This document shows, in pieces, positions 1 to 64,000 of a stretch of 64,000 nt of DNA. Origin of the DNA: Natrinema zhouii (GTDB lineage Archaea > Halobacteriota > Halobacteria > Halobacteriales > Natrialbaceae). Position 1 is the first letter of the stretch; each line of letters begins with the position of its first letter. A program made the translations under genes and the position numbers. Under the pieces are notes generated by a model. The model worked only from the letters and a program-made list of their open reading frames with translations. It searched no databases and was not told the DNA's origin. The stretch covers positions 3,286,001 through 3,350,000 of the forward strand of contig NZ_CP059154.1 in assembly GCF_013456555.2 (NCBI RefSeq), in the 5' to 3' direction.

Positions 1-2
1 CC

Positions 3-140
3 ACTGGGAGCGACACTGAGGCGGACGATGCCCTCATTGACAACGCGGAAACGGCCGAACCTACTGCGGACGAGGCAGCCGAAACTGCTGCCGGAGACGG
101 TACTGAACAACGGCCATCGAACCGGAACGACCGCTCATGA
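3..140 (+). CDS. C-terminal end of an acidic protein (partial)
   Basis: This frame is open from the window edge to a TGA whose last two bases overlap the ATG of the next gene (ATGA overlap). The visible 45 residues are rich in Asp, Glu, Ala and Thr with no motif, so it is a low-complexity acidic tail of an upstream gene whose body lies outside the window. The 4-base overlap implies co-transcription and translational coupling with the HTH gene that follows. Function cannot be read from the tail. Confidence 0.6.
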   Translation, partial: TGSDTEADDALIDNAETAEPTADEAAETAAGDGTEQRPSNRNDRS

Positions 141-598
141 AAACAGTCGAAGACGACACCGGCAAACGGTACCTGCTTCGGAAACGATCGGACACGGCGA
201 GTCTCGTTCGTGATCCCGAAACCGGCAACGAGTGTTACATCCAGAACGACCGCCTCAAGGACGTCGACGAAGCGTCGGCCCTCGAGACGGCCGCGCGAAG
301 CGTTAGCGATCCGGTCCTGACGCTGCTGACCAACGTCCACGACGAGGAAACGGTCGGTCTCCTCATCGAACTCTCGGAGCGGGGACCGCTCGCCGCACGT
401 ACTCTGCTCGACACCTACGACTTCTGTGAGAGCAATCTCCACGGCCGACTAACGATTCTCTCCGCTGCAGGGCTGCTCGAGGAGGCCGACGTCGCCGGCG
501 AGCGCGGCTATCGGATCACCGAGGACTGTAAGACCGCACTCGAGACGATTCGACCGAATATCGAGGCAACGGACGAAAAGGCAGTAGACCGTTCCTGA
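137..598 (+). CDS. Haloarchaeal winged-HTH-like conserved protein next to rad50
   Basis: The product is 153 residues. Residues about 60-140 have the helix-rich pattern of an MarR/ArsR-like winged helix (regions LIELSERGPLAARTLLDTY and LHGRLTILSAAGLL), so it probably binds DNA. The N-terminal 40 residues hold a single CY pair and no zinc motif. It converges with rad50, 36 bases away. Conserved proteins of this type lie next to rad50-mre11 in haloarchaea, but no specific role is known to me. The ATG overlaps the preceding stop, which fixes the start. Confidence 0.75.
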   Translation: MKTVEDDTGKRYLLRKRSDTASLVRDPETGNECYIQNDRLKDVDEASALETAARSVSDPVLTLLTNVHDEETVGLLIELSERGPLAARTLLDTYDFCESNLHGRLTILSAAGLLEEADVAGERGYRITEDCKTALETIRPNIEATDEKAVDRS

Positions 599-634
599 GC
601 GAGTGGATCGGCCAAAACGGCGGCTCTCACCCGC

Positions 635-3319
635 TTAATCCGACGCGAGCAGTTCCGCCTCCGGCGGCTCGCCGCGCTCGAGTCGCGAGCGGTTCGACGT
701 GGCGTCTTTCTCGACGCGGACGATCGAATCGGCCGCGCCGACGAGTTCCTCGTCGTGACTGACGACAACAATTTGTTCGACGCCGAGATCGCGCATCGAC
801 TCGACCAGCGAGACGAGCTGCGTGACGTGGCCCGAATCGAGGAAGACGGTCGGCTCGTCGAGGATCAGCGGCGGCATCGGGGCCGTTCCCTCGACCCCCT
901 CCGCGAGCAGCCGATAGATCGCACACCGCAGGCTGAGGTTGAACAGCGCCCGTTCGCCACCCGAGAGCTGCTCGGGTTCGAGCGCCTCACCGTCTTTCTG
1001 ATAGACCGTCAGCCGGTAGTCGCCGTCGAGATCGATCGCCGCGTAGGAGTCGTTCTGGTAGACCAGATCGAACGTCTCGTTCAGCAGCCGTTCGAGGGTC
1101 TCGACGTTGCGCTGGCGCAGTTCCGCTCGGAGCTCGCCGTAGGTCGTCTGAAGCGTCTCGGCCTCGTCGTACAGCGACTCGAGTTGCTCGCACCGATCTT
1201 CGACGGTTTCGAGACGCTCGCGGAGGCGCTCGAGCTCCTCGAGTTCGTTCTCGACCGCGCCGATGGCGTTCTGAATTCCGGTCCGTTTTTCCTCGAGCTC
1301 GTCGAGTTTCTCGTCGACCTGTTCGATGTAGGTCTCGGCATTTGCCTTGTCCTCGCGAGCGGTTTCGACCCGTTCTTCGTCGAACTCGGACTCGAGTTCG
1401 CGCTTGCGGTCGCACTTCGCCGAGAGCGTCTCGCGGCGCTCGTCGTTCATCGTCTCCCAGTCTTCTCGGCGCTCGCGGAGGGTCTCGATATCGCTCTCGA
1501 GGGCGGTTCGCTCGGCGGTGATCTCCGAGATGCGCTCGAGTGACTCGAGCGCCTCCGAGATCTCCCCGCGCTCGGTGTTGATCGTCCCGAGTTCGGTTCG
1601 CGCGTCGGCGACCTCCTCGTCGCGCTCGTCCGCTGCGGCCCGCTTTTCCTCGGCATCGGCCTCGTACTCCTCGGCGTCGTCTCGGAGCTGATCGCGCTGG
1701 TCGCGCCGCTCTGCGAGGCTCTCGCGTTTCTCCGTGAGCAGCTGCTCGATGTTGTCGCGGTTCTCCTCGAGTCGATCGACCCGCCGCTCGGCCTCTCGCA
1801 GTTCCTCGGCGCGGTCGATTCGCTCGTTGACGTCGTCTCGCTCGGCCTCGAGTTCCTCCCGCTCGGCCTCGAGGTCGGCGAGTTCCTCTCGGCGTTCGTC
1901 CAGTACGTCGACATGGGGCGAGTCCTCGACCGGCTGGCCGCACTCGGGACACTTCCCCTCCTCGAGCAGACGTTCGCCCTCCTCGATCGCGTTCTCGGCG
2001 GCCCGGATATCGGCGGTGATGTCGTTGTGCGCCGAGACGAGTTTCTCGCGCTCGGTCTCGAGGTCCTCGAGGTGCGATTCGGCCGCCCCGAACTCGACCG
2101 GCGCGTCGTCGAACGTCGCCCGCGCGGCGTCAATCTGTTCGTCGAGGTCGTCGAGTTTCTCCTCGCGATCGGCGATCGTTTTCTCGTCGGCCTCGATCTG
2201 GTCCTCGAGTTCGTCCGCCTCCGTGCGAGCCTGTTCGGCTCGTTTCTCGAGGTCGTCCGCCTCCTCGCGGAGCCGCTCGATCTCGTTGGTCCCTTCCGTG
2301 ATCGTCACTCGGACCGACTCGAGGTCGTCTCGAAGCTCCTCGTCGCGGGCCTCGAGTTCCTCGGTGCGGTTCCGAACGGCTTCCTCGTCGGGATCGGCCG
2401 CCTCGAGATCGACGTTCTCGAGATGCTCGGCGCGCTCGTCCGCGAGCTCCTCGCGCCGGCTCCGGATCTCGCTGATTTCGTCGCTCGCGTCCTCGCGTTT
2501 GCGCTCGGTTTCGGCGATCTTCGACCGGAGGTCCTCTATTTCCTCGTCGAGCGTTTCGATCTCCTCGCGGGTCTCCTCGTGGCGCTCGAGGACGTCCGCG
2601 GCGGTCTCGAGCGTCTCCCGGGCCTGCTCGCGCTGTGACTCGAAGCGATCGATCTCGTTGACGATATCCGTGCGGCGAGATTCGAGGCCGTTCAGCCGCT
2701 CGTGAAGCTCCTTGTCCTCCTTTTGCTGAACCTGCGTTCGGAGGTCCTCGAGCACCTCTTGCTGGCCGTCGAGGACGGTCTTGACGCCGAGTCGAGCGTC
2801 GCTGGCCCGCTCGCGGTAGTCCTCGAGCGCGCCGAGCTGGAGGAGGTCGTCGATCATGTCCTGCCGGTCACTCGGCGAGGCGTGAATGAGCTTGTTCACC
2901 TCGCCCTGGCGGACGTACGCGCAGTTGACGAACGCGTCGGCGTCCATCCGCAGGAGTTCGGTTACCTCGCGACGAACGTCTCGCGCTCCCTCGATCGTCT
3001 CCGTGGGCGTCTCGAGGACGCACTTCGTCGTCGTCGCGCGATCACCCCGGAGTTTGAGGTGGCGTTCGATCTGGTACTCCCGGCCGTCGTGGGTGAACCA
3101 CAGTTCGACCTCGCACTCCTCCTCACCGGTCGTGATGACGTCGTCGAGCGTGCGCTCGTCCAACGCTTTCGAGCCGTAGAGCGCGAAGAAGACGGCCTCG
3201 AGCAGCGTCGACTTCCCGCTGCCGTTGACGCCGTGGACGACGGTGACGCCGCGCTCGAGCGCGAGGTCGGCGTCGGCGTAGCACTTGAAGTTCAACAGGC
3301 GGACGCGGTCAACTCTCAC
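635..3319 (-). CDS. rad50: DNA double-strand break repair ATPase Rad50
   Basis: Rad50 is the ABC-type ATPase of the Mre11-Rad50 complex, which tethers and processes DNA ends. The 894-residue protein has a Walker A motif (G-VNGSGKST, residues 30-38), about 700 residues of Glu/Arg-rich coiled coil, a zinc hook CPEC at residues 457-460 in the middle of the coil, a signature LSGGE near residue 785 and a Walker B with LDEPTVFLD near residue 820. Order and length fit the family. It starts with GTG, and the GTGA overlap with the mre11 stop shows translational coupling. The long serine-rich frames on the opposite strand are shadows of the coiled-coil codons. Confidence 0.97.
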   Translation of the reverse strand: MRVDRVRLLNFKCYADADLALERGVTVVHGVNGSGKSTLLEAVFFALYGSKALDERTLDDVITTGEEECEVELWFTHDGREYQIERHLKLRGDRATTTKCVLETPTETIEGARDVRREVTELLRMDADAFVNCAYVRQGEVNKLIHASPSDRQDMIDDLLQLGALEDYRERASDARLGVKTVLDGQQEVLEDLRTQVQQKEDKELHERLNGLESRRTDIVNEIDRFESQREQARETLETAADVLERHEETREEIETLDEEIEDLRSKIAETERKREDASDEISEIRSRREELADERAEHLENVDLEAADPDEEAVRNRTEELEARDEELRDDLESVRVTITEGTNEIERLREEADDLEKRAEQARTEADELEDQIEADEKTIADREEKLDDLDEQIDAARATFDDAPVEFGAAESHLEDLETEREKLVSAHNDITADIRAAENAIEEGERLLEEGKCPECGQPVEDSPHVDVLDERREELADLEAEREELEAERDDVNERIDRAEELREAERRVDRLEENRDNIEQLLTEKRESLAERRDQRDQLRDDAEEYEADAEEKRAAADERDEEVADARTELGTINTERGEISEALESLERISEITAERTALESDIETLRERREDWETMNDERRETLSAKCDRKRELESEFDEERVETAREDKANAETYIEQVDEKLDELEEKRTGIQNAIGAVENELEELERLRERLETVEDRCEQLESLYDEAETLQTTYGELRAELRQRNVETLERLLNETFDLVYQNDSYAAIDLDGDYRLTVYQKDGEALEPEQLSGGERALFNLSLRCAIYRLLAEGVEGTAPMPPLILDEPTVFLDSGHVTQLVSLVESMRDLGVEQIVVVSHDEELVGAADSIVRVEKDATSNRSRLERGEPPEAELLASD

Positions 3320-4770
3320 GCGAAATCACCCAGCGAGGCGGTATCGGCGTCGGCAGTCTCCTCGGCTTCGTCGCCGTCGTCCGTCGCGTCGCCGTCGGTC
3401 GGTGCCGTCGTCGCATCGGGGTCGGACGCTGGTGCAGTCGCATCACCTTCGGTGTCGGTGGCTGCCGTCTCGCGCCCGCCGTCCGCTTCAGCACCTCCAT
3501 CTGCTTCGGCCGCCTCGGCCGCTTCGGTCGCTTCGGACGTCTCGGCTGGCTCGGTATTGATCGAGTCGGCCGCCGAATCGCTATCGCCGGCGAGCTGATC
3601 GGCGACCGTCGTCACGTCCTCGTCGCCCGGTTCACGCTCCGGCGCCGGGTCGAACGCCGACTCGTCGTCCTCGAGCAACTCGCGAACCCGCCGCTCGACG
3701 GATTCGCGGACGTTCGAATCGGCGAGATCACCGTTTCGGACGCTTTCGTCGATCTCGAGCGCGGCGTTGCTGAGCCCCAGCTCGCGAACCCGCTCGCGGA
3801 CGGCGTCGTCCGGGTTGGCGAAGCTCACCGACACCTCCTCGTCCGCGTCGGGGAGGTCCCGCCGATCGTTCACGCGGGCGACGAGTGCGCCGCGGTCGAT
3901 CGCGAGTTCCTCGATCGCGGCCGGTGCGATCGGTCGGCCCTCGCCCTTGACGGTGACGATGACGACCGCGTCCGCGAGGTCGTGCTGGCGGACGCGTTCC
4001 TGCACGCGGTCGATCCCCTCGCTTTCCTTGAGTTCGACGTCGACGAAGACGAACTCGCGAGTCGAGGGGAGGCCGCGGCGGCTGATCGCGACGGTCCCGT
4101 CATTCTCGAAGTCGACGATGTTGTAGCCCCGGTCCTCGCGCTCGCTGGCGCTGGCGCGCTCGGTCGAGCCGCAGTAGGTGACCCAGGTGTCCAGGACCTC
4201 CGCAGTGTCCGGTTTGTGGTTGTCTCCCAGCAGAACGGCGTCGAAGTCGACCGTCGACTCCTCGAGGACGGTTTCGGTGTCCCAGTCGGCGTGTGCGAAG
4301 GGGTCGAAGAGGCCGTGGCTCACCAGGCTCGCGTGGTCGGCACCATCGGGAAGGGGAGCGAAGTCGTAGGTGAGATCCTCCCGTCGCGATCGGGGGACGA
4401 AGTCGAGTCCGTAGACGGCGACGTCGTCGACGACGACCGGGTCGGCACCGAGCCGGGTCGCCAGTCCGAGATCCGCGAAGAGGTCGAGCCACTGCGCGTC
4501 GCGTTTCGACTCGTGGTTGCCGACGACGGCGAGAAAGGGGATGTCGGCGTCGGCGAGCGTCCGGAGAATTTCGACGGTTCCCTGCAGGTCGACCAGCGAC
4601 GGCCGGCGGTCGTGAAAGAGGTCGCCGGCGTGGATCACCGCGTCGACGTCGTCGGCCACCGCGTCCTCGACGACTGACCGGAACGCCTCGAGGAAGTCCC
4701 GTCGTCGGTCGGGCGAATTGTACTGCTGGTACCCGATATGGGTATCGCCCGTATGGATAACCCGCGTCAT
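3316..4770 (-). CDS. mre11: DNA double-strand break repair nuclease Mre11
   Basis: Mre11 is the manganese-dependent nuclease partner of Rad50. The 484-residue protein carries the calcineurin-like phosphoesterase motifs D9-x-H11, GD at 49-50, GNHE at 84-87, SHG near 152 and a later GDNHKP. Residues about 390-484 form a low-complexity tail of Ala, Asp, Glu and Thr that is unusual in length for the catalytic core and typical of haloarchaeal tails; its role is unknown. It is the first gene of the mre11-rad50 pair and starts at the only ATG that precedes the conserved first motif. Confidence 0.96.
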   Translation of the reverse strand: MTRVIHTGDTHIGYQQYNSPDRRRDFLEAFRSVVEDAVADDVDAVIHAGDLFHDRRPSLVDLQGTVEILRTLADADIPFLAVVGNHESKRDAQWLDLFADLGLATRLGADPVVVDDVAVYGLDFVPRSRREDLTYDFAPLPDGADHASLVSHGLFDPFAHADWDTETVLEESTVDFDAVLLGDNHKPDTAEVLDTWVTYCGSTERASASEREDRGYNIVDFENDGTVAISRRGLPSTREFVFVDVELKESEGIDRVQERVRQHDLADAVVIVTVKGEGRPIAPAAIEELAIDRGALVARVNDRRDLPDADEEVSVSFANPDDAVRERVRELGLSNAALEIDESVRNGDLADSNVRESVERRVRELLEDDESAFDPAPEREPGDEDVTTVADQLAGDSDSAADSINTEPAETSEATEAAEAAEADGGAEADGGRETAATDTEGDATAPASDPDATTAPTDGDATDDGDEAEETADADTASLGDFA

Positions 4771-5044
4771 TGGCCAGTCGTTGGCGAGCCGACCCTAAAG
4801 GGGTTCCGTGACCGAAGTGAAAGTGAAAGCGATAATTCACGCGAAACGGAGGGAGGCGTCTGTGTCACGCTGTACTGACGACCCGTCGTTCGGTGGTGCG
4901 CGCTGCCGTCCGTCCTCCCGAGCGTTTGACCGGACAGCAGCACGCCATTGGCAAGTCCGGTGAAACACCGGCAGCGTGTCCGGATCAACTACGACGAGAA
5001 AGCAAAGCGAGAAAAATTGAGGTATTGACAGCGATGATCGGCCG

Positions 5045-5314
5045 TTACGATTCGATATCGAGACTATACAGGCGCTTGCGGGCGTCCGTGAACGAAAAGC
5101 GGGAGTCGATGACGCTCTGCTCGTCGAGCCGGTTGAGCGCGTATCGAACTGTTCGAGAGGGCAGGAGCGTCTCGTCGGCGATCTGTTGTTGGGTCATCGT
5201 GTCGTTGTACTCGAGGACCTTCGCGACGAGTTTCGCACTGGGAGGCAGATCCCGAACGTCGTCCCACGTTCCCCGCTCGCTGGTCTCCTGTTGAAGCGAC
5301 TCTGAAGCACTCAT
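5045..5314 (-). CDS. MarR-like winged-helix transcriptional regulator
   Basis: The product is 89 residues. Residues 25-85 form a winged helix: a helix ending in VLEYND, a turn, the recognition stretch QQQIADETLLPSRTVRYALN and a wing around SFTDARKRLYSL. It probably binds DNA as a dimer. It is divergent from panA, sharing a 124-base AT-rich intergenic region, so it may regulate itself or panA; this is inference. Small proteins of this family are conserved beside panA in haloarchaea as far as I recall. Confidence 0.85.
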   Translation of the reverse strand: MSASESLQQETSERGTWDDVRDLPPSAKLVAKVLEYNDTMTQQQIADETLLPSRTVRYALNRLDEQSVIDSRFSFTDARKRLYSLDIES

Positions 5315-5438
5315 CTTACCTCTCCATTCCGAATACGGGGTAATAATATTTTCTATTCCATCTAATGCTTTGGAGTAATAACACAGTCGAGTGCACCGAC
5401 CCGAAGTCTCTTATGAACCAACACCCAAAGGACGGGTG
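5315..5438. promoter_or_regulatory. Divergent promoter region between the winged-helix gene and panA
   Basis: The region is much more AT-rich than its surroundings. A TATA-like run (TAATAATATT, 5341-5350) lies about 27-36 bases upstream of the minus-strand start at 5314. A second candidate (CTTATGAA, about 5410-5417) lies about 25 bases upstream of the panA ATG at 5439, the spacing expected for a leaderless haloarchaeal transcript. Positions are read by eye. Confidence 0.45.
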
Positions 5439-6656
5439 ATGAGCGACACCGTGGACGACGTCGACCTCCCATACGACGAGGACGAGGCGTCCCAACAGGA
5501 GAAAATTCAGTCACTCGAGGAACGACTGGAAATCCTCGAGGCGCAAAACGAGGAGATGCGCGACAAGCTCCTCGACGCTAACGCCGAGAACAACAAGTAC
5601 CAGCAGAAACTCGAGCGTCTCACACACGAGAACAAGAAGCTCAAGCAGTCCCCGCTGTTCGTCGCCACCGTCCAGGAAATCACGGACGACGGCGTCATCA
5701 TCAAACAACACGGGAACAACCAGGAGGCGCTGACCGAAGTCACCGACGAGATGCGCGACGATCTCGACCCCGACGCGCGAGTGGCCGTCAATAACTCCCT
5801 CTCTATCGTCAAGCCGCTCTCGAACGAGACTGACGTGCGCGCTCGCGTGATGGAAGTCACCGAGAGCCCGGAAGTCAGCTACGAGGACATCGGCGGCCTC
5901 GAGGACCAGATGCAGGAGGTCCGCGAGACCGTGGAGATGCCCCTCGAGAAGCCCGAGATGTTCGACGACGTCGGCATCGACCCGCCGAGCGGCGTTCTAC
6001 TCTACGGCCCGCCGGGCACCGGGAAGACGATGCTCGCCAAGGCCGTCGCCAACCAGACCGACGCCACCTTCATCAAGATGGCCGGCTCGGAACTGGTCCA
6101 CAAATTCATCGGCGAGGGTGCCAAGCTCGTCCGCGACCTCTTCGACGTCGCCCGCGAGCACGAACCCGCCGTGATCTTCATCGACGAGATCGACGCCATC
6201 GCCTCCAAGCGAACGGAGTCCAAGACCTCCGGCGACGCCGAGGTCCAGCGGACCATGATGCAGCTCCTCTCGGAGATGGACGGCTTCGAAGAGCGCGGCG
6301 AGATCCGCATCATCGCCGCCACGAACCGCTTCGACATGCTCGACCGCGCCATCCTTCGCCCCGGTCGGTTCGACCGCCTCATCGAAGTGCCCAAGCCGAA
6401 CGCGGAGGGTCGCGAGATCATCTTCGAGATCCACACCCGCGGGATGAACGTCGCCGACGACGTCGAGTTCGCCGAACTGGCCGAAGACGCCGACAACGCC
6501 TCCGGTGCCGACATCAAAGCCGTCTGCACCGAGGCCGGCATGTTCGCCATCCGCGACGACCGCACCGAGATCCGGATGGAGGACTTCCGCAACGCGTGGG
6601 ACAAAGTGCAGGCCGAATCCGACGAGAGCGAAGAGGTCTCGAAGACGTTCGCCTGA
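5439..6656 (+). CDS. panA: Proteasome-activating nucleotidase PanA
   Basis: PAN is the hexameric AAA+ ATPase that unfolds substrates for the archaeal 20S proteasome. With the ATG at 5439 the protein has 405 residues; an upstream ATG in frame would add 16 residues lacking the acidic start seen in homologues. It shows an N-terminal coiled coil (about 25-75), an OB-fold segment, Walker A GPPGTGKT (about 190-197), Walker B IFIDEID (about 246) and the second region of homology with RPGRFDR (about 307). The C-terminus is Thr-Phe-Ala, so the usual HbYX gate-opening tail has Phe in place of Tyr. Confidence 0.95.
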   Translation: MSDTVDDVDLPYDEDEASQQEKIQSLEERLEILEAQNEEMRDKLLDANAENNKYQQKLERLTHENKKLKQSPLFVATVQEITDDGVIIKQHGNNQEALTEVTDEMRDDLDPDARVAVNNSLSIVKPLSNETDVRARVMEVTESPEVSYEDIGGLEDQMQEVRETVEMPLEKPEMFDDVGIDPPSGVLLYGPPGTGKTMLAKAVANQTDATFIKMAGSELVHKFIGEGAKLVRDLFDVAREHEPAVIFIDEIDAIASKRTESKTSGDAEVQRTMMQLLSEMDGFEERGEIRIIAATNRFDMLDRAILRPGRFDRLIEVPKPNAEGREIIFEIHTRGMNVADDVEFAELAEDADNASGADIKAVCTEAGMFAIRDDRTEIRMEDFRNAWDKVQAESDESEEVSKTFA

Positions 6657-6785
6657 ACTCGTTCTCGAGGTCGGTGTCGTTTCTCGCTTCGTTTTTCGCC
6701 CGTGCGAGCGATGGTACTCGAGTGCCTAAGTAGCGATGAGGAACAACAGTGGTGTCGAATCAGCTACCAGTACGAGATTTCGTCA

Positions 6786-6923
6786 CTACAGGGCCGAGAA
6801 GACGAGCCACGGCACGACGAACAGTGCAAGTGTTAGCACTGCGAGGATCAGTCCGTACCCGATACCCGTTCCCGCCGCGGTGACCCACGCCGGATGCTCG
6901 AATTCGCCGAGATCGACTGCCAT
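6786..6923 (-). CDS. Small single-span membrane protein
   Basis: This 45-residue ORF (MAVDLGEFEHPAW...) has one hydrophobic segment, residues about 22-42 (GYGLILAVLTLALFVVPWLV). The short acidic N-terminus followed by one helix resembles other conserved haloarchaeal mini-membrane proteins, but I do not recognise a family. The longer frame upstream of this ATG is out of character in codon use, so the short start is preferred. It is separated by about 100 bases from the zinc-finger gene upstream. Confidence 0.65.
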   Translation of the reverse strand: MAVDLGEFEHPAWVTAAGTGIGYGLILAVLTLALFVVPWLVFSAL

Positions 6924-7026
6924 GTGTTTGGCATCCGCTGACGAACGCTTAAACGTACCGGAACACCGAATCACGGAGTCGGTCAGCGACTCGAGAGCAC
7001 ACTCAGCATCGCGATAACAGGCCCGA

Positions 7027-7248
7027 TTACCGATAGATGTTCTCGTAGCGCTCGCGGTACTCACGCAGTGCGAGCCGGGCCCTGCGCCGCGAGCTGAACC
7101 CAAAACCGATCGCCTCGCAGTGATCGTCGTCACACTCCCAGCGGAAGGTCTCCGAGTCGAGATCTCTCGTCACCGATGCGTCCGTCTTGCACAGCGGACA
7201 GATCCATCCCCACCGCATGTCGCCGGCATCCGCGCTCGGCCGATTCAT
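7027..7248 (-). CDS. Small zinc-ribbon-like protein
   Basis: The product is 73 residues. It has CPLC at residues 17-20, then C39 and C44 with nearby His43, which gives a possible four-ligand zinc knuckle, followed by a basic Arg-rich helix (SSRRRARLALREYRERYE) that could contact nucleic acid. A shorter start at Met11 is equally possible. It is divergent from guaAa. Small zinc-finger proteins with CPxC-like motifs are common in haloarchaea and mostly uncharacterised. Confidence 0.7.
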   Translation of the reverse strand: MNRPSADAGDMRWGWICPLCKTDASVTRDLDSETFRWECDDDHCEAIGFGFSSRRRARLALREYRERYENIYR

Positions 7249-7400
7249 TGATTCTACGCCGGGATTGGAGCGAGCACGCAAAAACCCACGCCTCGAGTGA
7301 GTCGTTCTTTTTCCGTTTGCCGACCCACGTTCGTCGGGATCGGCCGACTCGAGAACACGTTTCGGACCGTTTTTACCCGGTGATCCGCTACGAACACCCA

Positions 7401-7955
7401 ATGACGAAAATCGTCGTGGTGGACAACCACGGACAGTTCACCCACTTAGAACGCCGGGCGCTTCGCGATCTCGGTGTCGACACGGCGTTGATCGATAACG
7501 ACACCGCGCCCGAAGACGTCGACGCCGACGGCGTCGTCCTCTCGGGCGGTCCGGATATGGATCGGATCGGCCGCTCGGTAGAGTACCTCGAGGCGGAGAT
7601 GCCGGTGCTGGGCATCTGTCTGGGAATGCAACTGATCGCCGAGGAACTAGGCGGCCGCGTCGGAGGCGGCGAGTACGGCGGCTACGCCGACGTCAGCGTC
7701 GATATCGTCGACGACGACGATCCGCTGACCGGCTCGCTGCATCCCGAAACCCGCGTCTGGGCGAGCCACGCCGACGAGGTCAAGGAACTGCCCGACGGCT
7801 TCGAGCTGACGGCGAAGAGCGACGTCTGCGACGTCGAAGCGATGAGCGACACCGACCGCGATCTCTACGGCGTCCAGTGGCACCCCGAGGTCGCCCACAC
7901 CGAGGAGGGTGACGAGATCTTCGAGAACTTTCTGGCGATCTGCGAATCGCAGTAA
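7401..7955 (+). CDS. guaAa: GMP synthase glutaminase subunit A
   Basis: This is the glutamine amidotransferase subunit of two-part archaeal GMP synthase; it releases ammonia from glutamine for the amination of XMP by the separate GuaB-type synthetase subunit, which is not in this window. The 184-residue class I domain has the nucleophile elbow GICLGMQ (Cys near residue 73) and the catalytic His and Glu in QWHPE (about 160-164). Length and lack of an ATP-pyrophosphatase domain fit the split archaeal form. The ATG at 7401 is followed at once by the conserved first strand KIVVVDNHGQ. Confidence 0.95.
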   Translation: MTKIVVVDNHGQFTHLERRALRDLGVDTALIDNDTAPEDVDADGVVLSGGPDMDRIGRSVEYLEAEMPVLGICLGMQLIAEELGGRVGGGEYGGYADVSVDIVDDDDPLTGSLHPETRVWASHADEVKELPDGFELTAKSDVCDVEAMSDTDRDLYGVQWHPEVAHTEEGDEIFENFLAICESQ

Positions 7956-8056
7956 GCACAACGGCCGATTCAGTCCTTTTGTCGGTCGATACCAGCCGTC
8001 TCAGATGCAAGCTACTCGCTTATGGAAATCAGCACTGTCCACTTACACGAGCGCTT

Positions 8057-8554
8057 ATGACCGTAGACTCAACCGAAGACCTCTTCGTAGACGGCCTCAA
8101 GCACGCGTACTACACCGAACAGCGCCTCGTCGACGCGCTCGATGAACTCGAGCAGACCTCCTCGAGCGAGGAACTCAAATCCGGGTTCGCCGAGCACCGC
8201 GAGGAGACCCAGAATCACATTGACCGCCTCGAGGAGGTGTTCGACCAGGTCGACGCCTCCGCGGAGGGCGAGGAGGACCCGGTCGTCGAAGGGATGATCC
8301 AGGCCCACGAGGAGTTCATGGACAAGGATCCAAGCGACGAGGCTCTCGATCGGTTCAACATCGCCGCCGGCCAGAAGTCCGAACACTACGAGATTGCCGT
8401 CTACGGGAACCTCATCCCGATGGCGGATCAACTCGGAATGGACGACGTCGCGGACACCCTCGAGCAGAACCTTCGAGAGGAGCAGGACGAACTCGACAGC
8501 CTCTCAGAAATGGGCGAGGAGTTCGATTACGGCGAACTGTCGGTCTCCGAGTAA
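8057..8554 (+). CDS. YciE/YciF ferritin-like family protein (DUF892)
   Basis: The 165-residue protein begins with the family hallmark LFVDGLKHAYYTEQRLVDAL and is helical throughout, as expected for the ferritin-like DUF892 family. Glu and His residues (for example in FAEHREETQNHIDRLEEVF and KSEHYEIAVYG) could form a di-metal site. Bacterial relatives respond to stress, but their biochemistry is not settled. The start is chosen at the ATG at 8057 because upstream residues do not match the family. It stands alone, with guaAa ending 100 bases upstream. Confidence 0.88.
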   Translation: MTVDSTEDLFVDGLKHAYYTEQRLVDALDELEQTSSSEELKSGFAEHREETQNHIDRLEEVFDQVDASAEGEEDPVVEGMIQAHEEFMDKDPSDEALDRFNIAAGQKSEHYEIAVYGNLIPMADQLGMDDVADTLEQNLREEQDELDSLSEMGEEFDYGELSVSE

Positions 8555-8725
8555 CGCCGCATATCCAGTATTTTTTCGAGACCGCGCGGAGACGGTCAGA
8601 TCTGTCAGGCAATCGAGAGCATCGTACCGGGCCAATTGTTGTATCGAGTCAACCGCTGCACCGAGAGAAGTATCTCACTGAGTCGACCGTCAGTATCTTG
8701 CCCGTCCGGCCAGATATGAGAAGTG

Positions 8726-9232
8726 ATGACAGTCGACACTGTCGGTCAGTTCGAACGCGCACTCGAGGGGCTCGAGGTGGGACTCGAGCGCGTGTCGGCC
8801 GCCGACGCAGGCGAACGGATCGAAACGATAGTCGAGGAGCCGGCCGTCGGCGCGCCGCTCCCGTTCGAGGGTGTCTCGCTCCCCGACGCGGTGACGACGG
8901 AGCCGACGACCGCCGAACTCGAGGTGGCCCGGACGGGCGTCACGCCGGTCGGCTTCGCCATCGCGGAGTACGGCAGCGTCGCCGTCGAGTCGATGGCCGA
9001 CGGCGCGGAGCCGATCAGCCTCTACCCGGAGCGCCACGTCGCCGTCGTCGCGGCCAGCGACGTGGTGCCGGATTTGAGTGCGGGCTTCGACCGACTCGCC
9101 GACGGCTTCGATCGGGGGCAGGACAGCGTCGTCTTCGCCACCGGTCGGAGCGCGACCGCCGACATGGGGGATCTCGTTCACGGCGTCCACGGCCCCGGCG
9201 AGGTCAGCGTGATCGTCCTGGAGGACCGATAG
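8726..9232 (+). CDS. lutC: LUD-domain lactate utilisation protein LutC
   Basis: LutC is a subunit of the non-flavin, iron-sulfur L-lactate oxidation complex LutABC. The 168-residue protein is a single LUD domain with the motif region ARTGVTPVGFAIAEYGSVAVES and a C-terminal GPGEVSVIVLED. A GTG lies one codon upstream of the ATG; the ATG is preferred. Its stop is directly followed by the ATG of the fused lutBA gene, so the two form one operon. Haloarchaeal use in lactate oxidation is inferred from the family. Confidence 0.88.
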   Translation: MTVDTVGQFERALEGLEVGLERVSAADAGERIETIVEEPAVGAPLPFEGVSLPDAVTTEPTTAELEVARTGVTPVGFAIAEYGSVAVESMADGAEPISLYPERHVAVVAASDVVPDLSAGFDRLADGFDRGQDSVVFATGRSATADMGDLVHGVHGPGEVSVIVLEDR

Positions 9233-11653
9233 ATGGCCCAGCGAACCCGAACGGAGCAAGCCGACCGGATTCGCCACCTGCTCGAGACCGAGGGCGACGC
9301 CGTCCACGCATCCGCGAGTGGCTTCGACACCAGTCGGGAAGCGGCGTACGACGCGACCGACGACCTCGAGGTACTGCGAACCGAGGCGCGGTCGATCAAG
9401 GAAGACGCAATCGATCGGCTCCCCGAGTTGATCGAGACGGTTCGCGAGGCGGTCGAAGCCAACGGCGGCACCGTCTACGTGGCCGACGACGCCGCGGACG
9501 CGAACGCGTACGTCGCCGACGTGGTCGACGCTCAGACCGACGCGAACGGGGTGACAGGGAACGGAGACACCCCGTCGGTCGTCAAATCCAAATCGATGAC
9601 GACCGAGGAGATCGACCTCAACGAGGGACTCGAGGCCGAGGGAATCGAGGTCACCGAGACGGACCTCGGCGAGTGGGTGTTGCAGGTAGCCGACGACACG
9701 CCCTCGCACATCGTCGGGCCGGCGATGCACCTCTCTCGGGAGGAGATCGCCGACCTGTTCAACGACCGATTCGACCCCGACGAGCCGTTCGAGACGGCCG
9801 AGGAACTCACCCGGTTCGCCCGCGATCACCTTGGCGAGCACATCCGCGAGGCCGACGTGGGGATCACCGGCGCGAACTTCGTCGTCGCCGACAGCGGGAC
9901 GATCACGCTCGTCACGAACGAGGGCAACGCCCGCAAGTGTGCGGTGACACCCGACACCCACGTCGCGATTACCGGCGTGGAGAAACTGATTCCGACGCTG
10001 TCGGACCTCGAGCCCTTCGTCGACCTGATCGCGAAGAGCGCGACGGGGCAGCCGATCTCCCAGTACGTGACGATGCTCTCCCCGCCGACGGACTCGCCGA
10101 CGCTGGGCTTCGATCGGCCGGACGAACCGATCACGGGTGACAACGAATCGGCGGGCGGGATGGGGAACCCGGACCGCGATTTCCACCTCGTCCTGCTCGA
10201 CAACGGCCGCACGGAGATGCGCGAGGACGACCAGCTCCGGGAGACGCTGTACTGCATTCGGTGTGGGGCCTGCTCGAACTCGTGTGCGAACTTCCAGTCC
10301 GTCGGCGGCCACGGCTTCGGCGGCGAGACCTATTCGGGCGGGATCGCGACCGGCTGGGAGGCCGGCGTCCACGGGCAGGAGTCCGCGGCCGAGTTCAACG
10401 ACCTCTGTACCGGCTGTACGCGCTGTGTGGACGCCTGCCCGGTGAAGATCGACATTCCGTGGATCAATACCGTCGTCAGAGACCGGGTCAACCGCAGTAG
10501 CGATCCCGAGACTTACGACTTCCTCGTCGACGGCCTCACGCCCGACCTCGAGGAGGGCGGACTCGATCCCGGCAAGCGTTTCTTCGGCAATATCGGGACG
10601 GTCGCGAAAGCCGCCAGCGCGACTGCACCCGTCTCGAACTGGCTGGCCGACGCGGGCCCGGTCCGTGCGGCGCTCGAGCACACCCTCGGCATCGACCGGC
10701 GACGCGACCTCCCCGCGTTCCAGCGCGAGTCGCTCGTGGACTGGTTCGAGGGGCGAGGTGGCTTCGCCACCTCGAAAAAGCGAGTAGCGCGGAACGACGT
10801 TCCGCGAACAGTCGAGCGGCAGAGCCGCGAGACGACGGCGGAGCCGCGAGTACACCGAGGCGGGATGGAGGCATCGAGTAAACGAGTCGAACGGGCTGCG
10901 TCTCGAGCCGACGACGGCGACGATAAGGGCGAGATCGACCGAGAGGTCGTCCTCTACCCCGACGTCTACACGAACTACGTCGATATCGACCGCGGGAAGG
11001 CCGCCGTCCGGACGCTCGAGGCGCTGGGCGTTCCTGTTCGCGTCCCCGACCTGCCCGAAAGCGGGCGCGCCGCGCTTTCGCAGGGGATGATCGCGACGGC
11101 GGACCGGCAGGCCAGTCGGCTCTACGCCGCGCTGGCCGAGGACCTCGACGCCGGCCGGGACGTGGTCATGATCGAGCCCTCCGATCTGGCGGCCGTGCAC
11201 CGCGAGTACGAGCGCTTGCTGCCGGCGGCGTCCGTCGAGCGGCTCCGCGCGAACAGCTACGAGATCTGCGAGTATGTCTACGGACTGCTCGAGAACGGCG
11301 CGGACCCCTCGGCGCTGTCGACCGGCGACGGGGCGGAGCCGGTGGCGTATCACTCCCACTGCCAGCAGCGGACGCTCGACCTCGAGGCACCGACCGTGGC
11401 CGTCCTCGAGCGCTGTGGCTACGCGCCCGAGACCTCCAGCGCCGAGTGCTGTGGCATGGCTGGCTCGTTCGGCTACAAGCGGGAGTACTACGAGCTGAGT
11501 ATGGACGTCGGCGAGCGGTTAGCGACGGAAATCGAGGGCGCGGAGACCGTCGTGGCGTCGGGAACCTCCTGTGGGGACCAACTCGAGACGCTGCTCGAGC
11601 GCGAGGTTCCCCATCCGGTCGAGTTGCTCGCACCCGGCGGCTATCGGACGTAA
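9233..11653 (+). CDS. lutBA: Fused LutB-LutA lactate oxidation iron-sulfur protein
   Basis: The 806-residue protein joins three parts: a LUD domain (about 50-310), a two-cluster ferredoxin domain with CIRCGACSNSC (about 341-351) and CTGCTRCVDACP (about 392-403), and a LutA/GlpC-type region (about 565-806) with ECCGMAGSFGY. The usual first CCG motif appears degenerate (ESGRAALSQGM). In Bacillus LutA and LutB are separate, so this is a fusion that transfers lactate electrons. Residues about 504-560 form a basic linker in an otherwise acidic protein, encoded by a run of palindromes listed separately. The gene abuts lutC. Confidence 0.9.
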   Translation: MAQRTRTEQADRIRHLLETEGDAVHASASGFDTSREAAYDATDDLEVLRTEARSIKEDAIDRLPELIETVREAVEANGGTVYVADDAADANAYVADVVDAQTDANGVTGNGDTPSVVKSKSMTTEEIDLNEGLEAEGIEVTETDLGEWVLQVADDTPSHIVGPAMHLSREEIADLFNDRFDPDEPFETAEELTRFARDHLGEHIREADVGITGANFVVADSGTITLVTNEGNARKCAVTPDTHVAITGVEKLIPTLSDLEPFVDLIAKSATGQPISQYVTMLSPPTDSPTLGFDRPDEPITGDNESAGGMGNPDRDFHLVLLDNGRTEMREDDQLRETLYCIRCGACSNSCANFQSVGGHGFGGETYSGGIATGWEAGVHGQESAAEFNDLCTGCTRCVDACPVKIDIPWINTVVRDRVNRSSDPETYDFLVDGLTPDLEEGGLDPGKRFFGNIGTVAKAASATAPVSNWLADAGPVRAALEHTLGIDRRRDLPAFQRESLVDWFEGRGGFATSKKRVARNDVPRTVERQSRETTAEPRVHRGGMEASSKRVERAASRADDGDDKGEIDREVVLYPDVYTNYVDIDRGKAAVRTLEALGVPVRVPDLPESGRAALSQGMIATADRQASRLYAALAEDLDAGRDVVMIEPSDLAAVHREYERLLPAASVERLRANSYEICEYVYGLLENGADPSALSTGDGAEPVAYHSHCQQRTLDLEAPTVAVLERCGYAPETSSAECCGMAGSFGYKREYYELSMDVGERLATEIEGAETVVASGTSCGDQLETLLEREVPHPVELLAPGGYRT
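10754..10846 (+). repeat. In-frame palindrome cassette inside lutBA
   Basis: Four consecutive inverted repeats with three-base loops occur in about 93 bases: arms of 9 bp around TTC (10754-10774), 8 bp around GAC (10788-10806), 5 bp around AGA (10816-10828) and 4 bp around GGA (10836-10846). They keep the reading frame and encode a basic linker (for example TSKKRVARNDVPRTVERQ). It looks like a small mobile or expanding element tolerated between two domains. Confidence 0.75.
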
Positions 11654-11729
11654 CCGCTCGCTGCGTTTTCCGGTGCTCCAGATACCCGTTCGATTTCCAC
11701 GGCTCGCTCCGCATCCACCGTCCGCCGTA

Positions 11730-11945
11730 TCTGTGAATGAAGTAGTGAGTTTTGATGGGATGGAATGTGAGAAATGTCCTGCTATCGTGGCAACACGGGA
11801 TCGCCACGCCCTCCCCAGCCGATTCGTTCGCTTCGCTCACTCATCCCTCGCGCATGTTCGCGCCGCGGTTCGCCGTCGACGGCGAACCGCGCCCCAGCGC
11901 GCGCCACCGCATTCGGTTGACTGGTCCGATCCGAACTCGAGCCTA
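11730..11945 (+). repeat. Dispersed intergenic repeat, copy 1
   Basis: This fills most of the 337-base gap after lutBA. It shares with the copies near 26.3 and 29.2 kb the blocks CCTGCTATCGTGG (11778-11790), a C-rich block ending CTCCCCAGCCGATTCG (11811-11826) and CCAGCGCGCGCCACCGC (11894-11910). A perfect 28-base palindrome lies at 11864-11891 between the last two blocks. No gene is visible here. The outer boundaries are uncertain. Confidence 0.8.
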
Positions 11946-11990
11946 TACCGTTACGGAGGTGGCGCAGAAAGGTGAGAAAACGAACCAGTA

Positions 11991-12434
11991 ATGACATCGC
12001 TCACAATCCGCGATCACGTCCGGCCGACCGACGGCGACTACCCGGACGGGATCTACCGCGTCGTCGGAACGAGCGAGGGGGCCGTGACGCTGCTCCGGGT
12101 CGGGGACGCCGACGGTCGCCGCGTCAACACCGGCGAAATCGTGACGGTCAGCGTCGGCGACCTCGAGGCCTTCGAGCCAGCCGAAAATCCCGACGGAAAC
12201 CGGCCGTTCGGGGCCACCGTCGCGTCGCAACTCGAGATGGGATACTGGTCACTCCGGGTCTTCGGGCAGCAACTGGCCGCACACCCGTTTCCGACCGCTA
12301 TCGCGGGGCTGCTCGTCCTCGCAGGCGTCGCTGGAGAACGGATCACGCTCCTTCCGGAACCCGCGCTCACCGCGTTGATACTCGCCGGGAGCCTCGGCCT
12401 CGCGTATATCGGTAGCGGCCGCCTGCAGCGGTGA
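11991..12434 (+). CDS. Two-span haloarchaeal membrane protein
   Basis: The 147-residue product has a soluble N-terminal part (1-85), whose beta-rich pattern (DGIYRVVGTSEGAVTLLRVGD) suggests a small domain, and two hydrophobic helices at about 103-118 and 125-140. I do not recognise the family. It follows repeat copy 1, which forms its upstream region, and converges with the DUF3194 gene. Confidence 0.75.
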   Translation: MTSLTIRDHVRPTDGDYPDGIYRVVGTSEGAVTLLRVGDADGRRVNTGEIVTVSVGDLEAFEPAENPDGNRPFGATVASQLEMGYWSLRVFGQQLAAHPFPTAIAGLLVLAGVAGERITLLPEPALTALILAGSLGLAYIGSGRLQR

Positions 12435-12517
12435 CTCGCCGCCCTGCTGCTCGAGCGACACGCTCACCGAGTCATCTCGAGTAACCGAAAATCGAAGCCG
12501 ATCCGAAACCGCGTTGG

Positions 12518-12772
12518 CTACTCCTCGAACAGTTCGTCGACCGCGTGTCGCGCCGCGAGCGCGGCGTCGTCGGCGACCTGTTCGGGGTCGGCCTCGTCTT
12601 CGTCCTCGGGCGCGTTGAGGTAGACGTCGACCTCGAGGACGCCGTCCTCGAAGACGACGGTCACGTCGTAATCGCGTACATCGGACTGTTTGTACTGCGA
12701 GAAGATCACGCCCTCCGCAGCGTCCGAGGCCGTCTGGACGACGGTCTCGTCAGACGGCTCGTCGGTCGGCAT
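12518..12772 (-). CDS. DUF3194 family protein
   Basis: This 84-residue acidic protein matches the archaeal DUF3194 family, usually found next to prefoldin beta. The core shows a beta-strand pair (YDVTVVFEDGVLEVDVYLNAP) and a C-terminal helix (DDAALAARHAVDELFEE). Its ATG directly follows the TAA of pfdB with no gap, so it is translated from the same message. A helper role with the prefoldin or a ribosomal process is inference from context. Confidence 0.85.
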   Translation of the reverse strand: MPTDEPSDETVVQTASDAAEGVIFSQYKQSDVRDYDVTVVFEDGVLEVDVYLNAPEDEDEADPEQVADDAALAARHAVDELFEE

Positions 12773-13174
12773 TTATGCGCCGCCAGCGCCCGGGCCGCCG
12801 GGGCCGGCCGGGCCGCCGCCCATGCCGCCGCCACCGCCGAGCATCTCCTCGAGCTCGCTCTGGAGGCTCTCGAACTGCTCCTGCACGCGCTCTTCTTGCT
12901 TCTCGAGGGTCTCGAGGCGGATCTCGAGCGTGTCGACCTTCTCCTCGAGGTCCTCCTCGGCCTGTGCGTAGTCCGTCTCGACGAGGAGTTCGCCGACGTT
13001 CCGGTACATGGTCGTTTCGTCGTCGATGTTCTCGAGTTCGTCGAGAGCGTTCTGGGCCTCGGTGAGTCCCGACTCTGCTTCCTGTTTCTGGACGGCGACT
13101 TCCTGTGCCGTCTCTTGGAGATCCTGTAGCTGCTCGATTTTCTCCTGTGCTTCCGGCGGCAGGTTTCCTTGCAT
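12773..13174 (-). CDS. pfdB: Prefoldin subunit beta
   Basis: Prefoldin is the alpha2-beta4 jellyfish-shaped chaperone that passes unfolded proteins to the thermosome. The 133-residue subunit has two long coiled-coil helices (about 8-45 and 80-117) joined by the beta-hairpin region [19 protein letters not shown], which carries the family signature. The C-terminus is a Gly/Pro/Ala-rich tail of about 18 residues. The start methionine is that of homologues ([13 protein letters not shown]). Confidence 0.95.
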
Positions 13175-13276
13175 ATCTCGACCGTCGCCCTCCGGACTGA
13201 TAAAGGCCAGCTTTGTCTTCCGAATCGCCGTTCGGTCTGGGATCGACGGTCTACCTGGTGTCGAAGTCCGAGCGGA

Positions 13277-13825
13277 CTACTCTGGGCCGCTGCCGTCCGC
13301 CGCAACCGCCTCGTCGGTAGCCGTCGGTGTGGCAGCGCTGTCGGTCCGGATCACGAGATAGCCACCGACGATGAAGAGCACTCCCCAGAGCAGGAACACT
13401 ACGTCCCACAGGATGATCGGGCCGGGTCCGGCGGGCCAGACGTGGTGAAGCCCGAGTAGCTGGTGGTCGACGAGCCCCTCGACGAGGTTGAACACGCCCC
13501 AGCCCATGATCACCGCGCCGAACAACATCCGTCCGGATTTCGGTACCGGATGGAACCGCCACGCGCGAGAAAACAGGACAAGGCCGATGATCGTGAAGAT
13601 GTACGTCGCGAGGTGAAAGATTCCGTCGGCCATCACGTTGAGTTCCAGGTCCGTGGCGATGCTCGAGTCGGGATACGACGACAGCATGTTGTGAATCTGG
13701 AGGATCTGGTGGAAGACGATCCCGTCGAAGAAGCCGCCCAGTCCCAGCCCGAGTGTGAGGCCCGCGATCACCAGCGGCTTGGCGTCCCGTCGTAACCCGA
13801 GCCACGTCCCGTCCCGTTCGGCCAT
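13277..13825 (-). CDS. DUF2243 family membrane protein
   Basis: The 182-residue protein has four hydrophobic helices and the family's HQILQIHNM-like segment with conserved His residues (GGFFDGIVFHQILQIHNML, DGIFHLATYIF, GLVDHQLLGLHH), which suggests a metal or haem site in the membrane. DUF2243 function is unknown. It sits between pcc1 and pfdB on the same strand, interrupting what is otherwise a row of information-processing genes. Confidence 0.88.
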   Translation of the reverse strand: MAERDGTWLGLRRDAKPLVIAGLTLGLGLGGFFDGIVFHQILQIHNMLSSYPDSSIATDLELNVMADGIFHLATYIFTIIGLVLFSRAWRFHPVPKSGRMLFGAVIMGWGVFNLVEGLVDHQLLGLHHVWPAGPGPIILWDVVFLLWGVLFIVGGYLVIRTDSAATPTATDEAVAADGSGPE

Positions 13826-13909
13826 ACCGATCCTTCGAACGAACCGATCAAAACACCGGTGCCTGCCGGTACAGGGATTGCGGTCGTTCTGGGGTCCGAA
13901 ATCGAAGAA

Positions 13910-14176
13910 TTACCGCGACTCGAGCACGCTCGCTCCCACAGCAGCGGTCCGCTCTGCGACGTCGACTAGCGAGAACCAGGTGTTCAGCGCCGCCCGAAGG
14001 GCGACGACGTCGGCGGCGACGATCTCGATGACGACGCGGGAACCGTCTCGCTCGATCGTCGTTCGAGAGCGTTCGTCGTCGATCTCGCCGATTTCGCGGG
14101 CGACGCTCTCGGCGATCAATTGGGCACGCGACGCGCTCTCGTAGTCGAACTCGAGGGTCGCGTCGTGAGAAGACAC
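13910..14176 (-). CDS. pcc1: KEOPS complex subunit Pcc1
   Basis: Pcc1 is the dimerising subunit of KEOPS, which makes the t6A modification at position 37 of ANN-decoding tRNAs. The 88-residue protein has the expected beta-alpha-beta-beta-alpha pattern, with ATLEFDYES at the start, TTIERDGSRVVIEIVAADVVALRAALNTW in the middle and a helix ending in a conserved SLV. It lies five bases downstream of rpoP on the same strand and belongs to the rpl37ae-rpoP-pcc1 operon. Confidence 0.9.
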   Translation of the reverse strand: MSSHDATLEFDYESASRAQLIAESVAREIGEIDDERSRTTIERDGSRVVIEIVAADVVALRAALNTWFSLVDVAERTAAVGASVLESR

Positions 14177-14181
14177 GCTGG

Positions 14182-14316
14182 TTACTGGACGCCGACTTCC
14201 TTGACGTCGCGGCTGCGTTCTTTCAGGAGCACGCGGTGGCCGCAGTAGGGACAGCGGACGCCGCCGTACTCGTCGAGCTGGACGTCGCGTTTACAGCGGG
14301 AACATTTGTAACTCAT
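14182..14316 (-). CDS. rpoP: DNA-directed RNA polymerase subunit P (Rpb12-like)
   Basis: This 44-residue ORF reads [12 protein letters not shown], then [20 protein letters not shown], the pattern of archaeal RpoP with a four-cysteine zinc ribbon (C5, C8, C23, C26). It is a small structural subunit of RNA polymerase. It sits between rpl37ae and pcc1, its usual place in haloarchaea. Confidence 0.95.
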
Positions 14317-14333
14317 ACTGAGATTGAAACGGG

Positions 14334-14600
14334 TTATTCGTCGTCGTCCTCTGCGAGAGCAGCGCGGATGGACCGCTTGACCGTGCGGCCGCCGGGCGTT
14401 TCGGGCCGGTACGCGCCGCCGGTGAAGACCTCGCCGGTCTCCTCGTTCTTCCAGATGCCGGTGCCGACGCGGGTAACGTCGTCGCCGTCGACTTCGGCGT
14501 TCTCCATGTCGTCTTCGATCTCGCTGACGCGGCGTCGTGCGACGCGGCCGTAGCGGGCACCGAACCGACCAGCGCTGCCGACCTCTCCTTTGTTGGCCAT
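14334..14600 (-). CDS. rpl37ae: 50S ribosomal protein L37Ae lacking its zinc finger
   Basis: The 88-residue protein keeps the L37Ae core: [20 protein letters not shown] at the N-terminus, then GTGIW, then [11 protein letters not shown] and KRSIRAA. In the family a zinc ribbon with two CxxC pairs flanks GTGIW; here there is no cysteine at all, and those positions are acidic or polar (NAEVDGDDV and KNEETGEVF). It is the first gene of the rpl37ae-rpoP-pcc1 operon. Haloarchaeal variation at this site is plausible, so it is probably functional. Confidence 0.92.
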
Positions 14601-14687
14601 AGTAGTGCTGTCTATCGTCAGCGGATTCTTAAACCTGTTGAGTCACGTCGGTTCCTGCGGGAGCACGACACCGGTCGATCACCCCGA

Positions 14688-14894
14688 TCACGACCCACCG
14701 ATCCGCTCGGCGATCGGCCACGCGAGCAGTTCCAGGAAGACGACCGCGAGCGCGGCAAGGTACCCGGCGACCGCGAGCGGAGTGGTGAGTATTCCTGTAC
14801 CGACGCCCGGGGCTGCGATCAGCGCGCGAGCAACGAGGCCGCTCACCGCCAACAGTGGGATCAGGGTCAGGATGGCATCCGGTCGCTCGAGCAT
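14688..14894 (-). CDS. Small two-span membrane protein
   Basis: The 68-residue product has two hydrophobic helices (about 8-28 and 36-60), the second carrying a conserved-looking FLELLAWPIAE. I do not recognise a family. It is transcribed on the same strand as rpl37ae, but 88 bases separate them, so a separate promoter is possible (the AT-rich TAATTATATCTAATTA run at about 14899-14914 lies just upstream of its start). Confidence 0.65.
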   Translation of the reverse strand: MLERPDAILTLIPLLAVSGLVARALIAAPGVGTGILTTPLAVAGYLAALAVVFLELLAWPIAERIGGS

Positions 14895-15032
14895 AGCTAA
14901 TTATATCTAATTACAGCGATCCCGTTAAGGCTGGGAGAACCAGCAGCACCTGTCACCTCCATCAGGAAGTACCAATATTTGCCACGAACGTCTCCCGACT
15001 GTGGAACCGACATCGGTGACTGGACCTGTTAG

Positions 15033-15794
15033 TTACTGAAACTCTGATTCCCCGAGCACGTCGTTGAGGTCCTCACGGATCCGCTCGCCCATCTCCCGAT
15101 CGCGGGCGGTCGTCACGACGCGGTTTTCCTGCACGCTCGAGCCGTCTCGCAGCAGCATCCGCACGTTGCCGCCGTCGTCGGCGCGGGTCACCTTCGCGCG
15201 CATGCCGGACTGAGAGCCCTTGCCGCCGGCGTCGATGGGACCCGGAATCACCTTCTTGACGTGCGGGTGTTCCGCGACGGTCTGAATGGCCCGCATTCCG
15301 GTTCGGCCGCCGATGAGCGTCGAGTGGCTGCCGCCGATCTTGTCCGCCGGTGGCGTTTCGACGACGTCAAGCGCGGGATTCCCGCGGCGCTCGAGGACCG
15401 CCTGAATTGGGTCGTCGTCTGCGACGCGATAGAAGGAGTGGTGGATGTCCTCGCGGACGGCGCGGATCACCGGCCGCGCGCCGCCGGCGTAGACCTCTTC
15501 GGGACGCTTTCGACGTATTTCGTCGCCGATCAGCCCCGCGAAGTTCCGGAGTTCGATCGGCTCGTTCTCGCCGTCCTCCGGCGTCGTCGTGATCGTCGTC
15601 TCGCCGAGTACCTGCTCGTCGCGGTCGGCTTCGGAATCGCGGTCGGTCGGCTCGTCGGGTTCGCCGGCGAGCATCGTGATGGTCGCTCTGTCGCGCGCCG
15701 CCTCGAGGACGATCGCCTCGGTGTTGGCCTCCCGGCAGATCAGACAGAAGTCTCCGGGTTTCTCGAGCGGCGATGCGCAGTGGCGACACTCCAT
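15033..15794 (-). CDS. DUF2103 family zinc-ribbon protein
   Basis: The 253-residue protein opens with a zinc ribbon (CRHC at residues 3-6, CLIC near 17-20) and continues with the DUF2103 domain, seen in the stretch KIGGSHSTLIGGRTGMRAIQ and VIPGPIDAGGKGSQSG near 150-200. The family is archaeal and described as a predicted metal-binding protein; its function is unknown. An upstream TTG would add three residues; the ATG is preferred. Confidence 0.88.
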   Translation of the reverse strand: MECRHCASPLEKPGDFCLICREANTEAIVLEAARDRATITMLAGEPDEPTDRDSEADRDEQVLGETTITTTPEDGENEPIELRNFAGLIGDEIRRKRPEEVYAGGARPVIRAVREDIHHSFYRVADDDPIQAVLERRGNPALDVVETPPADKIGGSHSTLIGGRTGMRAIQTVAEHPHVKKVIPGPIDAGGKGSQSGMRAKVTRADDGGNVRMLLRDGSSVQENRVVTTARDREMGERIREDLNDVLGESEFQ

Positions 15795-15852
15795 AGCTCT
15801 CAATTGAACACAGGCGTGTAAAACGGCCGTGTTTTTCGGCCGGCACTCGGGA

Positions 15853-16689
15853 CTACAGGACGTCCTCGAGTATCCGCTGGACCGGCTCGGTGTCCACGAC
15901 CTCGTAGGGGACCCGGAGCGGAGAGATCGACACCCGCTCCTTGAGCAGGGCGTGGCGATCGGTGTCCTCGGCGTCGGGGATGTCCCGATTGGCCATCTGC
16001 TGCCAGAGCCGGTTGGTCAACTGGAACGCGCCGTTTTCGAACGCGGCGTCCATCTCGTAGATCTCGGTCGGCCGAGTCAGTTCGAAGCCGTTCGGCTCGC
16101 GATCCGGCCGGGGGACGTTGACGTTCAGGTAGTCGACGCGGTCGAACAGTCCGGTTCCGGGGACGCCGGCCACGAGATCGGCGGTGATCTCGCCCGTTCG
16201 CTCGAAGTCCGCCGGCTCGAGGTCGCGGTCGTAGCCGAGCGTGTCCATCGAGACGGCGATCGACGGCGTCTCGAGGAACGCCGCCTCCATCGCGGCGCTG
16301 ACGGTCCCCGATCGAGAGAAGACGTAGGCCCCGAGGTTCGCACCCGAGTTACAACCCGAGACGACGATATCGGGTTCGGGCTCGAGGCCTTTCGTGCCGA
16401 CGATGGCGCAGTCACAGGGGGTGCCGTCGACGGCGTAGCCGAGTTCGTGGTCGGTGTGTGGAACCGGCGAGGTAAACGAGTCCGTTTCCAGATCTATCGA
16501 GAAGTCGTCGTCCGACGACCTCGTCCGGCCGTAGGAGAGCGATCGGCCGACGGCGCTCCGGTTTCGGTCCGGCGCGACGACGGTGACCGTGCCGACCGCC
16601 GAAAGCGCGTCGTGCAGCGCCCGGATCCCGGGTGCGTCGATCCCGTCGTCGTTCGTCAGGAGAATGTGCGGCTCCGAATCCAGTTCCAT
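15853..16689 (-). CDS. surE: 5'/3'-nucleotidase SurE
   Basis: SurE removes phosphate from nucleoside 5'- and 3'-monophosphates. The 278-residue protein shows the metal-binding start ILLTNDDGIDAPGIRAL (Asp15, Asp16 region), the VVAPDRNRSAVG loop and the VSGCNSGANLG motif near residue 112, all hallmarks of the family. It is longer than bacterial SurE (about 250) at the C-terminus. It follows DUF2103 on the same strand. Confidence 0.93.
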   Translation of the reverse strand: MELDSEPHILLTNDDGIDAPGIRALHDALSAVGTVTVVAPDRNRSAVGRSLSYGRTRSSDDDFSIDLETDSFTSPVPHTDHELGYAVDGTPCDCAIVGTKGLEPEPDIVVSGCNSGANLGAYVFSRSGTVSAAMEAAFLETPSIAVSMDTLGYDRDLEPADFERTGEITADLVAGVPGTGLFDRVDYLNVNVPRPDREPNGFELTRPTEIYEMDAAFENGAFQLTNRLWQQMANRDIPDAEDTDRHALLKERVSISPLRVPYEVVDTEPVQRILEDVL

Positions 16690-16715
16690 TGTCCGTTCGA
16701 CCGATGGTCGGCGAG

Positions 16716-17168
16716 CTACGTATCAGTTCGGTCCTCCGACGACGAGCGACCGAACGTGGCCGCGAGTTTCGTTCCGCAGGACGGGCAGTACTGCGACCCG
16801 TCGGCGGTGACTGCGTCGCATTCGGGACAGACGACACCCTCGTTCGGTTCGGTGACCGGCTCGAGGTCCTCGCCACAGGACGGGCAGTAGTCCGCGGACG
16901 ACGGCACGTCCGCACCGCAGGACGGACAGTCGCCACCGTCCTCCCAGAGGACGCGGCGCTGGGATCTCGAGACGTAGTTGTACGCGCCCCAGACGACGTT
17001 TCCCAGCCCCATCGAAAACCAGAACGTCAGGAGGGCGACCAGAACGTGTGAGACCACCGAGCCGAACTCCCGGTCGACCAGTACGACGCGATCGGGCGTT
17101 TCCTCCTCGATCGTCCAGCCCTGCGCCACGAGGTCGTCGATTTCCCGCTGTAGGTGTTTGCTGCGCAT
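16716..17168 (-). CDS. Membrane-anchored double zinc-ribbon protein
   Basis: The 150-residue protein has an N-terminal basic/acidic helix-rich part, a hydrophobic helix (about 39-60, SHVLVALLTFWFSMGLGNVVW), and two zinc ribbons with CPSC...CPSC and CPEC...CPSC spacings (residues 82-131). This architecture is common in haloarchaea as a membrane-tethered zinc-finger protein. The ligand or partner is unknown. It lies 26 bases upstream of surE and may be co-transcribed with it. Confidence 0.82.
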   Translation of the reverse strand: MRSKHLQREIDDLVAQGWTIEEETPDRVVLVDREFGSVVSHVLVALLTFWFSMGLGNVVWGAYNYVSRSQRRVLWEDGGDCPSCGADVPSSADYCPSCGEDLEPVTEPNEGVVCPECDAVTADGSQYCPSCGTKLAATFGRSSSEDRTDT

Positions 17169-17264
17169 AGGGAGAGTAGGAGTCGAGCGAGCAAAAGCCT
17201 GTCAGCAGGACCCGGAACGACTGCGAGACAGCACGTTCACATCACTGCAGTGCCTCTTGGTGCT

Positions 17265-17786
17265 ATGATCGGACTCAGTCACGCGCTCTTGATAGTCGCG
17301 CGGATCGCACAAGCCAATCCCGGCGTCGATATCGATATCGGTGCGACCGGCGGACTCCTCGGGAGCGCGGTCGTGGCCTTCCTGACCACGCTGGCCGTCG
17401 GCGTGGTCCTGGTCGCCGTCGTCCCCGAGTACACGGAACGGATGATGGCGGACGTCCTCGAGGATCCGCTCGGGTCGTTCGTGTACGGAATCGGCTCGCT
17501 GCTCGCACTCGCTCTCGTAATTTTCCTCCTGGTGATCACGATCATCGGGATCCTGGTGGCGTTTCCGCTCGGACTCCTCGCGTACCTCGTATGGGCGGTC
17601 GGCGCGGCGATCGCCTACCTTGCGATCGCCGAGAGACTGGTCGGCCGCGAGGACAGCTGGCTGAAGCCGCTGGTGGTCGGGGCGGCCATCAACGGCGTCC
17701 TCGCGGTGACCGGCGTCGGCGCGATCCTCTCGGTCTGTATCGGTGCCGCCGGTTTCGGTGCGGTGCTCCGGGACTATCTCGGGTGA
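17265..17786 (+). CDS. Haloarchaeal polytopic membrane protein
   Basis: The 173-residue product has about four hydrophobic helices (2-14, 28-52, 70-90, 97-118) and a C-terminal glycine-rich helix (INGVLAVTGVGAILSVCIGAAGFGAV). It resembles the membrane part of haloarchaeal proteins that accompany bactofilin-like polymers, but I cannot confirm this. The ATG at 17265 starts the first hydrophobic stretch; the longer upstream frame has poor codon use. It is divergent from the zinc-ribbon gene. Confidence 0.78.
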   Translation: MIGLSHALLIVARIAQANPGVDIDIGATGGLLGSAVVAFLTTLAVGVVLVAVVPEYTERMMADVLEDPLGSFVYGIGSLLALALVIFLLVITIIGILVAFPLGLLAYLVWAVGAAIAYLAIAERLVGREDSWLKPLVVGAAINGVLAVTGVGAILSVCIGAAGFGAVLRDYLG

Positions 17787-17978
17787 GACCAGTTCGGTTC
17801 AGTGCAGGCGAGTTGATAACGGCGAGAACGGCTCGAACAGACGATACAGCACCACATGGCAGAGAACTAATTCTTGTGCTGCGCAACAAGGGCGACAGCG
17901 TTGGCACTCAGTCCATTTCCAGACGATCGTGGCGACAGACCCTTCGATAGTGGGAACGAGCAGAACCAGTCGACTCCG

Positions 17979-18275
17979 TTACCACGGGAGGTATCGCCGG
18001 AGACGAGCCACCATCGACGGTTCGTGGCGGACTCGCAGCGTCGTTCCGTCGGCGTCGAACACCGCTTCTGACGCGGGAATCCGTTTTCCGTCCGGCAGAT
18101 GGAAATACTGTTCGCCGGCCGGCACCGTTCCGCCGCTGCTCGCACCGAACAGCGACTTCGATCTCCCCGTCGGCGCAGAGACGGGTTCGTCGTACTCGAT
18201 TTCGTACACCGTCTGCCCGTCTTCGGTTATCTTTCGCCAGTCGACGATCTCGCGGTCCTCGTTCGTCCCGATCAT
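17979..18275 (-). CDS. Hypothetical protein
   Basis: The 98-residue ORF has haloarchaeal codon use and an acidic composition. It starts MIGTNEDREIVDW and ends with a basic tail RHEPSMVARLRRYLPW. Motifs such as YEIEYDEPVS and FHLPDGKRIPASEAVF suggest a small beta-rich domain. No family is recognised and it has no close operon partner; the 192 bases downstream hold nothing I recognise. Confidence 0.6.
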   Translation of the reverse strand: MIGTNEDREIVDWRKITEDGQTVYEIEYDEPVSAPTGRSKSLFGASSGGTVPAGEQYFHLPDGKRIPASEAVFDADGTTLRVRHEPSMVARLRRYLPW

Positions 18276-18404
18276 GCTCGCGGACCCGATCGTTTCGACG
18301 CGTAGTGAGTCGCGATGTCCATGTCGTCCGTTCGGTACTCGTGACAGCGACCTAAAACCGGTGGTGACTGCGACGGCTAGCTGACTCCGCTGAAACGCCG
18401 CCTC

Positions 18405-19781
18405 CTACCCGAGGTCGATCGGATCGACCTTCAGATACTCCCGGAGGACGACCGTCGCGTACGATCCCTTCGGCAGCGCGAACTCGAGCGTCAGCGGCTC
18501 GGTCTCGAGACGGAGATCCGTCCGCAGGAGCATCGCTCGCCGAGTGCCACTCGAGTGAAACTCGCCGGGGAGATCGAAGTCCGCGGGCTCGAGGCCGAGG
18601 TCGTCGAGGACGGCGCGTTCGATCTCGCCCTGCTCGCCGTCGGCGAGTTCCGTCTCGGTGCCGACCAGCGGCGCAGTGACGAACGCCCGACCGCGCTCGC
18701 AGTGACGGGTCACCGAGTCGACCCGCCGCTCGTCGACGCGCTGGAGCCGGTCCGTATCTGGCAGTTCGAGCCCGTCGGGTGCGTCGGTATCCGAGAAACA
18801 GACCACGTCGCCCGCGAGGGGTCGGTCGAACGGCAGTCCGCGTTCGAGGCGCTCGCTCAACATGAGGTTGAACGCGTAGGACTGGGCCGCGTGGACGAAC
18901 AGCCGCTGGAGGTTCGACGGGACCCGCTCGAGGGCCTCCCGAAATTCCGCAGCGCTGGGCTCGCCGTCGTCCTCTGCGAGCGCGTGGATCATCGAGCGCT
19001 CGTAGCGGAGACGGTTGGGGACCCGCTCGAGGGCTTCCTGCCAGTCTCTCGTTTCCTCGACGAAGGTCCGGGCCTCCTGCGTCGACTCGGGTTCCGCGTC
19101 CGTCGGATTGCCGAGGTAGGCCATCACCGCACCCTCCCAGTCGTCGCGAGCGATCGCGAGCCCGACTTCGTGCGTGACCGGCCGGCGGCTTCCGAAGCGC
19201 TGCTGGCCGAAGAAGTTGGGGACGCCGATCGAAACGTCGGATTCGCCATCGGAGTCGGTGTGCCCACCGTTCTTGTTGGTCTCGAGCCCGCCGAACTCGC
19301 CTAACTCGTCGGTGATCGTCGCGGCGTTTTCGGGCCGCTCGGGATCGGTGACCACGAGTTCGAACTCGTTGCCCGCGAGGTCGCCGAACTCGAGGTTCCG
19401 CCCGGCCCGCCCGAGCACCTCGATATCGACGCCATTGATCTCGGGCAGGTCCGCGGGGTCGGCTCCGTAGACCGAGAACAGCTGCGTCGTCACGGCGTAC
19501 TTGTCCTTCGTCCCGGCCCAGTTGACCCGCTCGCGGGAGACGCCCAGCGCGTCCGAGAGCCGCGAGGCGAAGTCGTTGGTGTCCCACCCCCGCAGCGTCG
19601 CTCGAAAGACGAGGTGCGGGTAGGCGTCCGTCGGCGCGTCGACGGGTTCCGTGTCGAAGCGCTCGAGTTCGCGCACCCGGAAATCGGCGTCGTCCTCGCG
19701 GAGGCGGCCGCCGATGCCGTCCGCGTCGCTGACGTAGTACTCCATACCGACGGCCTGCTCCGTGGGGTGGCCTGAGCGCAT
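18405..19781 (-). CDS. truD: tRNA pseudouridine(13) synthase TruD
   Basis: TruD isomerises uridine 13 of tRNAs to pseudouridine. The 458-residue protein has the catalytic motif [14 protein letters not shown] with the nucleophilic Asp near residue 93, the downstream [19 protein letters not shown] motif and the inserted TRUD domain that makes the family longer than other pseudouridine synthases. The start at the ATG at 19781 gives the N-terminus [16 protein letters not shown], as in haloarchaeal homologues; a second Met lies 12 residues later. Confidence 0.94.
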
Positions 19782-19869
19782 GCTGGTTGCCGTCGGTTCG
19801 AGTGCCGCGCGTAAATCGGTTCGTTCTCGCGGCGAGCGACGGCCCGTGGATTCACCTCGGGCGATAGGA

Positions 19870-20643
19870 TCAGTCCGTCCGCGGGATCGACCGCGCACCC
19901 AGCGCGAACGCGACGACCGCGAGAACGGCGAGGATTCCGAGGTTCGCGAGCGCGGGATCGACGCCGGCGATAGCGGGCGTCTCCGCACCGGAGTACGTCG
20001 CGGCCCGTACCCCCCGTGCGAAGTAGGTCAGCGGCGAGAGGTTGACGAGCGGGCCGAACCAGTCGGGCAGTTGGGAAAGCGATATGAACGTCTCCGAGAG
20101 GAAGAGCAGCGGGAGACCGATCGCGTTGCTGGCGGCAACCGCGCCGTCCTGCGAGTCGGTGTAGCTACCGAGCATTGCGCCGACGCCGCAGAAGCAGACG
20201 ACGCCGACGAGGATGTAGGGTACCAGCAGCGGCGAGAACGCGATCTCAGCGCCGGTCAGCAAGACCACCAGTCCGAGAATGAGCAGGCTCGCCAACCCGA
20301 TGATCGCGGCGTTGACCACGGTCTGGGCGAGAAGCCACTCGCCTCGAGTCAGCGGCGTCGTCGCGAGCTTCTCGAAGCGACTCCCCTCGCGGTGGCGCGC
20401 GACCTCGCTGCCCATCCGCGACAGCGGAGTGAAGAGGACGACGACGGCGAGGTAGCCCGGGACGTAGTAGGTCGCCGGCTCGGTGAACAGTCCCTCTCCC
20501 GTGGGATCGGTGCGGATCAGCGCGCCGAAGATGACGATCAGGATCACCGGGAAGAAGAAGGTGAAGAAGACCGCCGTCCGCCGGCGGATAAACGAGCGCC
20601 ACCCGGCGCTCGTCTCGGCTCCGACGCGTCCCGTCCGACTCAC
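19870..20643 (-). CDS. ABC-2 type transporter permease
   Basis: The 257-residue protein has six hydrophobic helices and the ABC-2 signature region ([20 protein letters not shown] and [36 protein letters not shown]). It would form the membrane part of an exporter with the ATPase encoded just upstream. It starts with GTG, overlapping the ATPase stop as GTGA, so the two are translationally coupled. The exported substrate (lipid, drug or polysaccharide) is unknown. Confidence 0.9.
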
Positions 20644-21647
20644 GCCGTCTCACCCGCCTGCGCGATATCAGACTCATCGGAACCGCTCTGCCCGCTTCCC
20701 CCATGTTTCCCGCCCGCGAGCCGATCGGTTCGCTCCCGCTCGGTCGCGTCGGCCAGGGAGAGATAGACGTCCTCGAGGTCGGGTTCGGCCCACGAGAGCT
20801 CGGTGTACTCGACGTCGCGGGCCTCGAGATAGTCGACGACGGTCCCGATTGCGGCAGGGTCGATGTCGCGGACGACGACTGTACCGTCCGGGCTTCGGCC
20901 CCGGCCGCGGTCCGGGCGTTCGACCGGGTACTCGAGGGCGTCGAAGGCGTCCGGATCGGCCGCCGTTTCGATCGTGAGCCGGCTCGAGCCGCCGTGGTCT
21001 CGGACGAGCGCTTCGGGAGTGCCCTGTGCGACGAGCGAGCCGTCGGCGAGCAGACCGACGCGGTCGGCGAGCCGCTCGGCTTCGGCCATGTCGTGGGTGG
21101 TCAGGACGACGGTCGTCCCGCCCGCGGCGAGGTCCTCGATCAGTCGCCAGACGGTGCGACGGCCGGCGGGGTCGATGCCCGTCGTCGGCTCGTCGAGGAA
21201 GAGCAGATCGGGGTCGTTGACCAGCGCGGAGCCGACGCAGACCCGGCGCTGCTGGCCGCCCGAGAGGTCCTCGTACCAGGTGTCACCGGCGTCGACGAGA
21301 CCGACGTCCGCGAGGACGTCGTCGGAATCCCGCGCGTCGTCGTAGAGTCCCGCATAGTAGGCGAGCAGTTCTCTCGCGCTGAGTCTGCCGGGTGGCGAGA
21401 ACTCCTGTGGCAGCACGCCGAGTCGGTCGTGATCGACGGCCGACGGCGACGCGCCGAGGATTCGTGCGCTGCCGCCGTCGGGTTCGGTCGTCCCCGTCAG
21501 CGCGCGGACGAGCGTCGTCTTGCCGGCCCCGTTCGGACCGATCAGCGCGAAGACCTCGCCGCTCTCGACGGAGAGCGACGCCCCCGAGAGGGCCGTCGTC
21601 TCGCCGTAGACCTTCTCGAGGTCCGTCGCTTCGACTACGGCTTCCAT
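20640..21647 (-). CDS. ABC transporter ATP-binding protein (exporter type)
   Basis: The 335-residue ATPase has Walker A GPNGAGKTT (residues 37-45), signature LSGGQQRRV (about 129), Walker B LLFLDEPTTGIDP (about 149-160) and a switch His in TTHDMAEAE. The C-terminal region (about 220-335) is the extension seen in exporters of the DrrA/CcmA type. An in-frame upstream ATG would add 36 residues; the ATG at 21647 begins at the conserved strand. It pairs with the overlapping permease. Confidence 0.92.
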   Translation of the reverse strand: MEAVVEATDLEKVYGETTALSGASLSVESGEVFALIGPNGAGKTTLVRALTGTTEPDGGSARILGASPSAVDHDRLGVLPQEFSPPGRLSARELLAYYAGLYDDARDSDDVLADVGLVDAGDTWYEDLSGGQQRRVCVGSALVNDPDLLFLDEPTTGIDPAGRRTVWRLIEDLAAGGTTVVLTTHDMAEAERLADRVGLLADGSLVAQGTPEALVRDHGGSSRLTIETAADPDAFDALEYPVERPDRGRGRSPDGTVVVRDIDPAAIGTVVDYLEARDVEYTELSWAEPDLEDVYLSLADATERERTDRLAGGKHGGSGQSGSDESDIAQAGETA

Positions 21648-21878
21648 ACGGATGGCTTCCCACGCATCGCGGGTAAGGGGTTCGATTCCGCCGGCCGGGC
21701 TCGCGGATCGCTGTCCGTCCGTTCGCAATGGACGGTTCTCACTCGCGTCGAACACTCACGGCTCGCTTCGCTCACCGTTCGCGTCACCGCGGTTCTCGCT
21801 CACTGTGTTCGCTCCGAACCGCGCTCTTGCCGTCGCAGGTACAACCGTTACCCGTTCGGTCCTGATACAAACTCAGGA

Positions 21879-22835
21879 ATGACGAAACTCGGATACACCC
21901 TCTCGAGCGAGGAGTTCGGCCCGACGGAACTGGTCGATATCGCCGTGCGAGCCGAGGAGGCCGGCTTCGACTTCCTCTCGATTTCCGATCACTTTCACCC
22001 GTGGGTGTCGGCCCAGGGCGAGTCGCCGTTCGTCTGGTCGACGCTCGGCGGCATCGCGACGGCGACCGACGAGATCGAGGTCGGCGTCGGCGTCACCTGT
22101 CCGACGATCCGGATTCACCCGGTCAACGTCGCCCACGCCGTCGCCACCGTCGACGAGATGTTCGGCGATCGGTTCACCTTCGGCGTCGGCACCGGCGAGA
22201 ACCTGAACGAACACGTCACGGGCGAGCGCTGGCCCGAACACGACGTTCGCCTCGAGATGTTAGACGAGGCGATGGACGTCATGCGTTCGCTCTGGACCGG
22301 CGAGCCGACGAGCCACCACGGCGAGCACTATACGGTCGAGAACGCTCGCCTCTACACCGTGCCGGACGAGCAGCCGACGACGATCGGGAGCGCGTTCGGT
22401 CCGCAGACCGCCAAGTGGGTCGCTGAGACCGCCGACGGACTCTGGTGTTCCGGCCCGAAGGAGGAGCCGGTCGAGGCCTACGAGGACGCCGGCGGAGACG
22501 GACCGAAGTACACCCAGCTGCACGGCTGCTACGCCGACAGCGAGGAGGAAGCGATCGAGACGATCTACGAGCAGTGGCCCAACGGCTCGATTCCGGGCGA
22601 ACTCGGTCAGGAGTTGCCGACGCCGGCCCACTTCGAACAGGCCGCTCAGATGGTCGAGAAAGAGGACATCGCCGAGGCCGGGACCACCACCGAACCGGAC
22701 CCGCAGGCACACATCGACAGCATCGAGGAGGCGGCCGACGCCGGCTACGATCACGTCTACTTCCACCAGATCGGGGACGAACAGGAGAAGGCGATCGAGT
22801 TCTACGAGGAAGAAGTGCTGCCGTCGTTCCGCTGA
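21879..22835 (+). CDS. F420-dependent LLM-class oxidoreductase (TIGR03557-like)
   Basis: The 318-residue TIM-barrel flavin/F420 oxidoreductase has the N-terminal motif LGYTLSSEEF, the SDHFHPW segment and FGVGTGENLNEHVTGE, close to the F420-dependent glucose-6-phosphate dehydrogenase-like TIGR03557 group. Haloarchaea make F420, so F420 is the likely cofactor; the substrate is unknown. The ATG at 21879 is preceded by a non-coding GC-poor run. Confidence 0.88.
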   Translation: MTKLGYTLSSEEFGPTELVDIAVRAEEAGFDFLSISDHFHPWVSAQGESPFVWSTLGGIATATDEIEVGVGVTCPTIRIHPVNVAHAVATVDEMFGDRFTFGVGTGENLNEHVTGERWPEHDVRLEMLDEAMDVMRSLWTGEPTSHHGEHYTVENARLYTVPDEQPTTIGSAFGPQTAKWVAETADGLWCSGPKEEPVEAYEDAGGDGPKYTQLHGCYADSEEEAIETIYEQWPNGSIPGELGQELPTPAHFEQAAQMVEKEDIAEAGTTTEPDPQAHIDSIEEAADAGYDHVYFHQIGDEQEKAIEFYEEEVLPSFR

Positions 22836-22868
22836 CGCGAAGGCGTGAGAGCCGACCGGGGCGGCACC

Positions 22869-23984
22869 TCACCGGGATTCGATCTCGAGACTCGTCTCGG
22901 ACACCGCCGTCACCGTGCCGGCGATAGACGCGTGCTGGGGATTGCTGATCCCGTCGGAACTCGGCCTCGCGATCCGGTCGCCGGCGTCGACGCGGTCGCC
23001 GACCGCGACGATCGGCTCGGCGGATTCGACGATGTCGGGTTCCGGATTCGTCACGAGCGGAATCCGGACGGCGGCCGGTTCGACCGTCGCGGTCGGTTCG
23101 GTTTCCGCCTCCCGGACGCTCCAATCGTACTCCTCGAGCACGTCGATCCGCCCCCCGCCGAGCGTATTTTTCGCGATGGTCTCCGTGTCGAGCACGAGCA
23201 GGCAGTTCGTGTGCTTGCGGACACCGTACTCGTCGGGTACTGAATCAATCGGAAAGCACCAGCCCGGCCCGCCGTCGGCGATCACGGCGTCCGAGGGGAG
23301 CGCGTCGGGCGGACAGTCGGCCGCGCGCAGCAGTTCGCTCGCGGGCGTGCCGATCGGGACCTCGAGGAACCGGTCTCGCGGTACCTCGCCGCCGACGTGG
23401 ACGTACTTGCGGGTCACGGGCACGCCGTCCGAGAGCGCGCGGGAGATATTGTACAGGGTCTCGGTGTTCTGGACGAGCCAGCCGCGATCGGTGGGGAGGT
23501 CGTTCCCGATGACCGTCCCGTCGACGGTTTTGAGGAGGACGCTCTCCATCCCGTACTGATACTTGTTCTCCGTATACGCGAAGACGACGCCCGACTCTGC
23601 GTCCCGATCGAGCGGCAGTTCGGCTGGCGGAATCACCGTCCCGTCGGTTTCGTTCTCGAGTTCCTGCATGTGTTCGTCGCGATCCTTCCACTTCGCGCTG
23701 ACGACGATCAGGTCGAACGCCCGCTCGAGCAGCGCGTCGAACAGCGCGGCGAACGTCTCCGCGCGGGTCTTCCCGAGCCACTTGTCGATGGAGTAGTTCG
23801 GTTCGCTCTCCTGGTGGTTCATCAGGAGGGAATCGACCGCCTCGAGGTCCGTCCACTTCGCGTAGGACGGAAATCCGGCACCGCCCGCGCCCGCGACGCC
23901 GGCCGCCCGGATCAGGTCGCTCCCCTGCGTTCGAACGTCCGGCCACTCCGCGGATCGGGTCGCCAGTAGGCGTGAGGTTATCAT
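22869..23984 (-). CDS. RnfC/NuoF-like flavoprotein without iron-sulfur clusters
   Basis: The 371-residue protein has the glycine-rich motif GVAGAGGAGFPSYAKW (residues 29-44) of the complex I 51-kDa FMN/NADH domain, then an SLBB-like part (KYVHVGGEVPRDRFLEVPIGTPASELL) and a C-terminal biotinyl-lipoyl-like part. This order matches RnfC and PduS, but there are only three cysteines and no CxxCxxC cluster, so the ferredoxin domain is missing. NAD(P)H-flavin electron transfer is likely; its partner is unknown. It is divergent from a Bat-type regulator. Confidence 0.82.
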   Translation of the reverse strand: MITSRLLATRSAEWPDVRTQGSDLIRAAGVAGAGGAGFPSYAKWTDLEAVDSLLMNHQESEPNYSIDKWLGKTRAETFAALFDALLERAFDLIVVSAKWKDRDEHMQELENETDGTVIPPAELPLDRDAESGVVFAYTENKYQYGMESVLLKTVDGTVIGNDLPTDRGWLVQNTETLYNISRALSDGVPVTRKYVHVGGEVPRDRFLEVPIGTPASELLRAADCPPDALPSDAVIADGGPGWCFPIDSVPDEYGVRKHTNCLLVLDTETIAKNTLGGGRIDVLEEYDWSVREAETEPTATVEPAAVRIPLVTNPEPDIVESAEPIVAVGDRVDAGDRIARPSSDGISNPQHASIAGTVTAVSETSLEIESR

Positions 23985-24024
23985 GACGAGTGGTTACTCG
24001 CCCGGAGCGATCGTCCGACTTGAT

Positions 24025-24038
24025 CCGCAGATATGCGG
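24025..24038. promoter_or_regulatory. Candidate operator palindrome in the divergent region
   Basis: CCGCA and TGCGG flank a GATA spacer between the RnfC-like gene and the Bat-type regulator. It is followed by TTTATAC (about 24042-24048), a TATA-like sequence. The palindrome could be a regulator binding site; this is inference from position only. Confidence 0.3.
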
Positions 24039-24140
24039 GGTGTTTATACGTCGAACCGTACCAGCGTTCGATCCGCTGTCCAGCGGTCCGACGAGACGGT
24101 AGCTTTGTAGGTGACAGTGGACGTACATCAGGCCGGTGAA

Positions 24141-24803
24141 ATGCGCTATCTCGAGTTGAGCCTTCAGCGACCGCCGGCTGAGCGGCATCCGATGCACCAG
24201 TTCGTCGTCGAACACGAGGCGTACACCGCCTCGAGATTGCTCTACGGACACCGGTACGGCGACGAGCACGTGATGCTCTTCCACGTCGACGGTCCGCGAG
24301 CACCCTACGAGCGGGCCCTCGACGACGCACCCACGATACTCGAGTACGAACTCGCCCCCTGTCGCGACGATTCCGTATACCTGTACGTGCGGGAGACGCT
24401 GACGGGAGCCGACCGAACGTTTGCGGACGCGGTCGAACAGCCGGGACTGATCGTCATCCCGCCGCTAGAGCACCGCGCCGACGGCACGATCCGGCTGACG
24501 GTGGTCGGCCCCAGCGAAGCGATCCAGACGGTGGTCGACGATATGTCCGACGCGATGCACGTCGACGTCCTGTCGGTCGGCAAGTACCGCGCCGGGCGGA
24601 TCGACGCCCGGACGGACCTGACCGAGCGCCAGTTCGAGGCCGTCTCCGCGGCCGTCGACTGCGGCTACTACCACACGACGCGGGACGCCTCGCTCGAGGA
24701 CGTCGCCGATCGGCTGGACTGCTCGAGCGGGACGGCGGGGGAGTTGCTCCGGCGGGCCGAACGGACCGTTATGGCAGAGCTCGTCCGCGGCGGACCGTTC
24801 TGA
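24141..24803 (+). CDS. Bat-type HTH-10 transcriptional regulator
   Basis: The 220-residue protein has the haloarchaeal bacterio-opsin activator layout: an N-terminal beta-rich domain (1-150) and a C-terminal HTH-10 domain (about 165-220) with LTERQFEAVSAAVDCGYYHTTRDASLEDVADRLDCSSGTAGELLRRAE. It probably regulates the divergent RnfC-like gene. The frame is open from a GTG at 24111, but the ATG at 24141 gives the family start MRYLELSLQ. Confidence 0.9.
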   Translation: MRYLELSLQRPPAERHPMHQFVVEHEAYTASRLLYGHRYGDEHVMLFHVDGPRAPYERALDDAPTILEYELAPCRDDSVYLYVRETLTGADRTFADAVEQPGLIVIPPLEHRADGTIRLTVVGPSEAIQTVVDDMSDAMHVDVLSVGKYRAGRIDARTDLTERQFEAVSAAVDCGYYHTTRDASLEDVADRLDCSSGTAGELLRRAERTVMAELVRGGPF

Positions 24804-24861
24804 GGGGCGCGCGACGTCTACAAGGGGGATGTGGCAGAGCACGTCCACCACCGCTGGTGAC

Positions 24862-24905
24862 TACTCCCACGACTTCAGTCGTGGGCTTTCTCCTGCTTTC
24901 GATAT
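24862..24905 (+). mobile_element. IS200/IS605-type end-like hairpin (remnant)
   Basis: A perfect hairpin (9-bp arms around TC, 24866-24885, CCCACGACTTCAGTCGTGGG) followed by a pyrimidine-rich GGCTTTCTCCTGC matches the subterminal hairpins seen at ends of IS200/IS605 and IS1341 elements in haloarchaea. No tnpA or tnpB gene is present in the 412-base gap, so this would be a solo end. It could instead be a terminator for the regulator gene, which ends 63 bases upstream. Confidence 0.45.
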
Positions 24906-24998
24906 AAGCTGCGGTCGCCCATCGTGGATTTCGTATCCGATCGTGCCTGCTAACGGTTCACGGACGTTTTTCGCGGTCCAAACGTATCTCCGACTGCT

Positions 24999-25157
24999 AT
25001 GCCAGTCCCGCTCGATGAGTACCATGGCGAGGTATCATCGGAGACCGCGACCAAACTCGAGACGACCGCGTCCGAGCGGCGACCCCGCCGTTCGAACGAT
25101 TGACGCGACTGGGTGGAACGGATCGCGGCCATCGTGGATGCGGAGACCGCGGACTGA
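24999..25157 (+). pseudogene. Small ORF with an in-frame stop (possible broken gene)
   Basis: An ATG opens a 34-codon frame (MPVPLDEYHGEVSSETATKLE...) that ends at a TGA at 25101-25103, but the same frame continues with haloarchaeal codon use as RDWVERIAAIVDAETAD to a second TGA. With one nonsense change the frame would give a 52-residue acidic protein. I recognise no family. It may be a decayed gene or chance. Confidence 0.3.
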
Positions 25158-25215
25158 ACCGTCGCGGTTCGCCGGTTCCCCATCCGTTTTGCCGTTCGCA
25201 CCGGAACCGTCGCCC

Positions 25216-26232
25216 ATGGAGTACACCACGCTCGGCGATACGGGCACGACAGTCTCGAGACTCTGCTTCGGCACCTGGCGCTTCGGAAAGGAGAGCGACG
25301 GTACCGTCGAAACCGACCGCAAGGAGGCCCACGAACTGCTCGATACCGCCTGGGATAACGGAATCAACTTCATCGATACCGCGAACGTCTACGGCGATCC
25401 GAACGGCACCAGCGAGGAGTGGATCGGCGAGTGGCTTGAGGACCGGGATATTCACCGCGAGGACATCGTCATCGCCTCGAAGGTCTACTTCCCGTTCGAC
25501 GGTCGCGGCGAGCCCGGTCCGAACGACTCCGGACTCGGTCGCAAGCACATCCGCGCACAGATCGAGGGCACCCTCGAGCGACTGGGTACCGACTACCTCG
25601 ACCTCTACTACATCCACCGCTGGGACGAGAACACGCCGATTCGGGAGACCATGCAGACGCTCACCGAACTCGTCCGCGAGGGAAAAGTCCACTATCTCGG
25701 TGCGTCGAGCATGGCCGCCTGGAAGCTCACGAAAGCGCTGTGGGAAAGCGACGTAGAAGGCCTCGAGCGCTTCGACGTCACCCAGCCGATGTTCAACGCG
25801 GCCGATACGGACGATGTCGGAGACTACCTCGACGTTTGTGCGGATCAGGACATCGCTGTCTGTCCGTACTCGCCGCTGGCCGGCGGCTTCCTCACCGGGA
25901 AATATGAGCGGACCGAGGACGGCACCGTCGTCGCACCGGACGGCTCCCGCGGGAGTCTCACCGACCTCTTCGAGGACCGCTACACCAGCGAAACCGCCTG
26001 GGAAGTGCTCGAGGCCGTCGAATCCGTCGCCGATCAGGTCGATGCCACGCCGGCACAGGTCTCGCTGCGCTGGCTGATGGAACAGGACCGCTTTACCTGC
26101 GTGCCGATCGTCGGCGCGCGGACGTCCGACCAACTCGAGGAGAACGTCGGCGCGGTCGAATTCGAACTCAGCGACGAGCAGTTCGGGCGAATCGACGACG
26201 CTCGCGGTGGGGACGGCGACGGCTATCGCTGA
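25216..26232 (+). CDS. Aldo/keto reductase
   Basis: The 338-residue TIM-barrel NADPH-type reductase has catalytic residues of the family: Asp and Tyr in FIDTANVYG (about residues 53-58), Lys in VIASKVYF (about 88) and His in YYIHRWDEN (about 132). C-terminal VPIVGARTSDQLEENV binds the cofactor phosphate. It belongs to the YhdN/Tas-like group; the substrate is not predictable. The ATG at 25216 starts the conserved MEYTTLGDTGTTVSRLCFG. It is the only gene in its stretch and has an untranslated upstream region. Confidence 0.93.
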   Translation: MEYTTLGDTGTTVSRLCFGTWRFGKESDGTVETDRKEAHELLDTAWDNGINFIDTANVYGDPNGTSEEWIGEWLEDRDIHREDIVIASKVYFPFDGRGEPGPNDSGLGRKHIRAQIEGTLERLGTDYLDLYYIHRWDENTPIRETMQTLTELVREGKVHYLGASSMAAWKLTKALWESDVEGLERFDVTQPMFNAADTDDVGDYLDVCADQDIAVCPYSPLAGGFLTGKYERTEDGTVVAPDGSRGSLTDLFEDRYTSETAWEVLEAVESVADQVDATPAQVSLRWLMEQDRFTCVPIVGARTSDQLEENVGAVEFELSDEQFGRIDDARGGDGDGYR

Positions 26233-26239
26233 GTTTCAC

Positions 26240-26530
26240 AGTAATTGGTAGACGGATTCGTTCGTGTGAACGGAACAGTGCTTTCTGACGTGATCGGGGA
26301 ACGAAGCGCCCTGCTATCGTGGTACCTAGGAGAGCCACACCCTCCCCAGCCGATTCGCTCGGTCATTCTTCCCTCGCTCATCCACCGGAAGACGCGTATG
26401 CGTCTTCCGAGCCGTTCGCTCACGATGTTCGCGAAGACCTCGCACGATTTCGTGCCGCGGTTCATTGGCATTCACCGCGGCCCAGCGCGCGCCACCGCGT
26501 CGGTTGGCCGGTTCGAAGGAAACGTAGTAG
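26240..26530 (+). repeat. Dispersed intergenic repeat, copy 2
   Basis: This fills most of the 354-base convergent gap between the aldo-keto reductase and the M24 peptidase. Shared blocks are TTGGTAGACGGAT near the left end, CCTGCTATCGTGG (26309-26321), CCACACCCTCCCCAGCCGATTC (about 26335-26356) and CAGCGCGCGCCACCGC (26483-26498). Between the blocks it carries its own palindromes, such as a 10-bp arm pair around GTAT (26390-26413, approximate) and GCACGA-TT-TCGTGC. No gene is visible. Confidence 0.8.
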
Positions 26531-26586
26531 CATTCTTCCCCGATTTCCACGAGTAGCCGTGAAAAACGGAATCGTGCTACGATCTA

Positions 26587-27780
26587 CTATCGATCACCGG
26601 CCGTCGGCTCGAGCCCGATCCGATACTCAGTCAGGTTCTCGTAGCCGTCCTCGGTGACGGCGATCAGATCCTCGATTCGGACGCCGCCGACCGCGGGATC
26701 GTAGATACCGGGTTCGATCGAGATGACGTGGCCGGCCTCGAGCTCGCCGCCGGACGGAGAGACGCTGGGCTCCTCGTGGATGTCGAGTCCGACGCCGTGG
26801 CCGGTGCTGTGAATGAATCCCGTCTCAGTGTTCGGATCGCTCCGCAGCGTCTCGTAGCCCGCGTCCTCGATCACGTCGCAGGCCGCGCCGTGAACGTCGG
26901 CACCGGTCACGCCGGCTTCGACGGTTTCGAGAGCGGCCTCGTAGGCCTCCCGCGTGACCTCGTAGCGCCGCCGGGCTTCCTCGCCTGGGTCGCCGCGAGC
27001 GAACGTCCGGGTCATATCGGCGAAGTAGCCCGTCTCCTTGTCCCGCGGAAAGATGTCGATCACGATCAGTTCGTCGGGCTCGAGCGGCCCGCTCCCGCGG
27101 TCGTGAGGGTCCGCACCGTCGGCCCCGCTGGCGACGATGGTCTCGTCGAGCGCACAGCCGTGGCGGAGCAGGGTAACCTCGATCTCTTCCGTCACGCGCT
27201 CGCTGGTAAGCACGTCGCCGTCGTGGACGAGAACGCCATCCTCGACGTCTGCGGTGGCGATCAGCTCCTCAGCTCTCGCCATCGCGGCCTCGTTCGCCCG
27301 CTGACTCGCCCGGATCTGGTCGACCTCCCACTCGGTCTTCGTCGCACGGATCTCCGTCACGGTCCCCTCCCGTTCGACTGTTACCGCAAAATCGTGCTCG
27401 CGGAGCCCGTCCGCGGTTCCCGTCGGAAAGTTTCGGGGGACTGCGATCGAGTCGACGTCGTGATCCTCGAGAAACGCCGCCAGCATGCGGATCTTCCCCT
27501 CGTACCGGCCGTATTCGGCGACGAGTTGCTGGTAATCGTACGCGGCTCGACGAGTGACGGAGTCGACGTTCGCTTCCGCGCTCGCGCGACCGTACTCGAG
27601 GCCGGAGACGAGCAGGTGGACCCCCTCTCTGGTCACGAGCGTCTGGTAAGGGTCGGGAGCGGTGAATCCGGAGACGTACCGCTGGTCGGAGTCCGAGGCG
27701 TCGTCATCGATCAGATAGCCGTCTAACTCTTCGGCCTCGAGAAATTCGCGAAGCGGGGAGAGATCGACGTCGAGGTTCAT
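26587..27780 (-). CDS. M24 family Xaa-Pro peptidase
   Basis: The 397-residue protein has a creatinase-like N-terminal domain (about 1-150) and a pita-bread metallopeptidase domain with metal ligands in VIDIFPRD, YFADMTRTF, STGHGVGLDIHEEP, SIEPGIYDPAVGG and VRIEDL. It would release N-terminal residues before proline from peptides (aminopeptidase P or prolidase-type). Another Met lies 9 codons upstream (MYGAITHPS), but the ATG at 27780 fits homologues. It converges with repeat copy 2. Confidence 0.93.
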   Translation of the reverse strand: MNLDVDLSPLREFLEAEELDGYLIDDDASDSDQRYVSGFTAPDPYQTLVTREGVHLLVSGLEYGRASAEANVDSVTRRAAYDYQQLVAEYGRYEGKIRMLAAFLEDHDVDSIAVPRNFPTGTADGLREHDFAVTVEREGTVTEIRATKTEWEVDQIRASQRANEAAMARAEELIATADVEDGVLVHDGDVLTSERVTEEIEVTLLRHGCALDETIVASGADGADPHDRGSGPLEPDELIVIDIFPRDKETGYFADMTRTFARGDPGEEARRRYEVTREAYEAALETVEAGVTGADVHGAACDVIEDAGYETLRSDPNTETGFIHSTGHGVGLDIHEEPSVSPSGGELEAGHVISIEPGIYDPAVGGVRIEDLIAVTEDGYENLTEYRIGLEPTAGDR

Positions 27781-27887
27781 AGACGGATGTGTGATAGCAC
27801 CGTACATAATCCCGGGGATCCCGGCCGTCGGGGTCGGGGACCGGTTCGAACCCACAAACTTATCACTAGTGATGGTAATTCCCGCGT

Positions 27888-29033
27888 ATGAACCGTCGTC
27901 GGCTCCTCGCAACGGGTGCCGCGGTCGCACTCGCCGGCTGTCTCGGCGACTCCGGCGACGGGGCGCCGACGGGTACGGATCTCGTCCGGGACGCAATCGA
28001 GACGCGCCGCCACATGCGTTCCCTCGAGGCCAAGCGAACCGTGACGGCCGGTGCCCCGGAGGAGACCGTCGAACGGGTCGAACGCATCGCTCGACGACCG
28101 CCGGCCGAACAGCGGATCGAGGTGCTCGAGTCGACCGATTCGGATGTGCCGGTCGGTTCGGTTACCGTGACGAATCGGGCGACGACGTGGGCGTACAACC
28201 CGTCAACGGAGGTGGTGGACAAACAGTATCATCCGAACAAGGTCGACACCGACCAGACGCGCCTCGTTCTCGAGAACCTCCTCGAGTACCGTCTCGGCTA
28301 CGAGGGAACCGAGACTGTCGACGGACGCGAGGCACACGTCGTCGAGACGAAACCGCCGGTCGACGATATCGGGCCGAAGGTCGAACTCGTCGTCGGAGAC
28401 ACGACGTACGTCATGCCGGTGAACATCATCCGAGATCTCGAGAAACTGGACGTCTCCCGAACCGTGTGGATCGACGACGAGTATCGGTATCCAATCAAGG
28501 AACGGAACACGATGAACGAGGACGGCGAGACGCGTCACGAGCTGACCGTGACCTACGAGGACCTCTCGATCGATGAGGGGGTCGCACCGGAGACGTTCAC
28601 GTACGACCCGCCGAAAGGAGTGACCGTCGTTCCCGACGGTCGCGAACCCGAGGGTGTCTTCGAGCGCCGAAGAGCCGCCGAAGCGCATCTCCCGTACGAG
28701 CTTCCGGAGCCGGACGTGCCGGACGCGTACGCGCTCGACCGGATCACCATCATCGATCGAGAAGACGAGTACGGTGGGACCACCGCGATGCTGTGGTACA
28801 ACGATCCGAACGTGGTCGCACGCGAACTCTACGTGGCCGTCCGAGAGTTCCAGCGGTTCAGCTCGACGTCGCCGGATGTCGAGGAGATCGAGGTCGACGG
28901 CAACACAGCCTACCGTCGCGACGGGCGAATTCAAAGCATTTTCTGGACGTGCGACGACCTGAGCTACGAGGTCTCGAGTCTCACTGACGATACGCCGCTG
29001 CTCGAGATCACGGCGTCGATCGGCTGTTCGTGA
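27888..29033 (+). CDS. LolA-like haloarchaeal lipoprotein
   Basis: The 381-residue protein starts MNRRRLLATGAAVALAGCLG, a twin-arginine lipoprotein signal with lipobox Cys18, so it is exported and anchored. The mature part (about 50-330) has the LolA/outer-membrane lipoprotein-sorting beta-baklava pattern (VERIARRPPAEQRIEVLES, NRATTWAYNPSTEVV, VWIDDEYRYPIKE). A related protein with a Sec-type lipobox lies at 40714-41871. Since archaea lack an outer membrane, the role of the fold must be something other than lipoprotein sorting. Confidence 0.82.
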   Translation: MNRRRLLATGAAVALAGCLGDSGDGAPTGTDLVRDAIETRRHMRSLEAKRTVTAGAPEETVERVERIARRPPAEQRIEVLESTDSDVPVGSVTVTNRATTWAYNPSTEVVDKQYHPNKVDTDQTRLVLENLLEYRLGYEGTETVDGREAHVVETKPPVDDIGPKVELVVGDTTYVMPVNIIRDLEKLDVSRTVWIDDEYRYPIKERNTMNEDGETRHELTVTYEDLSIDEGVAPETFTYDPPKGVTVVPDGREPEGVFERRRAAEAHLPYELPEPDVPDAYALDRITIIDREDEYGGTTAMLWYNDPNVVARELYVAVREFQRFSSTSPDVEEIEVDGNTAYRRDGRIQSIFWTCDDLSYEVSSLTDDTPLLEITASIGCS

Positions 29034-29100
29034 CACGTTGGAGACTCCCTTCGACTGTCGTTCAGTCAGGGACACTCCGATGATCAGTACCGGGAAGCTA

Positions 29101-29340
29101 CGTTTCACTCCACCCGATCATCCGGCATGCTGTGGCGCGCGCTGGCGGCCGACCGAACGCCAGAGAGGGCGGCCGATGACGCTGCGCGAGGGATGAGCGA
29201 GAGAGCGGAGCGATCGAGTGAATCGGCTGGGGAGGGTGTGGCTACTCCCTGTTGCCACGATAGCAGGACGCTTCGTTTCACCCAATTCCTCCAGAACATA
29301 CCGTTCCATTCATCCGTCTACCGATTGGTCGCACTGTAGA
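29101..29340 (-). repeat. Dispersed intergenic repeat, copy 3 (reverse orientation)
   Basis: This fills most of the 409-base gap before aroA. Read on the minus strand it has TCGGTAGACGGAT, CCTGCTATCGTGG (29255-29267), CCACACCCTCCCCAGCCGATTC (about 29221-29242) and CAGCGCGCGCCACAGC (29129-29144), in the same order as copies 1 and 2. The spacer between the last two blocks differs in each copy. The rest of the gap (29034-29100 and 29341-29442) holds no recognised feature. Confidence 0.8.
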
Positions 29341-29442
29341 TCGGTCGCACTGTCCCCGCATCCGGACTGCCCGAATCGATCACCTCGAGACGGGACTAAT
29401 GGGATCGGTATCGGTAAGGCGGGGCCACCCCACAGAGCGACC

Positions 29443-30741
29443 ATGAACGTCACTATCACGCCCTCGAGCGTCGGGGGGACGGCACGGGCACCGCCCTCGA
29501 AGAGCTACACGCACCGGGCGATCCTCGCGGCGGGCTACGCCGACGGGGCGACCGTCCGCGACGCGCTCTGGAGCGCGGACACGCAGGCGACTGCCCGCGC
29601 GGTCGAACTCTTCGGCGGCGATGTCGACCGACGCGAGGACGGAACCCTCGAGATCGATGGCTTCGACGGCCGACCCGCCGTCCCGGCGGACGTCATCGAC
29701 TGCGCGAATAGCGGGACGACGATGCGCCTCGTCACCGCCGCGGCCGCCCTCGCGGACGGCACCTCGGTGCTGACCGGCGACGAGTCCCTGCGCTCACGTC
29801 CCCAGGGGCCGCTGCTCGAGGCGCTGTCGGATCTCGGAGCCGAGGCCGACAGCACCCGCGGGAACGGGCAGGCCCCGCTGGTCGTCACCGGCCCGCTCGC
29901 TGGCGGCGAGCTATCGATTCCGGGCGACGTCTCCTCGCAGTATATCACCGCCTTGCTGCTGGCCGGTGCGGTCACCGACGAGGGGATCGCGATCGACCTC
30001 GAGACGGAACTCAAGTCCGCGCCGTACGTCGATATCACGCTCGAAGTGCTCGCGGACTTCGGCGTCGAAGCCCGGAAAACGGAGACCGGGTTCGCAGTCG
30101 ACGGCCGTCAGTCCTACCGGCCCGCGGGTGGCGACTACGCTGTGCCCGGCGACTTCTCGTCGATCTCGTATCCGCTCGCGGCGGGTGCGATCGCTGGCAG
30201 CGAGGACGAGGGCGTCCGCATCGAGGGTGCCCAGCCGAGCGCACAGGGTGACAGCGCCATCGTTGACATCGTCGAGCGCATGGGTGCCGACGTGGAGTGG
30301 GACCGCGACGCGGGTACGATCGACGTTGCGAAGGCCCCGCTCTCCGGGATCGAGGTCGACGTCGAGGACACGCCCGATCTGCTTCCGACGATCGCGACGC
30401 TGGGCGCGGTCGCGGACGGCGACACGCACATCACGAACGCCGAGCACGTCCGGTACAAGGAGACCGACCGCGTGAGCGCGATGGCCGAGGAGCTGGGCAA
30501 ACTGGGCGTCGAAACGACCGAGGAACGGGACTCGCTGACGGTCCACGGCGGCGAGTCGAGCCTCTCGGGGGCGACCGTCTCGGGATGCGACGACCACCGA
30601 ATTATCATGGCGCTCGCGCTCGCGGGACTGGTCGCCGACGGCCAGACCACCGTCGAGGGTGCCGACCACGTCGACGTCTCGTTCCCCGGCTTCTTCGGGA
30701 TGCTCGAGGAGTTGGGCGTGGGGCTCGAGCGCACCGATTGA
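29443..30741 (+). CDS. aroA: 5-enolpyruvylshikimate-3-phosphate synthase
   Basis: AroA joins shikimate-3-phosphate and PEP in the shikimate pathway. The 432-residue protein has [19 protein letters not shown] (with the substrate-binding SKS), [17 protein letters not shown] and the C-terminal KETDR and [14 protein letters not shown] motifs. The start at the ATG at 29443 gives a normal length for the family. aroC lies 3.2 kb downstream on the same strand, so the pathway genes are in one neighbourhood but not contiguous. Confidence 0.96.
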
Positions 30742-30754
30742 CGGCTGCGACGGA

Positions 30755-31765
30755 TTACTCCGGGATCTGGAATCGGTCGAGGACGATGGTGTGCTCCTGT
30801 TCCGGCCCTCTCCACGTGACTGCGAGGTACTCGCCGGGGTTGGCGCTGGGAACCCCGACGGTGAGCGAGTCGCCGGCGGTCACCTCGCCGGAGAACTGCT
30901 CCTCGGTGAGGCCGCCCTCGAACCCGACCTGGACGTGCTCGCCTCGGAACGCGGGACCGCCCTCGTGGACGATCGTCACCGTCTTCGCGTCGGGATCGTA
31001 CTCGAACGAGAGGTCGACCATCGGGGCCGGGTCGTCCTCGTCTACCTCGTCGTAGTCCGGGTTCGTCGGCGGCGGACCGACTCGAGTGACGGCAACGGCG
31101 GCACCGAGCATCGGTTCCGATGGTTCCGCCGTCCTGTCCACCGGCCAGTTCGTGAGCCACACCTGGCTCAACAGGTTCGGATCGGTGTCTTCCGGCGTCT
31201 CGTCGTACTCGACGGTCGCGCGGTAGACGCCGTCGTGGTGCTCGGTGAACGCTGCCTCGTAGCCGCGAACCGGGTCTTCGCGTAGTTCCGCCAGAGGACG
31301 TCCGATCCAGAACCGGTGGGTGTCCCTGGCCTCGTAGTACGCCTCGTCGACGTACGCGTGGATGTTCCAGTTCCCGGCGTCGGCGTCGTAGACCGGGGCC
31401 AAAAAGACGTGCTCCGCGTCGTCGGTCGTGTCGATGACCGGATCGACGGCAATCTCGGAAGATGAGTCGTCGGCCTCGAGACTGTCGTACCCCCAGACGA
31501 CCTCGGGGTCGCCGGCGTAGGATATCTCTCGGATGGGATCGATCCACGACGGTCGATGACTGACGTCGTCGATCGACGCTGATCGGTCGCTACGGGCGGT
31601 TATGTCGACTCGATAGCCGCCGTCACCCGTGGGCTTCAGATCTGGCGGGGTGTCCTCGTCATTGTTGTCGGCGCGTTCGTCGGAGGGATCGTCGCTCACG
31701 CAGCCCGCAGTACCGGCCGCTCCGGCGGCAGCTGTCGCGAGCAGAATCTGGCGGCGTCGGACCAT
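30755..31765 (-). CDS. Tat lipoprotein with a pilin-like C-terminal domain
   Basis: The 336-residue protein starts MVRRRQILLATAAAGAAGTAGC, a twin-arginine lipoprotein signal with Cys22. The body (60-240) is uncharacterised and acidic. The last 90 residues have a beta-rich pattern (VDLSFEYDPDAKTVTIVHEGGPAFRGEHVQVGF, then AGDSLTVGVP and HTIVLDRF) like the C-terminal head of haloarchaeal type IV pilin-like proteins. It converges with aroA and no operon partner is close. Confidence 0.72.
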   Translation of the reverse strand: MVRRRQILLATAAAGAAGTAGCVSDDPSDERADNNDEDTPPDLKPTGDGGYRVDITARSDRSASIDDVSHRPSWIDPIREISYAGDPEVVWGYDSLEADDSSSEIAVDPVIDTTDDAEHVFLAPVYDADAGNWNIHAYVDEAYYEARDTHRFWIGRPLAELREDPVRGYEAAFTEHHDGVYRATVEYDETPEDTDPNLLSQVWLTNWPVDRTAEPSEPMLGAAVAVTRVGPPPTNPDYDEVDEDDPAPMVDLSFEYDPDAKTVTIVHEGGPAFRGEHVQVGFEGGLTEEQFSGEVTAGDSLTVGVPSANPGEYLAVTWRGPEQEHTIVLDRFQIPE

Positions 31766-31936
31766 GTTGAATGACTGTCAAATGGTCTAATAAATTTTGT
31801 GCTATCTCACGCGACGAAACGAGGAAATCGTGGCGGAGTTGACAGCGTTCTACGTCTCAGTAGCAAAGCGTTCGCGCTCGCGGACCTACGCGTCAACCTC
31901 GAGCGACGGGACGGTTGGTAAAAAGAGAGAAACCGT

Positions 31937-32512
31937 TCACCCAAGGATGTACTCGAGGCGAGGATAGCGCTCGAGGAGCGTCTGGCCGCCGACGTCGTAG
32001 TTCTCGAGTCGGGCGTCGAGACCGAGGATCCGGCCGGCACCGAAGGCGGCGACGGCGAGGAAGACGAGCATGTACGCGAAGTCGCCGTTGATGAAGCCGT
32101 GGGCCATGTCCCAGTTCCCAAAGTAGAACATGAGCATCATGAGCGCGCCGAAGAACGCCGCGAGGCGAACGACTGCACCGACGAGCAGACCGAGGCCGAT
32201 GAGGAGTTCGCCCCACGGGACCGCGACGTTCGCGAATTCGACGACCCACGACGTCGACCCCATCCAGGCGAAGAGACCCGCAAGCGGGTTCCCGTTAGTC
32301 GATGCGACGTGCGTCAGGTAGCTGCCGGAACTGAACGGTTCGGCCGCGACAATTTTCGTGAATCCGGAGTAGGCGAACGCCCAGCCCATCATGAGTCGAA
32401 GCGAGAGAACGAACCAGGCCGAGAGGCTGTGCGCACGGCCGCCGACCGTGTAGCCGCTGATGGTGCTTTTGAACGTGTTGTGCGTCTCCGGGGAGATGGT
32501 GGATGCAGTCAT
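31937..32512 (-). CDS. DoxX-family membrane protein
   Basis: The 191-residue protein has four hydrophobic helices, with RLMMGWAFAYSGFTKI in the first (the DoxX/DoxD signature), then FANVAVPWGELLIGLGLLVG and DFAYMLVFLAVAAFGAGRILGLDARLE. DoxX/DoxD proteins include thiosulfate-quinone oxidoreductase subunits, but most are uncharacterised redox-stress membrane proteins, so the substrate is not claimed. Confidence 0.88.
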   Translation of the reverse strand: MTASTISPETHNTFKSTISGYTVGGRAHSLSAWFVLSLRLMMGWAFAYSGFTKIVAAEPFSSGSYLTHVASTNGNPLAGLFAWMGSTSWVVEFANVAVPWGELLIGLGLLVGAVVRLAAFFGALMMLMFYFGNWDMAHGFINGDFAYMLVFLAVAAFGAGRILGLDARLENYDVGGQTLLERYPRLEYILG

Positions 32513-32709
32513 GATATCGGAAGAAACCTTCCTACTTCTGAATACGACGAGATACTATATAAATATATTTGGACAACTAGTATCATGGTTTGCTGTAGGT
32601 TATTTGGATTATACAGATGAGGGATCCTCGAAACCGAGCCGAACGGACCGAACGGGCCGAACGGGCCGAACGGCCGGATGAATCCGTTGTCCGCTTCGGG
32701 AAGTGTTCC
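32513..32709. promoter_or_regulatory. AT-rich promoter region of the DoxX gene with a tandem repeat
   Basis: A strong AT-rich run (ACTATATAAATATATTTGG, 32554-32572) lies 42-60 bases upstream of the DoxX start on the minus strand and looks like a BRE/TATA region. Further upstream, four 9-base units (GAACGGRCC-like, 32641-32676) are arranged in tandem. The region is also the 3' flank of the DICT gene. Confidence 0.4.
32641..32676. repeat. 9-bp tandem repeat, four units
   Basis: The units are GAACGGACC, GAACGGGCC, GAACGGGCC and GAACGGCCG, ending 34 bases before the DICT gene stop. The third base block varies; the array may be polymorphic between strains. Confidence 0.7.
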
Positions 32710-33441
32710 CTACGGAGCGTCGTACGTGGTCTCGAGATACGTGACGAACTCGTCGACCGTCGCCGGATCGTACGTCCAGAAGCCGTAGTACTCACCGTCT
32801 CGGCGTTCCTCGGCGAGCAACGCACAGGTTTCCATCTCGTTGTCGCCGCCGTCGAACGCCACGAACCAGTAGTCGCCGAGCTCGCTGCCCGGTTCGGACA
32901 CGACGGGGACGCCGTCGGGTGCCGGCTCGTTCCACGCGTCGTCGAGGAACACGGCCACTGTGAGCGAGTCATGGCTTCCCAGCCGTTCGTAAACCCCGAC
33001 CTGTTCGGAGAGGGCCGTGGCTCGCTGGAACCCCGTGTACAGCCGACCGGAGCCGACGCGCCACGCCCGCTCTTCGATCTCGCGGGCCGTGGCCAACATC
33101 TGCCGGCGATCGTAGGAGGTGAACAGCGTGTTCTCGAGGAAATCGAACAGCTTGGATCGGTCGTTGTCGTCGTCGGCGAGCGCCCACGGCGGATGGGTCC
33201 GCGGCGAGAGAATCGCCCGAAACTGGTCGATCCCCAGCGCGCCGCGGAACTCGCCGTCGCCGCTCCGAACGATCACGAACCCCGGATCGTCGAGCGATCC
33301 GAGCGATCGGTGGGTCACGTCGACGTTCCGCGTCTCGAACTGGCGGCGGAGCGCTTCGACGACTGCGTCGTCGTCGGTGTAGACCTCGAGCGTTTTCCGC
33401 CGGCGTTCGGTCCGCTCGAGGAAGGCGTCAAGCGAGTTCAT
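32710..33441 (-). CDS. DICT sensory-domain protein
   Basis: The 243-residue protein has the DICT sensory-domain pattern: YTDDDAVVEALRRQFETRNVDVTHRSLGS near the start, FVIVRSGDGEFRGALGIDQFRAIL, and further WRVGSGRLYTGFQRATALSEQVGVYERLGSHDSLTVAVFLDD. DICT domains are associated with diguanylate cyclases and two-component systems; haloarchaea use them as stand-alone sensors. It overlaps by ATGA with an HTH gene upstream, which is likely its output partner. Confidence 0.85.
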   Translation of the reverse strand: MNSLDAFLERTERRRKTLEVYTDDDAVVEALRRQFETRNVDVTHRSLGSLDDPGFVIVRSGDGEFRGALGIDQFRAILSPRTHPPWALADDDNDRSKLFDFLENTLFTSYDRRQMLATAREIEERAWRVGSGRLYTGFQRATALSEQVGVYERLGSHDSLTVAVFLDDAWNEPAPDGVPVVSEPGSELGDYWFVAFDGGDNEMETCALLAEERRDGEYYGFWTYDPATVDEFVTYLETTYDAP

Positions 33442-33809
33442 GGCGACGAATCGGTTACCCCAAGCGCGTCGGTGACTGCGGTCGGAATGTCGGTGTCAGT
33501 GACGGCGTTCGTTTCGGCGTCGAACGAGATGAACCCCACTGCCTCGATCCGGGGGAGTACCGAATGATACAGCCGAATCCGGATCCGATTGTGGTCGATC
33601 GGTGTCGTGATCGTCCCCTCGACGCTGGCGTCCTTACCGGCGAGTACGTCGGCTAGTTCGTCGATCGGTGGCGACGGGTTGTCGTGAAGATACACGAGTG
33701 CGTAGCGGGCGTGACGATCCGCGAGCAGACGAAAGACATCGTCGATGGGGAGTTCACCGGCCGCTGCCTTGAGGGCGCCCGGATCGGGTTCGAACTTCTC
33801 GTCGCCCAT
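33438..33809 (-). CDS. Haloarchaeal winged-HTH (DUF7344-type) regulator
   Basis: The 123-residue protein has the short winged-helix pattern of haloarchaeal DUF7344 proteins: LPIDDVFRLLADRHARYALVYLHDNPSPPIDELADVLAG, then NRIRIRLYHSVLPRIEAVGFISFD. It overlaps the downstream DICT gene by ATGA, so the pair is a sensor-regulator unit. It is divergent from aroC, whose upstream region it shares. Upstream start codons exist but the ATG at 33809 gives the family length. Confidence 0.82.
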   Translation of the reverse strand: MGDEKFEPDPGALKAAAGELPIDDVFRLLADRHARYALVYLHDNPSPPIDELADVLAGKDASVEGTITTPIDHNRIRIRLYHSVLPRIEAVGFISFDAETNAVTDTDIPTAVTDALGVTDSSP

Positions 33810-33960
33810 TCGATGGACGTACGCGAGCTGGACTGAAATAGCTGTACGTACTGAGCGGATCGTCGCCGCCGGAGCTGCTCGAGCGTTCGATAGCCTCCAG
33901 TCTCGGGGAGCTTGGACGAATCCTGCACCGCTAAGTGGCCCCGTCACCGAAGTCGTGATA

Positions 33961-35112
33961 ATGAACGGCAACCGCTTCGGTCGCCTCTTTCAGGTGACCA
34001 CGTTCGGCGAGAGTCACGGAGAGGCGATGGGGTGTACCATTTCGGGATGTCCGGCCGGCCTCGAGCTCTCCGCGGAGGACATTCAGGAGGATCTCGACCG
34101 GCGCAAGCCCGGTCAGTCGATGATCACGACCAGCCGCGGCGAACCCGACGCCGTCTCGATCAAATCGGGGATCCAGGACGGCTACACGACGGGGACGCCG
34201 ATCGGGCTGATCATCCAGAACAAGGACGCCCGCTCGGGCAAGTACGAACCCTTCATCACCGCGCCCCGACCCTCTCACGGCGACTTCACCTACTCGGCGA
34301 AGTTCGGGACGCGCAACTGGGGCGGCGGCGGTCGCTCCTCGGCCCGCGAGACTGTCAACTGGGTCGCCGCTGGCGCGGTCGCGAAGAAACTGCTCGCTCA
34401 GAAGGGAATCGAGCTCAAGGCCCACGTCAACCAGATCGGCGACATCGAGGCCCCCGAGGTGAGCTTCGAGGAGATCACGGAGCACTCGGAAGAAAACGAC
34501 GTCCGCTGTGCCCATCCCGAGACCGCCGAGCAGATGCAGGAGCTGATCGCCGAGTATCAGGAGGAGGGCGATTCCATCGGCGGCAGCATCTATTTCGAGG
34601 CGCAGGGCGTTCCCGTCGGGCTGGGCGCGCCGCGGTTCGACTCACTCTCCGCGCGGCTCGGACAGGCCATGATGGCGATCCCGGCGACGACCGCGTTCGA
34701 GTTCGGCCTCGGTACCGACGCCGCCGAGTGGACGGGCAAAGAGCGAAACGACGACTGGGCGTTCGACGAGGACGGCGACCCAACCCCCGTCGAGAACGAC
34801 CACGGCGGTATCCAGGGCGGAATCAGCTCCGGCGAGCCAATCTATGGCGAGGTCACGCTACACGCGCCCACCTCGATCCCGAAGTCACAGCAGACCGCCG
34901 ACTGGGAGACCGGCGAACTCAAAGAGGAGAAAGTCATCGGCCGCCACGATCCGGTCCTGCCGCCCCGCGGCGTTCCCGTGGTCGAGGCGATGCTCGCGCT
35001 CACGCTGGTCGACTTCATGCTCCTGTCGGGTCGGCTCAACCCCGACCGCGTTGACGACCAGCCCGGGGAGTACGACACGGACTACCACCCGAGCAGCCCG
35101 CGCAACGAGTAA
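33961..35112 (+). CDS. aroC: Chorismate synthase
   Basis: AroC makes chorismate from EPSP with reduced flavin, the last shikimate pathway step. The 383-residue protein shows MNGNRFGRLFQVTTFGESHG, QSMITTSRGEPD, GGGRSSARETVNW and the C-terminal GRHDPVLPPR signature. Length fits the family. It is divergent from the DUF7344 gene and continues the aro neighbourhood started by aroA. Confidence 0.96.
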   Translation: MNGNRFGRLFQVTTFGESHGEAMGCTISGCPAGLELSAEDIQEDLDRRKPGQSMITTSRGEPDAVSIKSGIQDGYTTGTPIGLIIQNKDARSGKYEPFITAPRPSHGDFTYSAKFGTRNWGGGGRSSARETVNWVAAGAVAKKLLAQKGIELKAHVNQIGDIEAPEVSFEEITEHSEENDVRCAHPETAEQMQELIAEYQEEGDSIGGSIYFEAQGVPVGLGAPRFDSLSARLGQAMMAIPATTAFEFGLGTDAAEWTGKERNDDWAFDEDGDPTPVENDHGGIQGGISSGEPIYGEVTLHAPTSIPKSQQTADWETGELKEEKVIGRHDPVLPPRGVPVVEAMLALTLVDFMLLSGRLNPDRVDDQPGEYDTDYHPSSPRNE

Positions 35113-35342
35113 CTCGCCAGTCCGCGAGTCGTCTCGCGGTTTCGTTCTCCGGAATCGACTCCCGTCGGTATCGATGAGAGATATCTCACACCGCATTGGT
35201 CGACCGCCATGCCGTGGTGTGCCTCGAAAGCGAATAACGCGGGGCCAGCGGTCCCGCGAACCATGCGAACGGATCGAAGGTGGATCCGGAGAGAAAAGCA
35301 GTCTCGGAGCACTCAAGGGACTTGTTCACCTAGGGCCGGGCA

Positions 35343-35999
35343 ATGGGGCAGAACCTCCTCACAGTATTGTTTGGCGATCCATTTGCGGTGATGAACACGA
35401 TCGGTTTGATCGCCTTCGCCTTCGTCGGGTCATCGAAGGCGATCCGTGAGGAATTCGACTTGCTCGGGATTACTATCGTTGGGTTGGCGATGGCGTTCGC
35501 CGGCGGAGCGACGCGCGATATCCTCGTGGCACGGGTTCCGTTAGCACTGCAGTCCCCGATCGAAATCAGTCTGGGACTGCTCGGAGTCGGGTTAGCGATC
35601 GCGCTGAGCGTCGTCCTCACAGCGCCAGATACTCATCCGATCACGCTCGTCGCGGATGCGATCGGACTCGCCGCTTTTTCCACGACTGGTGCGATCGTCG
35701 CCACCGACGCAGGTGTGTCAGTGTTCGGTGTTATCGCTATTGCAACGATCAACGCAGTGGGTGGTGGCGCGTTCGCCGATATCCTTCTGGACCGATCCCC
35801 GTTTATCCTCTTCGAGGATTTCTATGCGAGTTGTGCGGTACTGGGCGGGAGCGCATACTTTGTAGCGGAGGGTATCGGCGTCTCTGGGAGCACCGCTGCC
35901 GGAATATGCGCGGCCGTTACCGTGATAACCCGATTAGCTGCGGTCAGCTATGGCTGGAATCTTCCGACGGTACAGGGATTGGGACTAGTCAAACGATGA
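35343..35999 (+). CDS. TRIC-type/UPF0126 membrane protein
   Basis: The 218-residue protein has about seven hydrophobic helices and two repeat motifs typical of bacterial and archaeal TRIC-like (YadS/UPF0126) proteins: AFAFVGSSKAIREEFDLLGITIVGLAMAFAGGATRDILV and INAVGGGAFADILLDRSPFILF. Prokaryotic TRIC proteins are potassium or small-cation channels, or metal-related; the exact ion is unknown. Its third-position AT content is higher than that of the neighbours, which suggests later acquisition. Confidence 0.9.
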   Translation: MGQNLLTVLFGDPFAVMNTIGLIAFAFVGSSKAIREEFDLLGITIVGLAMAFAGGATRDILVARVPLALQSPIEISLGLLGVGLAIALSVVLTAPDTHPITLVADAIGLAAFSTTGAIVATDAGVSVFGVIAIATINAVGGGAFADILLDRSPFILFEDFYASCAVLGGSAYFVAEGIGVSGSTAAGICAAVTVITRLAAVSYGWNLPTVQGLGLVKR

Positions 36000-36197
36000 A
36001 TTAACACCAACTGTCTGATAAACCAGTCACAGTAGGAACGATCCCAAGCGACAAATTTGACTGAAATAGTCCACTCCTACTTCGGTTTTGAGGGAGTTTC
36101 CACGTTCAGTTCGCAAACCCACATCGCGAATCGTCGTCATTCTTTGCAGTGACTCCGGTCAGAATGCCGTGTTTAGTATAGAGCGCACACGTATCGC

Positions 36198-36524
36198 CTA
36201 CTTCGATAATCGGCTGTACGAAGTGCTAACGATGACGGTCCCGATCATGATCCCGCCGATCCATCGAACGACGCCGCCAAAGAAGACCAACTGGAACGCA
36301 ACGAGCGACACAAAAGCGAGCGTGAGTCGGACCAGTTCGGGTCCTTCCACGGCGATATACACTGATCCACCGATGAAGAGCCCGATTCCTAACGCGGTGA
36401 GAAGTGAAGTGATACCGATTGAATCACGGAATATAATGCCAAAGATAGTCAGCAAGAGACCGGTAAAGACAATACTCGACTCGGGGAGAGTAGCTGAGCC
36501 CCACTTCTTTTGAGAGTTATCCAT
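36198..36524 (-). CDS. Small polytopic membrane protein (lower GC)
   Basis: The 108-residue protein has three to four hydrophobic helices (18-34, 38-56, 66-86, 88-102). No family is recognised. Its base composition is clearly lower in GC than the flanking genes (for example AAATCGAACTG, many ATT and AAA codons), like the TRIC gene next to it, so both may belong to a transferred segment. The 198-base gap between the two holds nothing I recognise. Confidence 0.65.
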   Translation of the reverse strand: MDNSQKKWGSATLPESSIVFTGLLLTIFGIIFRDSIGITSLLTALGIGLFIGGSVYIAVEGPELVRLTLAFVSLVAFQLVFFGGVVRWIGGIMIGTVIVSTSYSRLSK

Positions 36525-36755
36525 ACGTATACGTCAAATATCGAACTGATTAATCTACTGGCGTTTAGTTCGTCTCTGCCGTGAACAACGGTCCCGTTTT
36601 CAACTGGCAAAAAATAACGACACGGAAACCGTTGTCCGACACCTACTTGCCCTCTCTTAGTGTCACCCATCAACGAACGATACTGGGTGAACCTCCCGAT
36701 TCGAAACGTGTTCCGCGAGCGTAACACCTAACCCGTCCTCCGTGGTCGACGACAT

Positions 36756-37535
36756 ATGCGGGATTTTCACGTCCACTCGAACTACTCGGACGGCGACTTC
36801 CTCAAGGGGATGGTCCGCGCCGCCGAGTCGGCCGGGCTCGAGGGCGTCGGCTTCGCCGACCACTGTAACGTGGCCTCGCGCGAGCGACACGAGTCGATGC
36901 GGAGCGTCTACGGGTTCAACCTCGATCTCACCTACGAGCGCCGGCGGCAGGGGATCGACCGACTGCGAACGGAGTTCGGACTCGAGATCTACGACGCCGT
37001 CGAGATGGACTACGATCCGCGCGACGAGGCGGCCATCGACGCGTTCCTTTCGGAGGCGGGCTTCGACTACGCGATCGGGAGCGTCCACGATATCGACAGG
37101 AACAACGTGCAGATCGCGTCCAACTTCACGGCGATGAGCGAGACCGAACGCGACGCGGTCGTAGACCGCTACTTCGAGACGCTGATCGCGCTCATCGAGT
37201 CGGAGCTGTTCGACATCGCGGCCCACGTGGACTTACTCGAGCGAACGCCCCCGTTACGGGGTCGGGCGACGATCGATCACTACCGACGGGTAGCGAACGC
37301 GCTGGCGGACTCGCGGACGGTCCCCGAGATCAATGCCGGACGAGCGCTGACTGACGCCGAGATCGTTCACCCCTCCGGGCCGTTTCTGGCGGCGCTTCGC
37401 GAACGCGACGTGGCCGTCACTCTCGGCACCGACTCCCATCATCCCAGCGAAATACCCGATCGGGCCGACTTTCTCGCCGAGTTCGTCGACGAAACCGGTC
37501 TCGAGCCGATCACCCCCGACGGGATCGATCTGTAG
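36756..37535 (+). CDS. PHP-domain phosphoesterase (histidinol-phosphatase family)
   Basis: The 259-residue protein has PHP metal-binding motifs: DFHVHSNYSDGD near the start, ADHCNV, EMDYDPRDE, IGSVHDID, DIAAHVDLL and GTDSHHPSE. The order matches histidinol-phosphatase (HisJ/HisK-type) and related PHP phosphatases. A role in histidine biosynthesis is possible but not proven because the family includes other phosphoesterases. No his genes are near. Confidence 0.85.
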   Translation: MRDFHVHSNYSDGDFLKGMVRAAESAGLEGVGFADHCNVASRERHESMRSVYGFNLDLTYERRRQGIDRLRTEFGLEIYDAVEMDYDPRDEAAIDAFLSEAGFDYAIGSVHDIDRNNVQIASNFTAMSETERDAVVDRYFETLIALIESELFDIAAHVDLLERTPPLRGRATIDHYRRVANALADSRTVPEINAGRALTDAEIVHPSGPFLAALRERDVAVTLGTDSHHPSEIPDRADFLAEFVDETGLEPITPDGIDL

Positions 37536-37770
37536 TCGGAGAAACACTTGAAAACGGAATCATAGTTCAATAACTCGAACGAGGGGCGTGGCCCATGAAC
37601 GAATGTGAACAATAATGCCCGATTCATCTGATAAAAGTAATGATCCATCACACATATTCATCAATGGCTGTCCATTCTTCACGAAAGTTCCTTGGTAATC
37701 TATAGCAAAGTCTTTAGGTTCGGTAGTGCGAAATCCGAGTACGGTTGGCCCACCGGCCACTGATCCACAT

Positions 37771-39675
37771 ATGAGCAGCGACGAACTTATCTGGCGAATC
37801 GCAGGCGGTTCCGGAGACGGAATCGACTCGACGAGCCAGAACTTTGCCAAGGCGCTGATGCGCTCGGGGCTCGACGTATTCACCCACCGCCACTATCCGT
37901 CGCGGATTCGCGGTGGCCACACCTACGTCGAGATCCGGGCCGCAGACCGAGAGGTACAGTCACGTGGCGACGGCTACAACTTCCTGCTCTCGCTGGGCGA
38001 CTCGTTCGCTCGCAACCCGCAGGAGGAAGCCTACTACGGAAACGAGGAGATCAAACCCCTCTCGGAGAACCTCGACGACCTCCGTGAGGGCGGGATTATC
38101 GTCTACGACGAGGGCCTCATCAGCGAGGAGGACGTCGAGGCGATCGATCTCGAGGCCCGCGCCGAGGAGAACAACTGGCACGTCTTCCCGATGGACCTCC
38201 GGTCGCTCGCACGCGAGCACGGCCGCGAGGTCATGCGCAACACCGCCGGCGTCGGCGTCACGGCGGCGCTGCTCGACATGGATCTCGAGCACATCGAGAA
38301 CCTGATGTCGGACGCCATGGGTGGGGACGTTCTCGAGGCGAACCTCGAAATCCTCCACGAGGCCTACGACACCGTCAACGAGGAGTACGAGTTCGAGCAC
38401 GACCTGCGCGCACCCGAGGGCTCTCACGAGACCGAACAGGCGCTGCTGTCGGGCTCGAACGCGATCGCCTACGGCGCGATCGACGCCGGCTGTCGGTTCA
38501 TCGCCGGCTACCCGATGACGCCGTGGACGGACGTGTTCACCATCCTCGCCCAGAACTTCCCCGACATGGGCGGCGTCTCCGAACAGGTCGAGGACGAAAT
38601 TGCCGCCGCGGCGCTCGCACTCGGTGCGAGCCACGCGGGCGCGAAGGCCATGTCCGGTTCGTCCGGCGGTGGCTTCGCGCTGATGAGCGAACCGCTCGGT
38701 CTCGCGGAGATGACCGAGACGCCGCTCGTCCTCGTCGAGTCGATGCGAGCCGGCCCCTCGACCGGGATGCCGACGAAACCCGAGCAGGGCGACCTCGAGT
38801 TCGTCCTCTACACGAGCCAGGGCGACTCCTCGCGAGTCGTCTTCGCACCGAGCAACATCGAAGAGGCCTACGAGCAGACCAGACTCGCCTTCGAGATCGC
38901 CTGGGACTACCAGCTCCCGGCGATCGTCATCTACGATCAGAAACTCTCCGGCGAGAACAAGAACGTCGACGTCGAGTTCTTCGACCGCGAGCCCCAGCCG
39001 GATCTGGGCTCGACGCTGACCGAAGACGAACTCGCCGAAGCCGCCCACGACGCGAGCGGCAAGTTCAAGCGCTTCAACTACGAGGACGCCGAGAACAACG
39101 TCGTCCCGCGGTCGCTGCCCGGCCAGAAGGACGGTCGCTACCTCGCGACCGGCAACGAGCACTCGCCCGTCGGCCACATCAGCGAGGATCCCGACAACCG
39201 CGTCGCACAGATGACGCGGCGCATCGAGAAGCTCGAGAACATTCGCGAGGAACTGAACGAGGAACACGAGTCGAATCAGACCTACTACGGCGACGACAAC
39301 GCCGAGTACGGCATCATCACCTGGGGTTCCTCCCACGGTGCCGTCCACGAGGCCGTCGAACGGCTCAACGAGAACGGCCACGCCGTCAAGGGGATCAGCG
39401 TCTCCGATATGATGCCATTCCCCAAAAAGGAGGTCACGGAGTTCCTCGAGAGTGTCGACGAGGCGATGGTCGTCGAGATGAACGCCACCGCGCAGTTCCG
39501 CGGGCTGATCCAGAAGGAACTGGGCCGCTTCGGCGAGAAGATGACCAGTCTGCTGAAGTACAACGGCAACCCCTTCGAGCCCGCCGAAGTCGTCGAGGGC
39601 TACGAAGTCAACCTCGCCGACGAGGACCGCGAACCGACCGCACAGGTACGAATCGAACCTGCGGCAGGTGACTAA
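37771..39675 (+). CDS. korA: 2-oxoacid:ferredoxin oxidoreductase alpha subunit (gamma-alpha fusion)
   Basis: This subunit, with korB, oxidises a 2-oxoacid such as 2-oxoglutarate or pyruvate to an acyl-CoA and reduces ferredoxin. The 634-residue protein fuses a gamma domain (about 1-190; GGSGDGIDSTSQNFAKALMRSGLDVFTHRHYPSRIRGG) to an alpha domain with YPMTPWTD near residue 248 and AMSGSSGGGF. The TPP site lies in korB. The 634-residue fusion is normal for haloarchaea. korB starts 2 bases after its stop. The AT-rich region 37536-37770 probably holds the promoter. Confidence 0.92.
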   Translation: MSSDELIWRIAGGSGDGIDSTSQNFAKALMRSGLDVFTHRHYPSRIRGGHTYVEIRAADREVQSRGDGYNFLLSLGDSFARNPQEEAYYGNEEIKPLSENLDDLREGGIIVYDEGLISEEDVEAIDLEARAEENNWHVFPMDLRSLAREHGREVMRNTAGVGVTAALLDMDLEHIENLMSDAMGGDVLEANLEILHEAYDTVNEEYEFEHDLRAPEGSHETEQALLSGSNAIAYGAIDAGCRFIAGYPMTPWTDVFTILAQNFPDMGGVSEQVEDEIAAAALALGASHAGAKAMSGSSGGGFALMSEPLGLAEMTETPLVLVESMRAGPSTGMPTKPEQGDLEFVLYTSQGDSSRVVFAPSNIEEAYEQTRLAFEIAWDYQLPAIVIYDQKLSGENKNVDVEFFDREPQPDLGSTLTEDELAEAAHDASGKFKRFNYEDAENNVVPRSLPGQKDGRYLATGNEHSPVGHISEDPDNRVAQMTRRIEKLENIREELNEEHESNQTYYGDDNAEYGIITWGSSHGAVHEAVERLNENGHAVKGISVSDMMPFPKKEVTEFLESVDEAMVVEMNATAQFRGLIQKELGRFGEKMTSLLKYNGNPFEPAEVVEGYEVNLADEDREPTAQVRIEPAAGD

Positions 39676-39677
39676 CC

Positions 39678-40613
39678 ATGAGTGCATTCAACGCAATCGG
39701 AGAGGAACGAGAGATCGACCGGGACGAGTTCACCCCCGGCGTCGAACCGCAGCCGACCTGGTGTCCGGGCTGTGGCGACTTCGGCGTCCTGAAGTCGCTG
39801 AAACAGGCGCTGCCGGAAGTCGGCAAGACGCCCGAAGAGGTGCTGACGGTCACCGGGATCGGCTGTTCGGGCAAGCTGAACAGCTACCTGGATACCTACG
39901 GCTTCCACACGATCCACGGCCGCTCGCTGCCCGTGGCTCGAGCCGCGAAGCTGGCGAACACCGACCTCGAGGTCATCGCGGCGGGCGGTGACGGCGACGG
40001 CTACGGGATCGGCGGGAACCACTTCATCCACACGGCTCGAGAGAACCACGACATGACCTACATCGTGTTCAATAACGAGATCTTCGGCCTGACGAAGGGC
40101 CAGACCTCGCCGACGAGTCCGAAGGGTCACAAGTCCAAGACCCAGCCGTCTGGAAGCGCGAAGACGCCGCTGCGGCCGCTGTCGCTGTCGCTGACCGCCG
40201 GTGCGAGCTACGTCGCCCGCACCGCCGCGGTCAACCCCAATCAGGCGAAGGAGATCATCGCAGAAGCCATCGAACACGACGGCTTCGCCCACGTCGACTT
40301 CCTGACCCAGTGTCCGACTTGGAACAAGGACGCTCGCCAGTACGTCCCCTACATCGACATTCAGGAGTCCGACGACTACGACCACGACATCACCGACCGA
40401 CGCGAGGCCGCCGAGATGATGCACGAGACCGAGGACGTCCTCAACGAGGGGACCGTCCTGACCGGCCGCTACTACGTCGACGAAGACCGGCCGTCCTACC
40501 AGGAAGAGAAGTCCGCCGTCGGCGAACTGCCGGATCAACCGCTCGCCGAGCGGTACTTCGACGAGGACGCCGAGTGGGAGCGCAGCTACGACCTGCTCGA
40601 GCGTCACACCTGA
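39678..40613 (+). CDS. korB: 2-oxoacid:ferredoxin oxidoreductase beta subunit
   Basis: The 311-residue subunit binds thiamine diphosphate and an iron-sulfur cluster. It shows WCPGCG (C28, C31), GIGCSGK near residue 61 and a fourth cysteine in TQCPTW near residue 212 as likely cluster ligands, and the TPP-binding motif AGGDGDGYGIGGNHFIH, then NNEIFGLTKGQ, near residues 105-140. It is co-transcribed with korA. Substrate (2-oxoglutarate or pyruvate) cannot be told from the sequence alone. Confidence 0.92.
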   Translation: MSAFNAIGEEREIDRDEFTPGVEPQPTWCPGCGDFGVLKSLKQALPEVGKTPEEVLTVTGIGCSGKLNSYLDTYGFHTIHGRSLPVARAAKLANTDLEVIAAGGDGDGYGIGGNHFIHTARENHDMTYIVFNNEIFGLTKGQTSPTSPKGHKSKTQPSGSAKTPLRPLSLSLTAGASYVARTAAVNPNQAKEIIAEAIEHDGFAHVDFLTQCPTWNKDARQYVPYIDIQESDDYDHDITDRREAAEMMHETEDVLNEGTVLTGRYYVDEDRPSYQEEKSAVGELPDQPLAERYFDEDAEWERSYDLLERHT

Positions 40614-40713
40614 GCGCACACCGAATTGCAGTCCGCTCCCATAGCCCGACAGTCGGGGACCGTCTCGGTACCGACTGTCGGTTGCAGTCCCGTTTTTCAG
40701 GACGTTCCGTCGG

Positions 40714-41871
40714 CTAACAGCTGGTTTCGAGCGACTGTGCGACCCGGAACGCCGTCCCGTCGTTGAACGCGTGACTGGCGAACACCGAGTGGTAGCGCTC
40801 GCCACACGACCACTGTAGCTCCGTCCCCTGATTCGTTTCAGCGATCGTTCCCGTCGTGCGCCCGATCGCGACCGCATCACCACCGACTGCGAACCGCCGC
40901 GGGCCGTCGCTCGTGGTGACCGATACCGTCTCGTCGTTCGATGTCCGATACTGGAGTGACACCTGCGTCCGGTTCTCGTCGTGGAACTCGTAGGCGTCGA
41001 TCGACTCGAGTTCGAGCCCGTCGGGCAGCGCGTCCGCGGACGGCTCGACGACCCCGAACGGGACGGCGTTCTCGGCCGCGTCGACGGTCTCGTAGGAGTC
41101 GATCGACGGGAGCGTGATCGTCTCGTTCCTCGTCGCGGATTGCGGATCGAACGCGAAGCGATCGTCGTCGATCCCGCCGTCGGTCTCGAGGTTCCGATAG
41201 GTTCGCTCCAGCGTCACGCCGTCGCCCGAGATCGCGTGTTTGACCGGGAACAGCGTCTCCCGATCGTACCAGACCTCGATACGATCAGCGCTGCGGCGGG
41301 CGGGTTCTCCCTCACTGGTCCCCAGCGGCAGGACGTACTCGGTGTCCTCGATCAGGACGCTGATCGATCGTTCGATCGTCTCGTTGGTCGGCGGGTCGAA
41401 CGTGACGCGATAGGTGTCCCGGCCGTCGACCGTCGCCTCCTCGACGCCCGTGATTTCGTAGGCCTCGAGGTACCGCTCGTGCTGTGCGTAAATCCCCTCG
41501 AGGTACGACGTCGCGTTCGGGTCGGTCTCGAGGCGAGTCGACCAGTCGGCGGCGGGATCGTAGTGCCAGCGGTCGTCGCCGTCGTCGACGACGACGGTCT
41601 CGGTACCGTCGGCGCTCGTTTCGATGCGGCTCCGACCGTCTGCGCGGAGCCAGACGTCCTCGGTGTATCGGGTCGTTTCGCCGCCGATCGTCCGGCGGAC
41701 GTCGACCGTCGCGGAGACCTCGTCGGGCGGGTCGGCCGCGGCGACCTCGCGCTCGAGGTCCTCCGGAGTCGGACCGGAACTCGGGAGGGCGGCGCATCCA
41801 GCCGTCAAGAGAACCAGCACCAGCGCCAGCACGGGGAGCGCGGACCGGTAGTCGCTATCGCCGACGGACAT
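40714..41871 (-). CDS. LolA-like lipoprotein, second paralogue
   Basis: The 385-residue protein starts with a hydrophobic signal (ALPVLALVLVLLTAGCAALP) with lipobox Cys26 and no twin arginine, so it is exported by Sec and anchored. The mature part shows the LolA-like pattern (YTEDVWLRADGRSRIETSADG, RWHYDPAADWSTRLETD, VWYDRETLFPVKHAISGDG). It shares its layout with the lipoprotein at 27888-29033, but uses Sec rather than Tat, so the two may handle different partners. It is the last gene before a short divergent membrane gene. Confidence 0.82.
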   Translation of the reverse strand: MSVGDSDYRSALPVLALVLVLLTAGCAALPSSGPTPEDLEREVAAADPPDEVSATVDVRRTIGGETTRYTEDVWLRADGRSRIETSADGTETVVVDDGDDRWHYDPAADWSTRLETDPNATSYLEGIYAQHERYLEAYEITGVEEATVDGRDTYRVTFDPPTNETIERSISVLIEDTEYVLPLGTSEGEPARRSADRIEVWYDRETLFPVKHAISGDGVTLERTYRNLETDGGIDDDRFAFDPQSATRNETITLPSIDSYETVDAAENAVPFGVVEPSADALPDGLELESIDAYEFHDENRTQVSLQYRTSNDETVSVTTSDGPRRFAVGGDAVAIGRTTGTIAETNQGTELQWSCGERYHSVFASHAFNDGTAFRVAQSLETSC

Positions 41872-41946
41872 GTTTACTACGTCACCTGTCGCGTCTCTTT
41901 AACGCATCGGTCCGGTCAACGGTGGGAGCGAGGTTCCGGCGGTCGA

Positions 41947-42261
41947 CTACTCGCCAGCACCGAAGCCGCCGGCGAACAGCTTCGAGAGGTAGCTCAGAAC
42001 GAGCAGGGCGACGACCAGCCCGGCGAGCAGTTGCGGCTGGAATCCGTACCGCATCTCGCGAACGCCGTAGGCGACGACGAGCAGTCCCATAAGCAGAGCT
42101 GATCCGCCAGCCCAGCGGGCGACGTGCGCAGGGTCGACCGACTCGTCGTAGTTCGCGTGCAGTTCCACTCGCCCGCGAAACGCGATGAGCGAACCGAGAC
42201 CGAGAATCGCGAGTCCGCAGAGGACCCACACGGCACCGCTGACGAGATTCGGATCGACCAT
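41947..42261 (-). CDS. Three-span membrane protein
   Basis: The 104-residue product has three hydrophobic helices (about 5-27, 50-66, 77-95), with the linker FRGRVELHANYDESVDPAHVARWAGG. The ATG at 42261 (MVDPNLVSGAVWVLCGL) is preferred over a longer upstream frame. No family is recognised. It lies 75 bases upstream of the LolA-like gene on the same strand, and diverges from the Lrp gene. Confidence 0.7.
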   Translation of the reverse strand: MVDPNLVSGAVWVLCGLAILGLGSLIAFRGRVELHANYDESVDPAHVARWAGGSALLMGLLVVAYGVREMRYGFQPQLLAGLVVALLVLSYLSKLFAGGFGAGE

Positions 42262-42380
42262 ATCGATAGCGAACCTGCGGCCAGCGGGCGAATAAGTCCG
42301 GCGGTTAGGGCCTCGAGCCGACGGCCGCCGGAACCGCTGCTTCATCGCCTTCTGTTCGGATATTCGTCGTTTTCGTATAC

Positions 42381-42393
42381 AAAAGATATTTTT
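42381..42393 (+). promoter_or_regulatory. TATA-like promoter of the Lrp gene
   Basis: AAAAGATATTTTT lies 24-36 bases upstream of the Lrp start at 42417, where a leaderless haloarchaeal promoter would place its TATA box. It is preceded by CGTATAC. No other open frame covers it. Confidence 0.45.
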
Positions 42394-42416
42394 CCGTCGG
42401 AGCAAAACATACGGTC

Positions 42417-42845
42417 ATGAGTACTCAGGCGACGGAAGATCGTATCCTCGAGGTCCTCGAGGAGGACGCCCAGGCGTCCTACGCCGAGATCGCCGACCGG
42501 GCGAACGTCTCGAAACCGACGGTGCGGAAGTATATCAACCAGCTCGAGGAGGACGGCGTTATCATCGGCTACTCGGCCGATATCGACCCGAAGAAGCTCT
42601 CGAGCCAGACGATCGCGCTGGTCGGACTCGACGTCGCGAGCGAGCGCTACGTCGAGGCGACGCAGGCGATCAAGGATCTCGAGGAGGTCGAGGCGCTGTA
42701 CAGCTCCAGCGGCGATCACATGCTGATGGCGGAAGTGCGCGCCGAGGACGGCGACTCACTGGGCGAGACCATCTCGGAGGAACTGCTCGAGATCGATGGC
42801 GTCACCGCAGCGCATCCGTCGTTCCTGCAGGAACGATTGAAGTAG
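42417..42845 (+). CDS. Lrp/AsnC-family transcriptional regulator
   Basis: The 142-residue protein has an N-terminal HTH (residues 6-55, with EDRILEVLEEDAQASYAEIADRANVSKPTVRKYINQLEEDGVI) and a C-terminal RAM/AsnC effector domain (about 65-140). Such regulators sense amino acids and control transcription as octamers or dimers. Target genes are unknown. The start is unambiguous. Confidence 0.93.
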   Translation: MSTQATEDRILEVLEEDAQASYAEIADRANVSKPTVRKYINQLEEDGVIIGYSADIDPKKLSSQTIALVGLDVASERYVEATQAIKDLEEVEALYSSSGDHMLMAEVRAEDGDSLGETISEELLEIDGVTAAHPSFLQERLK

Positions 42846-42923
42846 GTCGCTCGACTCTCGTCTCCGCCGTCGCCGTTCGTGGGACGGACGTTTTCCCGCT
42901 GGCCGTCGTAGGATGCACGAGCG

Positions 42924-43403
42924 ATGCCGACGTACGAACGCGAAACGACTGTCAATTCACCGTTCGACGACGTCTGGGCCTTTCACTCCCGCGTCTCCGG
43001 TCTCGAGGCTGTGACGCCGGACTGGCTGGGCCTGCGCGTCGAGCGCGTGATCGGCCCCGACGGCGAACCGAATCCGAACGTGCTCGAGCCCGGCTCGGAA
43101 GTCGCACTATCGATCCGGCCGTTCGGGGTAGGGCCGCGCCAGTACTGGACCTCCGTGATCACGGATCGCGAGCGCGACGAGGGATCGGCGTACTTCCGCG
43201 ACGAGATGGTCCACGGGCCGTTCGATCGGTGGGAGCACACGCACAGCTTTTTCGCCGACGGGGATCGGACCGTCGTCCGGGATCGAGTCGACTACGAACT
43301 GCCGTTCGGCCCCCTCGGCGACGCGGCCGAGTCGGTCTCGACGCCGGGCTTTGCGGCCATGTTCCGGGCCCGCCACCGACTGGCGAAAGCGCAACTCGAG
43401 TGA
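42924..43403 (+). CDS. SRPBCC-fold protein
   Basis: The 159-residue protein starts MPTYERETTVNSPFDDVWAFHSRVSGLEAVTPDWLGL, the pattern of polyketide-cyclase/dehydrase-like SRPBCC domains, and continues with a core ending YELPFGPLGDAAESV. It would bind a hydrophobic ligand; none is predictable. It lies 78 bases after the Lrp gene. Confidence 0.85.
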   Translation: MPTYERETTVNSPFDDVWAFHSRVSGLEAVTPDWLGLRVERVIGPDGEPNPNVLEPGSEVALSIRPFGVGPRQYWTSVITDRERDEGSAYFRDEMVHGPFDRWEHTHSFFADGDRTVVRDRVDYELPFGPLGDAAESVSTPGFAAMFRARHRLAKAQLE

Positions 43404-43491
43404 GCCCGCGCTCGCAGTCACTAGCGACGGCGCGATCGGATTCGACGCCCGAACCACGCCGGTTTTGATCGCCGGCCCAGTAGAGCGGCGT

Positions 43492-44106
43492 ATGACTGAA
43501 CGCGACGGGCTCGAGCGTCGTCGGCTGCTGGGCGCGCTCGGGGTTGGCATGGCCGCGGGCATCGGGGGCTGTCTCGGCGACAGCGGATCCAAAGGTGACG
43601 AGAACGACGAGAACGATAACTCCGGCGCGCAGGTGTACGAACCGACGATGGAGATCGAGTTCGAAGACGGCGGTCCGTTCAGCTTCGACGACGGAGAGCG
43701 CTGTGCGGTCTGTGGAATGCCAGCGAAAGAACATTCCGGAACGGGTCAACTGGTCCACGAAAACGGGCTGGCGGCCGTTTTCGACTCACCGGGCTGTCTG
43801 TTCGCGTATACCGTCTCGTCGACGCCCGACTCGCCGATCGCGGCTGCCTGGACGACCGATTACGGAACCAGGGATCTCATCGACGCGACCGCGGCGCACT
43901 TCGTGCTCATTACGGACGAGGACGCCGCCGACGACCTGATGGGGATCGATCCGCGTCCCTACGCCGAGCGCGAGGACGCCGTCTCCTTCCTCGAGGAGTG
44001 GGAGGCGGAGGACCTGACGCCCGAGGAGGACATCATCGTCGGCCTCGAGGACGTCGACCTGGAGATCGCCGAGATCTACCGCGGGAGAAAGCTTCCCGAC
44101 GAGTAA
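43492..44106 (+). CDS. nosL: NosL-like copper-binding lipoprotein
   Basis: The 204-residue protein has a twin-arginine lipoprotein signal (RRRLLGALGVGMAAGIGGC, Cys27) and then CAVCGMPAKE (C71, C74, M76), the copper-binding motif of NosL, which delivers copper to nitrous oxide reductase. No nos genes are in this window, so it may serve another copper protein. The ATG at 43492 is preferred. It is divergent in style from the neighbouring DMT transporter but on the same strand. Confidence 0.88.
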   Translation: MTERDGLERRRLLGALGVGMAAGIGGCLGDSGSKGDENDENDNSGAQVYEPTMEIEFEDGGPFSFDDGERCAVCGMPAKEHSGTGQLVHENGLAAVFDSPGCLFAYTVSSTPDSPIAAAWTTDYGTRDLIDATAAHFVLITDEDAADDLMGIDPRPYAEREDAVSFLEEWEAEDLTPEEDIIVGLEDVDLEIAEIYRGRKLPDE

Positions 44107-44157
44107 CGACTCGATCGTTTCGGTACTCGTTTGCGCCAGGAGACGAGTGGACACGAC

Positions 44158-45060
44158 GTGAACGTCGATCTCGAGGTCACGCCGGCGGTCGCGCTCGCCG
44201 TCGCGGTGTTCGCGACGAGTACCAGCGCGATTCTGGTCCGCTGGAGCGCCGCCCCGAGTTCGGTCGCGGCCTTCTACCGCGTTCTCTTTACGACGGTACT
44301 GGTTGCACCCCTCGCCGGTACCCGCCACCGCGCAGCCTTCGCTCGGCTGTCGCGGCGCGATCTCGCGGGTGCCATCGTCGCCGGCGTGGCGCTGGCCGTC
44401 CACTTCGCGGCCTGGTTCGAGAGCCTCGAGCACACCAGCGTCGCCGCGAGCGTCACGCTCGTCCAGAGCCAGCCGATCTTCGTGGCACTCGGTGCGGGCC
44501 TCCTTCTCGGCGAGCGGATCTCCCGCGAGACGGTGCTCGGTATCGTCGTCGCGATCGCGGGGGCCGCCGCGATGTCGCTGGGGGGCGGCGGGCGTGGGGC
44601 CCTCTCCGGGGCGACGACGTACGGCAACGCGCTCGCGCTGCTGGGAGCGGTGACCGTCGCCGGCTACGTGCTCGCCGGCCGCTCGATCCGCCAGCGCGTT
44701 TCGCTCTTCCCCTACGTGACCGTCGTCTACGGTGCCTGCGTGGTGACCCTGTTCGTTCTCGTCGGCGTGCAGGGCCACTCGTACGTCGGCTACCCCGCTC
44801 GCGAGTGGCTGCTCTTTCTCGGGCTGGCTGTCGGGCCCGGCGTCTTCGGCCACACGGTGAGCAACTGGGTCCTCGAGCACCTCGAGTCGGTCGTCGTCAG
44901 CGTCGCCTGGCTCGGCGAGCCCGTCGGTGCGACACTGCTCGCGCTCGTCTTGCTCGCGGAGGTCCCCGACGCGATCACAGTCGTCGGCGGCGTCGTCGTG
45001 ATCGCGGGGGTCTTCGTGACGACGCTCGAGCGGGAGCGAGGGCGCGGGACGGCGGACTGA
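44158..45060 (+). CDS. DMT/EamA-family transporter
   Basis: The 300-residue protein has ten hydrophobic helices and two EamA repeats (for example AVHFAAWFESLEHTSVAASVTLVQSQPIFVALGAGLLLGERIS and VVVSVAWLGEPVGATLLALVLLAEVP). DMT transporters export amino acids or other metabolites; the substrate is unknown. A GTG at 44158 (MNVDLEVTPA) is chosen; a TTG nine codons upstream is possible. It follows nosL by 51 bases. Confidence 0.88.
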   Translation: MNVDLEVTPAVALAVAVFATSTSAILVRWSAAPSSVAAFYRVLFTTVLVAPLAGTRHRAAFARLSRRDLAGAIVAGVALAVHFAAWFESLEHTSVAASVTLVQSQPIFVALGAGLLLGERISRETVLGIVVAIAGAAAMSLGGGGRGALSGATTYGNALALLGAVTVAGYVLAGRSIRQRVSLFPYVTVVYGACVVTLFVLVGVQGHSYVGYPAREWLLFLGLAVGPGVFGHTVSNWVLEHLESVVVSVAWLGEPVGATLLALVLLAEVPDAITVVGGVVVIAGVFVTTLERERGRGTAD

Positions 45061-45257
45061 TGGATTCGGTTGCGAAACGGTGCCTTACGAATCGCCCGAG
45101 ATGGAGGTCAGTACCGAATTCAGTGGGAAGACGACTTTCGGCCCGGAAGCGTTTCGAGAGCGCGTCTCAGCCGGTGACGGACAGTTTCACGCTCGAGACT
45201 GTCAGCGCGAACCACCCGGTTACTTAGTAGCGCTCCGCTCGTGATGCCCTATATATC

Positions 45258-46373
45258 ATGTCACGAAAGGACACGATTCCCGTCACCGTCGTCAGCGGCT
45301 ATCTCGGTGCGGGAAAGACGACGCTGATCAATCACGTGCTGTCGAATCCGGGCGACCGACGGGTGGCGGTGCTCGTCAACGACATGGGCGAGGTGAACGT
45401 CGACGCGGAACTGATCGCACGAGAGAACGACGACGAGGGAATCGTGGACCTCTCGAACGGCTGTATCTGCTGTCGGTTACAGGGCGACCTGCTCGAGGAG
45501 GCAGCGCAACTGGCAGAGAGCAGAGCGTTCGACTACCTGCTGGTCGAGTCGTCGGGGATCAGCGAACCGATTCCCGTCGCGCAGGTGTTCACCGAAGGAA
45601 CGGACGCCAGTGACGTGGACCCGACGACGCTGTTTCGGCTAGATACGATGGTGACCGTCCTCGATACGTACGGGTTCTGGAAGGAGTTCGACTCCGGGGC
45701 GCAGCTACCGGAAGGTGCCCAACCCGACGAGGACCGACCGTTGAGCGAAGTTCTCGTCGAGGGAATTGAGTTCTGCGACGTCCTGCTGCTCAACAAGGCC
45801 GATATGGTTCCCGACGATGTCCTTGAGGGGATCGAATCGGTCATCGAGACCCTCCAATCGCGGGCGAAACGGCTTCGAACGACCTACTGCGAGGTAGATC
45901 CGGACGTCATTCTCGACACCGGTCGATTCGACTTCGAGACGGCGAAGCGCTCCCAGGGGTGGAAACGCCACCTGCGCGGGGAGGGCCACGACCACGAGGC
46001 GCACACTCACGACGAGGAGCGACGCGCCGCCGAGCGCCACGGCGTCTCCTCGTTCGTCTTCCGGTCCGACCGACCGTTCCACCCGGAGCGACTCGCGGCC
46101 TGGCTCGAGGACTGGGACGGATCGATCGTCCGCGCCAAGGGGGTCTGTCACGTCGCGAACCGCGAGGAGGTGATCGGCGTCAGTCAGGCCGGGCCGTCCG
46201 TCAGGGCCGGTCCGATCGGCGAGTGGCGGCCGGACGACGACCGTCGTACGCAACTGGTGTTCATCGGCCGAGAAATGAACGAGGAACGAATTCGCGAGGA
46301 ACTCGAGGCGTGCGTACTCGACGGCGACGAGACGGAGGAAACGGAAGCGGTGGCCGATCCGTTCCCGCTGTAG
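45258..46373 (+). CDS. CobW/COG0523-family metallochaperone GTPase
   Basis: The 371-residue GTPase has the P-loop GYLGAGKTT (residues 14-22), the metal motif CICC (about 69-72) of the CxCC class, and NKAD for guanine. A His-rich stretch (about 242-253, GHDHEAHTHDEE) probably binds metal, and residues about 255-350 form the CobW C-terminal domain. COG0523 proteins supply zinc or cobalt to target enzymes. The target may be a zinc enzyme nearby such as the alcohol dehydrogenase at 46918, but this is inference. Confidence 0.92.
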   Translation: MSRKDTIPVTVVSGYLGAGKTTLINHVLSNPGDRRVAVLVNDMGEVNVDAELIARENDDEGIVDLSNGCICCRLQGDLLEEAAQLAESRAFDYLLVESSGISEPIPVAQVFTEGTDASDVDPTTLFRLDTMVTVLDTYGFWKEFDSGAQLPEGAQPDEDRPLSEVLVEGIEFCDVLLLNKADMVPDDVLEGIESVIETLQSRAKRLRTTYCEVDPDVILDTGRFDFETAKRSQGWKRHLRGEGHDHEAHTHDEERRAAERHGVSSFVFRSDRPFHPERLAAWLEDWDGSIVRAKGVCHVANREEVIGVSQAGPSVRAGPIGEWRPDDDRRTQLVFIGREMNEERIREELEACVLDGDETEETEAVADPFPL

Positions 46374-46386
46374 CTGCTACCCGTTC

Positions 46387-46572
46387 CTACGACTCCAGTT
46401 GGTCACTGAGTTCCGCCCAGGACTCGTGAAAGCCGTGCGTCGACTGATCCGCCGTCCGGTCGGGAAGGGCGTCCTGATAGATATCGTCGTACTCGAGCAG
46501 CCGCGTCCAGCCGTCGTGTAGGGAGTAGCTGCAGTACTGGCACATGCATCGGGTTACGTCAGTCGACGACAT
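46387..46572 (-). CDS. Small cysteine-rich protein
   Basis: This 61-residue ORF starts MSSTDVTRCMCQYCSYSLHDGWTRLLEYDD and has CMCQYC near residues 9-14. The cluster of cysteines at one end, with an acidic rest, suggests a zinc- or redox-binding mini-protein. It converges with the CobW gene and diverges from the small zinc-finger gene at 46697. Codon use is acceptable but not decisive. Confidence 0.5.
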   Translation of the reverse strand: MSSTDVTRCMCQYCSYSLHDGWTRLLEYDDIYQDALPDRTADQSTHGFHESWAELSDQLES

Positions 46573-46696
46573 ACCAGTTTTGCCGCTCGAGGCACAGTCG
46601 AATCGGTCGCAAGCGACAGAGCAAAGATGCGACGGCATCGAACGCGAGTGATCGCCGAATGGGACAGCAAAACTCGGGCGTCGCGAGGGAGCGACG

Positions 46697-46864
46697 ATGA
46701 GCACGAATCGACGAGGCGGATACGTTAGTAGCGCAAGCGACACGGTCGAACGGGAGTGCGATCGCTGCGAGTGGCACGGGGCTGCGGGATCCTATCCGGA
46801 ACTGATCAAACGGTATCAGGATCACCTTCGCGACGAACACCCGACAGCGTGGCTGCGAAGCTAA
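46697..46864 (+). CDS. Small zinc-finger-like protein
   Basis: This 55-residue ORF encodes a C2H2-like pattern: ECDRCEWHG then KRYQDHLRDEHPTAW. The two cysteines and the later His residues (HLRDEH) could bind one zinc. Such single zinc-finger mini-proteins are abundant in haloarchaea. The reading is direct and the codon pattern is haloarchaeal. It lies just before the formaldehyde dehydrogenase gene, which it converges with. Confidence 0.65.
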   Translation: MSTNRRGGYVSSASDTVERECDRCEWHGAAGSYPELIKRYQDHLRDEHPTAWLRS

Positions 46865-46917
46865 CGTTGGGCTCGCTGGCGGACCGGGCGAGATCCCGGT
46901 CCGATCCGGCGGAACGG

Positions 46918-48084
46918 CTATGGCTCGAGCAAGACTTTAATGACGCCTTCCTCGCGTTCGTCGAACTTCTCGTACATCTCCGGCGCGCGGTCGAGGTCGA
47001 CGCGGTGGGAGACGACCCAGCTGGGGTCGGCGCGCCCCTCGATGATCATGTCTCGTAGCTCTCGATTGTACTCCTTGACGTTCGTCTGCCCGGTACCCAA
47101 CTTCAATCCCTTTTCGAAGGCCTTGCCGAAGTCGATGCCGAGACGGCCCTGTGCCGCCATCTCGTCGGGCGCACCGGGGTCCGACGGGACGTACAGTCCC
47201 GGAATCCCGAGTGCGCCGGTCGGTCGGACGGTCTGGATGAGTTGATTGAGCACGACCGCGGGGTTTTCGCGGGCCGGATCGTAGGCGTCGTCAGTCGGAT
47301 CCGTCTCGGGGTCGATCGCCTGATAGCCCACCGCGTCGACGCCGTTGTCGACGCCCCCGCCGTGCAGGTCTTTGATCTGCTCGACCGGATCGCTCTCCTC
47401 GAAGTTGATCGGACGCGCGTCACAGTGGTCCTCGGCTAACTCGAGGCGGCTCTCGACGCGGTCGACGATGTAAATTTCCGACGCCCCCTGAATCTTGGCG
47501 CTATAGGCGGCCATCAGGCCGACGGGACCGGCTCCGAAGATCGCGATCGATTCGCCGGGTTTGAGGTTCGCGAGTCGGGTACCGTGCCACCCCGTCGGGA
47601 AGATGTCCGCGAGGAGCGCGAAGGAGTCCTCGTGCTCGTCACCCTCCGGTAGCTTCAGCGCGTTGAAGTCGGCGTACGGAACCCGGAGTTTCTCGGCCTG
47701 GCCGCCCTTGTACGGCCCCATCGCGACGTACCCGTACGCACCACCGGCGAAGCCGGGGTTGACGTTGGTACAGAACCCGGTGTAGCCGTTCTCACAGTTC
47801 CGGCAGAACCCGCAGGCCACGTTGAACGGCATCACGACCCGGTCGCCCTCCTCGAGCGACGTGACGGCATCGCCGGTCTCGATCACGTTCCCCATGTTCT
47901 CGTGACCGAAGACGATCCCCGGGTCGGCCGCGGTTCGTCCCTCGTACATGTGGAGGTCCGAGCCACAGATGCAGGTCGTCGTAATGTCAACGATGATGTC
48001 GTTCTCGTGTTCGATCTCGGGTTCGTCGACTTGCTCGACGGCCACGTCGTGCGGTCCCTGGTATACGACGGCGTCCATTGACAT
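46918..48084 (-). CDS. Zinc alcohol dehydrogenase, glutathione-independent formaldehyde dehydrogenase type
   Basis: The 388-residue enzyme has the zinc-dependent MDR layout: catalytic zinc ligands in CICGSDLHMYEGR and GHENMG, a structural zinc site (CGFCRNCENGYTGFC), and the NAD-binding GAGPVGLMAAYSAKIQGA. The segments PFNVACGFCRNC, GGAYGYV, PYADFNALKLPEG and PTGWHG match the P. putida type glutathione-independent formaldehyde dehydrogenase rather than common alcohol dehydrogenases. It would oxidise formaldehyde to formate with NAD. It diverges from the HbpS-like gene. Confidence 0.88.
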   Translation of the reverse strand: MSMDAVVYQGPHDVAVEQVDEPEIEHENDIIVDITTTCICGSDLHMYEGRTAADPGIVFGHENMGNVIETGDAVTSLEEGDRVVMPFNVACGFCRNCENGYTGFCTNVNPGFAGGAYGYVAMGPYKGGQAEKLRVPYADFNALKLPEGDEHEDSFALLADIFPTGWHGTRLANLKPGESIAIFGAGPVGLMAAYSAKIQGASEIYIVDRVESRLELAEDHCDARPINFEESDPVEQIKDLHGGGVDNGVDAVGYQAIDPETDPTDDAYDPARENPAVVLNQLIQTVRPTGALGIPGLYVPSDPGAPDEMAAQGRLGIDFGKAFEKGLKLGTGQTNVKEYNRELRDMIIEGRADPSWVVSHRVDLDRAPEMYEKFDEREEGVIKVLLEP

Positions 48085-48278
48085 TTGATATCAAGCCTCG
48101 GTGAACGGACCACAAGCACTGTTGTAAATGTTCGTGCGAACACTAACAGTACTCACAAATTCCACGTTTTATGAGTGTGAATAGCCATATTAAGTGAAAC
48201 GTACAGGTGAGTGTGCCAGATATATGAGTTTTTTCACAGAGGGTGTTTATAGCGCTCTAGAGTGTGGGAAAAACCCGC
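48085..48278. promoter_or_regulatory. Divergent regulatory region with two palindromes
   Basis: This AT-rich region separates the formaldehyde dehydrogenase and HbpS-like genes. It contains a 14-base inverted repeat (TGTTCG-TG-CGAACA, 48129-48142) and a perfect 10-base palindrome (TTGATATCAA, 48085-48094) adjoining the dehydrogenase start. TTTATA at 48246-48251, 28-33 bases upstream of the HbpS start, is a likely TATA box. The inverted repeat may be a regulator site for both genes. Confidence 0.45.
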
Positions 48279-48698
48279 ATGGTTGACACAGTACGTCTCG
48301 AAACGGCGAAGGAGATCATCGACGCAGCCGAACAGCGAGCCCAAGAGATCGACAATCCCATGGTGATCACGGTCGCGAATTCCGAAGGAAACCTCGTCGC
48401 CCAACACCGGATGGACGGCGCGTGGCTCGCGTCGGTCGACATTTCGCGGAACAAAGCCTACACGGCGGCCGCCCTGGATATGCCGACGGACGAACTGGCC
48501 GATCCAACCCGGCCGGGCGAATCGCTGTACGGTCTGCAGAACACCAATCAGGGACGGATGGTCATCTTCGGCGGCGGCTACCCGCTGATGCGAGACGGTG
48601 ACGTCGTCGGGTCGATCGGTGTGAGCGGGGGAGCGGTCGAGCAGGACATGGACGTCGCGGAATCCGGCGTCGACAGATTCGACGAACTCTCCTCGTAA
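48279..48698 (+). CDS. HbpS/GlcG-like protein (DUF336)
   Basis: The 139-residue protein matches the GlcG/HbpS fold: LETAKEIIDAAEQRAQEIDNPMVITVANSEGNLVAQHRMDGAW, then FGGGYPLMRDGDVVGSIGVSGG. HbpS binds haem and senses redox stress in Streptomyces; DUF336 genes also occur beside PQQ alcohol dehydrogenase and glycolate oxidation genes in bacteria. Its place between the formaldehyde dehydrogenase and the PQQ dehydrogenase operon supports such a link, but its role here is inferred. Confidence 0.88.
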   Translation: MVDTVRLETAKEIIDAAEQRAQEIDNPMVITVANSEGNLVAQHRMDGAWLASVDISRNKAYTAAALDMPTDELADPTRPGESLYGLQNTNQGRMVIFGGGYPLMRDGDVVGSIGVSGGAVEQDMDVAESGVDRFDELSS

Positions 48699-49105
48699 CG
48701 TCCCGCCGCGAGTTTTCCGTCCATCCGTACCTGACGTGGACGCCGGACTACCGCGCCGAAACCGGACAGAGCTGGCTTCGCTGGTGACGCTCCGGACCGC
48801 TCGACAGCCACCGGGGCTGCTCGAGGGGGAACTCCCATTTCTTCGGAAACGAACCGACGGTGCGACGCCTCACCAACTTGATCGAGGAACCGGTACTCCC
48901 GTCGAACCGCCTCATCGCGGCCGACCGTCCTACCGTTGGAGTGTTCGCTCGTGATCGCATGATGCGGTCCGAGTGGTTCGATCCGCATCAGTTCCATCAA
49001 TTCGGACGATGCGAGGGCCTCGAGAGTATCGGCGTCCGCATCGAACGTTCTAACCGAGACGGGAGCACCGAAGAAAAACGAGGATCGTCGAGCGGCAGAA
49101 CGGTT
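48699..49105. other. 407-base gap with no assigned gene
   Basis: No gene is assigned here. One forward frame from about 48860 to 49060 has haloarchaeal-like codon use (starting RRLTNLIEEPVLPSN), but it has no convincing start, continues antisense into the cupredoxin gene and matches no family I know. It could be a decayed gene. No repeats or RNA structures were seen. Confidence 0.5.
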
Positions 49106-50410
49106 TCAGTCGCCGGTCGTTTCGCCACCCCCTCCGCTGACGGTAATCTCACCGACCGCATCGAGTTGCGATTGGTCGAGGTAGACGCCCATCTCTTCAT
49201 TGGCGACGAACTCGACGCTTTGGGTCGCACCTTCCTCGTCAGTGAAGTCCGACCGGACGTACGTGTTCCACTGGTTCGTCTCACCGCCGCTGGCGATTGC
49301 GAAATTGTGACCCGGGAGGGGTTCGTACGTTCTGCTCTCCGCCTCCGGCTGGTGGCGACCGATCGCGTTCTCCCACTCGACCGCGTAGGTTTCACCCGCC
49401 TCGAGTTCGAGCGTCGGGTTCGTCTCGTCGGCGATCGAGTCGGGCGATTGGCCGACCCACTGGCCCTCCTCGAGTTGCATCGAGTAGGTCTCGGTCGGGT
49501 CGCCGGGTTCGATGGCCGATAGCGTCGCGACGAACTCTCTGTCGCTGCCATCGATCGTCACCGTGTCCGTAATCCGTTCGTGGCCGTAGGTCCAGATCTC
49601 GACGTCGTACTCGCCGTCCTCGAGCATGTCGAAGCGGGCGACCGCCGGCGGGTCTTCCTGCTCTCCGCCTCCGTTGTCTTGCGCTTCGCCTCCGTCACTC
49701 TGATCGTCATCTGTCTCCGCAGTTTGGTTCGCTTCCGGCGTCGTCTCTTCCGCTTCCTCCTCCGCACCCATCGCTCGATCCGGATCCGTCTCTTCTGCTT
49801 CCGATTCCTCCGTTTGCTCTTCGGACGGGCTCGGCCGCGCGATGACGTTGGAGAAGGAATGGTGGTCCCCGACGAACACCTCTGCGCCGAGCGGGTCGCC
49901 GTTCTCGTCTTCGACTCGCACCCGTAGCTCGTGGACTTCGTCCGCGTCGACGAGTTCGACCGGGCCGCGCATCTGGACCGGGTGCGGGACGCAGTAATAC
50001 TCCGACATTCCCTCTTCAGCGGTGAACGTGAGGGAGGTGGACTCGCCTTGCTCTTCGACGAAGTCCGTCGATTCGATCACCTCGCCGTCTTCGTCCGCGA
50101 GGGTGAAGTTGTGGCGTGAGCCATCGCCGTTGGTCCAGACGATTTCGTGTTCTTCGCCTTCGATCAGTCGCAGCGTCGGGTTCGATTGACCGTCGACTTC
50201 CGCGGGTGCGACACCGACCCAGCCGCCGACGATGCCGAGCAGCGAGAGCGTTCGCCCCTCGCCGTCGTTCTGCGTGGCCGGGAGCGGGAAGTCGAGCTCG
50301 TCGCGGTATGCGCCTGCGGTGCCGGCCATCGCAGCCGTTCCCGTGAGCGCAGCCGTCCCCTTTAGCACGCCGCGACGTGAAACGTCACGTGAGCGTTGTT
50401 CGTTCGCCAT
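49106..50410 (-). CDS. Tat-exported tandem cupredoxin, second domain copper-less
   Basis: The 434-residue protein has a Tat signal (SRRGVLKG at 11-18). Residues 55-155 form a halocyanin-like cupredoxin with copper ligands H100, C140, H143 and M147. Residues 315-425 repeat this fold (WVGQSPDSIADETNPTLELEAGE resembles WVGVAPAEVDGQSNPTLRLIEGE), keeping H368 in GHNF, but Leu411 replaces the Cys. An acidic, Glu/Gln-rich insert (194-254) splits a beta-rich middle domain. It is the third gene of the PQQ operon, 34 bases after the dehydrogenase, and probably its electron acceptor. Confidence 0.85.
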   Translation of the reverse strand: MANEQRSRDVSRRGVLKGTAALTGTAAMAGTAGAYRDELDFPLPATQNDGEGRTLSLLGIVGGWVGVAPAEVDGQSNPTLRLIEGEEHEIVWTNGDGSRHNFTLADEDGEVIESTDFVEEQGESTSLTFTAEEGMSEYYCVPHPVQMRGPVELVDADEVHELRVRVEDENGDPLGAEVFVGDHHSFSNVIARPSPSEEQTEESEAEETDPDRAMGAEEEAEETTPEANQTAETDDDQSDGGEAQDNGGGEQEDPPAVARFDMLEDGEYDVEIWTYGHERITDTVTIDGSDREFVATLSAIEPGDPTETYSMQLEEGQWVGQSPDSIADETNPTLELEAGETYAVEWENAIGRHQPEAESRTYEPLPGHNFAIASGGETNQWNTYVRSDFTDEEGATQSVEFVANEEMGVYLDQSQLDAVGEITVSGGGGETTGD

Positions 50411-50444
50411 TGTTGTATTGTGTGATTGTATGGTCTAGTTTCGA

Positions 50445-52154
50445 TCACGCATCCATCGAGAACACGGCGAGCGTGTCGCCGCGTGGTCCCTGTCGGAGCC
50501 AGCCGCTGCCGCCGACCTGCACGGCGACGTACTGCTTCTCTTCGCCCGGGTCGTACCAGCTCATCGGCGAGGCGCTGATCGGCACGTCGAACTCGTGCTC
50601 CCAGAGGCGCTCGCCGCTCTCGCCGTCGTAGGCGACGAAATTACCGTTCTGGGTGCCGTTAAACACGAGTCCGGTCGCGGTCGACAGCGACCCGCCCCAC
50701 ATGTAGTGGTCGTCCTCGCTCTCGATCCACTCGCGCCAGACGCGCTCGCCCGTCGCCGGATCGACCGCGGCGAACGCGGTGATGTTCTCGTTCCACTCGT
50801 CGGGGAACTCCTCGGCCGGGTCGGAGAGATCGCCGCCCCAGTAGGGGTTGCCCTCGCTGTACTCCTCGTAGCGCCACATCAGGTCCTGCGGGAAGTTCTG
50901 GTGGACGACGTACACGTATCCGGTTTCCGGGTTGTACGACGGCGGCTGCCAGTCGTTGCCCCCCGGCGCGCCTGGGACGAACGGGATCCGCTCGTCCGAG
51001 CTGAGGTGGGGAATCATCTCCCACATATTGATGTGCTGGCAGATCTCCTCGCTGCGCTCGTGGAGCTGGCCGGACTCGGCGTCCATCATGTACACCCAGC
51101 CGGTCTTGTCCGAGCCGACGACCATCTCCGACGGTCCGTCGTCGACGTCTACATCGCGAATCAGCACCCGCGGCGCGACCGCGTCGTAGTCCCAGACGTC
51201 GTGCGGGCTACTCTGGAATCCCCACTCCCACTCGCCGCTCTCGAGGTCCAGCGAGATGGTTCCGCAGGTGGGGAAGTTCGGTCCCGGCCGTACCGTGCCG
51301 TCGAAGTCCGGCCCGGGATTCGCGACCGCCGTGTAGAGGACCTCGCGATCCTCGTCGATCGTCGGCGTCATCCAGGTCGTCCCACAGCCGTGCTCTCGAC
51401 TCGCGCCGACCCACTCGTCTTCCGGGAGCGTCTCGGTCTGCCACTGAATCTCACCGCTCTCGGCGTCGAGCGCGGCCATGAACCCGAGCACGCCGTACTC
51501 GCCGCCGGCGCTGCCCGTGTAAATCGTCCCGTCACGGATCACCGGTGCCCACGTCGCGGAGTACCCCTCTTCGTGGTCGGCCGTGCTCGTGTACCACTCC
51601 TCCTCGCCGGTGTACCGATTCAGCGCGACGACGCCCGAGTCGAGCGTCGTCATGTACACCTTGTCGCCGTAGACGGCGGCCCCGCGGTTGTTGTCGTCAC
51701 AACACAGTTCGACCCCGATCGGGACCGCGTAGGTGTAGCTCCAGAGGACCTCTCCCTCGCGGGGGTCGATCGCCTTCATGTGGTTGGGTCCGTTCGTCTG
51801 GTACATGACCGGCGGATCGCCCGGAACCACGATGGGTGTCCCCTCCATGCTCGAGCCCGTCCCGACCGACAGCTCGTACTCGAGCTCGAGGTCGCCGACG
51901 TTCTCGGGGGTGATGACGTCGGCGGGCGTGGCCCGGTGCTGTTCGTAGTTCCCGCCGTACATGAGCCACGACTCGGGATCGTCCCCGGTGTTGCTCAGCA
52001 TCTCCTGATCGACGTCGCCTTCCGGAATTCGGTCAGTATCGTGCTGTTCGGTGACCGAATCGTCGGGGCCCCCGACCAGTGTATAGCCGTCTTCGATTTC
52101 TCGCAGTTCGATGTTACGTGCGGCCTGAACGGCCCTGTCGTTGCGTAGTGCCAT
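50445..52154 (-). CDS. PQQ-dependent alcohol dehydrogenase, lanthanide-type ligands
   Basis: The 569-residue beta-propeller enzyme oxidises an alcohol with pyrroloquinoline quinone. It has the vicinal cysteines C151-C152 (ELCCDDNNRG) that define this class, and tryptophan-docking repeats. Metal/PQQ ligands read E219 (GGEYG), N279 (ANPGP), D322 (WDYD, catalytic base) and D324. Asp two residues after the catalytic Asp marks lanthanide enzymes (XoxF, ExaF, PedH); calcium enzymes have Ala or Ser there. No signal peptide is visible, which is odd. AGGTGA, overlapping the previous stop, is its ribosome binding site. Methanol, ethanol or other substrates are possible. Confidence 0.9.
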   Translation of the reverse strand: MALRNDRAVQAARNIELREIEDGYTLVGGPDDSVTEQHDTDRIPEGDVDQEMLSNTGDDPESWLMYGGNYEQHRATPADVITPENVGDLELEYELSVGTGSSMEGTPIVVPGDPPVMYQTNGPNHMKAIDPREGEVLWSYTYAVPIGVELCCDDNNRGAAVYGDKVYMTTLDSGVVALNRYTGEEEWYTSTADHEEGYSATWAPVIRDGTIYTGSAGGEYGVLGFMAALDAESGEIQWQTETLPEDEWVGASREHGCGTTWMTPTIDEDREVLYTAVANPGPDFDGTVRPGPNFPTCGTISLDLESGEWEWGFQSSPHDVWDYDAVAPRVLIRDVDVDDGPSEMVVGSDKTGWVYMMDAESGQLHERSEEICQHINMWEMIPHLSSDERIPFVPGAPGGNDWQPPSYNPETGYVYVVHQNFPQDLMWRYEEYSEGNPYWGGDLSDPAEEFPDEWNENITAFAAVDPATGERVWREWIESEDDHYMWGGSLSTATGLVFNGTQNGNFVAYDGESGERLWEHEFDVPISASPMSWYDPGEEKQYVAVQVGGSGWLRQGPRGDTLAVFSMDA

Positions 52155-52160
52155 ACGGAA

Positions 52161-53063
52161 TCACCTCAGTTTGCTCGGAGCGCGCATGTCGTCCCTGATG
52201 TAGAAGACGGTGTGCAGCAACTCCTCCTGGCTGACGATCTGGACGGCCGAGCCCGCGGTGAGCGCGGCGGTCAACTGTTCGTCCGTGAACTGCCCGTCCC
52301 CGGCGAGGTCGCACGCAGCGGTCGCCGTCACGAACAGCCCGCCCAGCATCGCCTTGACGTATCTGACCGCATCGTCGAGGATCTCGTCGGTGATCATCAC
52401 CTCGTTCTGCCAGAGGTGTCTGTCGAGCCCGCGGATCCACAGCAGCGCCCCGCCCATCGCGCGCTGGTGGAGCGGCGGGATGGTCTCCGTCTCGAACTCG
52501 ACGCCGTCCGGAATCTGGTTCGACGGGACCCAGCGAGCGAGCCGTTCGTCGTTGTTCGCTACGTCGAGCAGCAGTGCCGTCTTCTCCGACTCGTCGAACC
52601 CGACGTCGTCGAGCGACGACGACAGGGGGTCCGCGAGAAGGAGTTCGCGCGCCGTGGTCTCGATGTGGTCCGCCGTGAACCGCGGCAGGTTCTCGTCGAG
52701 ACTCTCGAAGAAGTCCACCTCGAGCAGGTGGTCGTACAGTCGCCAGCCGGGTGCTGCGACGTCCGTATACAGTCCGCTCGGTTCGTCCGGGACGCCGACA
52801 TCGCGGACGTCCAGTAACCCGCTTATTTCGTCCGCGATGTTCTCGCGTTCTCGTTCGAGCAACTCGTGATCGAGTCGCCCGGCAAGGTCGGCCCGGATCG
52901 CTTCGCCTCGAGAGGCGAACGCCGAGTCGGACCGCGGTTCGATCTGTCCGGCGAGTAGCTCCCACGTGACCGCCCCGTCCCCTGGGGTGTCGACGCCGAG
53001 AGCCGTCGCCAGATCGCGTTGTTCCGCGACCGTCATATCTGACGCAGTGGATATTTGTGTCAT
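52161..53063 (-). CDS. Unknown protein coupled to the PQQ dehydrogenase
   Basis: The 300-residue protein is mainly helical and acidic, with no signal peptide or cofactor motif. Conserved-looking segments include GWRLYDHLLEVDFFESL, PPLHQRAMGGALLWIRGLDRHLWQNEV and VQIVSQEELLHTVFYIRDDMR. It is the first gene of the operon. Its TGA is separated by only two codons (TTC CGT) from the ATG of the PQQ dehydrogenase in the same frame, so the two form one continuous frame with a single stop. It may be a chaperone or subunit for the dehydrogenase. A 15-base longer start (53078) exists. Confidence 0.8.
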   Translation of the reverse strand: MTQISTASDMTVAEQRDLATALGVDTPGDGAVTWELLAGQIEPRSDSAFASRGEAIRADLAGRLDHELLERERENIADEISGLLDVRDVGVPDEPSGLYTDVAAPGWRLYDHLLEVDFFESLDENLPRFTADHIETTARELLLADPLSSSLDDVGFDESEKTALLLDVANNDERLARWVPSNQIPDGVEFETETIPPLHQRAMGGALLWIRGLDRHLWQNEVMITDEILDDAVRYVKAMLGGLFVTATAACDLAGDGQFTDEQLTAALTAGSAVQIVSQEELLHTVFYIRDDMRAPSKLR

Positions 53064-53427
53064 GATACCACGCCACAAAGAACTCCATTACGTGTTTTGA
53101 TAATGCTTACCAAAGAATTCCGGAGTGCTACGGACTGTCTAAATGAGAGTACGCCTACAATAGATAAAGTTGCGAACAAACCGGTTTCGGGCTGCTCCAC
53201 CTGCGTCGCATCACAGCAACCAGCCCTCAGAGCGGCCGGGATTCGATATGGTGTCGGTTACCGGCTGTAGCGGTCGCCTTCTCGGAGCGAGCACCGGTTC
53301 TCGTTGCACACGGTCGGGACAGCGGGCCGTCACCGCTGCCGCCGAACGCAACCCCCTCAACCTCCTCAGTGCGAGTCCGGCAGCAGTTTTTCACCGTTCG
53401 GCGCGTACCGATCGATAGTGGTAGCCG
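53064..53427. other. 364-base upstream region of the PQQ operon
   Basis: No gene is found here. The 100 bases next to the operon start are AT-rich (TTACGTGTTTTGATAATGC near 53090) and probably hold the promoter of the minus-strand operon. The rest is GC-rich and has no repeat or hairpin that I can see. Confidence 0.4.
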
Positions 53428-54285
53428 GTGATCGATCTTCCCGACGTCCTCGCGCGACTCGAGCAGCCCGCGTACACCGGTGAAAACCGGTGTCTCCCGT
53501 GTACGGCGGTCAACGTCGTCATTGCGATCACTCTCGCGATCGGGATCGGTGTCGCGACCACTGCGCTCGTCGGCGCATTCGCGCTCACCGTCTTTCTGGG
53601 ACTCATCCGCCTCCGTGGCTATCTCGTTCCGGGGACCCCGACGCTCACCCGACGGTATCTTCCGGATCGCGTTCTCGCCATGTTTGGCAAATCCCCATCG
53701 GACACCCTAACGGTCGAGACGGTCTCGCCCGACACTCTCGAGAGCGTTCTAACTGCCACCACCGTTGCAACTGAGCAAGGGGACGGGATCCGACTGACAC
53801 CGTCCTTTCGGCAGCAGTGGAACGAGCGACTATCGCGCGACGGCGACCCCGAATCGCGTTCGGACGCCGTTCGCTCGATGCTCGGCGCGGACGAAATCAG
53901 GCGACTCGGCGACGCGTCGTACGTTCTCGACGGTCGAAAGCAGGTCCGATGGGAGTCGACCGCGGCGCTCGCGGCGGACGTGGCCGCGGCGGCCGAACTC
54001 CGAACCCGGCTCGAGGGATGGGACGCACTCGAGGTCGACGAGCGTCGCGACCTCCTGACGGGACTGCGACTGCTTCGAGACCGCTGTCCGGCCTGCGACA
54101 GTGGGGTGACGACGACAGCTGAACGCCTCGAGCACTGCTGTCGGCGGCCCCGCGTCGGGATTCGATCCGTCTGCGAGGCGTGTGATCGGCCGCTGGTCGA
54201 GGTCGTTGTCACCGAGTCGAGCGCCGACCCGTGGCTCGAGTTGGCCGGGGTGACAGCCGCGAACGACTCGGCGTCCGACCCGTAG
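53428..54285 (+). CDS. Haloarchaeal membrane protein with zinc ribbon
   Basis: The 285-residue protein starts at a GTG (MIDLPDVLARLEQPAYTGENRCLPC), has two hydrophobic helices (about 27-60), an uncharacterised middle and a C-terminal zinc ribbon with CPAC, CC and CEAC (about 213-250). It is a recognisable conserved haloarchaeal type without known function. It converges with the formate dehydrogenase gene and diverges from the PQQ operon. Confidence 0.75.
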   Translation: MIDLPDVLARLEQPAYTGENRCLPCTAVNVVIAITLAIGIGVATTALVGAFALTVFLGLIRLRGYLVPGTPTLTRRYLPDRVLAMFGKSPSDTLTVETVSPDTLESVLTATTVATEQGDGIRLTPSFRQQWNERLSRDGDPESRSDAVRSMLGADEIRRLGDASYVLDGRKQVRWESTAALAADVAAAAELRTRLEGWDALEVDERRDLLTGLRLLRDRCPACDSGVTTTAERLEHCCRRPRVGIRSVCEACDRPLVEVVVTESSADPWLELAGVTAANDSASDP

Positions 54286-54311
54286 GAACCGAGCCACGTC
54301 ACACGGCCGTC

Positions 54312-56498
54312 TCAGTCGTCGCCGGCCGCCGGATCCGCGGTTTCGCCGAGAGGTTCGATATCGACGTCGATCTCCGCGGCGGCGGCCTTGTACTCGGGGA
54401 TCTTCGAGCGCTCGTCGAGCACGTGGTTCGTGAGCTTGTTCGCCGAGGCGGCCGCGAAGTGCGGCGTCGTCCAGACGACCCCCTCCTTGGTGTCCTCGGT
54501 GACCTGCGCCTCGAGCGTGATCTCGCCCCGCCTCGAGCGCAGGCGGACGTACTCGCCGTCCTCGATGCCGTAGCGCTCGGCGTCGGCCGGATGCACGTCG
54601 ACGAAGTTCTCCGGGGTCTGCTTGTTGAGCGTCGGCGATCGCGTGCTCATCGTCCCGGTGTTGTAGTGTTCCTCGAGGCGCGCGGTCGTGAGGATCAGCG
54701 GGTACTCGTCGTCGGGCGTCTCGGCCGGCGGCTGGTGGGCGACGCCCTCGATCTGGCCGAGACCGCTCTCGGTGTCGAACTCGTGTTCGTAGAGGAACGG
54801 GTCGCCCTCGTCGCCGGGTTCGTAGCAGGGCCAGTGGAGTCCCTCCTCGCCCAGCAGGTCGTAGGTCATCCCGTGGTAGCTGGGACAGACCTGGCGGAGT
54901 TCCTCGAAGATTTCCTCGGGATCCTCGAAGTCGAAGCCCGAATCGAAGAGTCGCGTCCCGATCTCGCTCAGAATCTCCCGGTCGTGCTTCGTGTTCTCGT
55001 GGACTTTTCCGACGCCGCGCATCCGCTGGACGCGGCGGTCGGTGTTGGTGACGGTGCCGCCGCGCTCGGCCCAGGTCGTCGCCGGGAGGATGACGTCGGC
55101 GTACTCCGCGGTTTCGGTCGGGAAGATGTCCTGGACGACCGTGAACTCGAGGTCCGCGAGCCGTTCGGCGACGGCGTTGGCGTCGGGTTCGCTCATCACG
55201 GGGTTCTCGCCCATGACATAGAGACCCTTGATCGAGTCGCCGGCCTCGTAGGAGATTTCGACGTTCGTGAGTCCGGGCTCGTCCGGAATCTCGAAGCCCC
55301 AGACCTCCTCGACGGACTCGCGGGCCTCGTCGTCGTCGACCAGCTGATAGCCCGGCAGCACGTTCGGCATCGCGCCGACGTCACAGGTCCCCTGGACGTT
55401 GTTCTGCCCGCGCAGCGGGTTGACGCCCGTACCGGGTCGCCCGAGGTTACCCGTGATCAGCGCCAGGTTGATCTCGTTTTGCACGTTGTCGACGCCGCAG
55501 GCGTGCTGGCTCATCCCCATGCCGGTGAAGATGGCCGCGTTGTCGGCCGTCGCGTACTTTTCGGCGGCCAGTTCGATTGCTTCCAGTGGCACGCCACACT
55601 CCTCGGCCGCGGCTTCCTTGTCGAAGTCCTCGAGCGTCTCGACGAGGTGGTTGAATCCCTCGGTTCGCTCCTCGATGAATTCCTCGTCGATCCAGCCCTC
55701 GTCGGGGTTTGCCTCGTGCTTCTCGAGGATCGTCTTCAGGACGATGTTGAGCAGCGGGATGTCCGTTCCCGGGTTCAGCTGCAGGTGCTGGTGACGGTCG
55801 GTGTCGTCGATCTGGAACGACCGTGTCGTCTTGTTCGCGTGCGGATCGACCTGAATGACGGTCGCGCCCTCGAGGACGGCCTGTCGGAAGTACTGGCTGT
55901 TGGCGATCGGATGTTGCTCGCCGGGGTTCGCCCCCTGGATCCAGAACACGTCGGCCTCCTCGCGGAGGTCCCGCATGCTGTTGGTCATCGCTCCCGCGCC
56001 CAGACTCGTCCGGAGCGCCCAGACTGTCGAGGCGTGACACATTCGCGTGCAGTTGTCGACGTTGTTGGTGCCGTAGCGCCGCGCCAGCTTCTGGAGGAGG
56101 TAGTTCTCCTCGTTCATCACCTTCGAGGAGCCGAAAAAGCCCATCGCGTCCGGGCCGTACTCCTCGCGAATCCGCTCGAGTTCGCCGACGATATACTCGT
56201 AGGCCTCCTCCCAGGAGGCCTCGCGGAACTCGCTATCGCCGAACGACGTTCGGCTGCCAGACGAGCGTTGCTCGTCGCTGTCCTCCTTGATCAGCGGCTC
56301 GGTGAGTCGGTCCTCGTGGTCGACGACCTCCGTCGCCGCACCGCCTTTGATGCAGATGCGCCCCTCGTTGACCGGGGCGTCACCCCACGGCATGAACTGC
56401 ACGTCACCGGGCTCCTCGCCCGGCTGTACCTTGATTCCACACCCAACGCCACAGTACGGACAGATCGTCTTGATTGGCTCCTGTTGATCGCTGGACAT
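54312..56498 (-). CDS. fdhF: Formate dehydrogenase alpha subunit (Mo/W-bisMGD)
   Basis: The 728-residue enzyme oxidises formate to CO2. It has an N-terminal iron-sulfur motif (C13, C16, C20, C49), the molybdenum or tungsten ligand Cys154 in TRMCHAS (Cys, not selenocysteine), and a C-terminal molybdopterin-binding domain (TTARLEEHYNTGTMSTRSP). Its length fits the FdhF family (about 715). Residues 74-90 (SDEQRSSGSRTSFGDSE) are an insertion encoded by palindromes. No FdhB-like electron partner is adjacent, so its acceptor is unknown. An upstream ATG would add eight residues. Confidence 0.93.
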   Translation of the reverse strand: MSSDQQEPIKTICPYCGVGCGIKVQPGEEPGDVQFMPWGDAPVNEGRICIKGGAATEVVDHEDRLTEPLIKEDSDEQRSSGSRTSFGDSEFREASWEEAYEYIVGELERIREEYGPDAMGFFGSSKVMNEENYLLQKLARRYGTNNVDNCTRMCHASTVWALRTSLGAGAMTNSMRDLREEADVFWIQGANPGEQHPIANSQYFRQAVLEGATVIQVDPHANKTTRSFQIDDTDRHQHLQLNPGTDIPLLNIVLKTILEKHEANPDEGWIDEEFIEERTEGFNHLVETLEDFDKEAAAEECGVPLEAIELAAEKYATADNAAIFTGMGMSQHACGVDNVQNEINLALITGNLGRPGTGVNPLRGQNNVQGTCDVGAMPNVLPGYQLVDDDEARESVEEVWGFEIPDEPGLTNVEISYEAGDSIKGLYVMGENPVMSEPDANAVAERLADLEFTVVQDIFPTETAEYADVILPATTWAERGGTVTNTDRRVQRMRGVGKVHENTKHDREILSEIGTRLFDSGFDFEDPEEIFEELRQVCPSYHGMTYDLLGEEGLHWPCYEPGDEGDPFLYEHEFDTESGLGQIEGVAHQPPAETPDDEYPLILTTARLEEHYNTGTMSTRSPTLNKQTPENFVDVHPADAERYGIEDGEYVRLRSRRGEITLEAQVTEDTKEGVVWTTPHFAAASANKLTNHVLDERSKIPEYKAAAAEIDVDIEPLGETADPAAGDD
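56238..56276 (-). repeat. In-frame palindrome cassette inside fdhF
   Basis: Two inverted repeats with three-base loops are adjacent: 7-bp arms around GAC (56238-56254) and 7-bp arms around GTT (56260-56276). They encode the linker from about residue 75 to 87 and keep the frame. They are of the same class as the cassette in lutBA, and one arm pair shares the motif GAAC-GAC-GTTC. Confidence 0.7.
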
Positions 56499-56658
56499 CT
56501 GTAGTGCCTCCAGGTATCGCACCCGTTAGACGCATCTCACTATCCGAGCGTGCATGAGGTTTTCTACCATGCAGGCAGTAAGTTGCGGCGAGCGACGGAT
56601 CAAACGGAAGTGCTCGGCAGCGAAACGCTGACGGTCGCACGTGCGAAACTATGACACG

Positions 56659-57213
56659 ATGGAGCTCACGCGGTCGCTCGTGGAATCCCAGGCACGCGAA
56701 TACCGCAATCGAGAACCCCTGTACGCCGTCGAGGAAGAGAATCTCGAGACGCTCCCGGCAGCGTTCGAGTCGGGCGAGTACGGCCGGCGGGACGCGGCCT
56801 GGGTCGTCAGGTGGTACTACCGGCGGTTTCTCGGCGACTACCCCGACGACGAGCGACGGGACGCAGAAGAGCGATTCCGGACCAATGACTTCGAGGCCGT
56901 CAGAGTCGCCATCGCCGACGCCGTCGACGCGAGCGACGCCACTGCGGGAATCGACTCGTTGACCGCCCTCGAGGCCGTCGATGTCCCCGTCGCCTCGGCG
57001 TTTTGCATGTTTATCGACCCCGACGAGTTCGTCGTCGTCGGCCCCCGCGAGTGGTCGACGCTCCGGGACGCGGACGAACTTCCTCACCCGTACCCGGATC
57101 CGCCGTCGGTTTCGCAGTACGAGACCTACCTCGAGCGCTGTCGCTCGCTCGCCGACCGATTCGACTGCGACCTCTGGACGTTGTACCGCGCGCTATGGCG
57201 GCTGTCGGACTGA
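56659..57213 (+). CDS. Haloarchaeal hypothetical protein
   Basis: The 184-residue protein has no cofactor motif that I recognise. Its helical composition (LVVRWYYRRFLGD, ERCRSLADRFDCDLWTLYRALWRLSD) and its conserved FCMFIDPDEFVVVGPREW suggest a small soluble domain. A GTG at 56641 would add six residues; the ATG at 56659 is preferred. It is divergent from fdhF and upstream of mobA, so it may serve molybdenum enzymes, but this is inference. Confidence 0.7.
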   Translation: MELTRSLVESQAREYRNREPLYAVEEENLETLPAAFESGEYGRRDAAWVVRWYYRRFLGDYPDDERRDAEERFRTNDFEAVRVAIADAVDASDATAGIDSLTALEAVDVPVASAFCMFIDPDEFVVVGPREWSTLRDADELPHPYPDPPSVSQYETYLERCRSLADRFDCDLWTLYRALWRLSD

Positions 57214-57292
57214 ACGATGAACGCGGCTGCAGCCGCGTCCACGCCGGGACCGCGACCGCACACTTTTGCTATCGCTCGACCAACGGTCGATC

Positions 57293-57931
57293 ATGTCCCA
57301 CGAGACCCGCCGAACTGAGCGAGCGGGCGTCGTTCTCGCCGGCGGCTACTCGACCCGCTTCGGCGAGGCGGACAAGGCCGTCGTCGACCTCGCCGGCACG
57401 CCGATGATCCGCCGCGTCGTCGACCGGATCGATCCGACCGTCGACGAGCTCGTCGTCAACTGCCGGGACGAGCAGATTCCGGCGATACGAGCGGCGCTCG
57501 AGGGCGGACCCGACGCCTCGTTCGCGGTCGATCCGATCCCCGACCGTGGACCGATGGCGGGGATCATGACCGGACTCGGTGAGGCGACGGCGGAGTACGC
57601 CGTCGTCGTCGCCTGCGACATGCCCTTCGTCGAGCCAGCCCTCGTCGATCACCTCTTCGACCGGGCGGCCGGCCACGAGGCCGCGGTGCCGCGGCTCGAG
57701 GACCAGTGGTTTCAGACGACGCAGGCGGTCTATCGAGCCGAGCCGATGGCCGACGCCTGCGATCGCGCCCTTGAGCACGACGAGCGCAGAGTCGTCGAGC
57801 CCCTGCTGGACCTCGACTACGTCGTCGTCGACGAGGACGAGGTACGCGAGTACGCGCCGCTCGAGACGTTCGAGAACGTTAACACGCGCGAGGAGTTCGA
57901 GGCGGCGCTCGAGCGACTCGAGGGGGAGTGA
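57293..57931 (+). CDS. mobA: Molybdenum cofactor guanylyltransferase
   Basis: MobA adds GMP to molybdopterin to make the guanine dinucleotide cofactor, which formate dehydrogenase needs. The 212-residue protein has the nucleotide-binding motif GVVLAGGYSTRFGEADKAVVDLAGTPM, then PDRGPMAGIMTGL and ACDMPFVEP. It lies 0.8 kb from fdhF, consistent with shared use. The ATG at 57293 fits the family length. Confidence 0.92.
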   Translation: MSHETRRTERAGVVLAGGYSTRFGEADKAVVDLAGTPMIRRVVDRIDPTVDELVVNCRDEQIPAIRAALEGGPDASFAVDPIPDRGPMAGIMTGLGEATAEYAVVVACDMPFVEPALVDHLFDRAAGHEAAVPRLEDQWFQTTQAVYRAEPMADACDRALEHDERRVVEPLLDLDYVVVDEDEVREYAPLETFENVNTREEFEAALERLEGE

Positions 57932-57942
57932 CGGGACCGGAG

Positions 57943-58692
57943 CTACGACTCAAGGACGTCGACGACTGGATCGTCGTCGATCATCCGTGCCAGTACCACT
58001 CGGGAGACGGCCGGCGCTCGCTCGAGCAACTCCTTTCCTATTTCCTCGGCGGTGGCCTGCAGGTCGGCGTCGTCGACCTTGTTGAGGAGCGGGACGACCG
58101 TCGCCTCCGCTGGCACTCCCTTGAGTCCGCCGCGCTCGCTCGCGAGTACTCGAGCGATGTCTTCGGGCCCGATTGCGTCGCCGCGACTGAGCCCGGTAAT
58201 CGCCGCCACTCGCTCCGGCCGGTGGACGTGGTCAGCCGAGAGCCGCTTTCCGACGGCCTGCACGCTCGCGATCGGGACGACGGTGTCGACGTGTGGAGGA
58301 AGCTGTGGTTCGCGCTCGTTCGGTGCCTTGAACTCCCGCGTCCGCGCGCCGTCGGCCTTGACGAGAACGAGATCGGCGACGTCGGCCGCCGCGATGTCGT
58401 CGACGGCTTCGGGATCGTACCCCACGTACCGGTCCTCACCCTCCCGTTCCGGGACGACGCCGACGGGCCACGCGTCCGCTCGCTCGAGGGCCGCGACCGG
58501 ATCGTCTGTTACGGTGACCTCCTCGACGTGTCGATCGAAGATCGGGATCCGAACCGTCGCCGTCACGACCGCTCGCAGGGAGCGATCGCTTGCGGCGCGT
58601 GCGGCAAGCGTATAGAGCGTCGTCTTCTTGCCGCCCGCACCGACGACGGCGACGACGCCGGACTCGGCTCGGAGCGCCTCGAGAACGTCCAT
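57943..58692 (-). CDS. yqeC: YqeC-like putative selenium/molybdenum hydroxylase accessory protein
   Basis: The 249-residue protein has a P-loop-like VVAVVGAGGKKTTLYTLA and TREFKAPNEREPQLPPHVDTVVPI, typical of the YqeC family (TIGR03172) linked in bacteria to selenium-dependent molybdenum hydroxylases. Here it converges with mobA, twelve bases apart. I see no Sec machinery, so it may work on the molybdenum side or be repurposed. Confidence 0.82.
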   Translation of the reverse strand: MDVLEALRAESGVVAVVGAGGKKTTLYTLAARAASDRSLRAVVTATVRIPIFDRHVEEVTVTDDPVAALERADAWPVGVVPEREGEDRYVGYDPEAVDDIAAADVADLVLVKADGARTREFKAPNEREPQLPPHVDTVVPIASVQAVGKRLSADHVHRPERVAAITGLSRGDAIGPEDIARVLASERGGLKGVPAEATVVPLLNKVDDADLQATAEEIGKELLERAPAVSRVVLARMIDDDPVVDVLES

Positions 58693-58827
58693 ACCGAATC
58701 TACTACCGGATCCGGCTAATCGTTTGGGTCCGTGGCCCCGCTTCCGTCGCTCGAGTCCGGCGCAGTGAGGCGGGTTCCGCCCGCCTCTTTTATCGGGTCG
58801 AAGACCGTATTGCAACGGAGAGCGACG

Positions 58828-59409
58828 ATGGTCTCGATTCTCGTCAGTTACGGTACCAGTGAGGGACAGACGGCGACAGTCGCCGATCGCATCGGCGACG
58901 TGCTCGCCGACCGCGGCCACGATGCCACCGTGATGAACGCCGACGAGATTCCGGCGGACTTCGACTGCGAGCAATACGATGCCGTGCTCGTCGGCGCGTC
59001 GATTCACGTGGGGAACCACCAGCCGGCAGTTCGGGACTTCGTGCGAACTACCCGCGAGACGCTGGCCGCCCGTCCGACGGCGTTCTTCCAGCTGTCTCTG
59101 TCCGACGCCGTGAGCGACGAAACCCGACGCGCGGAAGCGGCGGGCTACGTCGATGCGTTTCTCGAGGAGACCGACTGGCAGCCCGATCGAATCGCCCGCT
59201 TCGGGGGCGCGCTCCGCTACTCGAAGTACGGCTTCCTCAAGCGGCTCGTGATGAAACGGATCGCTACGGACGCGACCGGCGATACGGACACCTCCCGCGA
59301 CTACGAGTACACCGACTGGGACGAGGTCGACGCCTTCGCCGCGGACTTCGCCGCGTTCGTCGAGGGGCGCCTCGGCCTGAGACCGCCCGAAGAAGGCAGC
59401 GCGAACTGA
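58828..59409 (+). CDS. Flavodoxin-domain protein (HemG-like)
   Basis: The 193-residue protein is a flavodoxin with the FMN-phosphate loop YGTSEGQTATVADRI and VLVGASIHVGNHQPAVRDFV. The segment KYGFLKRLVMKRIA is close to HemG-type protoporphyrinogen oxidase/flavodoxin proteins in archaea and bacteria. It could be a menaquinone- or haem-linked enzyme or a general flavodoxin. It starts at the ATG at 58828. Confidence 0.87.
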   Translation: MVSILVSYGTSEGQTATVADRIGDVLADRGHDATVMNADEIPADFDCEQYDAVLVGASIHVGNHQPAVRDFVRTTRETLAARPTAFFQLSLSDAVSDETRRAEAAGYVDAFLEETDWQPDRIARFGGALRYSKYGFLKRLVMKRIATDATGDTDTSRDYEYTDWDEVDAFAADFAAFVEGRLGLRPPEEGSAN

Positions 59410-59414
59410 CTCGA

Positions 59415-60260
59415 ATGGCCGCGTCTCAAACCGCCGTTCCACGTTCGTACAGACTCGCATCGCTCGCGACGCTCGTTCTGACGGTCGTTGCGACGCTGGT
59501 GGGGCTGTTCGTCCCCGGCTTCTACCGAGACGCGCCGGTACTGCTCCCGCAGGTGTACGGCCAAGACCTGCTGACGCTCGTCGTCGCCGTCCCCGCGCTG
59601 GCCGTCTCGCTGTTCTTCGCCGCTCGAGGCTCGCTCAGGGGATACGTCTCGTGGCTCGGCGTCACCGGCTACCTGCTGTACACGTACGCCTCGTACGCGT
59701 TCATGACCGCGTTCAACGAGCTCTACCTCGTCTACGTCGCGCTGCTCTGGCTAACGCTGTTCACGTTCGTCGGCGGAACGGTTCGACTCGATGCACCCTC
59801 GCTGAAAAGGCGAATCGGTGAGACATCGATCCGCGCGTACGTCGGGTTCCAGCTGTTGCTGGTCGTCCTGATCTCGCTGCTCTGGCTGTCGGAAATCCTG
59901 CCGGCGACCGTTTCGGGGACGACGCCGCCGAGCATCGCCGACGCCGGGCTCCCGACGTCGGCCATCTACTCGCTCGATCTCGGCGTCGTCGTGCCCGCAT
60001 TCGCCCTCTCGGCGTACTGGCTCCGACAGCGCCGGGCGTGGGGATACGCGTTCACGGCGGTCCTCCTCGTCAAGATCGCGACCCTCGGCGGGGCCGTGCT
60101 GGCGATGTCGCTGTTCATGGTCCGCGACGGCCAACCGGTACCGCTCCCGCAAATCGTCATCTTCGGCGCGCTGACGCTCGTCAGTGTGCTTCTGATGGGA
60201 CGATTCCTGCTCTCTATCGGGTCTGAACCGCGCTTCACAGGTGGCCAAGTCAACACCTAG
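59415..60260 (+). CDS. Polytopic membrane protein
   Basis: The 281-residue protein has about eight hydrophobic helices with no charged transport motif that I recognise. It begins five bases after the flavodoxin gene, so they are probably one operon and it may be its membrane partner. Its stop overlaps by 4 bases with the stop of the convergent BKACE gene. Confidence 0.8.
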   Translation: MAASQTAVPRSYRLASLATLVLTVVATLVGLFVPGFYRDAPVLLPQVYGQDLLTLVVAVPALAVSLFFAARGSLRGYVSWLGVTGYLLYTYASYAFMTAFNELYLVYVALLWLTLFTFVGGTVRLDAPSLKRRIGETSIRAYVGFQLLLVVLISLLWLSEILPATVSGTTPPSIADAGLPTSAIYSLDLGVVVPAFALSAYWLRQRRAWGYAFTAVLLVKIATLGGAVLAMSLFMVRDGQPVPLPQIVIFGALTLVSVLLMGRFLLSIGSEPRFTGGQVNT

Positions 60261-61099
60261 AGCCCGAGAATCTCCCGCGCCTGCGCCGGCGTCGCGACCT
60301 CGCGGCCCAGTTCCTCCGCGACGCGGACGACGCGCTCAACCAGTTGCGCGTTGCTCTCCGCGAGTTCCCCTCGCCGATAGTAGACGTTGTCCTCGAGTCC
60401 CACCCGGACGTTGCCGCCGAATAGCAGCCCCATCGTCGCGAACGGCAACTGGTGGCGGCCGAAGCCGAGCGTGTTGAACAGTGCACCCTCCGGCAGATTG
60501 TCCACCGCGTTCAGGAAGTTCCGCGGGCGCGGCGGGGTCAGCGTTCCAGGGCCGAAGATCAGCGTCGCGTAGACAGGATCGGCGAGGTCGCGGCGCTCGA
60601 GCAGGCCGTGGACCTCGTTGAGATGGCCGTCGTTGAACACCTCGAGTTCGGGCTTGATGCCGCGCTCGACCATCTCCTCGTGGAGCGAGTCGACCAGCCC
60701 GCGGGTGTTCTCGCTGGTGAGGTGGTCGTAGCGGTTCAGCGGCCCCATATCGAGCGAGGCCATCTCCGGTGCCGGGTCGGTTCGCAGCGGGAAGTGCCGA
60801 TCCTCGTCCGGCGCGCCCGTTCCGCCGGTGGAGTGCTGAATGATCACGTCGTCGGCGTACCGGCGAATGGCGTCGTCGATCTCCTGGAACCGCTCGGTCG
60901 CGAAGGTCCGCTCGCCGTTCGGGCGGCGCGCGTGGACGTGGACGACTGCTGCGCCAGCGGCCTCCGCCTCAGCTGCCGCCTTCCCGATTTCCTCGGGCGT
61001 CTCGGGGAGATGGGGTGTCGTCTCCTTCCCGTGGACGCCACCGGTCAGCGCCGCCGTGACGACGACCGGCTCACCGGCGAGGAACTCCTGATAGGTCAC
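60257..61099 (-). CDS. BKACE-family beta-keto acid cleavage enzyme
   Basis: The 280-residue enzyme belongs to the BKACE/Kce family (formerly DUF849), zinc enzymes that cleave beta-keto acids with acetyl-CoA, for example 3-keto-5-aminohexanoate in lysine breakdown. Motifs include VVVTAALTGGVHGKETTPHLP, VHVHARRPNGERT and IQHSTGG. The substrate cannot be told. It overlaps by ATGA with a small four-cysteine gene upstream, which is probably co-translated. Confidence 0.9.
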   Translation of the reverse strand: MTYQEFLAGEPVVVTAALTGGVHGKETTPHLPETPEEIGKAAAEAEAAGAAVVHVHARRPNGERTFATERFQEIDDAIRRYADDVIIQHSTGGTGAPDEDRHFPLRTDPAPEMASLDMGPLNRYDHLTSENTRGLVDSLHEEMVERGIKPELEVFNDGHLNEVHGLLERRDLADPVYATLIFGPGTLTPPRPRNFLNAVDNLPEGALFNTLGFGRHQLPFATMGLLFGGNVRVGLEDNVYYRRGELAESNAQLVERVVRVAEELGREVATPAQAREILGL

Positions 61100-61350
61100 G
61101 CGTTTTCAGCCCCCGTTCCGTCGGCTCCCGCTGCTGGCTCGCCGCTCTCCGCCGATTCGGCGTCGTCGGCGTGTTCCCGATAGATCTCGCAGTCGCGGTC
61201 GTGGACGAGGTCGTAGCGGTCGTTGCAGATATCGGCTCGCATCGGCTGAACGAACCGGTCTGCCGCCGTGCAGTACGCCCGTGCCTCGTCGAACGGGTCG
61301 CGATCGGGGTCGTCCGACCCGTCGCGATACTCGAGATATGGACAGCTCAT
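61096..61350 (-). CDS. Small four-cysteine protein coupled to BKACE
   Basis: The 84-residue protein has cysteines at residues 3, 27, 42 and 54 in CPYLEYRDG, YCTAADRF, DICNDRYDL and DCEIYREH, a spacing that could bind a metal. The last 25 residues are a low-complexity acidic tail. It is a small protein of unknown function but its ATGA overlap with the BKACE gene suggests a shared operon. Confidence 0.75.
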   Translation of the reverse strand: MSCPYLEYRDGSDDPDRDPFDEARAYCTAADRFVQPMRADICNDRYDLVHDRDCEIYREHADDAESAESGEPAAGADGTGAENA

Positions 61351-61505
61351 ACGTGCCGTTGCGTCCGCTGGGTGTTAACAGTCGCTGTTGATTCGGCCGC
61401 TCTCGAGGTGCCTGCTCGAGCGGGTGATCTGCCCGGTAACCCGCGCGTCCCCGGGTGACACGAACGCGAGCAAACGATTCAAGCGGGGAGTCCCTAGGAA
61501 CGGTA

Positions 61506-62465
61506 ATGTCACCGGATACGCCCGGACTCCATCACGTCACGGCGATCGCCGGCAACCCGCAGGCGAACGCCGACTTCTACGTCGGGACGCTCGGACTGCG
61601 ATTCGTGAAGAAGACCGTCAACCACGACGATACGGGCACCTACCACTTCTACTTCGGCGACGGCGAGGGCGCTCCCGGCACGAACATCACGTTCTTCCCG
61701 TGGACCGATCAGGGACGCGAGGGCCGGTTCGGCGCTGGACAGACGCAGACGACTGCCTACGGTATCTCTTCGGATTCGGTCGACTACTGGCGCGACCGCC
61801 TCGAGTCCCAAGATATCGAGTTCGAGGAGGAGGAACGGTTCGACGAGACCGTGCTCCGGTTTTCGGACCCGGACGGAATCGAACTCGAGTTAGTCGCGAG
61901 CGACGGTGAGTTCGACGCGACGCCGTGGGAGGACGGCCCGGTTCCGACCGAGCACCAGCTCCGCGGGTTCTACAACGTGACGCTCGCCGTCGACGACTAC
62001 GGCCCGACCGAGACGATTCTGACCGATGTGCTCGGCTACGAACTCGAGGCCGAAGCGGACGGCCGTCGGCGCTACCGTAGTGCGACCGGCGGTCCGGGCT
62101 CGTTGGTCGACCTCGTCGAGACCGACGCCGGTCGCGGGCAGATGGGCGTCGGAACCGTTCACCACGTGGCCTTCGTCGCCGAGAGCGTCGACGAACAGGA
62201 GGAGTGGCGCGAGGCCTTCGCCGCGGCGGGGCTGTCGCCCTCCGAAGTCATCGACCGGAAGTACTTCCGGTCGATCTACACGCGCGAGCCCGGCGGCGTC
62301 CTCGTCGAGATGGCGACGACCGGGCCCGGCTTCACGGAAGACGAGGCCCTCGAGGAGTTGGGCGAACGGCTGGCGCTCCCGGAGTGGCTCGAGGACGAGC
62401 GCAAGGAAATCGAGGCCCAGTTGCCGGAATTCGACGGGCCGAACGTCGACTCGAGCGGAGACTGA
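61506..62465 (+). CDS. VOC-superfamily ring-cleaving dioxygenase
   Basis: The 319-residue protein has two glyoxalase/extradiol-dioxygenase (VOC) repeats: LHHVTAIAGNPQANADFY and FYNVTLAVDDYGPTE, with metal ligands His in LHHVT and HHVAF and Glu near GGVLVEMAT. It fits the haloarchaeal glyoxalase/ring-cleaving dioxygenase group. The aromatic or other substrate is unknown. The ATG at 61506 is the family start. Confidence 0.9.
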   Translation: MSPDTPGLHHVTAIAGNPQANADFYVGTLGLRFVKKTVNHDDTGTYHFYFGDGEGAPGTNITFFPWTDQGREGRFGAGQTQTTAYGISSDSVDYWRDRLESQDIEFEEEERFDETVLRFSDPDGIELELVASDGEFDATPWEDGPVPTEHQLRGFYNVTLAVDDYGPTETILTDVLGYELEAEADGRRRYRSATGGPGSLVDLVETDAGRGQMGVGTVHHVAFVAESVDEQEEWREAFAAAGLSPSEVIDRKYFRSIYTREPGGVLVEMATTGPGFTEDEALEELGERLALPEWLEDERKEIEAQLPEFDGPNVDSSGD

Positions 62466-62526
62466 CTCGAGTCGCTGAGGGCCGGAGGCCCACAATCCCT
62501 TTGACCGACCTATTCATACGACGGGT

Positions 62527-63450
62527 ATGAAAATCGCTGTATTCGGTGCCGGCGGCGTCGGTGGCTACCTCGGGGCTCGCCTCGCGGACGCGGGCCACGA
62601 GGTCCATCTCGTCGCGAGAGGCGACCACCTCGCTGCGCTCCAGTCCGACGGCTTGCGCGTCGAGAGCATCCACGGCGATACGTCGGTCGAGCTGCCGGCG
62701 ACCGACGACCCGGCGGACATCGGGCCGTGTGACGTTGTCCTGTTCTGCGTGAAGGCCCACGATACGCAAGACGCGGCCGCGGCTCTCGCTCCGCTGCTCG
62801 GTGCGGAGACGGCGGTCGTTTCCGTCCAGAACGGCGTCGACAACGAACGGTGGCTCGCCGACGAAATCGGCGAGGAACACGTCGTCGGTGGCGTCGCCTA
62901 CATCTTCTCAACCATCGTGGAGCCCGGCGTCGTCGAGCACACCGGCGGGCCGGCCCGATTCGTCTACGGCGAACTCGACGGCGAGCGAACCGACCGAATC
63001 GAACGACTCGACGACGCGCTGTCGGCGAGCGATGGGATCGACGCAGTCCTCGCCACGGACATCCGGGTCGAACTCTGGCGGAAGTTCGCGTTCATCTGTG
63101 CGCAGGCGGGGATGACCGCCACGAGTCGACTCCCGGTCGGCGAACTCCGCGAGACGGACGCCTCGTGGGCGATGTACCGCCGGATCATCGAGGAGGTCTG
63201 TACCGTCGCTCGAGCGGCGGGAATCGACCTCCCCGACGGGACCGTCGACGAGTGGCTCGAGTTCGCTCGGGAGCTGGACCCGGGGATGTACTCGTCGCTC
63301 CACTACGACCTGACACACGACAAGCGGCTGGAACTCGACGCACTGCACGGCTCCGTCGTCCGGCACGCGAGCGAGGTCGATGTCGACGTTCCGATGAACG
63401 AGGCCGTTCACGCGATCCTGCGGCCCTGGGCCGATCGGAACGAGCGATAA
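62527..63450 (+). CDS. panE: 2-dehydropantoate 2-reductase
   Basis: PanE reduces ketopantoate with NADPH, a step toward pantothenate and coenzyme A. The 307-residue protein has the Rossmann motif GAGGVGG (residues 7-13), SVQNGVDN and the catalytic Lys in ELWRKFAFIC near residue 190. It starts 61 bases after the VOC gene on the same strand. In archaea, CoA is made through pantoate kinase, with ketopantoate reductase upstream, so this role fits. Confidence 0.92.
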   Translation: MKIAVFGAGGVGGYLGARLADAGHEVHLVARGDHLAALQSDGLRVESIHGDTSVELPATDDPADIGPCDVVLFCVKAHDTQDAAAALAPLLGAETAVVSVQNGVDNERWLADEIGEEHVVGGVAYIFSTIVEPGVVEHTGGPARFVYGELDGERTDRIERLDDALSASDGIDAVLATDIRVELWRKFAFICAQAGMTATSRLPVGELRETDASWAMYRRIIEEVCTVARAAGIDLPDGTVDEWLEFARELDPGMYSSLHYDLTHDKRLELDALHGSVVRHASEVDVDVPMNEAVHAILRPWADRNER

Positions 63451-63547
63451 ACTGGGTCCGTTCGGCACCGTCGTCGACTCCCGCGACGAACTCGAGCGGA
63501 TCGCCGCTGCTCGCGCCTTTAACATTGCCCAGTCCGTACGAGCGCCC

Positions 63548-64000
63548 ATGACCGCATCCGACTCGAGCGACCGCAATCCCGCCTTCCGATTCGAATACGA
63601 GCCGGCGACCATCAACTTCGGTGCCGGCTGCGTCGACGGCCTTGCGGCAGAACTCGAGGCACAGGGCCTTGAGCGGGCACTGGTCGTCTGCGGTTCGACC
63701 GTCGGGAGCACGCCCGACGTGATCGATCCGGTCAGGACGGGGCTGGGTGACCGGCTGGCCGGCGTCTTCGACGAGACGACGTCGAAGAAACGGCTCGCGA
63801 CGGCGATCGACGGCCGCGAGCGGCTGCGGATGGACGACGCCGACGTTCTCGTCAGCCTCGGCGGCGGCAGCAGTCTCGACGTCGCGAAAGTCATCAGCGT
63901 TCTGGCGGCGAGCGACCGCACGGCTCGAGAGGCGGCCGCCGAGTTCGCCGAGACGGGAACGATCACCGTCCCCGAGGCGGGGCTGGTTCCGATCGTCGCG
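63548..64000 (+). CDS. Iron-containing alcohol dehydrogenase (partial at window end)
   Basis: The 151 visible residues begin FRFEYEPATINFGAGCVDGL and include LGGGSSLDVAKV, the NAD-binding motif of iron-dependent (group III) alcohol dehydrogenases. The metal-binding C-terminal half lies beyond the window. It may reduce or oxidise short alcohols or aldehydes, but the substrate cannot be told. It follows panE by about 100 bases. Confidence 0.88.
   Translation, partial: MTASDSSDRNPAFRFEYEPATINFGAGCVDGLAAELEAQGLERALVVCGSTVGSTPDVIDPVRTGLGDRLAGVFDETTSKKRLATAIDGRERLRMDDADVLVSLGGGSSLDVAKVISVLAASDRTAREAAAEFAETGTITVPEAGLVPIVA

Follow-up and report, generated by a model that had tools for sequence, protein, structure and literature searches.

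The window, a stretch of 64,000 nucleotides of the Natrinema zhouii genome (NZ_CP059154.1, positions 3,286,001 to 3,350,000), encodes a PQQ-dependent dehydrogenase that may, judged from its sequence, be a rare-earth enzyme in an archaeal group for which we found none reported. Of the readings considered for this protein, lanthanide dependence is the most probable, and we put it at roughly 55%. Across the Halobacteria the enzyme is strictly paired with a helical partner protein encoded just upstream. The two genes are:

50445..52154, (-), PQQ-dependent dehydrogenase of 569 amino acids, 8-bladed propeller family, with a lanthanide-type ligand set and without a signal peptide
52161..53063, (-), obligate partner of 300 amino acids, all-helical, without a known family, ending 6 bases before the dehydrogenase ATG

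To our knowledge, every enzyme with demonstrated lanthanide use is a PQQ dehydrogenase, and the work on them has been done in bacteria. Searches of open-access papers for haloarchaea with lanthanides, XoxF or PQQ yielded only incidental mentions, and these searches uncovered no haloarchaeal clade that combines a cysteine pair, an obligate partner and the absence of both a signal peptide and PqqC. Marine Thaumarchaea are the only archaea named with related genes in a 2024 review (PMC11845868). If the dehydrogenase binds lanthanides, rare-earth biology would reach cultured haloarchaea, where direct tests are feasible, since several of the carriers are type strains that can be grown. The enzyme would also raise a puzzle over its cofactor, as PqqC was not found in the class that harbors it, and its strictly coupled partner might reveal how a quinoprotein is assembled without a periplasm.

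Metal and cofactor site of the dehydrogenase

A preliminary description of this DNA had placed the reading frame, four metal ligands and a vicinal cysteine pair, and each was found where it had been placed. The codons of the ligands, of the cysteine pair and of one divergent position, all assigned by alignment, are as follows:

51498..51500, (-), E219, corresponding to XoxF Glu172
51318..51320, (-), N279, corresponding to XoxF Asn256
51189..51191, (-), D322, the catalytic aspartate, corresponding to XoxF Asp299
51183..51185, (-), D324, the extra aspartate, corresponding to XoxF Asp301
51699..51704, (-), vicinal cysteine pair C151-C152
51105..51107, (-), K350, replacing XoxF Arg326; invariant in alignment A2 and common to the nearest bacterial clade and Gcd

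The reference sequences in the site alignment were XoxF (4mae/6oc5), PedH (6zcw), MxaF (4tqo), ExaA (1flg) and E. coli Gcd. As had been proposed, the four ligands fell on those of XoxF, and the same four occur in PedH; the match of D324 to Asp301 also bears out, at the level of sequence, its expected position at the metal. The site residues of the dehydrogenase were E104, the cysteine pair, R157, G218-E219, W261, N279, D322-Y-D324, K350 and W486, with E104, R157, G218 and W261 as further matching cofactor-site positions. Taken together, the four ligands, the cysteine pair, R157, G218 and W261 agree with XoxF and PedH and not with MxaF, ExaA or Gcd. MxaF has WDYA, and an alanine before the glutamate, and ExaA has WDFS, which confirmed the alanine and serine predicted for these enzymes at the position of D324. 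A glycine instead of an alanine preceding the glutamate ligand is regarded as a mark of the lanthanide type (PMC11845868), and G218 is such a glycine. The extra aspartate has been reported as essential to lanthanide coordination in bacteria (PMC8546591; PMC11996626). By alignment, the ligand set of the dehydrogenase is thus of the lanthanide type.

All 47 distinct haloarchaeal homologues extracted carried the four ligands, D324 included, and this invariance argues that the set did not arise by chance. The cysteine pair was kept in 45 of the 47, and most haloarchaeal paralogues without the pair retained all four ligands. Two divergent haloarchaeal PQQ dehydrogenase paralogues (L076 and L077) kept D-x-D and had lost the glutamate ligand and the cysteine pair. 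The earlier claim of a lanthanide-type metal site in an archaeon was partly supported: the complete ligand set is present in an alcohol-dehydrogenase-type quinoprotein, and use of a lanthanide as the metal is likely. By itself D-x-D is no proof of lanthanide use, since it occurs in L076 and L077 without the glutamate, and also in E. coli Gcd, where WDMD is present without glutamate and asparagine at the ligand positions and without the cysteine pair. Because Gcd lacks these two ligands, the caveat that glucose dehydrogenases share this motif has no force against the complete set.

These observations also bear on a PQQ alcohol dehydrogenase that would use Ca2+ (or Mg2+) in the cell, with the extra aspartate ancestral and structural in the clade; in brines, calcium far exceeds lanthanides. 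Such an enzyme would be in line with the WDMD of Gcd, for which an ocean survey predicts merely facultative lanthanide use (PMC11996626), with the D-x-D of L076 and L077, and with the Na/Ca-exchanger-type antiporters that adjoin the enzyme in some relatives. However, E/N/D/D with glycine before the glutamate is the XoxF/PedH pattern, incomplete in Gcd, and the aligned calcium enzymes of the family have alanine or serine at D324. We consider calcium use possible, if somewhat doubtful. Lanthanide dependence, our preferred reading, has its own points against it. Besides the insufficiency of D-x-D, the arginine of XoxF and PedH is replaced by the invariant K350, and the NPGP motif has a proline where XoxF carries threonine or serine; the moderately confident active site of the structural model, the missing signal peptide and the lack of a lanthanide-specific gene, described below, count on the same side.

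Family, fold and phylogenetic placement

Profile searches supported assignment of the protein to the PQQ dehydrogenase superfamily and, within it, to the methanol/ethanol (alcohol dehydrogenase) type. The Pfam PQQ family PF01011 matched at 170.7 bits (cut-off 26.7), which places the protein in the superfamily. The best NCBIfam match was TIGR03075 (methanol/ethanol) at 370.2 bits, under the cut-off of 480.05, a shortfall that a new, outlying clade would be expected to show. TIGR04528 (acido-empty-quinoprotein) came second with 275.2 bits, below its cut-off of 650, and TIGR03074 (glucose/quinate) reached 119 bits against a cut-off of 832.65. This poor score and the missing glutamate and asparagine of Gcd led us to reject a glucose dehydrogenase identity, in agreement with the class favored in the preliminary description.

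In a sequence search of the PDB the best matches were PedH, ExaA and XoxF, with PedH at the top. The AF2 model of the dehydrogenase (pLDDT 80.5) matched solved quinoprotein enzymes with E-values of 1e-37 to 1e-28, and its closest solved folds were Eu-MDH 6fkw, PedH 6zcv/6zcw, XoxF 4mae and XoxF 6dam; these best-matching structures are those of lanthanide enzymes. Over the active-site stretches the confidence was only moderate (about 69–85 in 10-residue blocks), so the metal geometry of the model is unproven, and we infer it from the alignment.

A maximum-likelihood tree placed the haloarchaeal proteins in one clade (support 100/99), apart from the clades of XoxF/MxaF (100/100) and PedH/ExaA (100/100); the root of the tree was unsure. 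Burkholderiales and Alloyangia enzymes sharing the lysine formed a separate clade (99/98). The dehydrogenase thus grouped with neither calcium-type nor glucose enzymes, the placement of Gcd being unsure, and the phylogeny that the preliminary description had called for did not go against its claim. Membership in XoxF was rejected, based on the position outside the XoxF/MxaF clade and on K350 in place of arginine. We know of no characterized member of the nearest clades.

The enzyme shares with XoxF (4mae, 6oc5, 6dam, 7o6z) the four ligands, the cysteine pair, WDYD and the glycine before the glutamate, which is an aspartate in XoxF1 7o6z (PMC8546591). It differs in its lysine, its clade, a sequence identity of only about 24–28% (structural alignment) and a locus that has a cupredoxin and no adjacent cytochrome. 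With PedH/ExaF-type enzymes (6zcv, 6zcw) it has in common the ligands, the cysteine pair and the tryptophan under PQQ, whereas the separate clade, the lysine, the missing signal peptide, the obligate helical partner and the archaeal host without PqqC set it apart. The nearest bacterial relatives, at 34–36% identity, were K-type quinoproteins of Paraburkholderia, Caballeronia, Ideonella and Alloyangia (L059, L064-L066). These have the cysteine pair, GGEYG, NPSPD and GKTG in the same way, but WDLD in place of WDYD; L059 has a signal-like N-terminal extension, and cytochrome c adjoins in L064 and L066. E. coli Gcd, which has a membrane N-terminus, is alike in the W-D-x-D and K-T-G motifs and unlike in its missing ligands and cysteine pair.

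The haloarchaeal enzyme is not the first archaeal case of the Asp-Tyr-Asp (DYD) motif, which is already known from heterotrophic marine Thaumarchaea, where 4 of 21 families of PQQ dehydrogenases carry it (PMC7300363). In contrast to the haloarchaeal proteins, the thaumarchaeal DYD enzymes all lack the Cys-Cys pair and most have signal peptides or membrane segments, and a PQQ synthase is reported to be encoded in their genomes; a blue copper protein has been proposed as a possible acceptor (PMC7300363).

Helical partner, export and source of PQQ

The dehydrogenase was carried by 51 of 292 Halobacteria genomes, with the nearest named homologues, 86–93% identical, in Natrialba, Natrinema, Natronorubrum and Haloterrigena. 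The partner gene was present in exactly the same 51 genomes and lay immediately upstream on the same strand for all 78 dehydrogenase matches, 7–570 bp apart as matched. Two of 79 partner matches, both in genome G241, had no dehydrogenase among the best four candidates per genome, and in G193 both genes were fragmentary, side by side. G241 had six copies of the partner gene and G191 four. Among 295 genomes across the phylum no partner was found outside Halobacteria, all five carriers being Natrialbaceae, and none was found on bacterial plasmids.

The model of the partner was all-helical and confident (pLDDT 90.3). The protein matched nothing in Pfam, nor any PDB entry by sequence or, at E<=0.001, by fold, and a PqqC/TenA-like or other known fold was rejected on these grounds. 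It would be needed by the dehydrogenase as a chaperone, an assembly factor or a subunit.

No signal peptide was found on the dehydrogenase in 40 homologues, and the first 45 residues contained no hydrophobic stretch. The N-terminus was conserved, and most orthologues had an in-frame stop shortly before it; in the window an in-frame stop lies two codons before the ATG, and a missed upstream start with a signal peptide was therefore rejected. Of the partners in alignment A1, 5/34 had a Tat-like RRxFLK motif and a hydrophobic start, which the partner in the window lacks. Lacking a signal peptide, the dehydrogenase would leave the cell already folded, bound to a partner that carries a Tat signal; a cytosolic enzyme is the alternative.

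PqqC was absent from all 292 Halobacteria genomes at the curated cut-off, in a search that recovered the positive control on S. meliloti pSymB at 5e-129. PqqE and PqqB gave only matches below the cut-off in the source genome. The absence of PqqC suggests that PQQ would be scavenged or made by a non-standard route. E. coli Gcd is an apo-enzyme that is filled with PQQ from outside.

The same absence raises the alternative that the protein is an "empty" quinoprotein and has given up PQQ, a state that the name of TIGR04528 proposes for acidobacterial homologues, and the 275-bit match to that family points the same way. The match to TIGR03075 is higher, both being below cut-off, and scavenging in the manner of Gcd could supply the cofactor. 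Unlike what the name of acido-empty-quinoprotein group A implies, the compared cofactor and metal positions of the haloarchaeal enzyme are intact and invariant or nearly so, which makes an emptied site quite improbable. In the preferred reading, E219, N279, D322 and D324 would hold the active-site metal in the manner of XoxF and PedH, and this metal is most likely a light lanthanide.

Neighboring genes and a second cassette

The genes around the pair in the window are:

46918..48084, (-), zinc alcohol dehydrogenase of the glutathione-independent formaldehyde dehydrogenase type, with a score under the TIGR02819 cut-off; recurrent neighbor
48264..48698, (+), HbpS/GlcG-family protein; recurrent neighbor
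49106..50410, (-), Tat-signal cupredoxin of halocyanin/plastocyanin type, directly downstream in the closest Natrialbaceae loci
53428..54285, (+), protein without a Pfam family, a relative of which is annotated "Rab5-interacting"; recurrent neighbor
54312..56522, (-), formate dehydrogenase alpha (TIGR01591, 722.6 bits, cut-off 666); recurrent neighbor

The cupredoxin combines a Tat signal with a His...Cys-His-Met copper pattern and is the probable electron acceptor of the dehydrogenase. In the Natrinema lineage the neighbors included formate dehydrogenase, MobA, the formaldehyde-dehydrogenase-type zinc enzyme and the HbpS protein, a neighborhood that would fit oxidation of a one-carbon alcohol to CO2. 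The dehydrogenase would convert a small alcohol to the aldehyde and pass the electrons to the adjoining exported cupredoxin, and in this lineage the aldehyde might be processed further by the products of the formaldehyde-dehydrogenase-type and formate dehydrogenase genes.

In other haloarchaeal families the neighbors differed and comprised a CDC48-type AAA ATPase, ferredoxin, VOC and cupin proteins, NMT1-type ABC transporters, aldehyde ferredoxin oxidoreductase and xanthine-dehydrogenase-type proteins. A sugar or other polyol would be compatible with this variety, as with the lysine common to Gcd; the formate dehydrogenase neighborhood would then be incidental, and either metal could serve. 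We consider such a substrate unlikely, because the methanol/ethanol model far outscores the other family models (119 bits for glucose/quinate), the protein has the vicinal cysteine pair and the E/N ligands, and a formate dehydrogenase gene lies close by in the window as well as in L033, L034, L037, L053 and L047. A small alcohol thus stays the preferred substrate.

A second complete cassette was found in the source genome (L086:2076-11242; G000 C1:535075-544241). It contained genes for an amphi-Trp protein, an HTH regulator, two Na/Ca-exchanger-type antiporters, a long Tat cupredoxin, a PQQ dehydrogenase that lacks the cysteine pair and retains the four ligands, and a partner that has a Tat-like RRxFLK motif and a hydrophobic start. 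The antiporters of the source genome adjoin this second dehydrogenase/partner cassette at C1:536290-544172. Paired antiporters of this type recurred in L032, L046, L062 and L070, frequently accompanied by an HTH regulator and an amphi-Trp protein; a gene specific to lanthanides was not found, as the antiporters are of Na/Ca-exchanger type only. A broader scheme, which we advance only tentatively, is that haloarchaea run a distinct lanthanide-dependent alcohol oxidation, in which a signal-less dehydrogenase would be loaded with imported PQQ and lanthanide with help from an obligatory chaperone or subunit that has a novel fold, be exported in the folded state by a Tat-carrying partner, pass electrons to a cupredoxin and be served by metal-handling Na/Ca-exchanger-like antiporters.

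Components of NMT1/THI5-type ABC transporters were encoded near the dehydrogenase in L040:4765-6870, L062:12906-13710 and L039:12163-13062, and such a transporter is a candidate PQQ importer in PQQ auxotrophs. A CDC48-family AAA ATPase was encoded near the PQQ dehydrogenase in L062:2684-4903, L039:1189-3411 and L069:4629-6806, as well as in L044, L045 and L050-L052, and brings to mind MoxR, the AAA ATPase encoded in bacterial operons for methanol dehydrogenase. A CobW/ZigA-type metallochaperone GTPase was encoded near the cluster at 45258-46373 of the window, and also in L032, L046 and L054.
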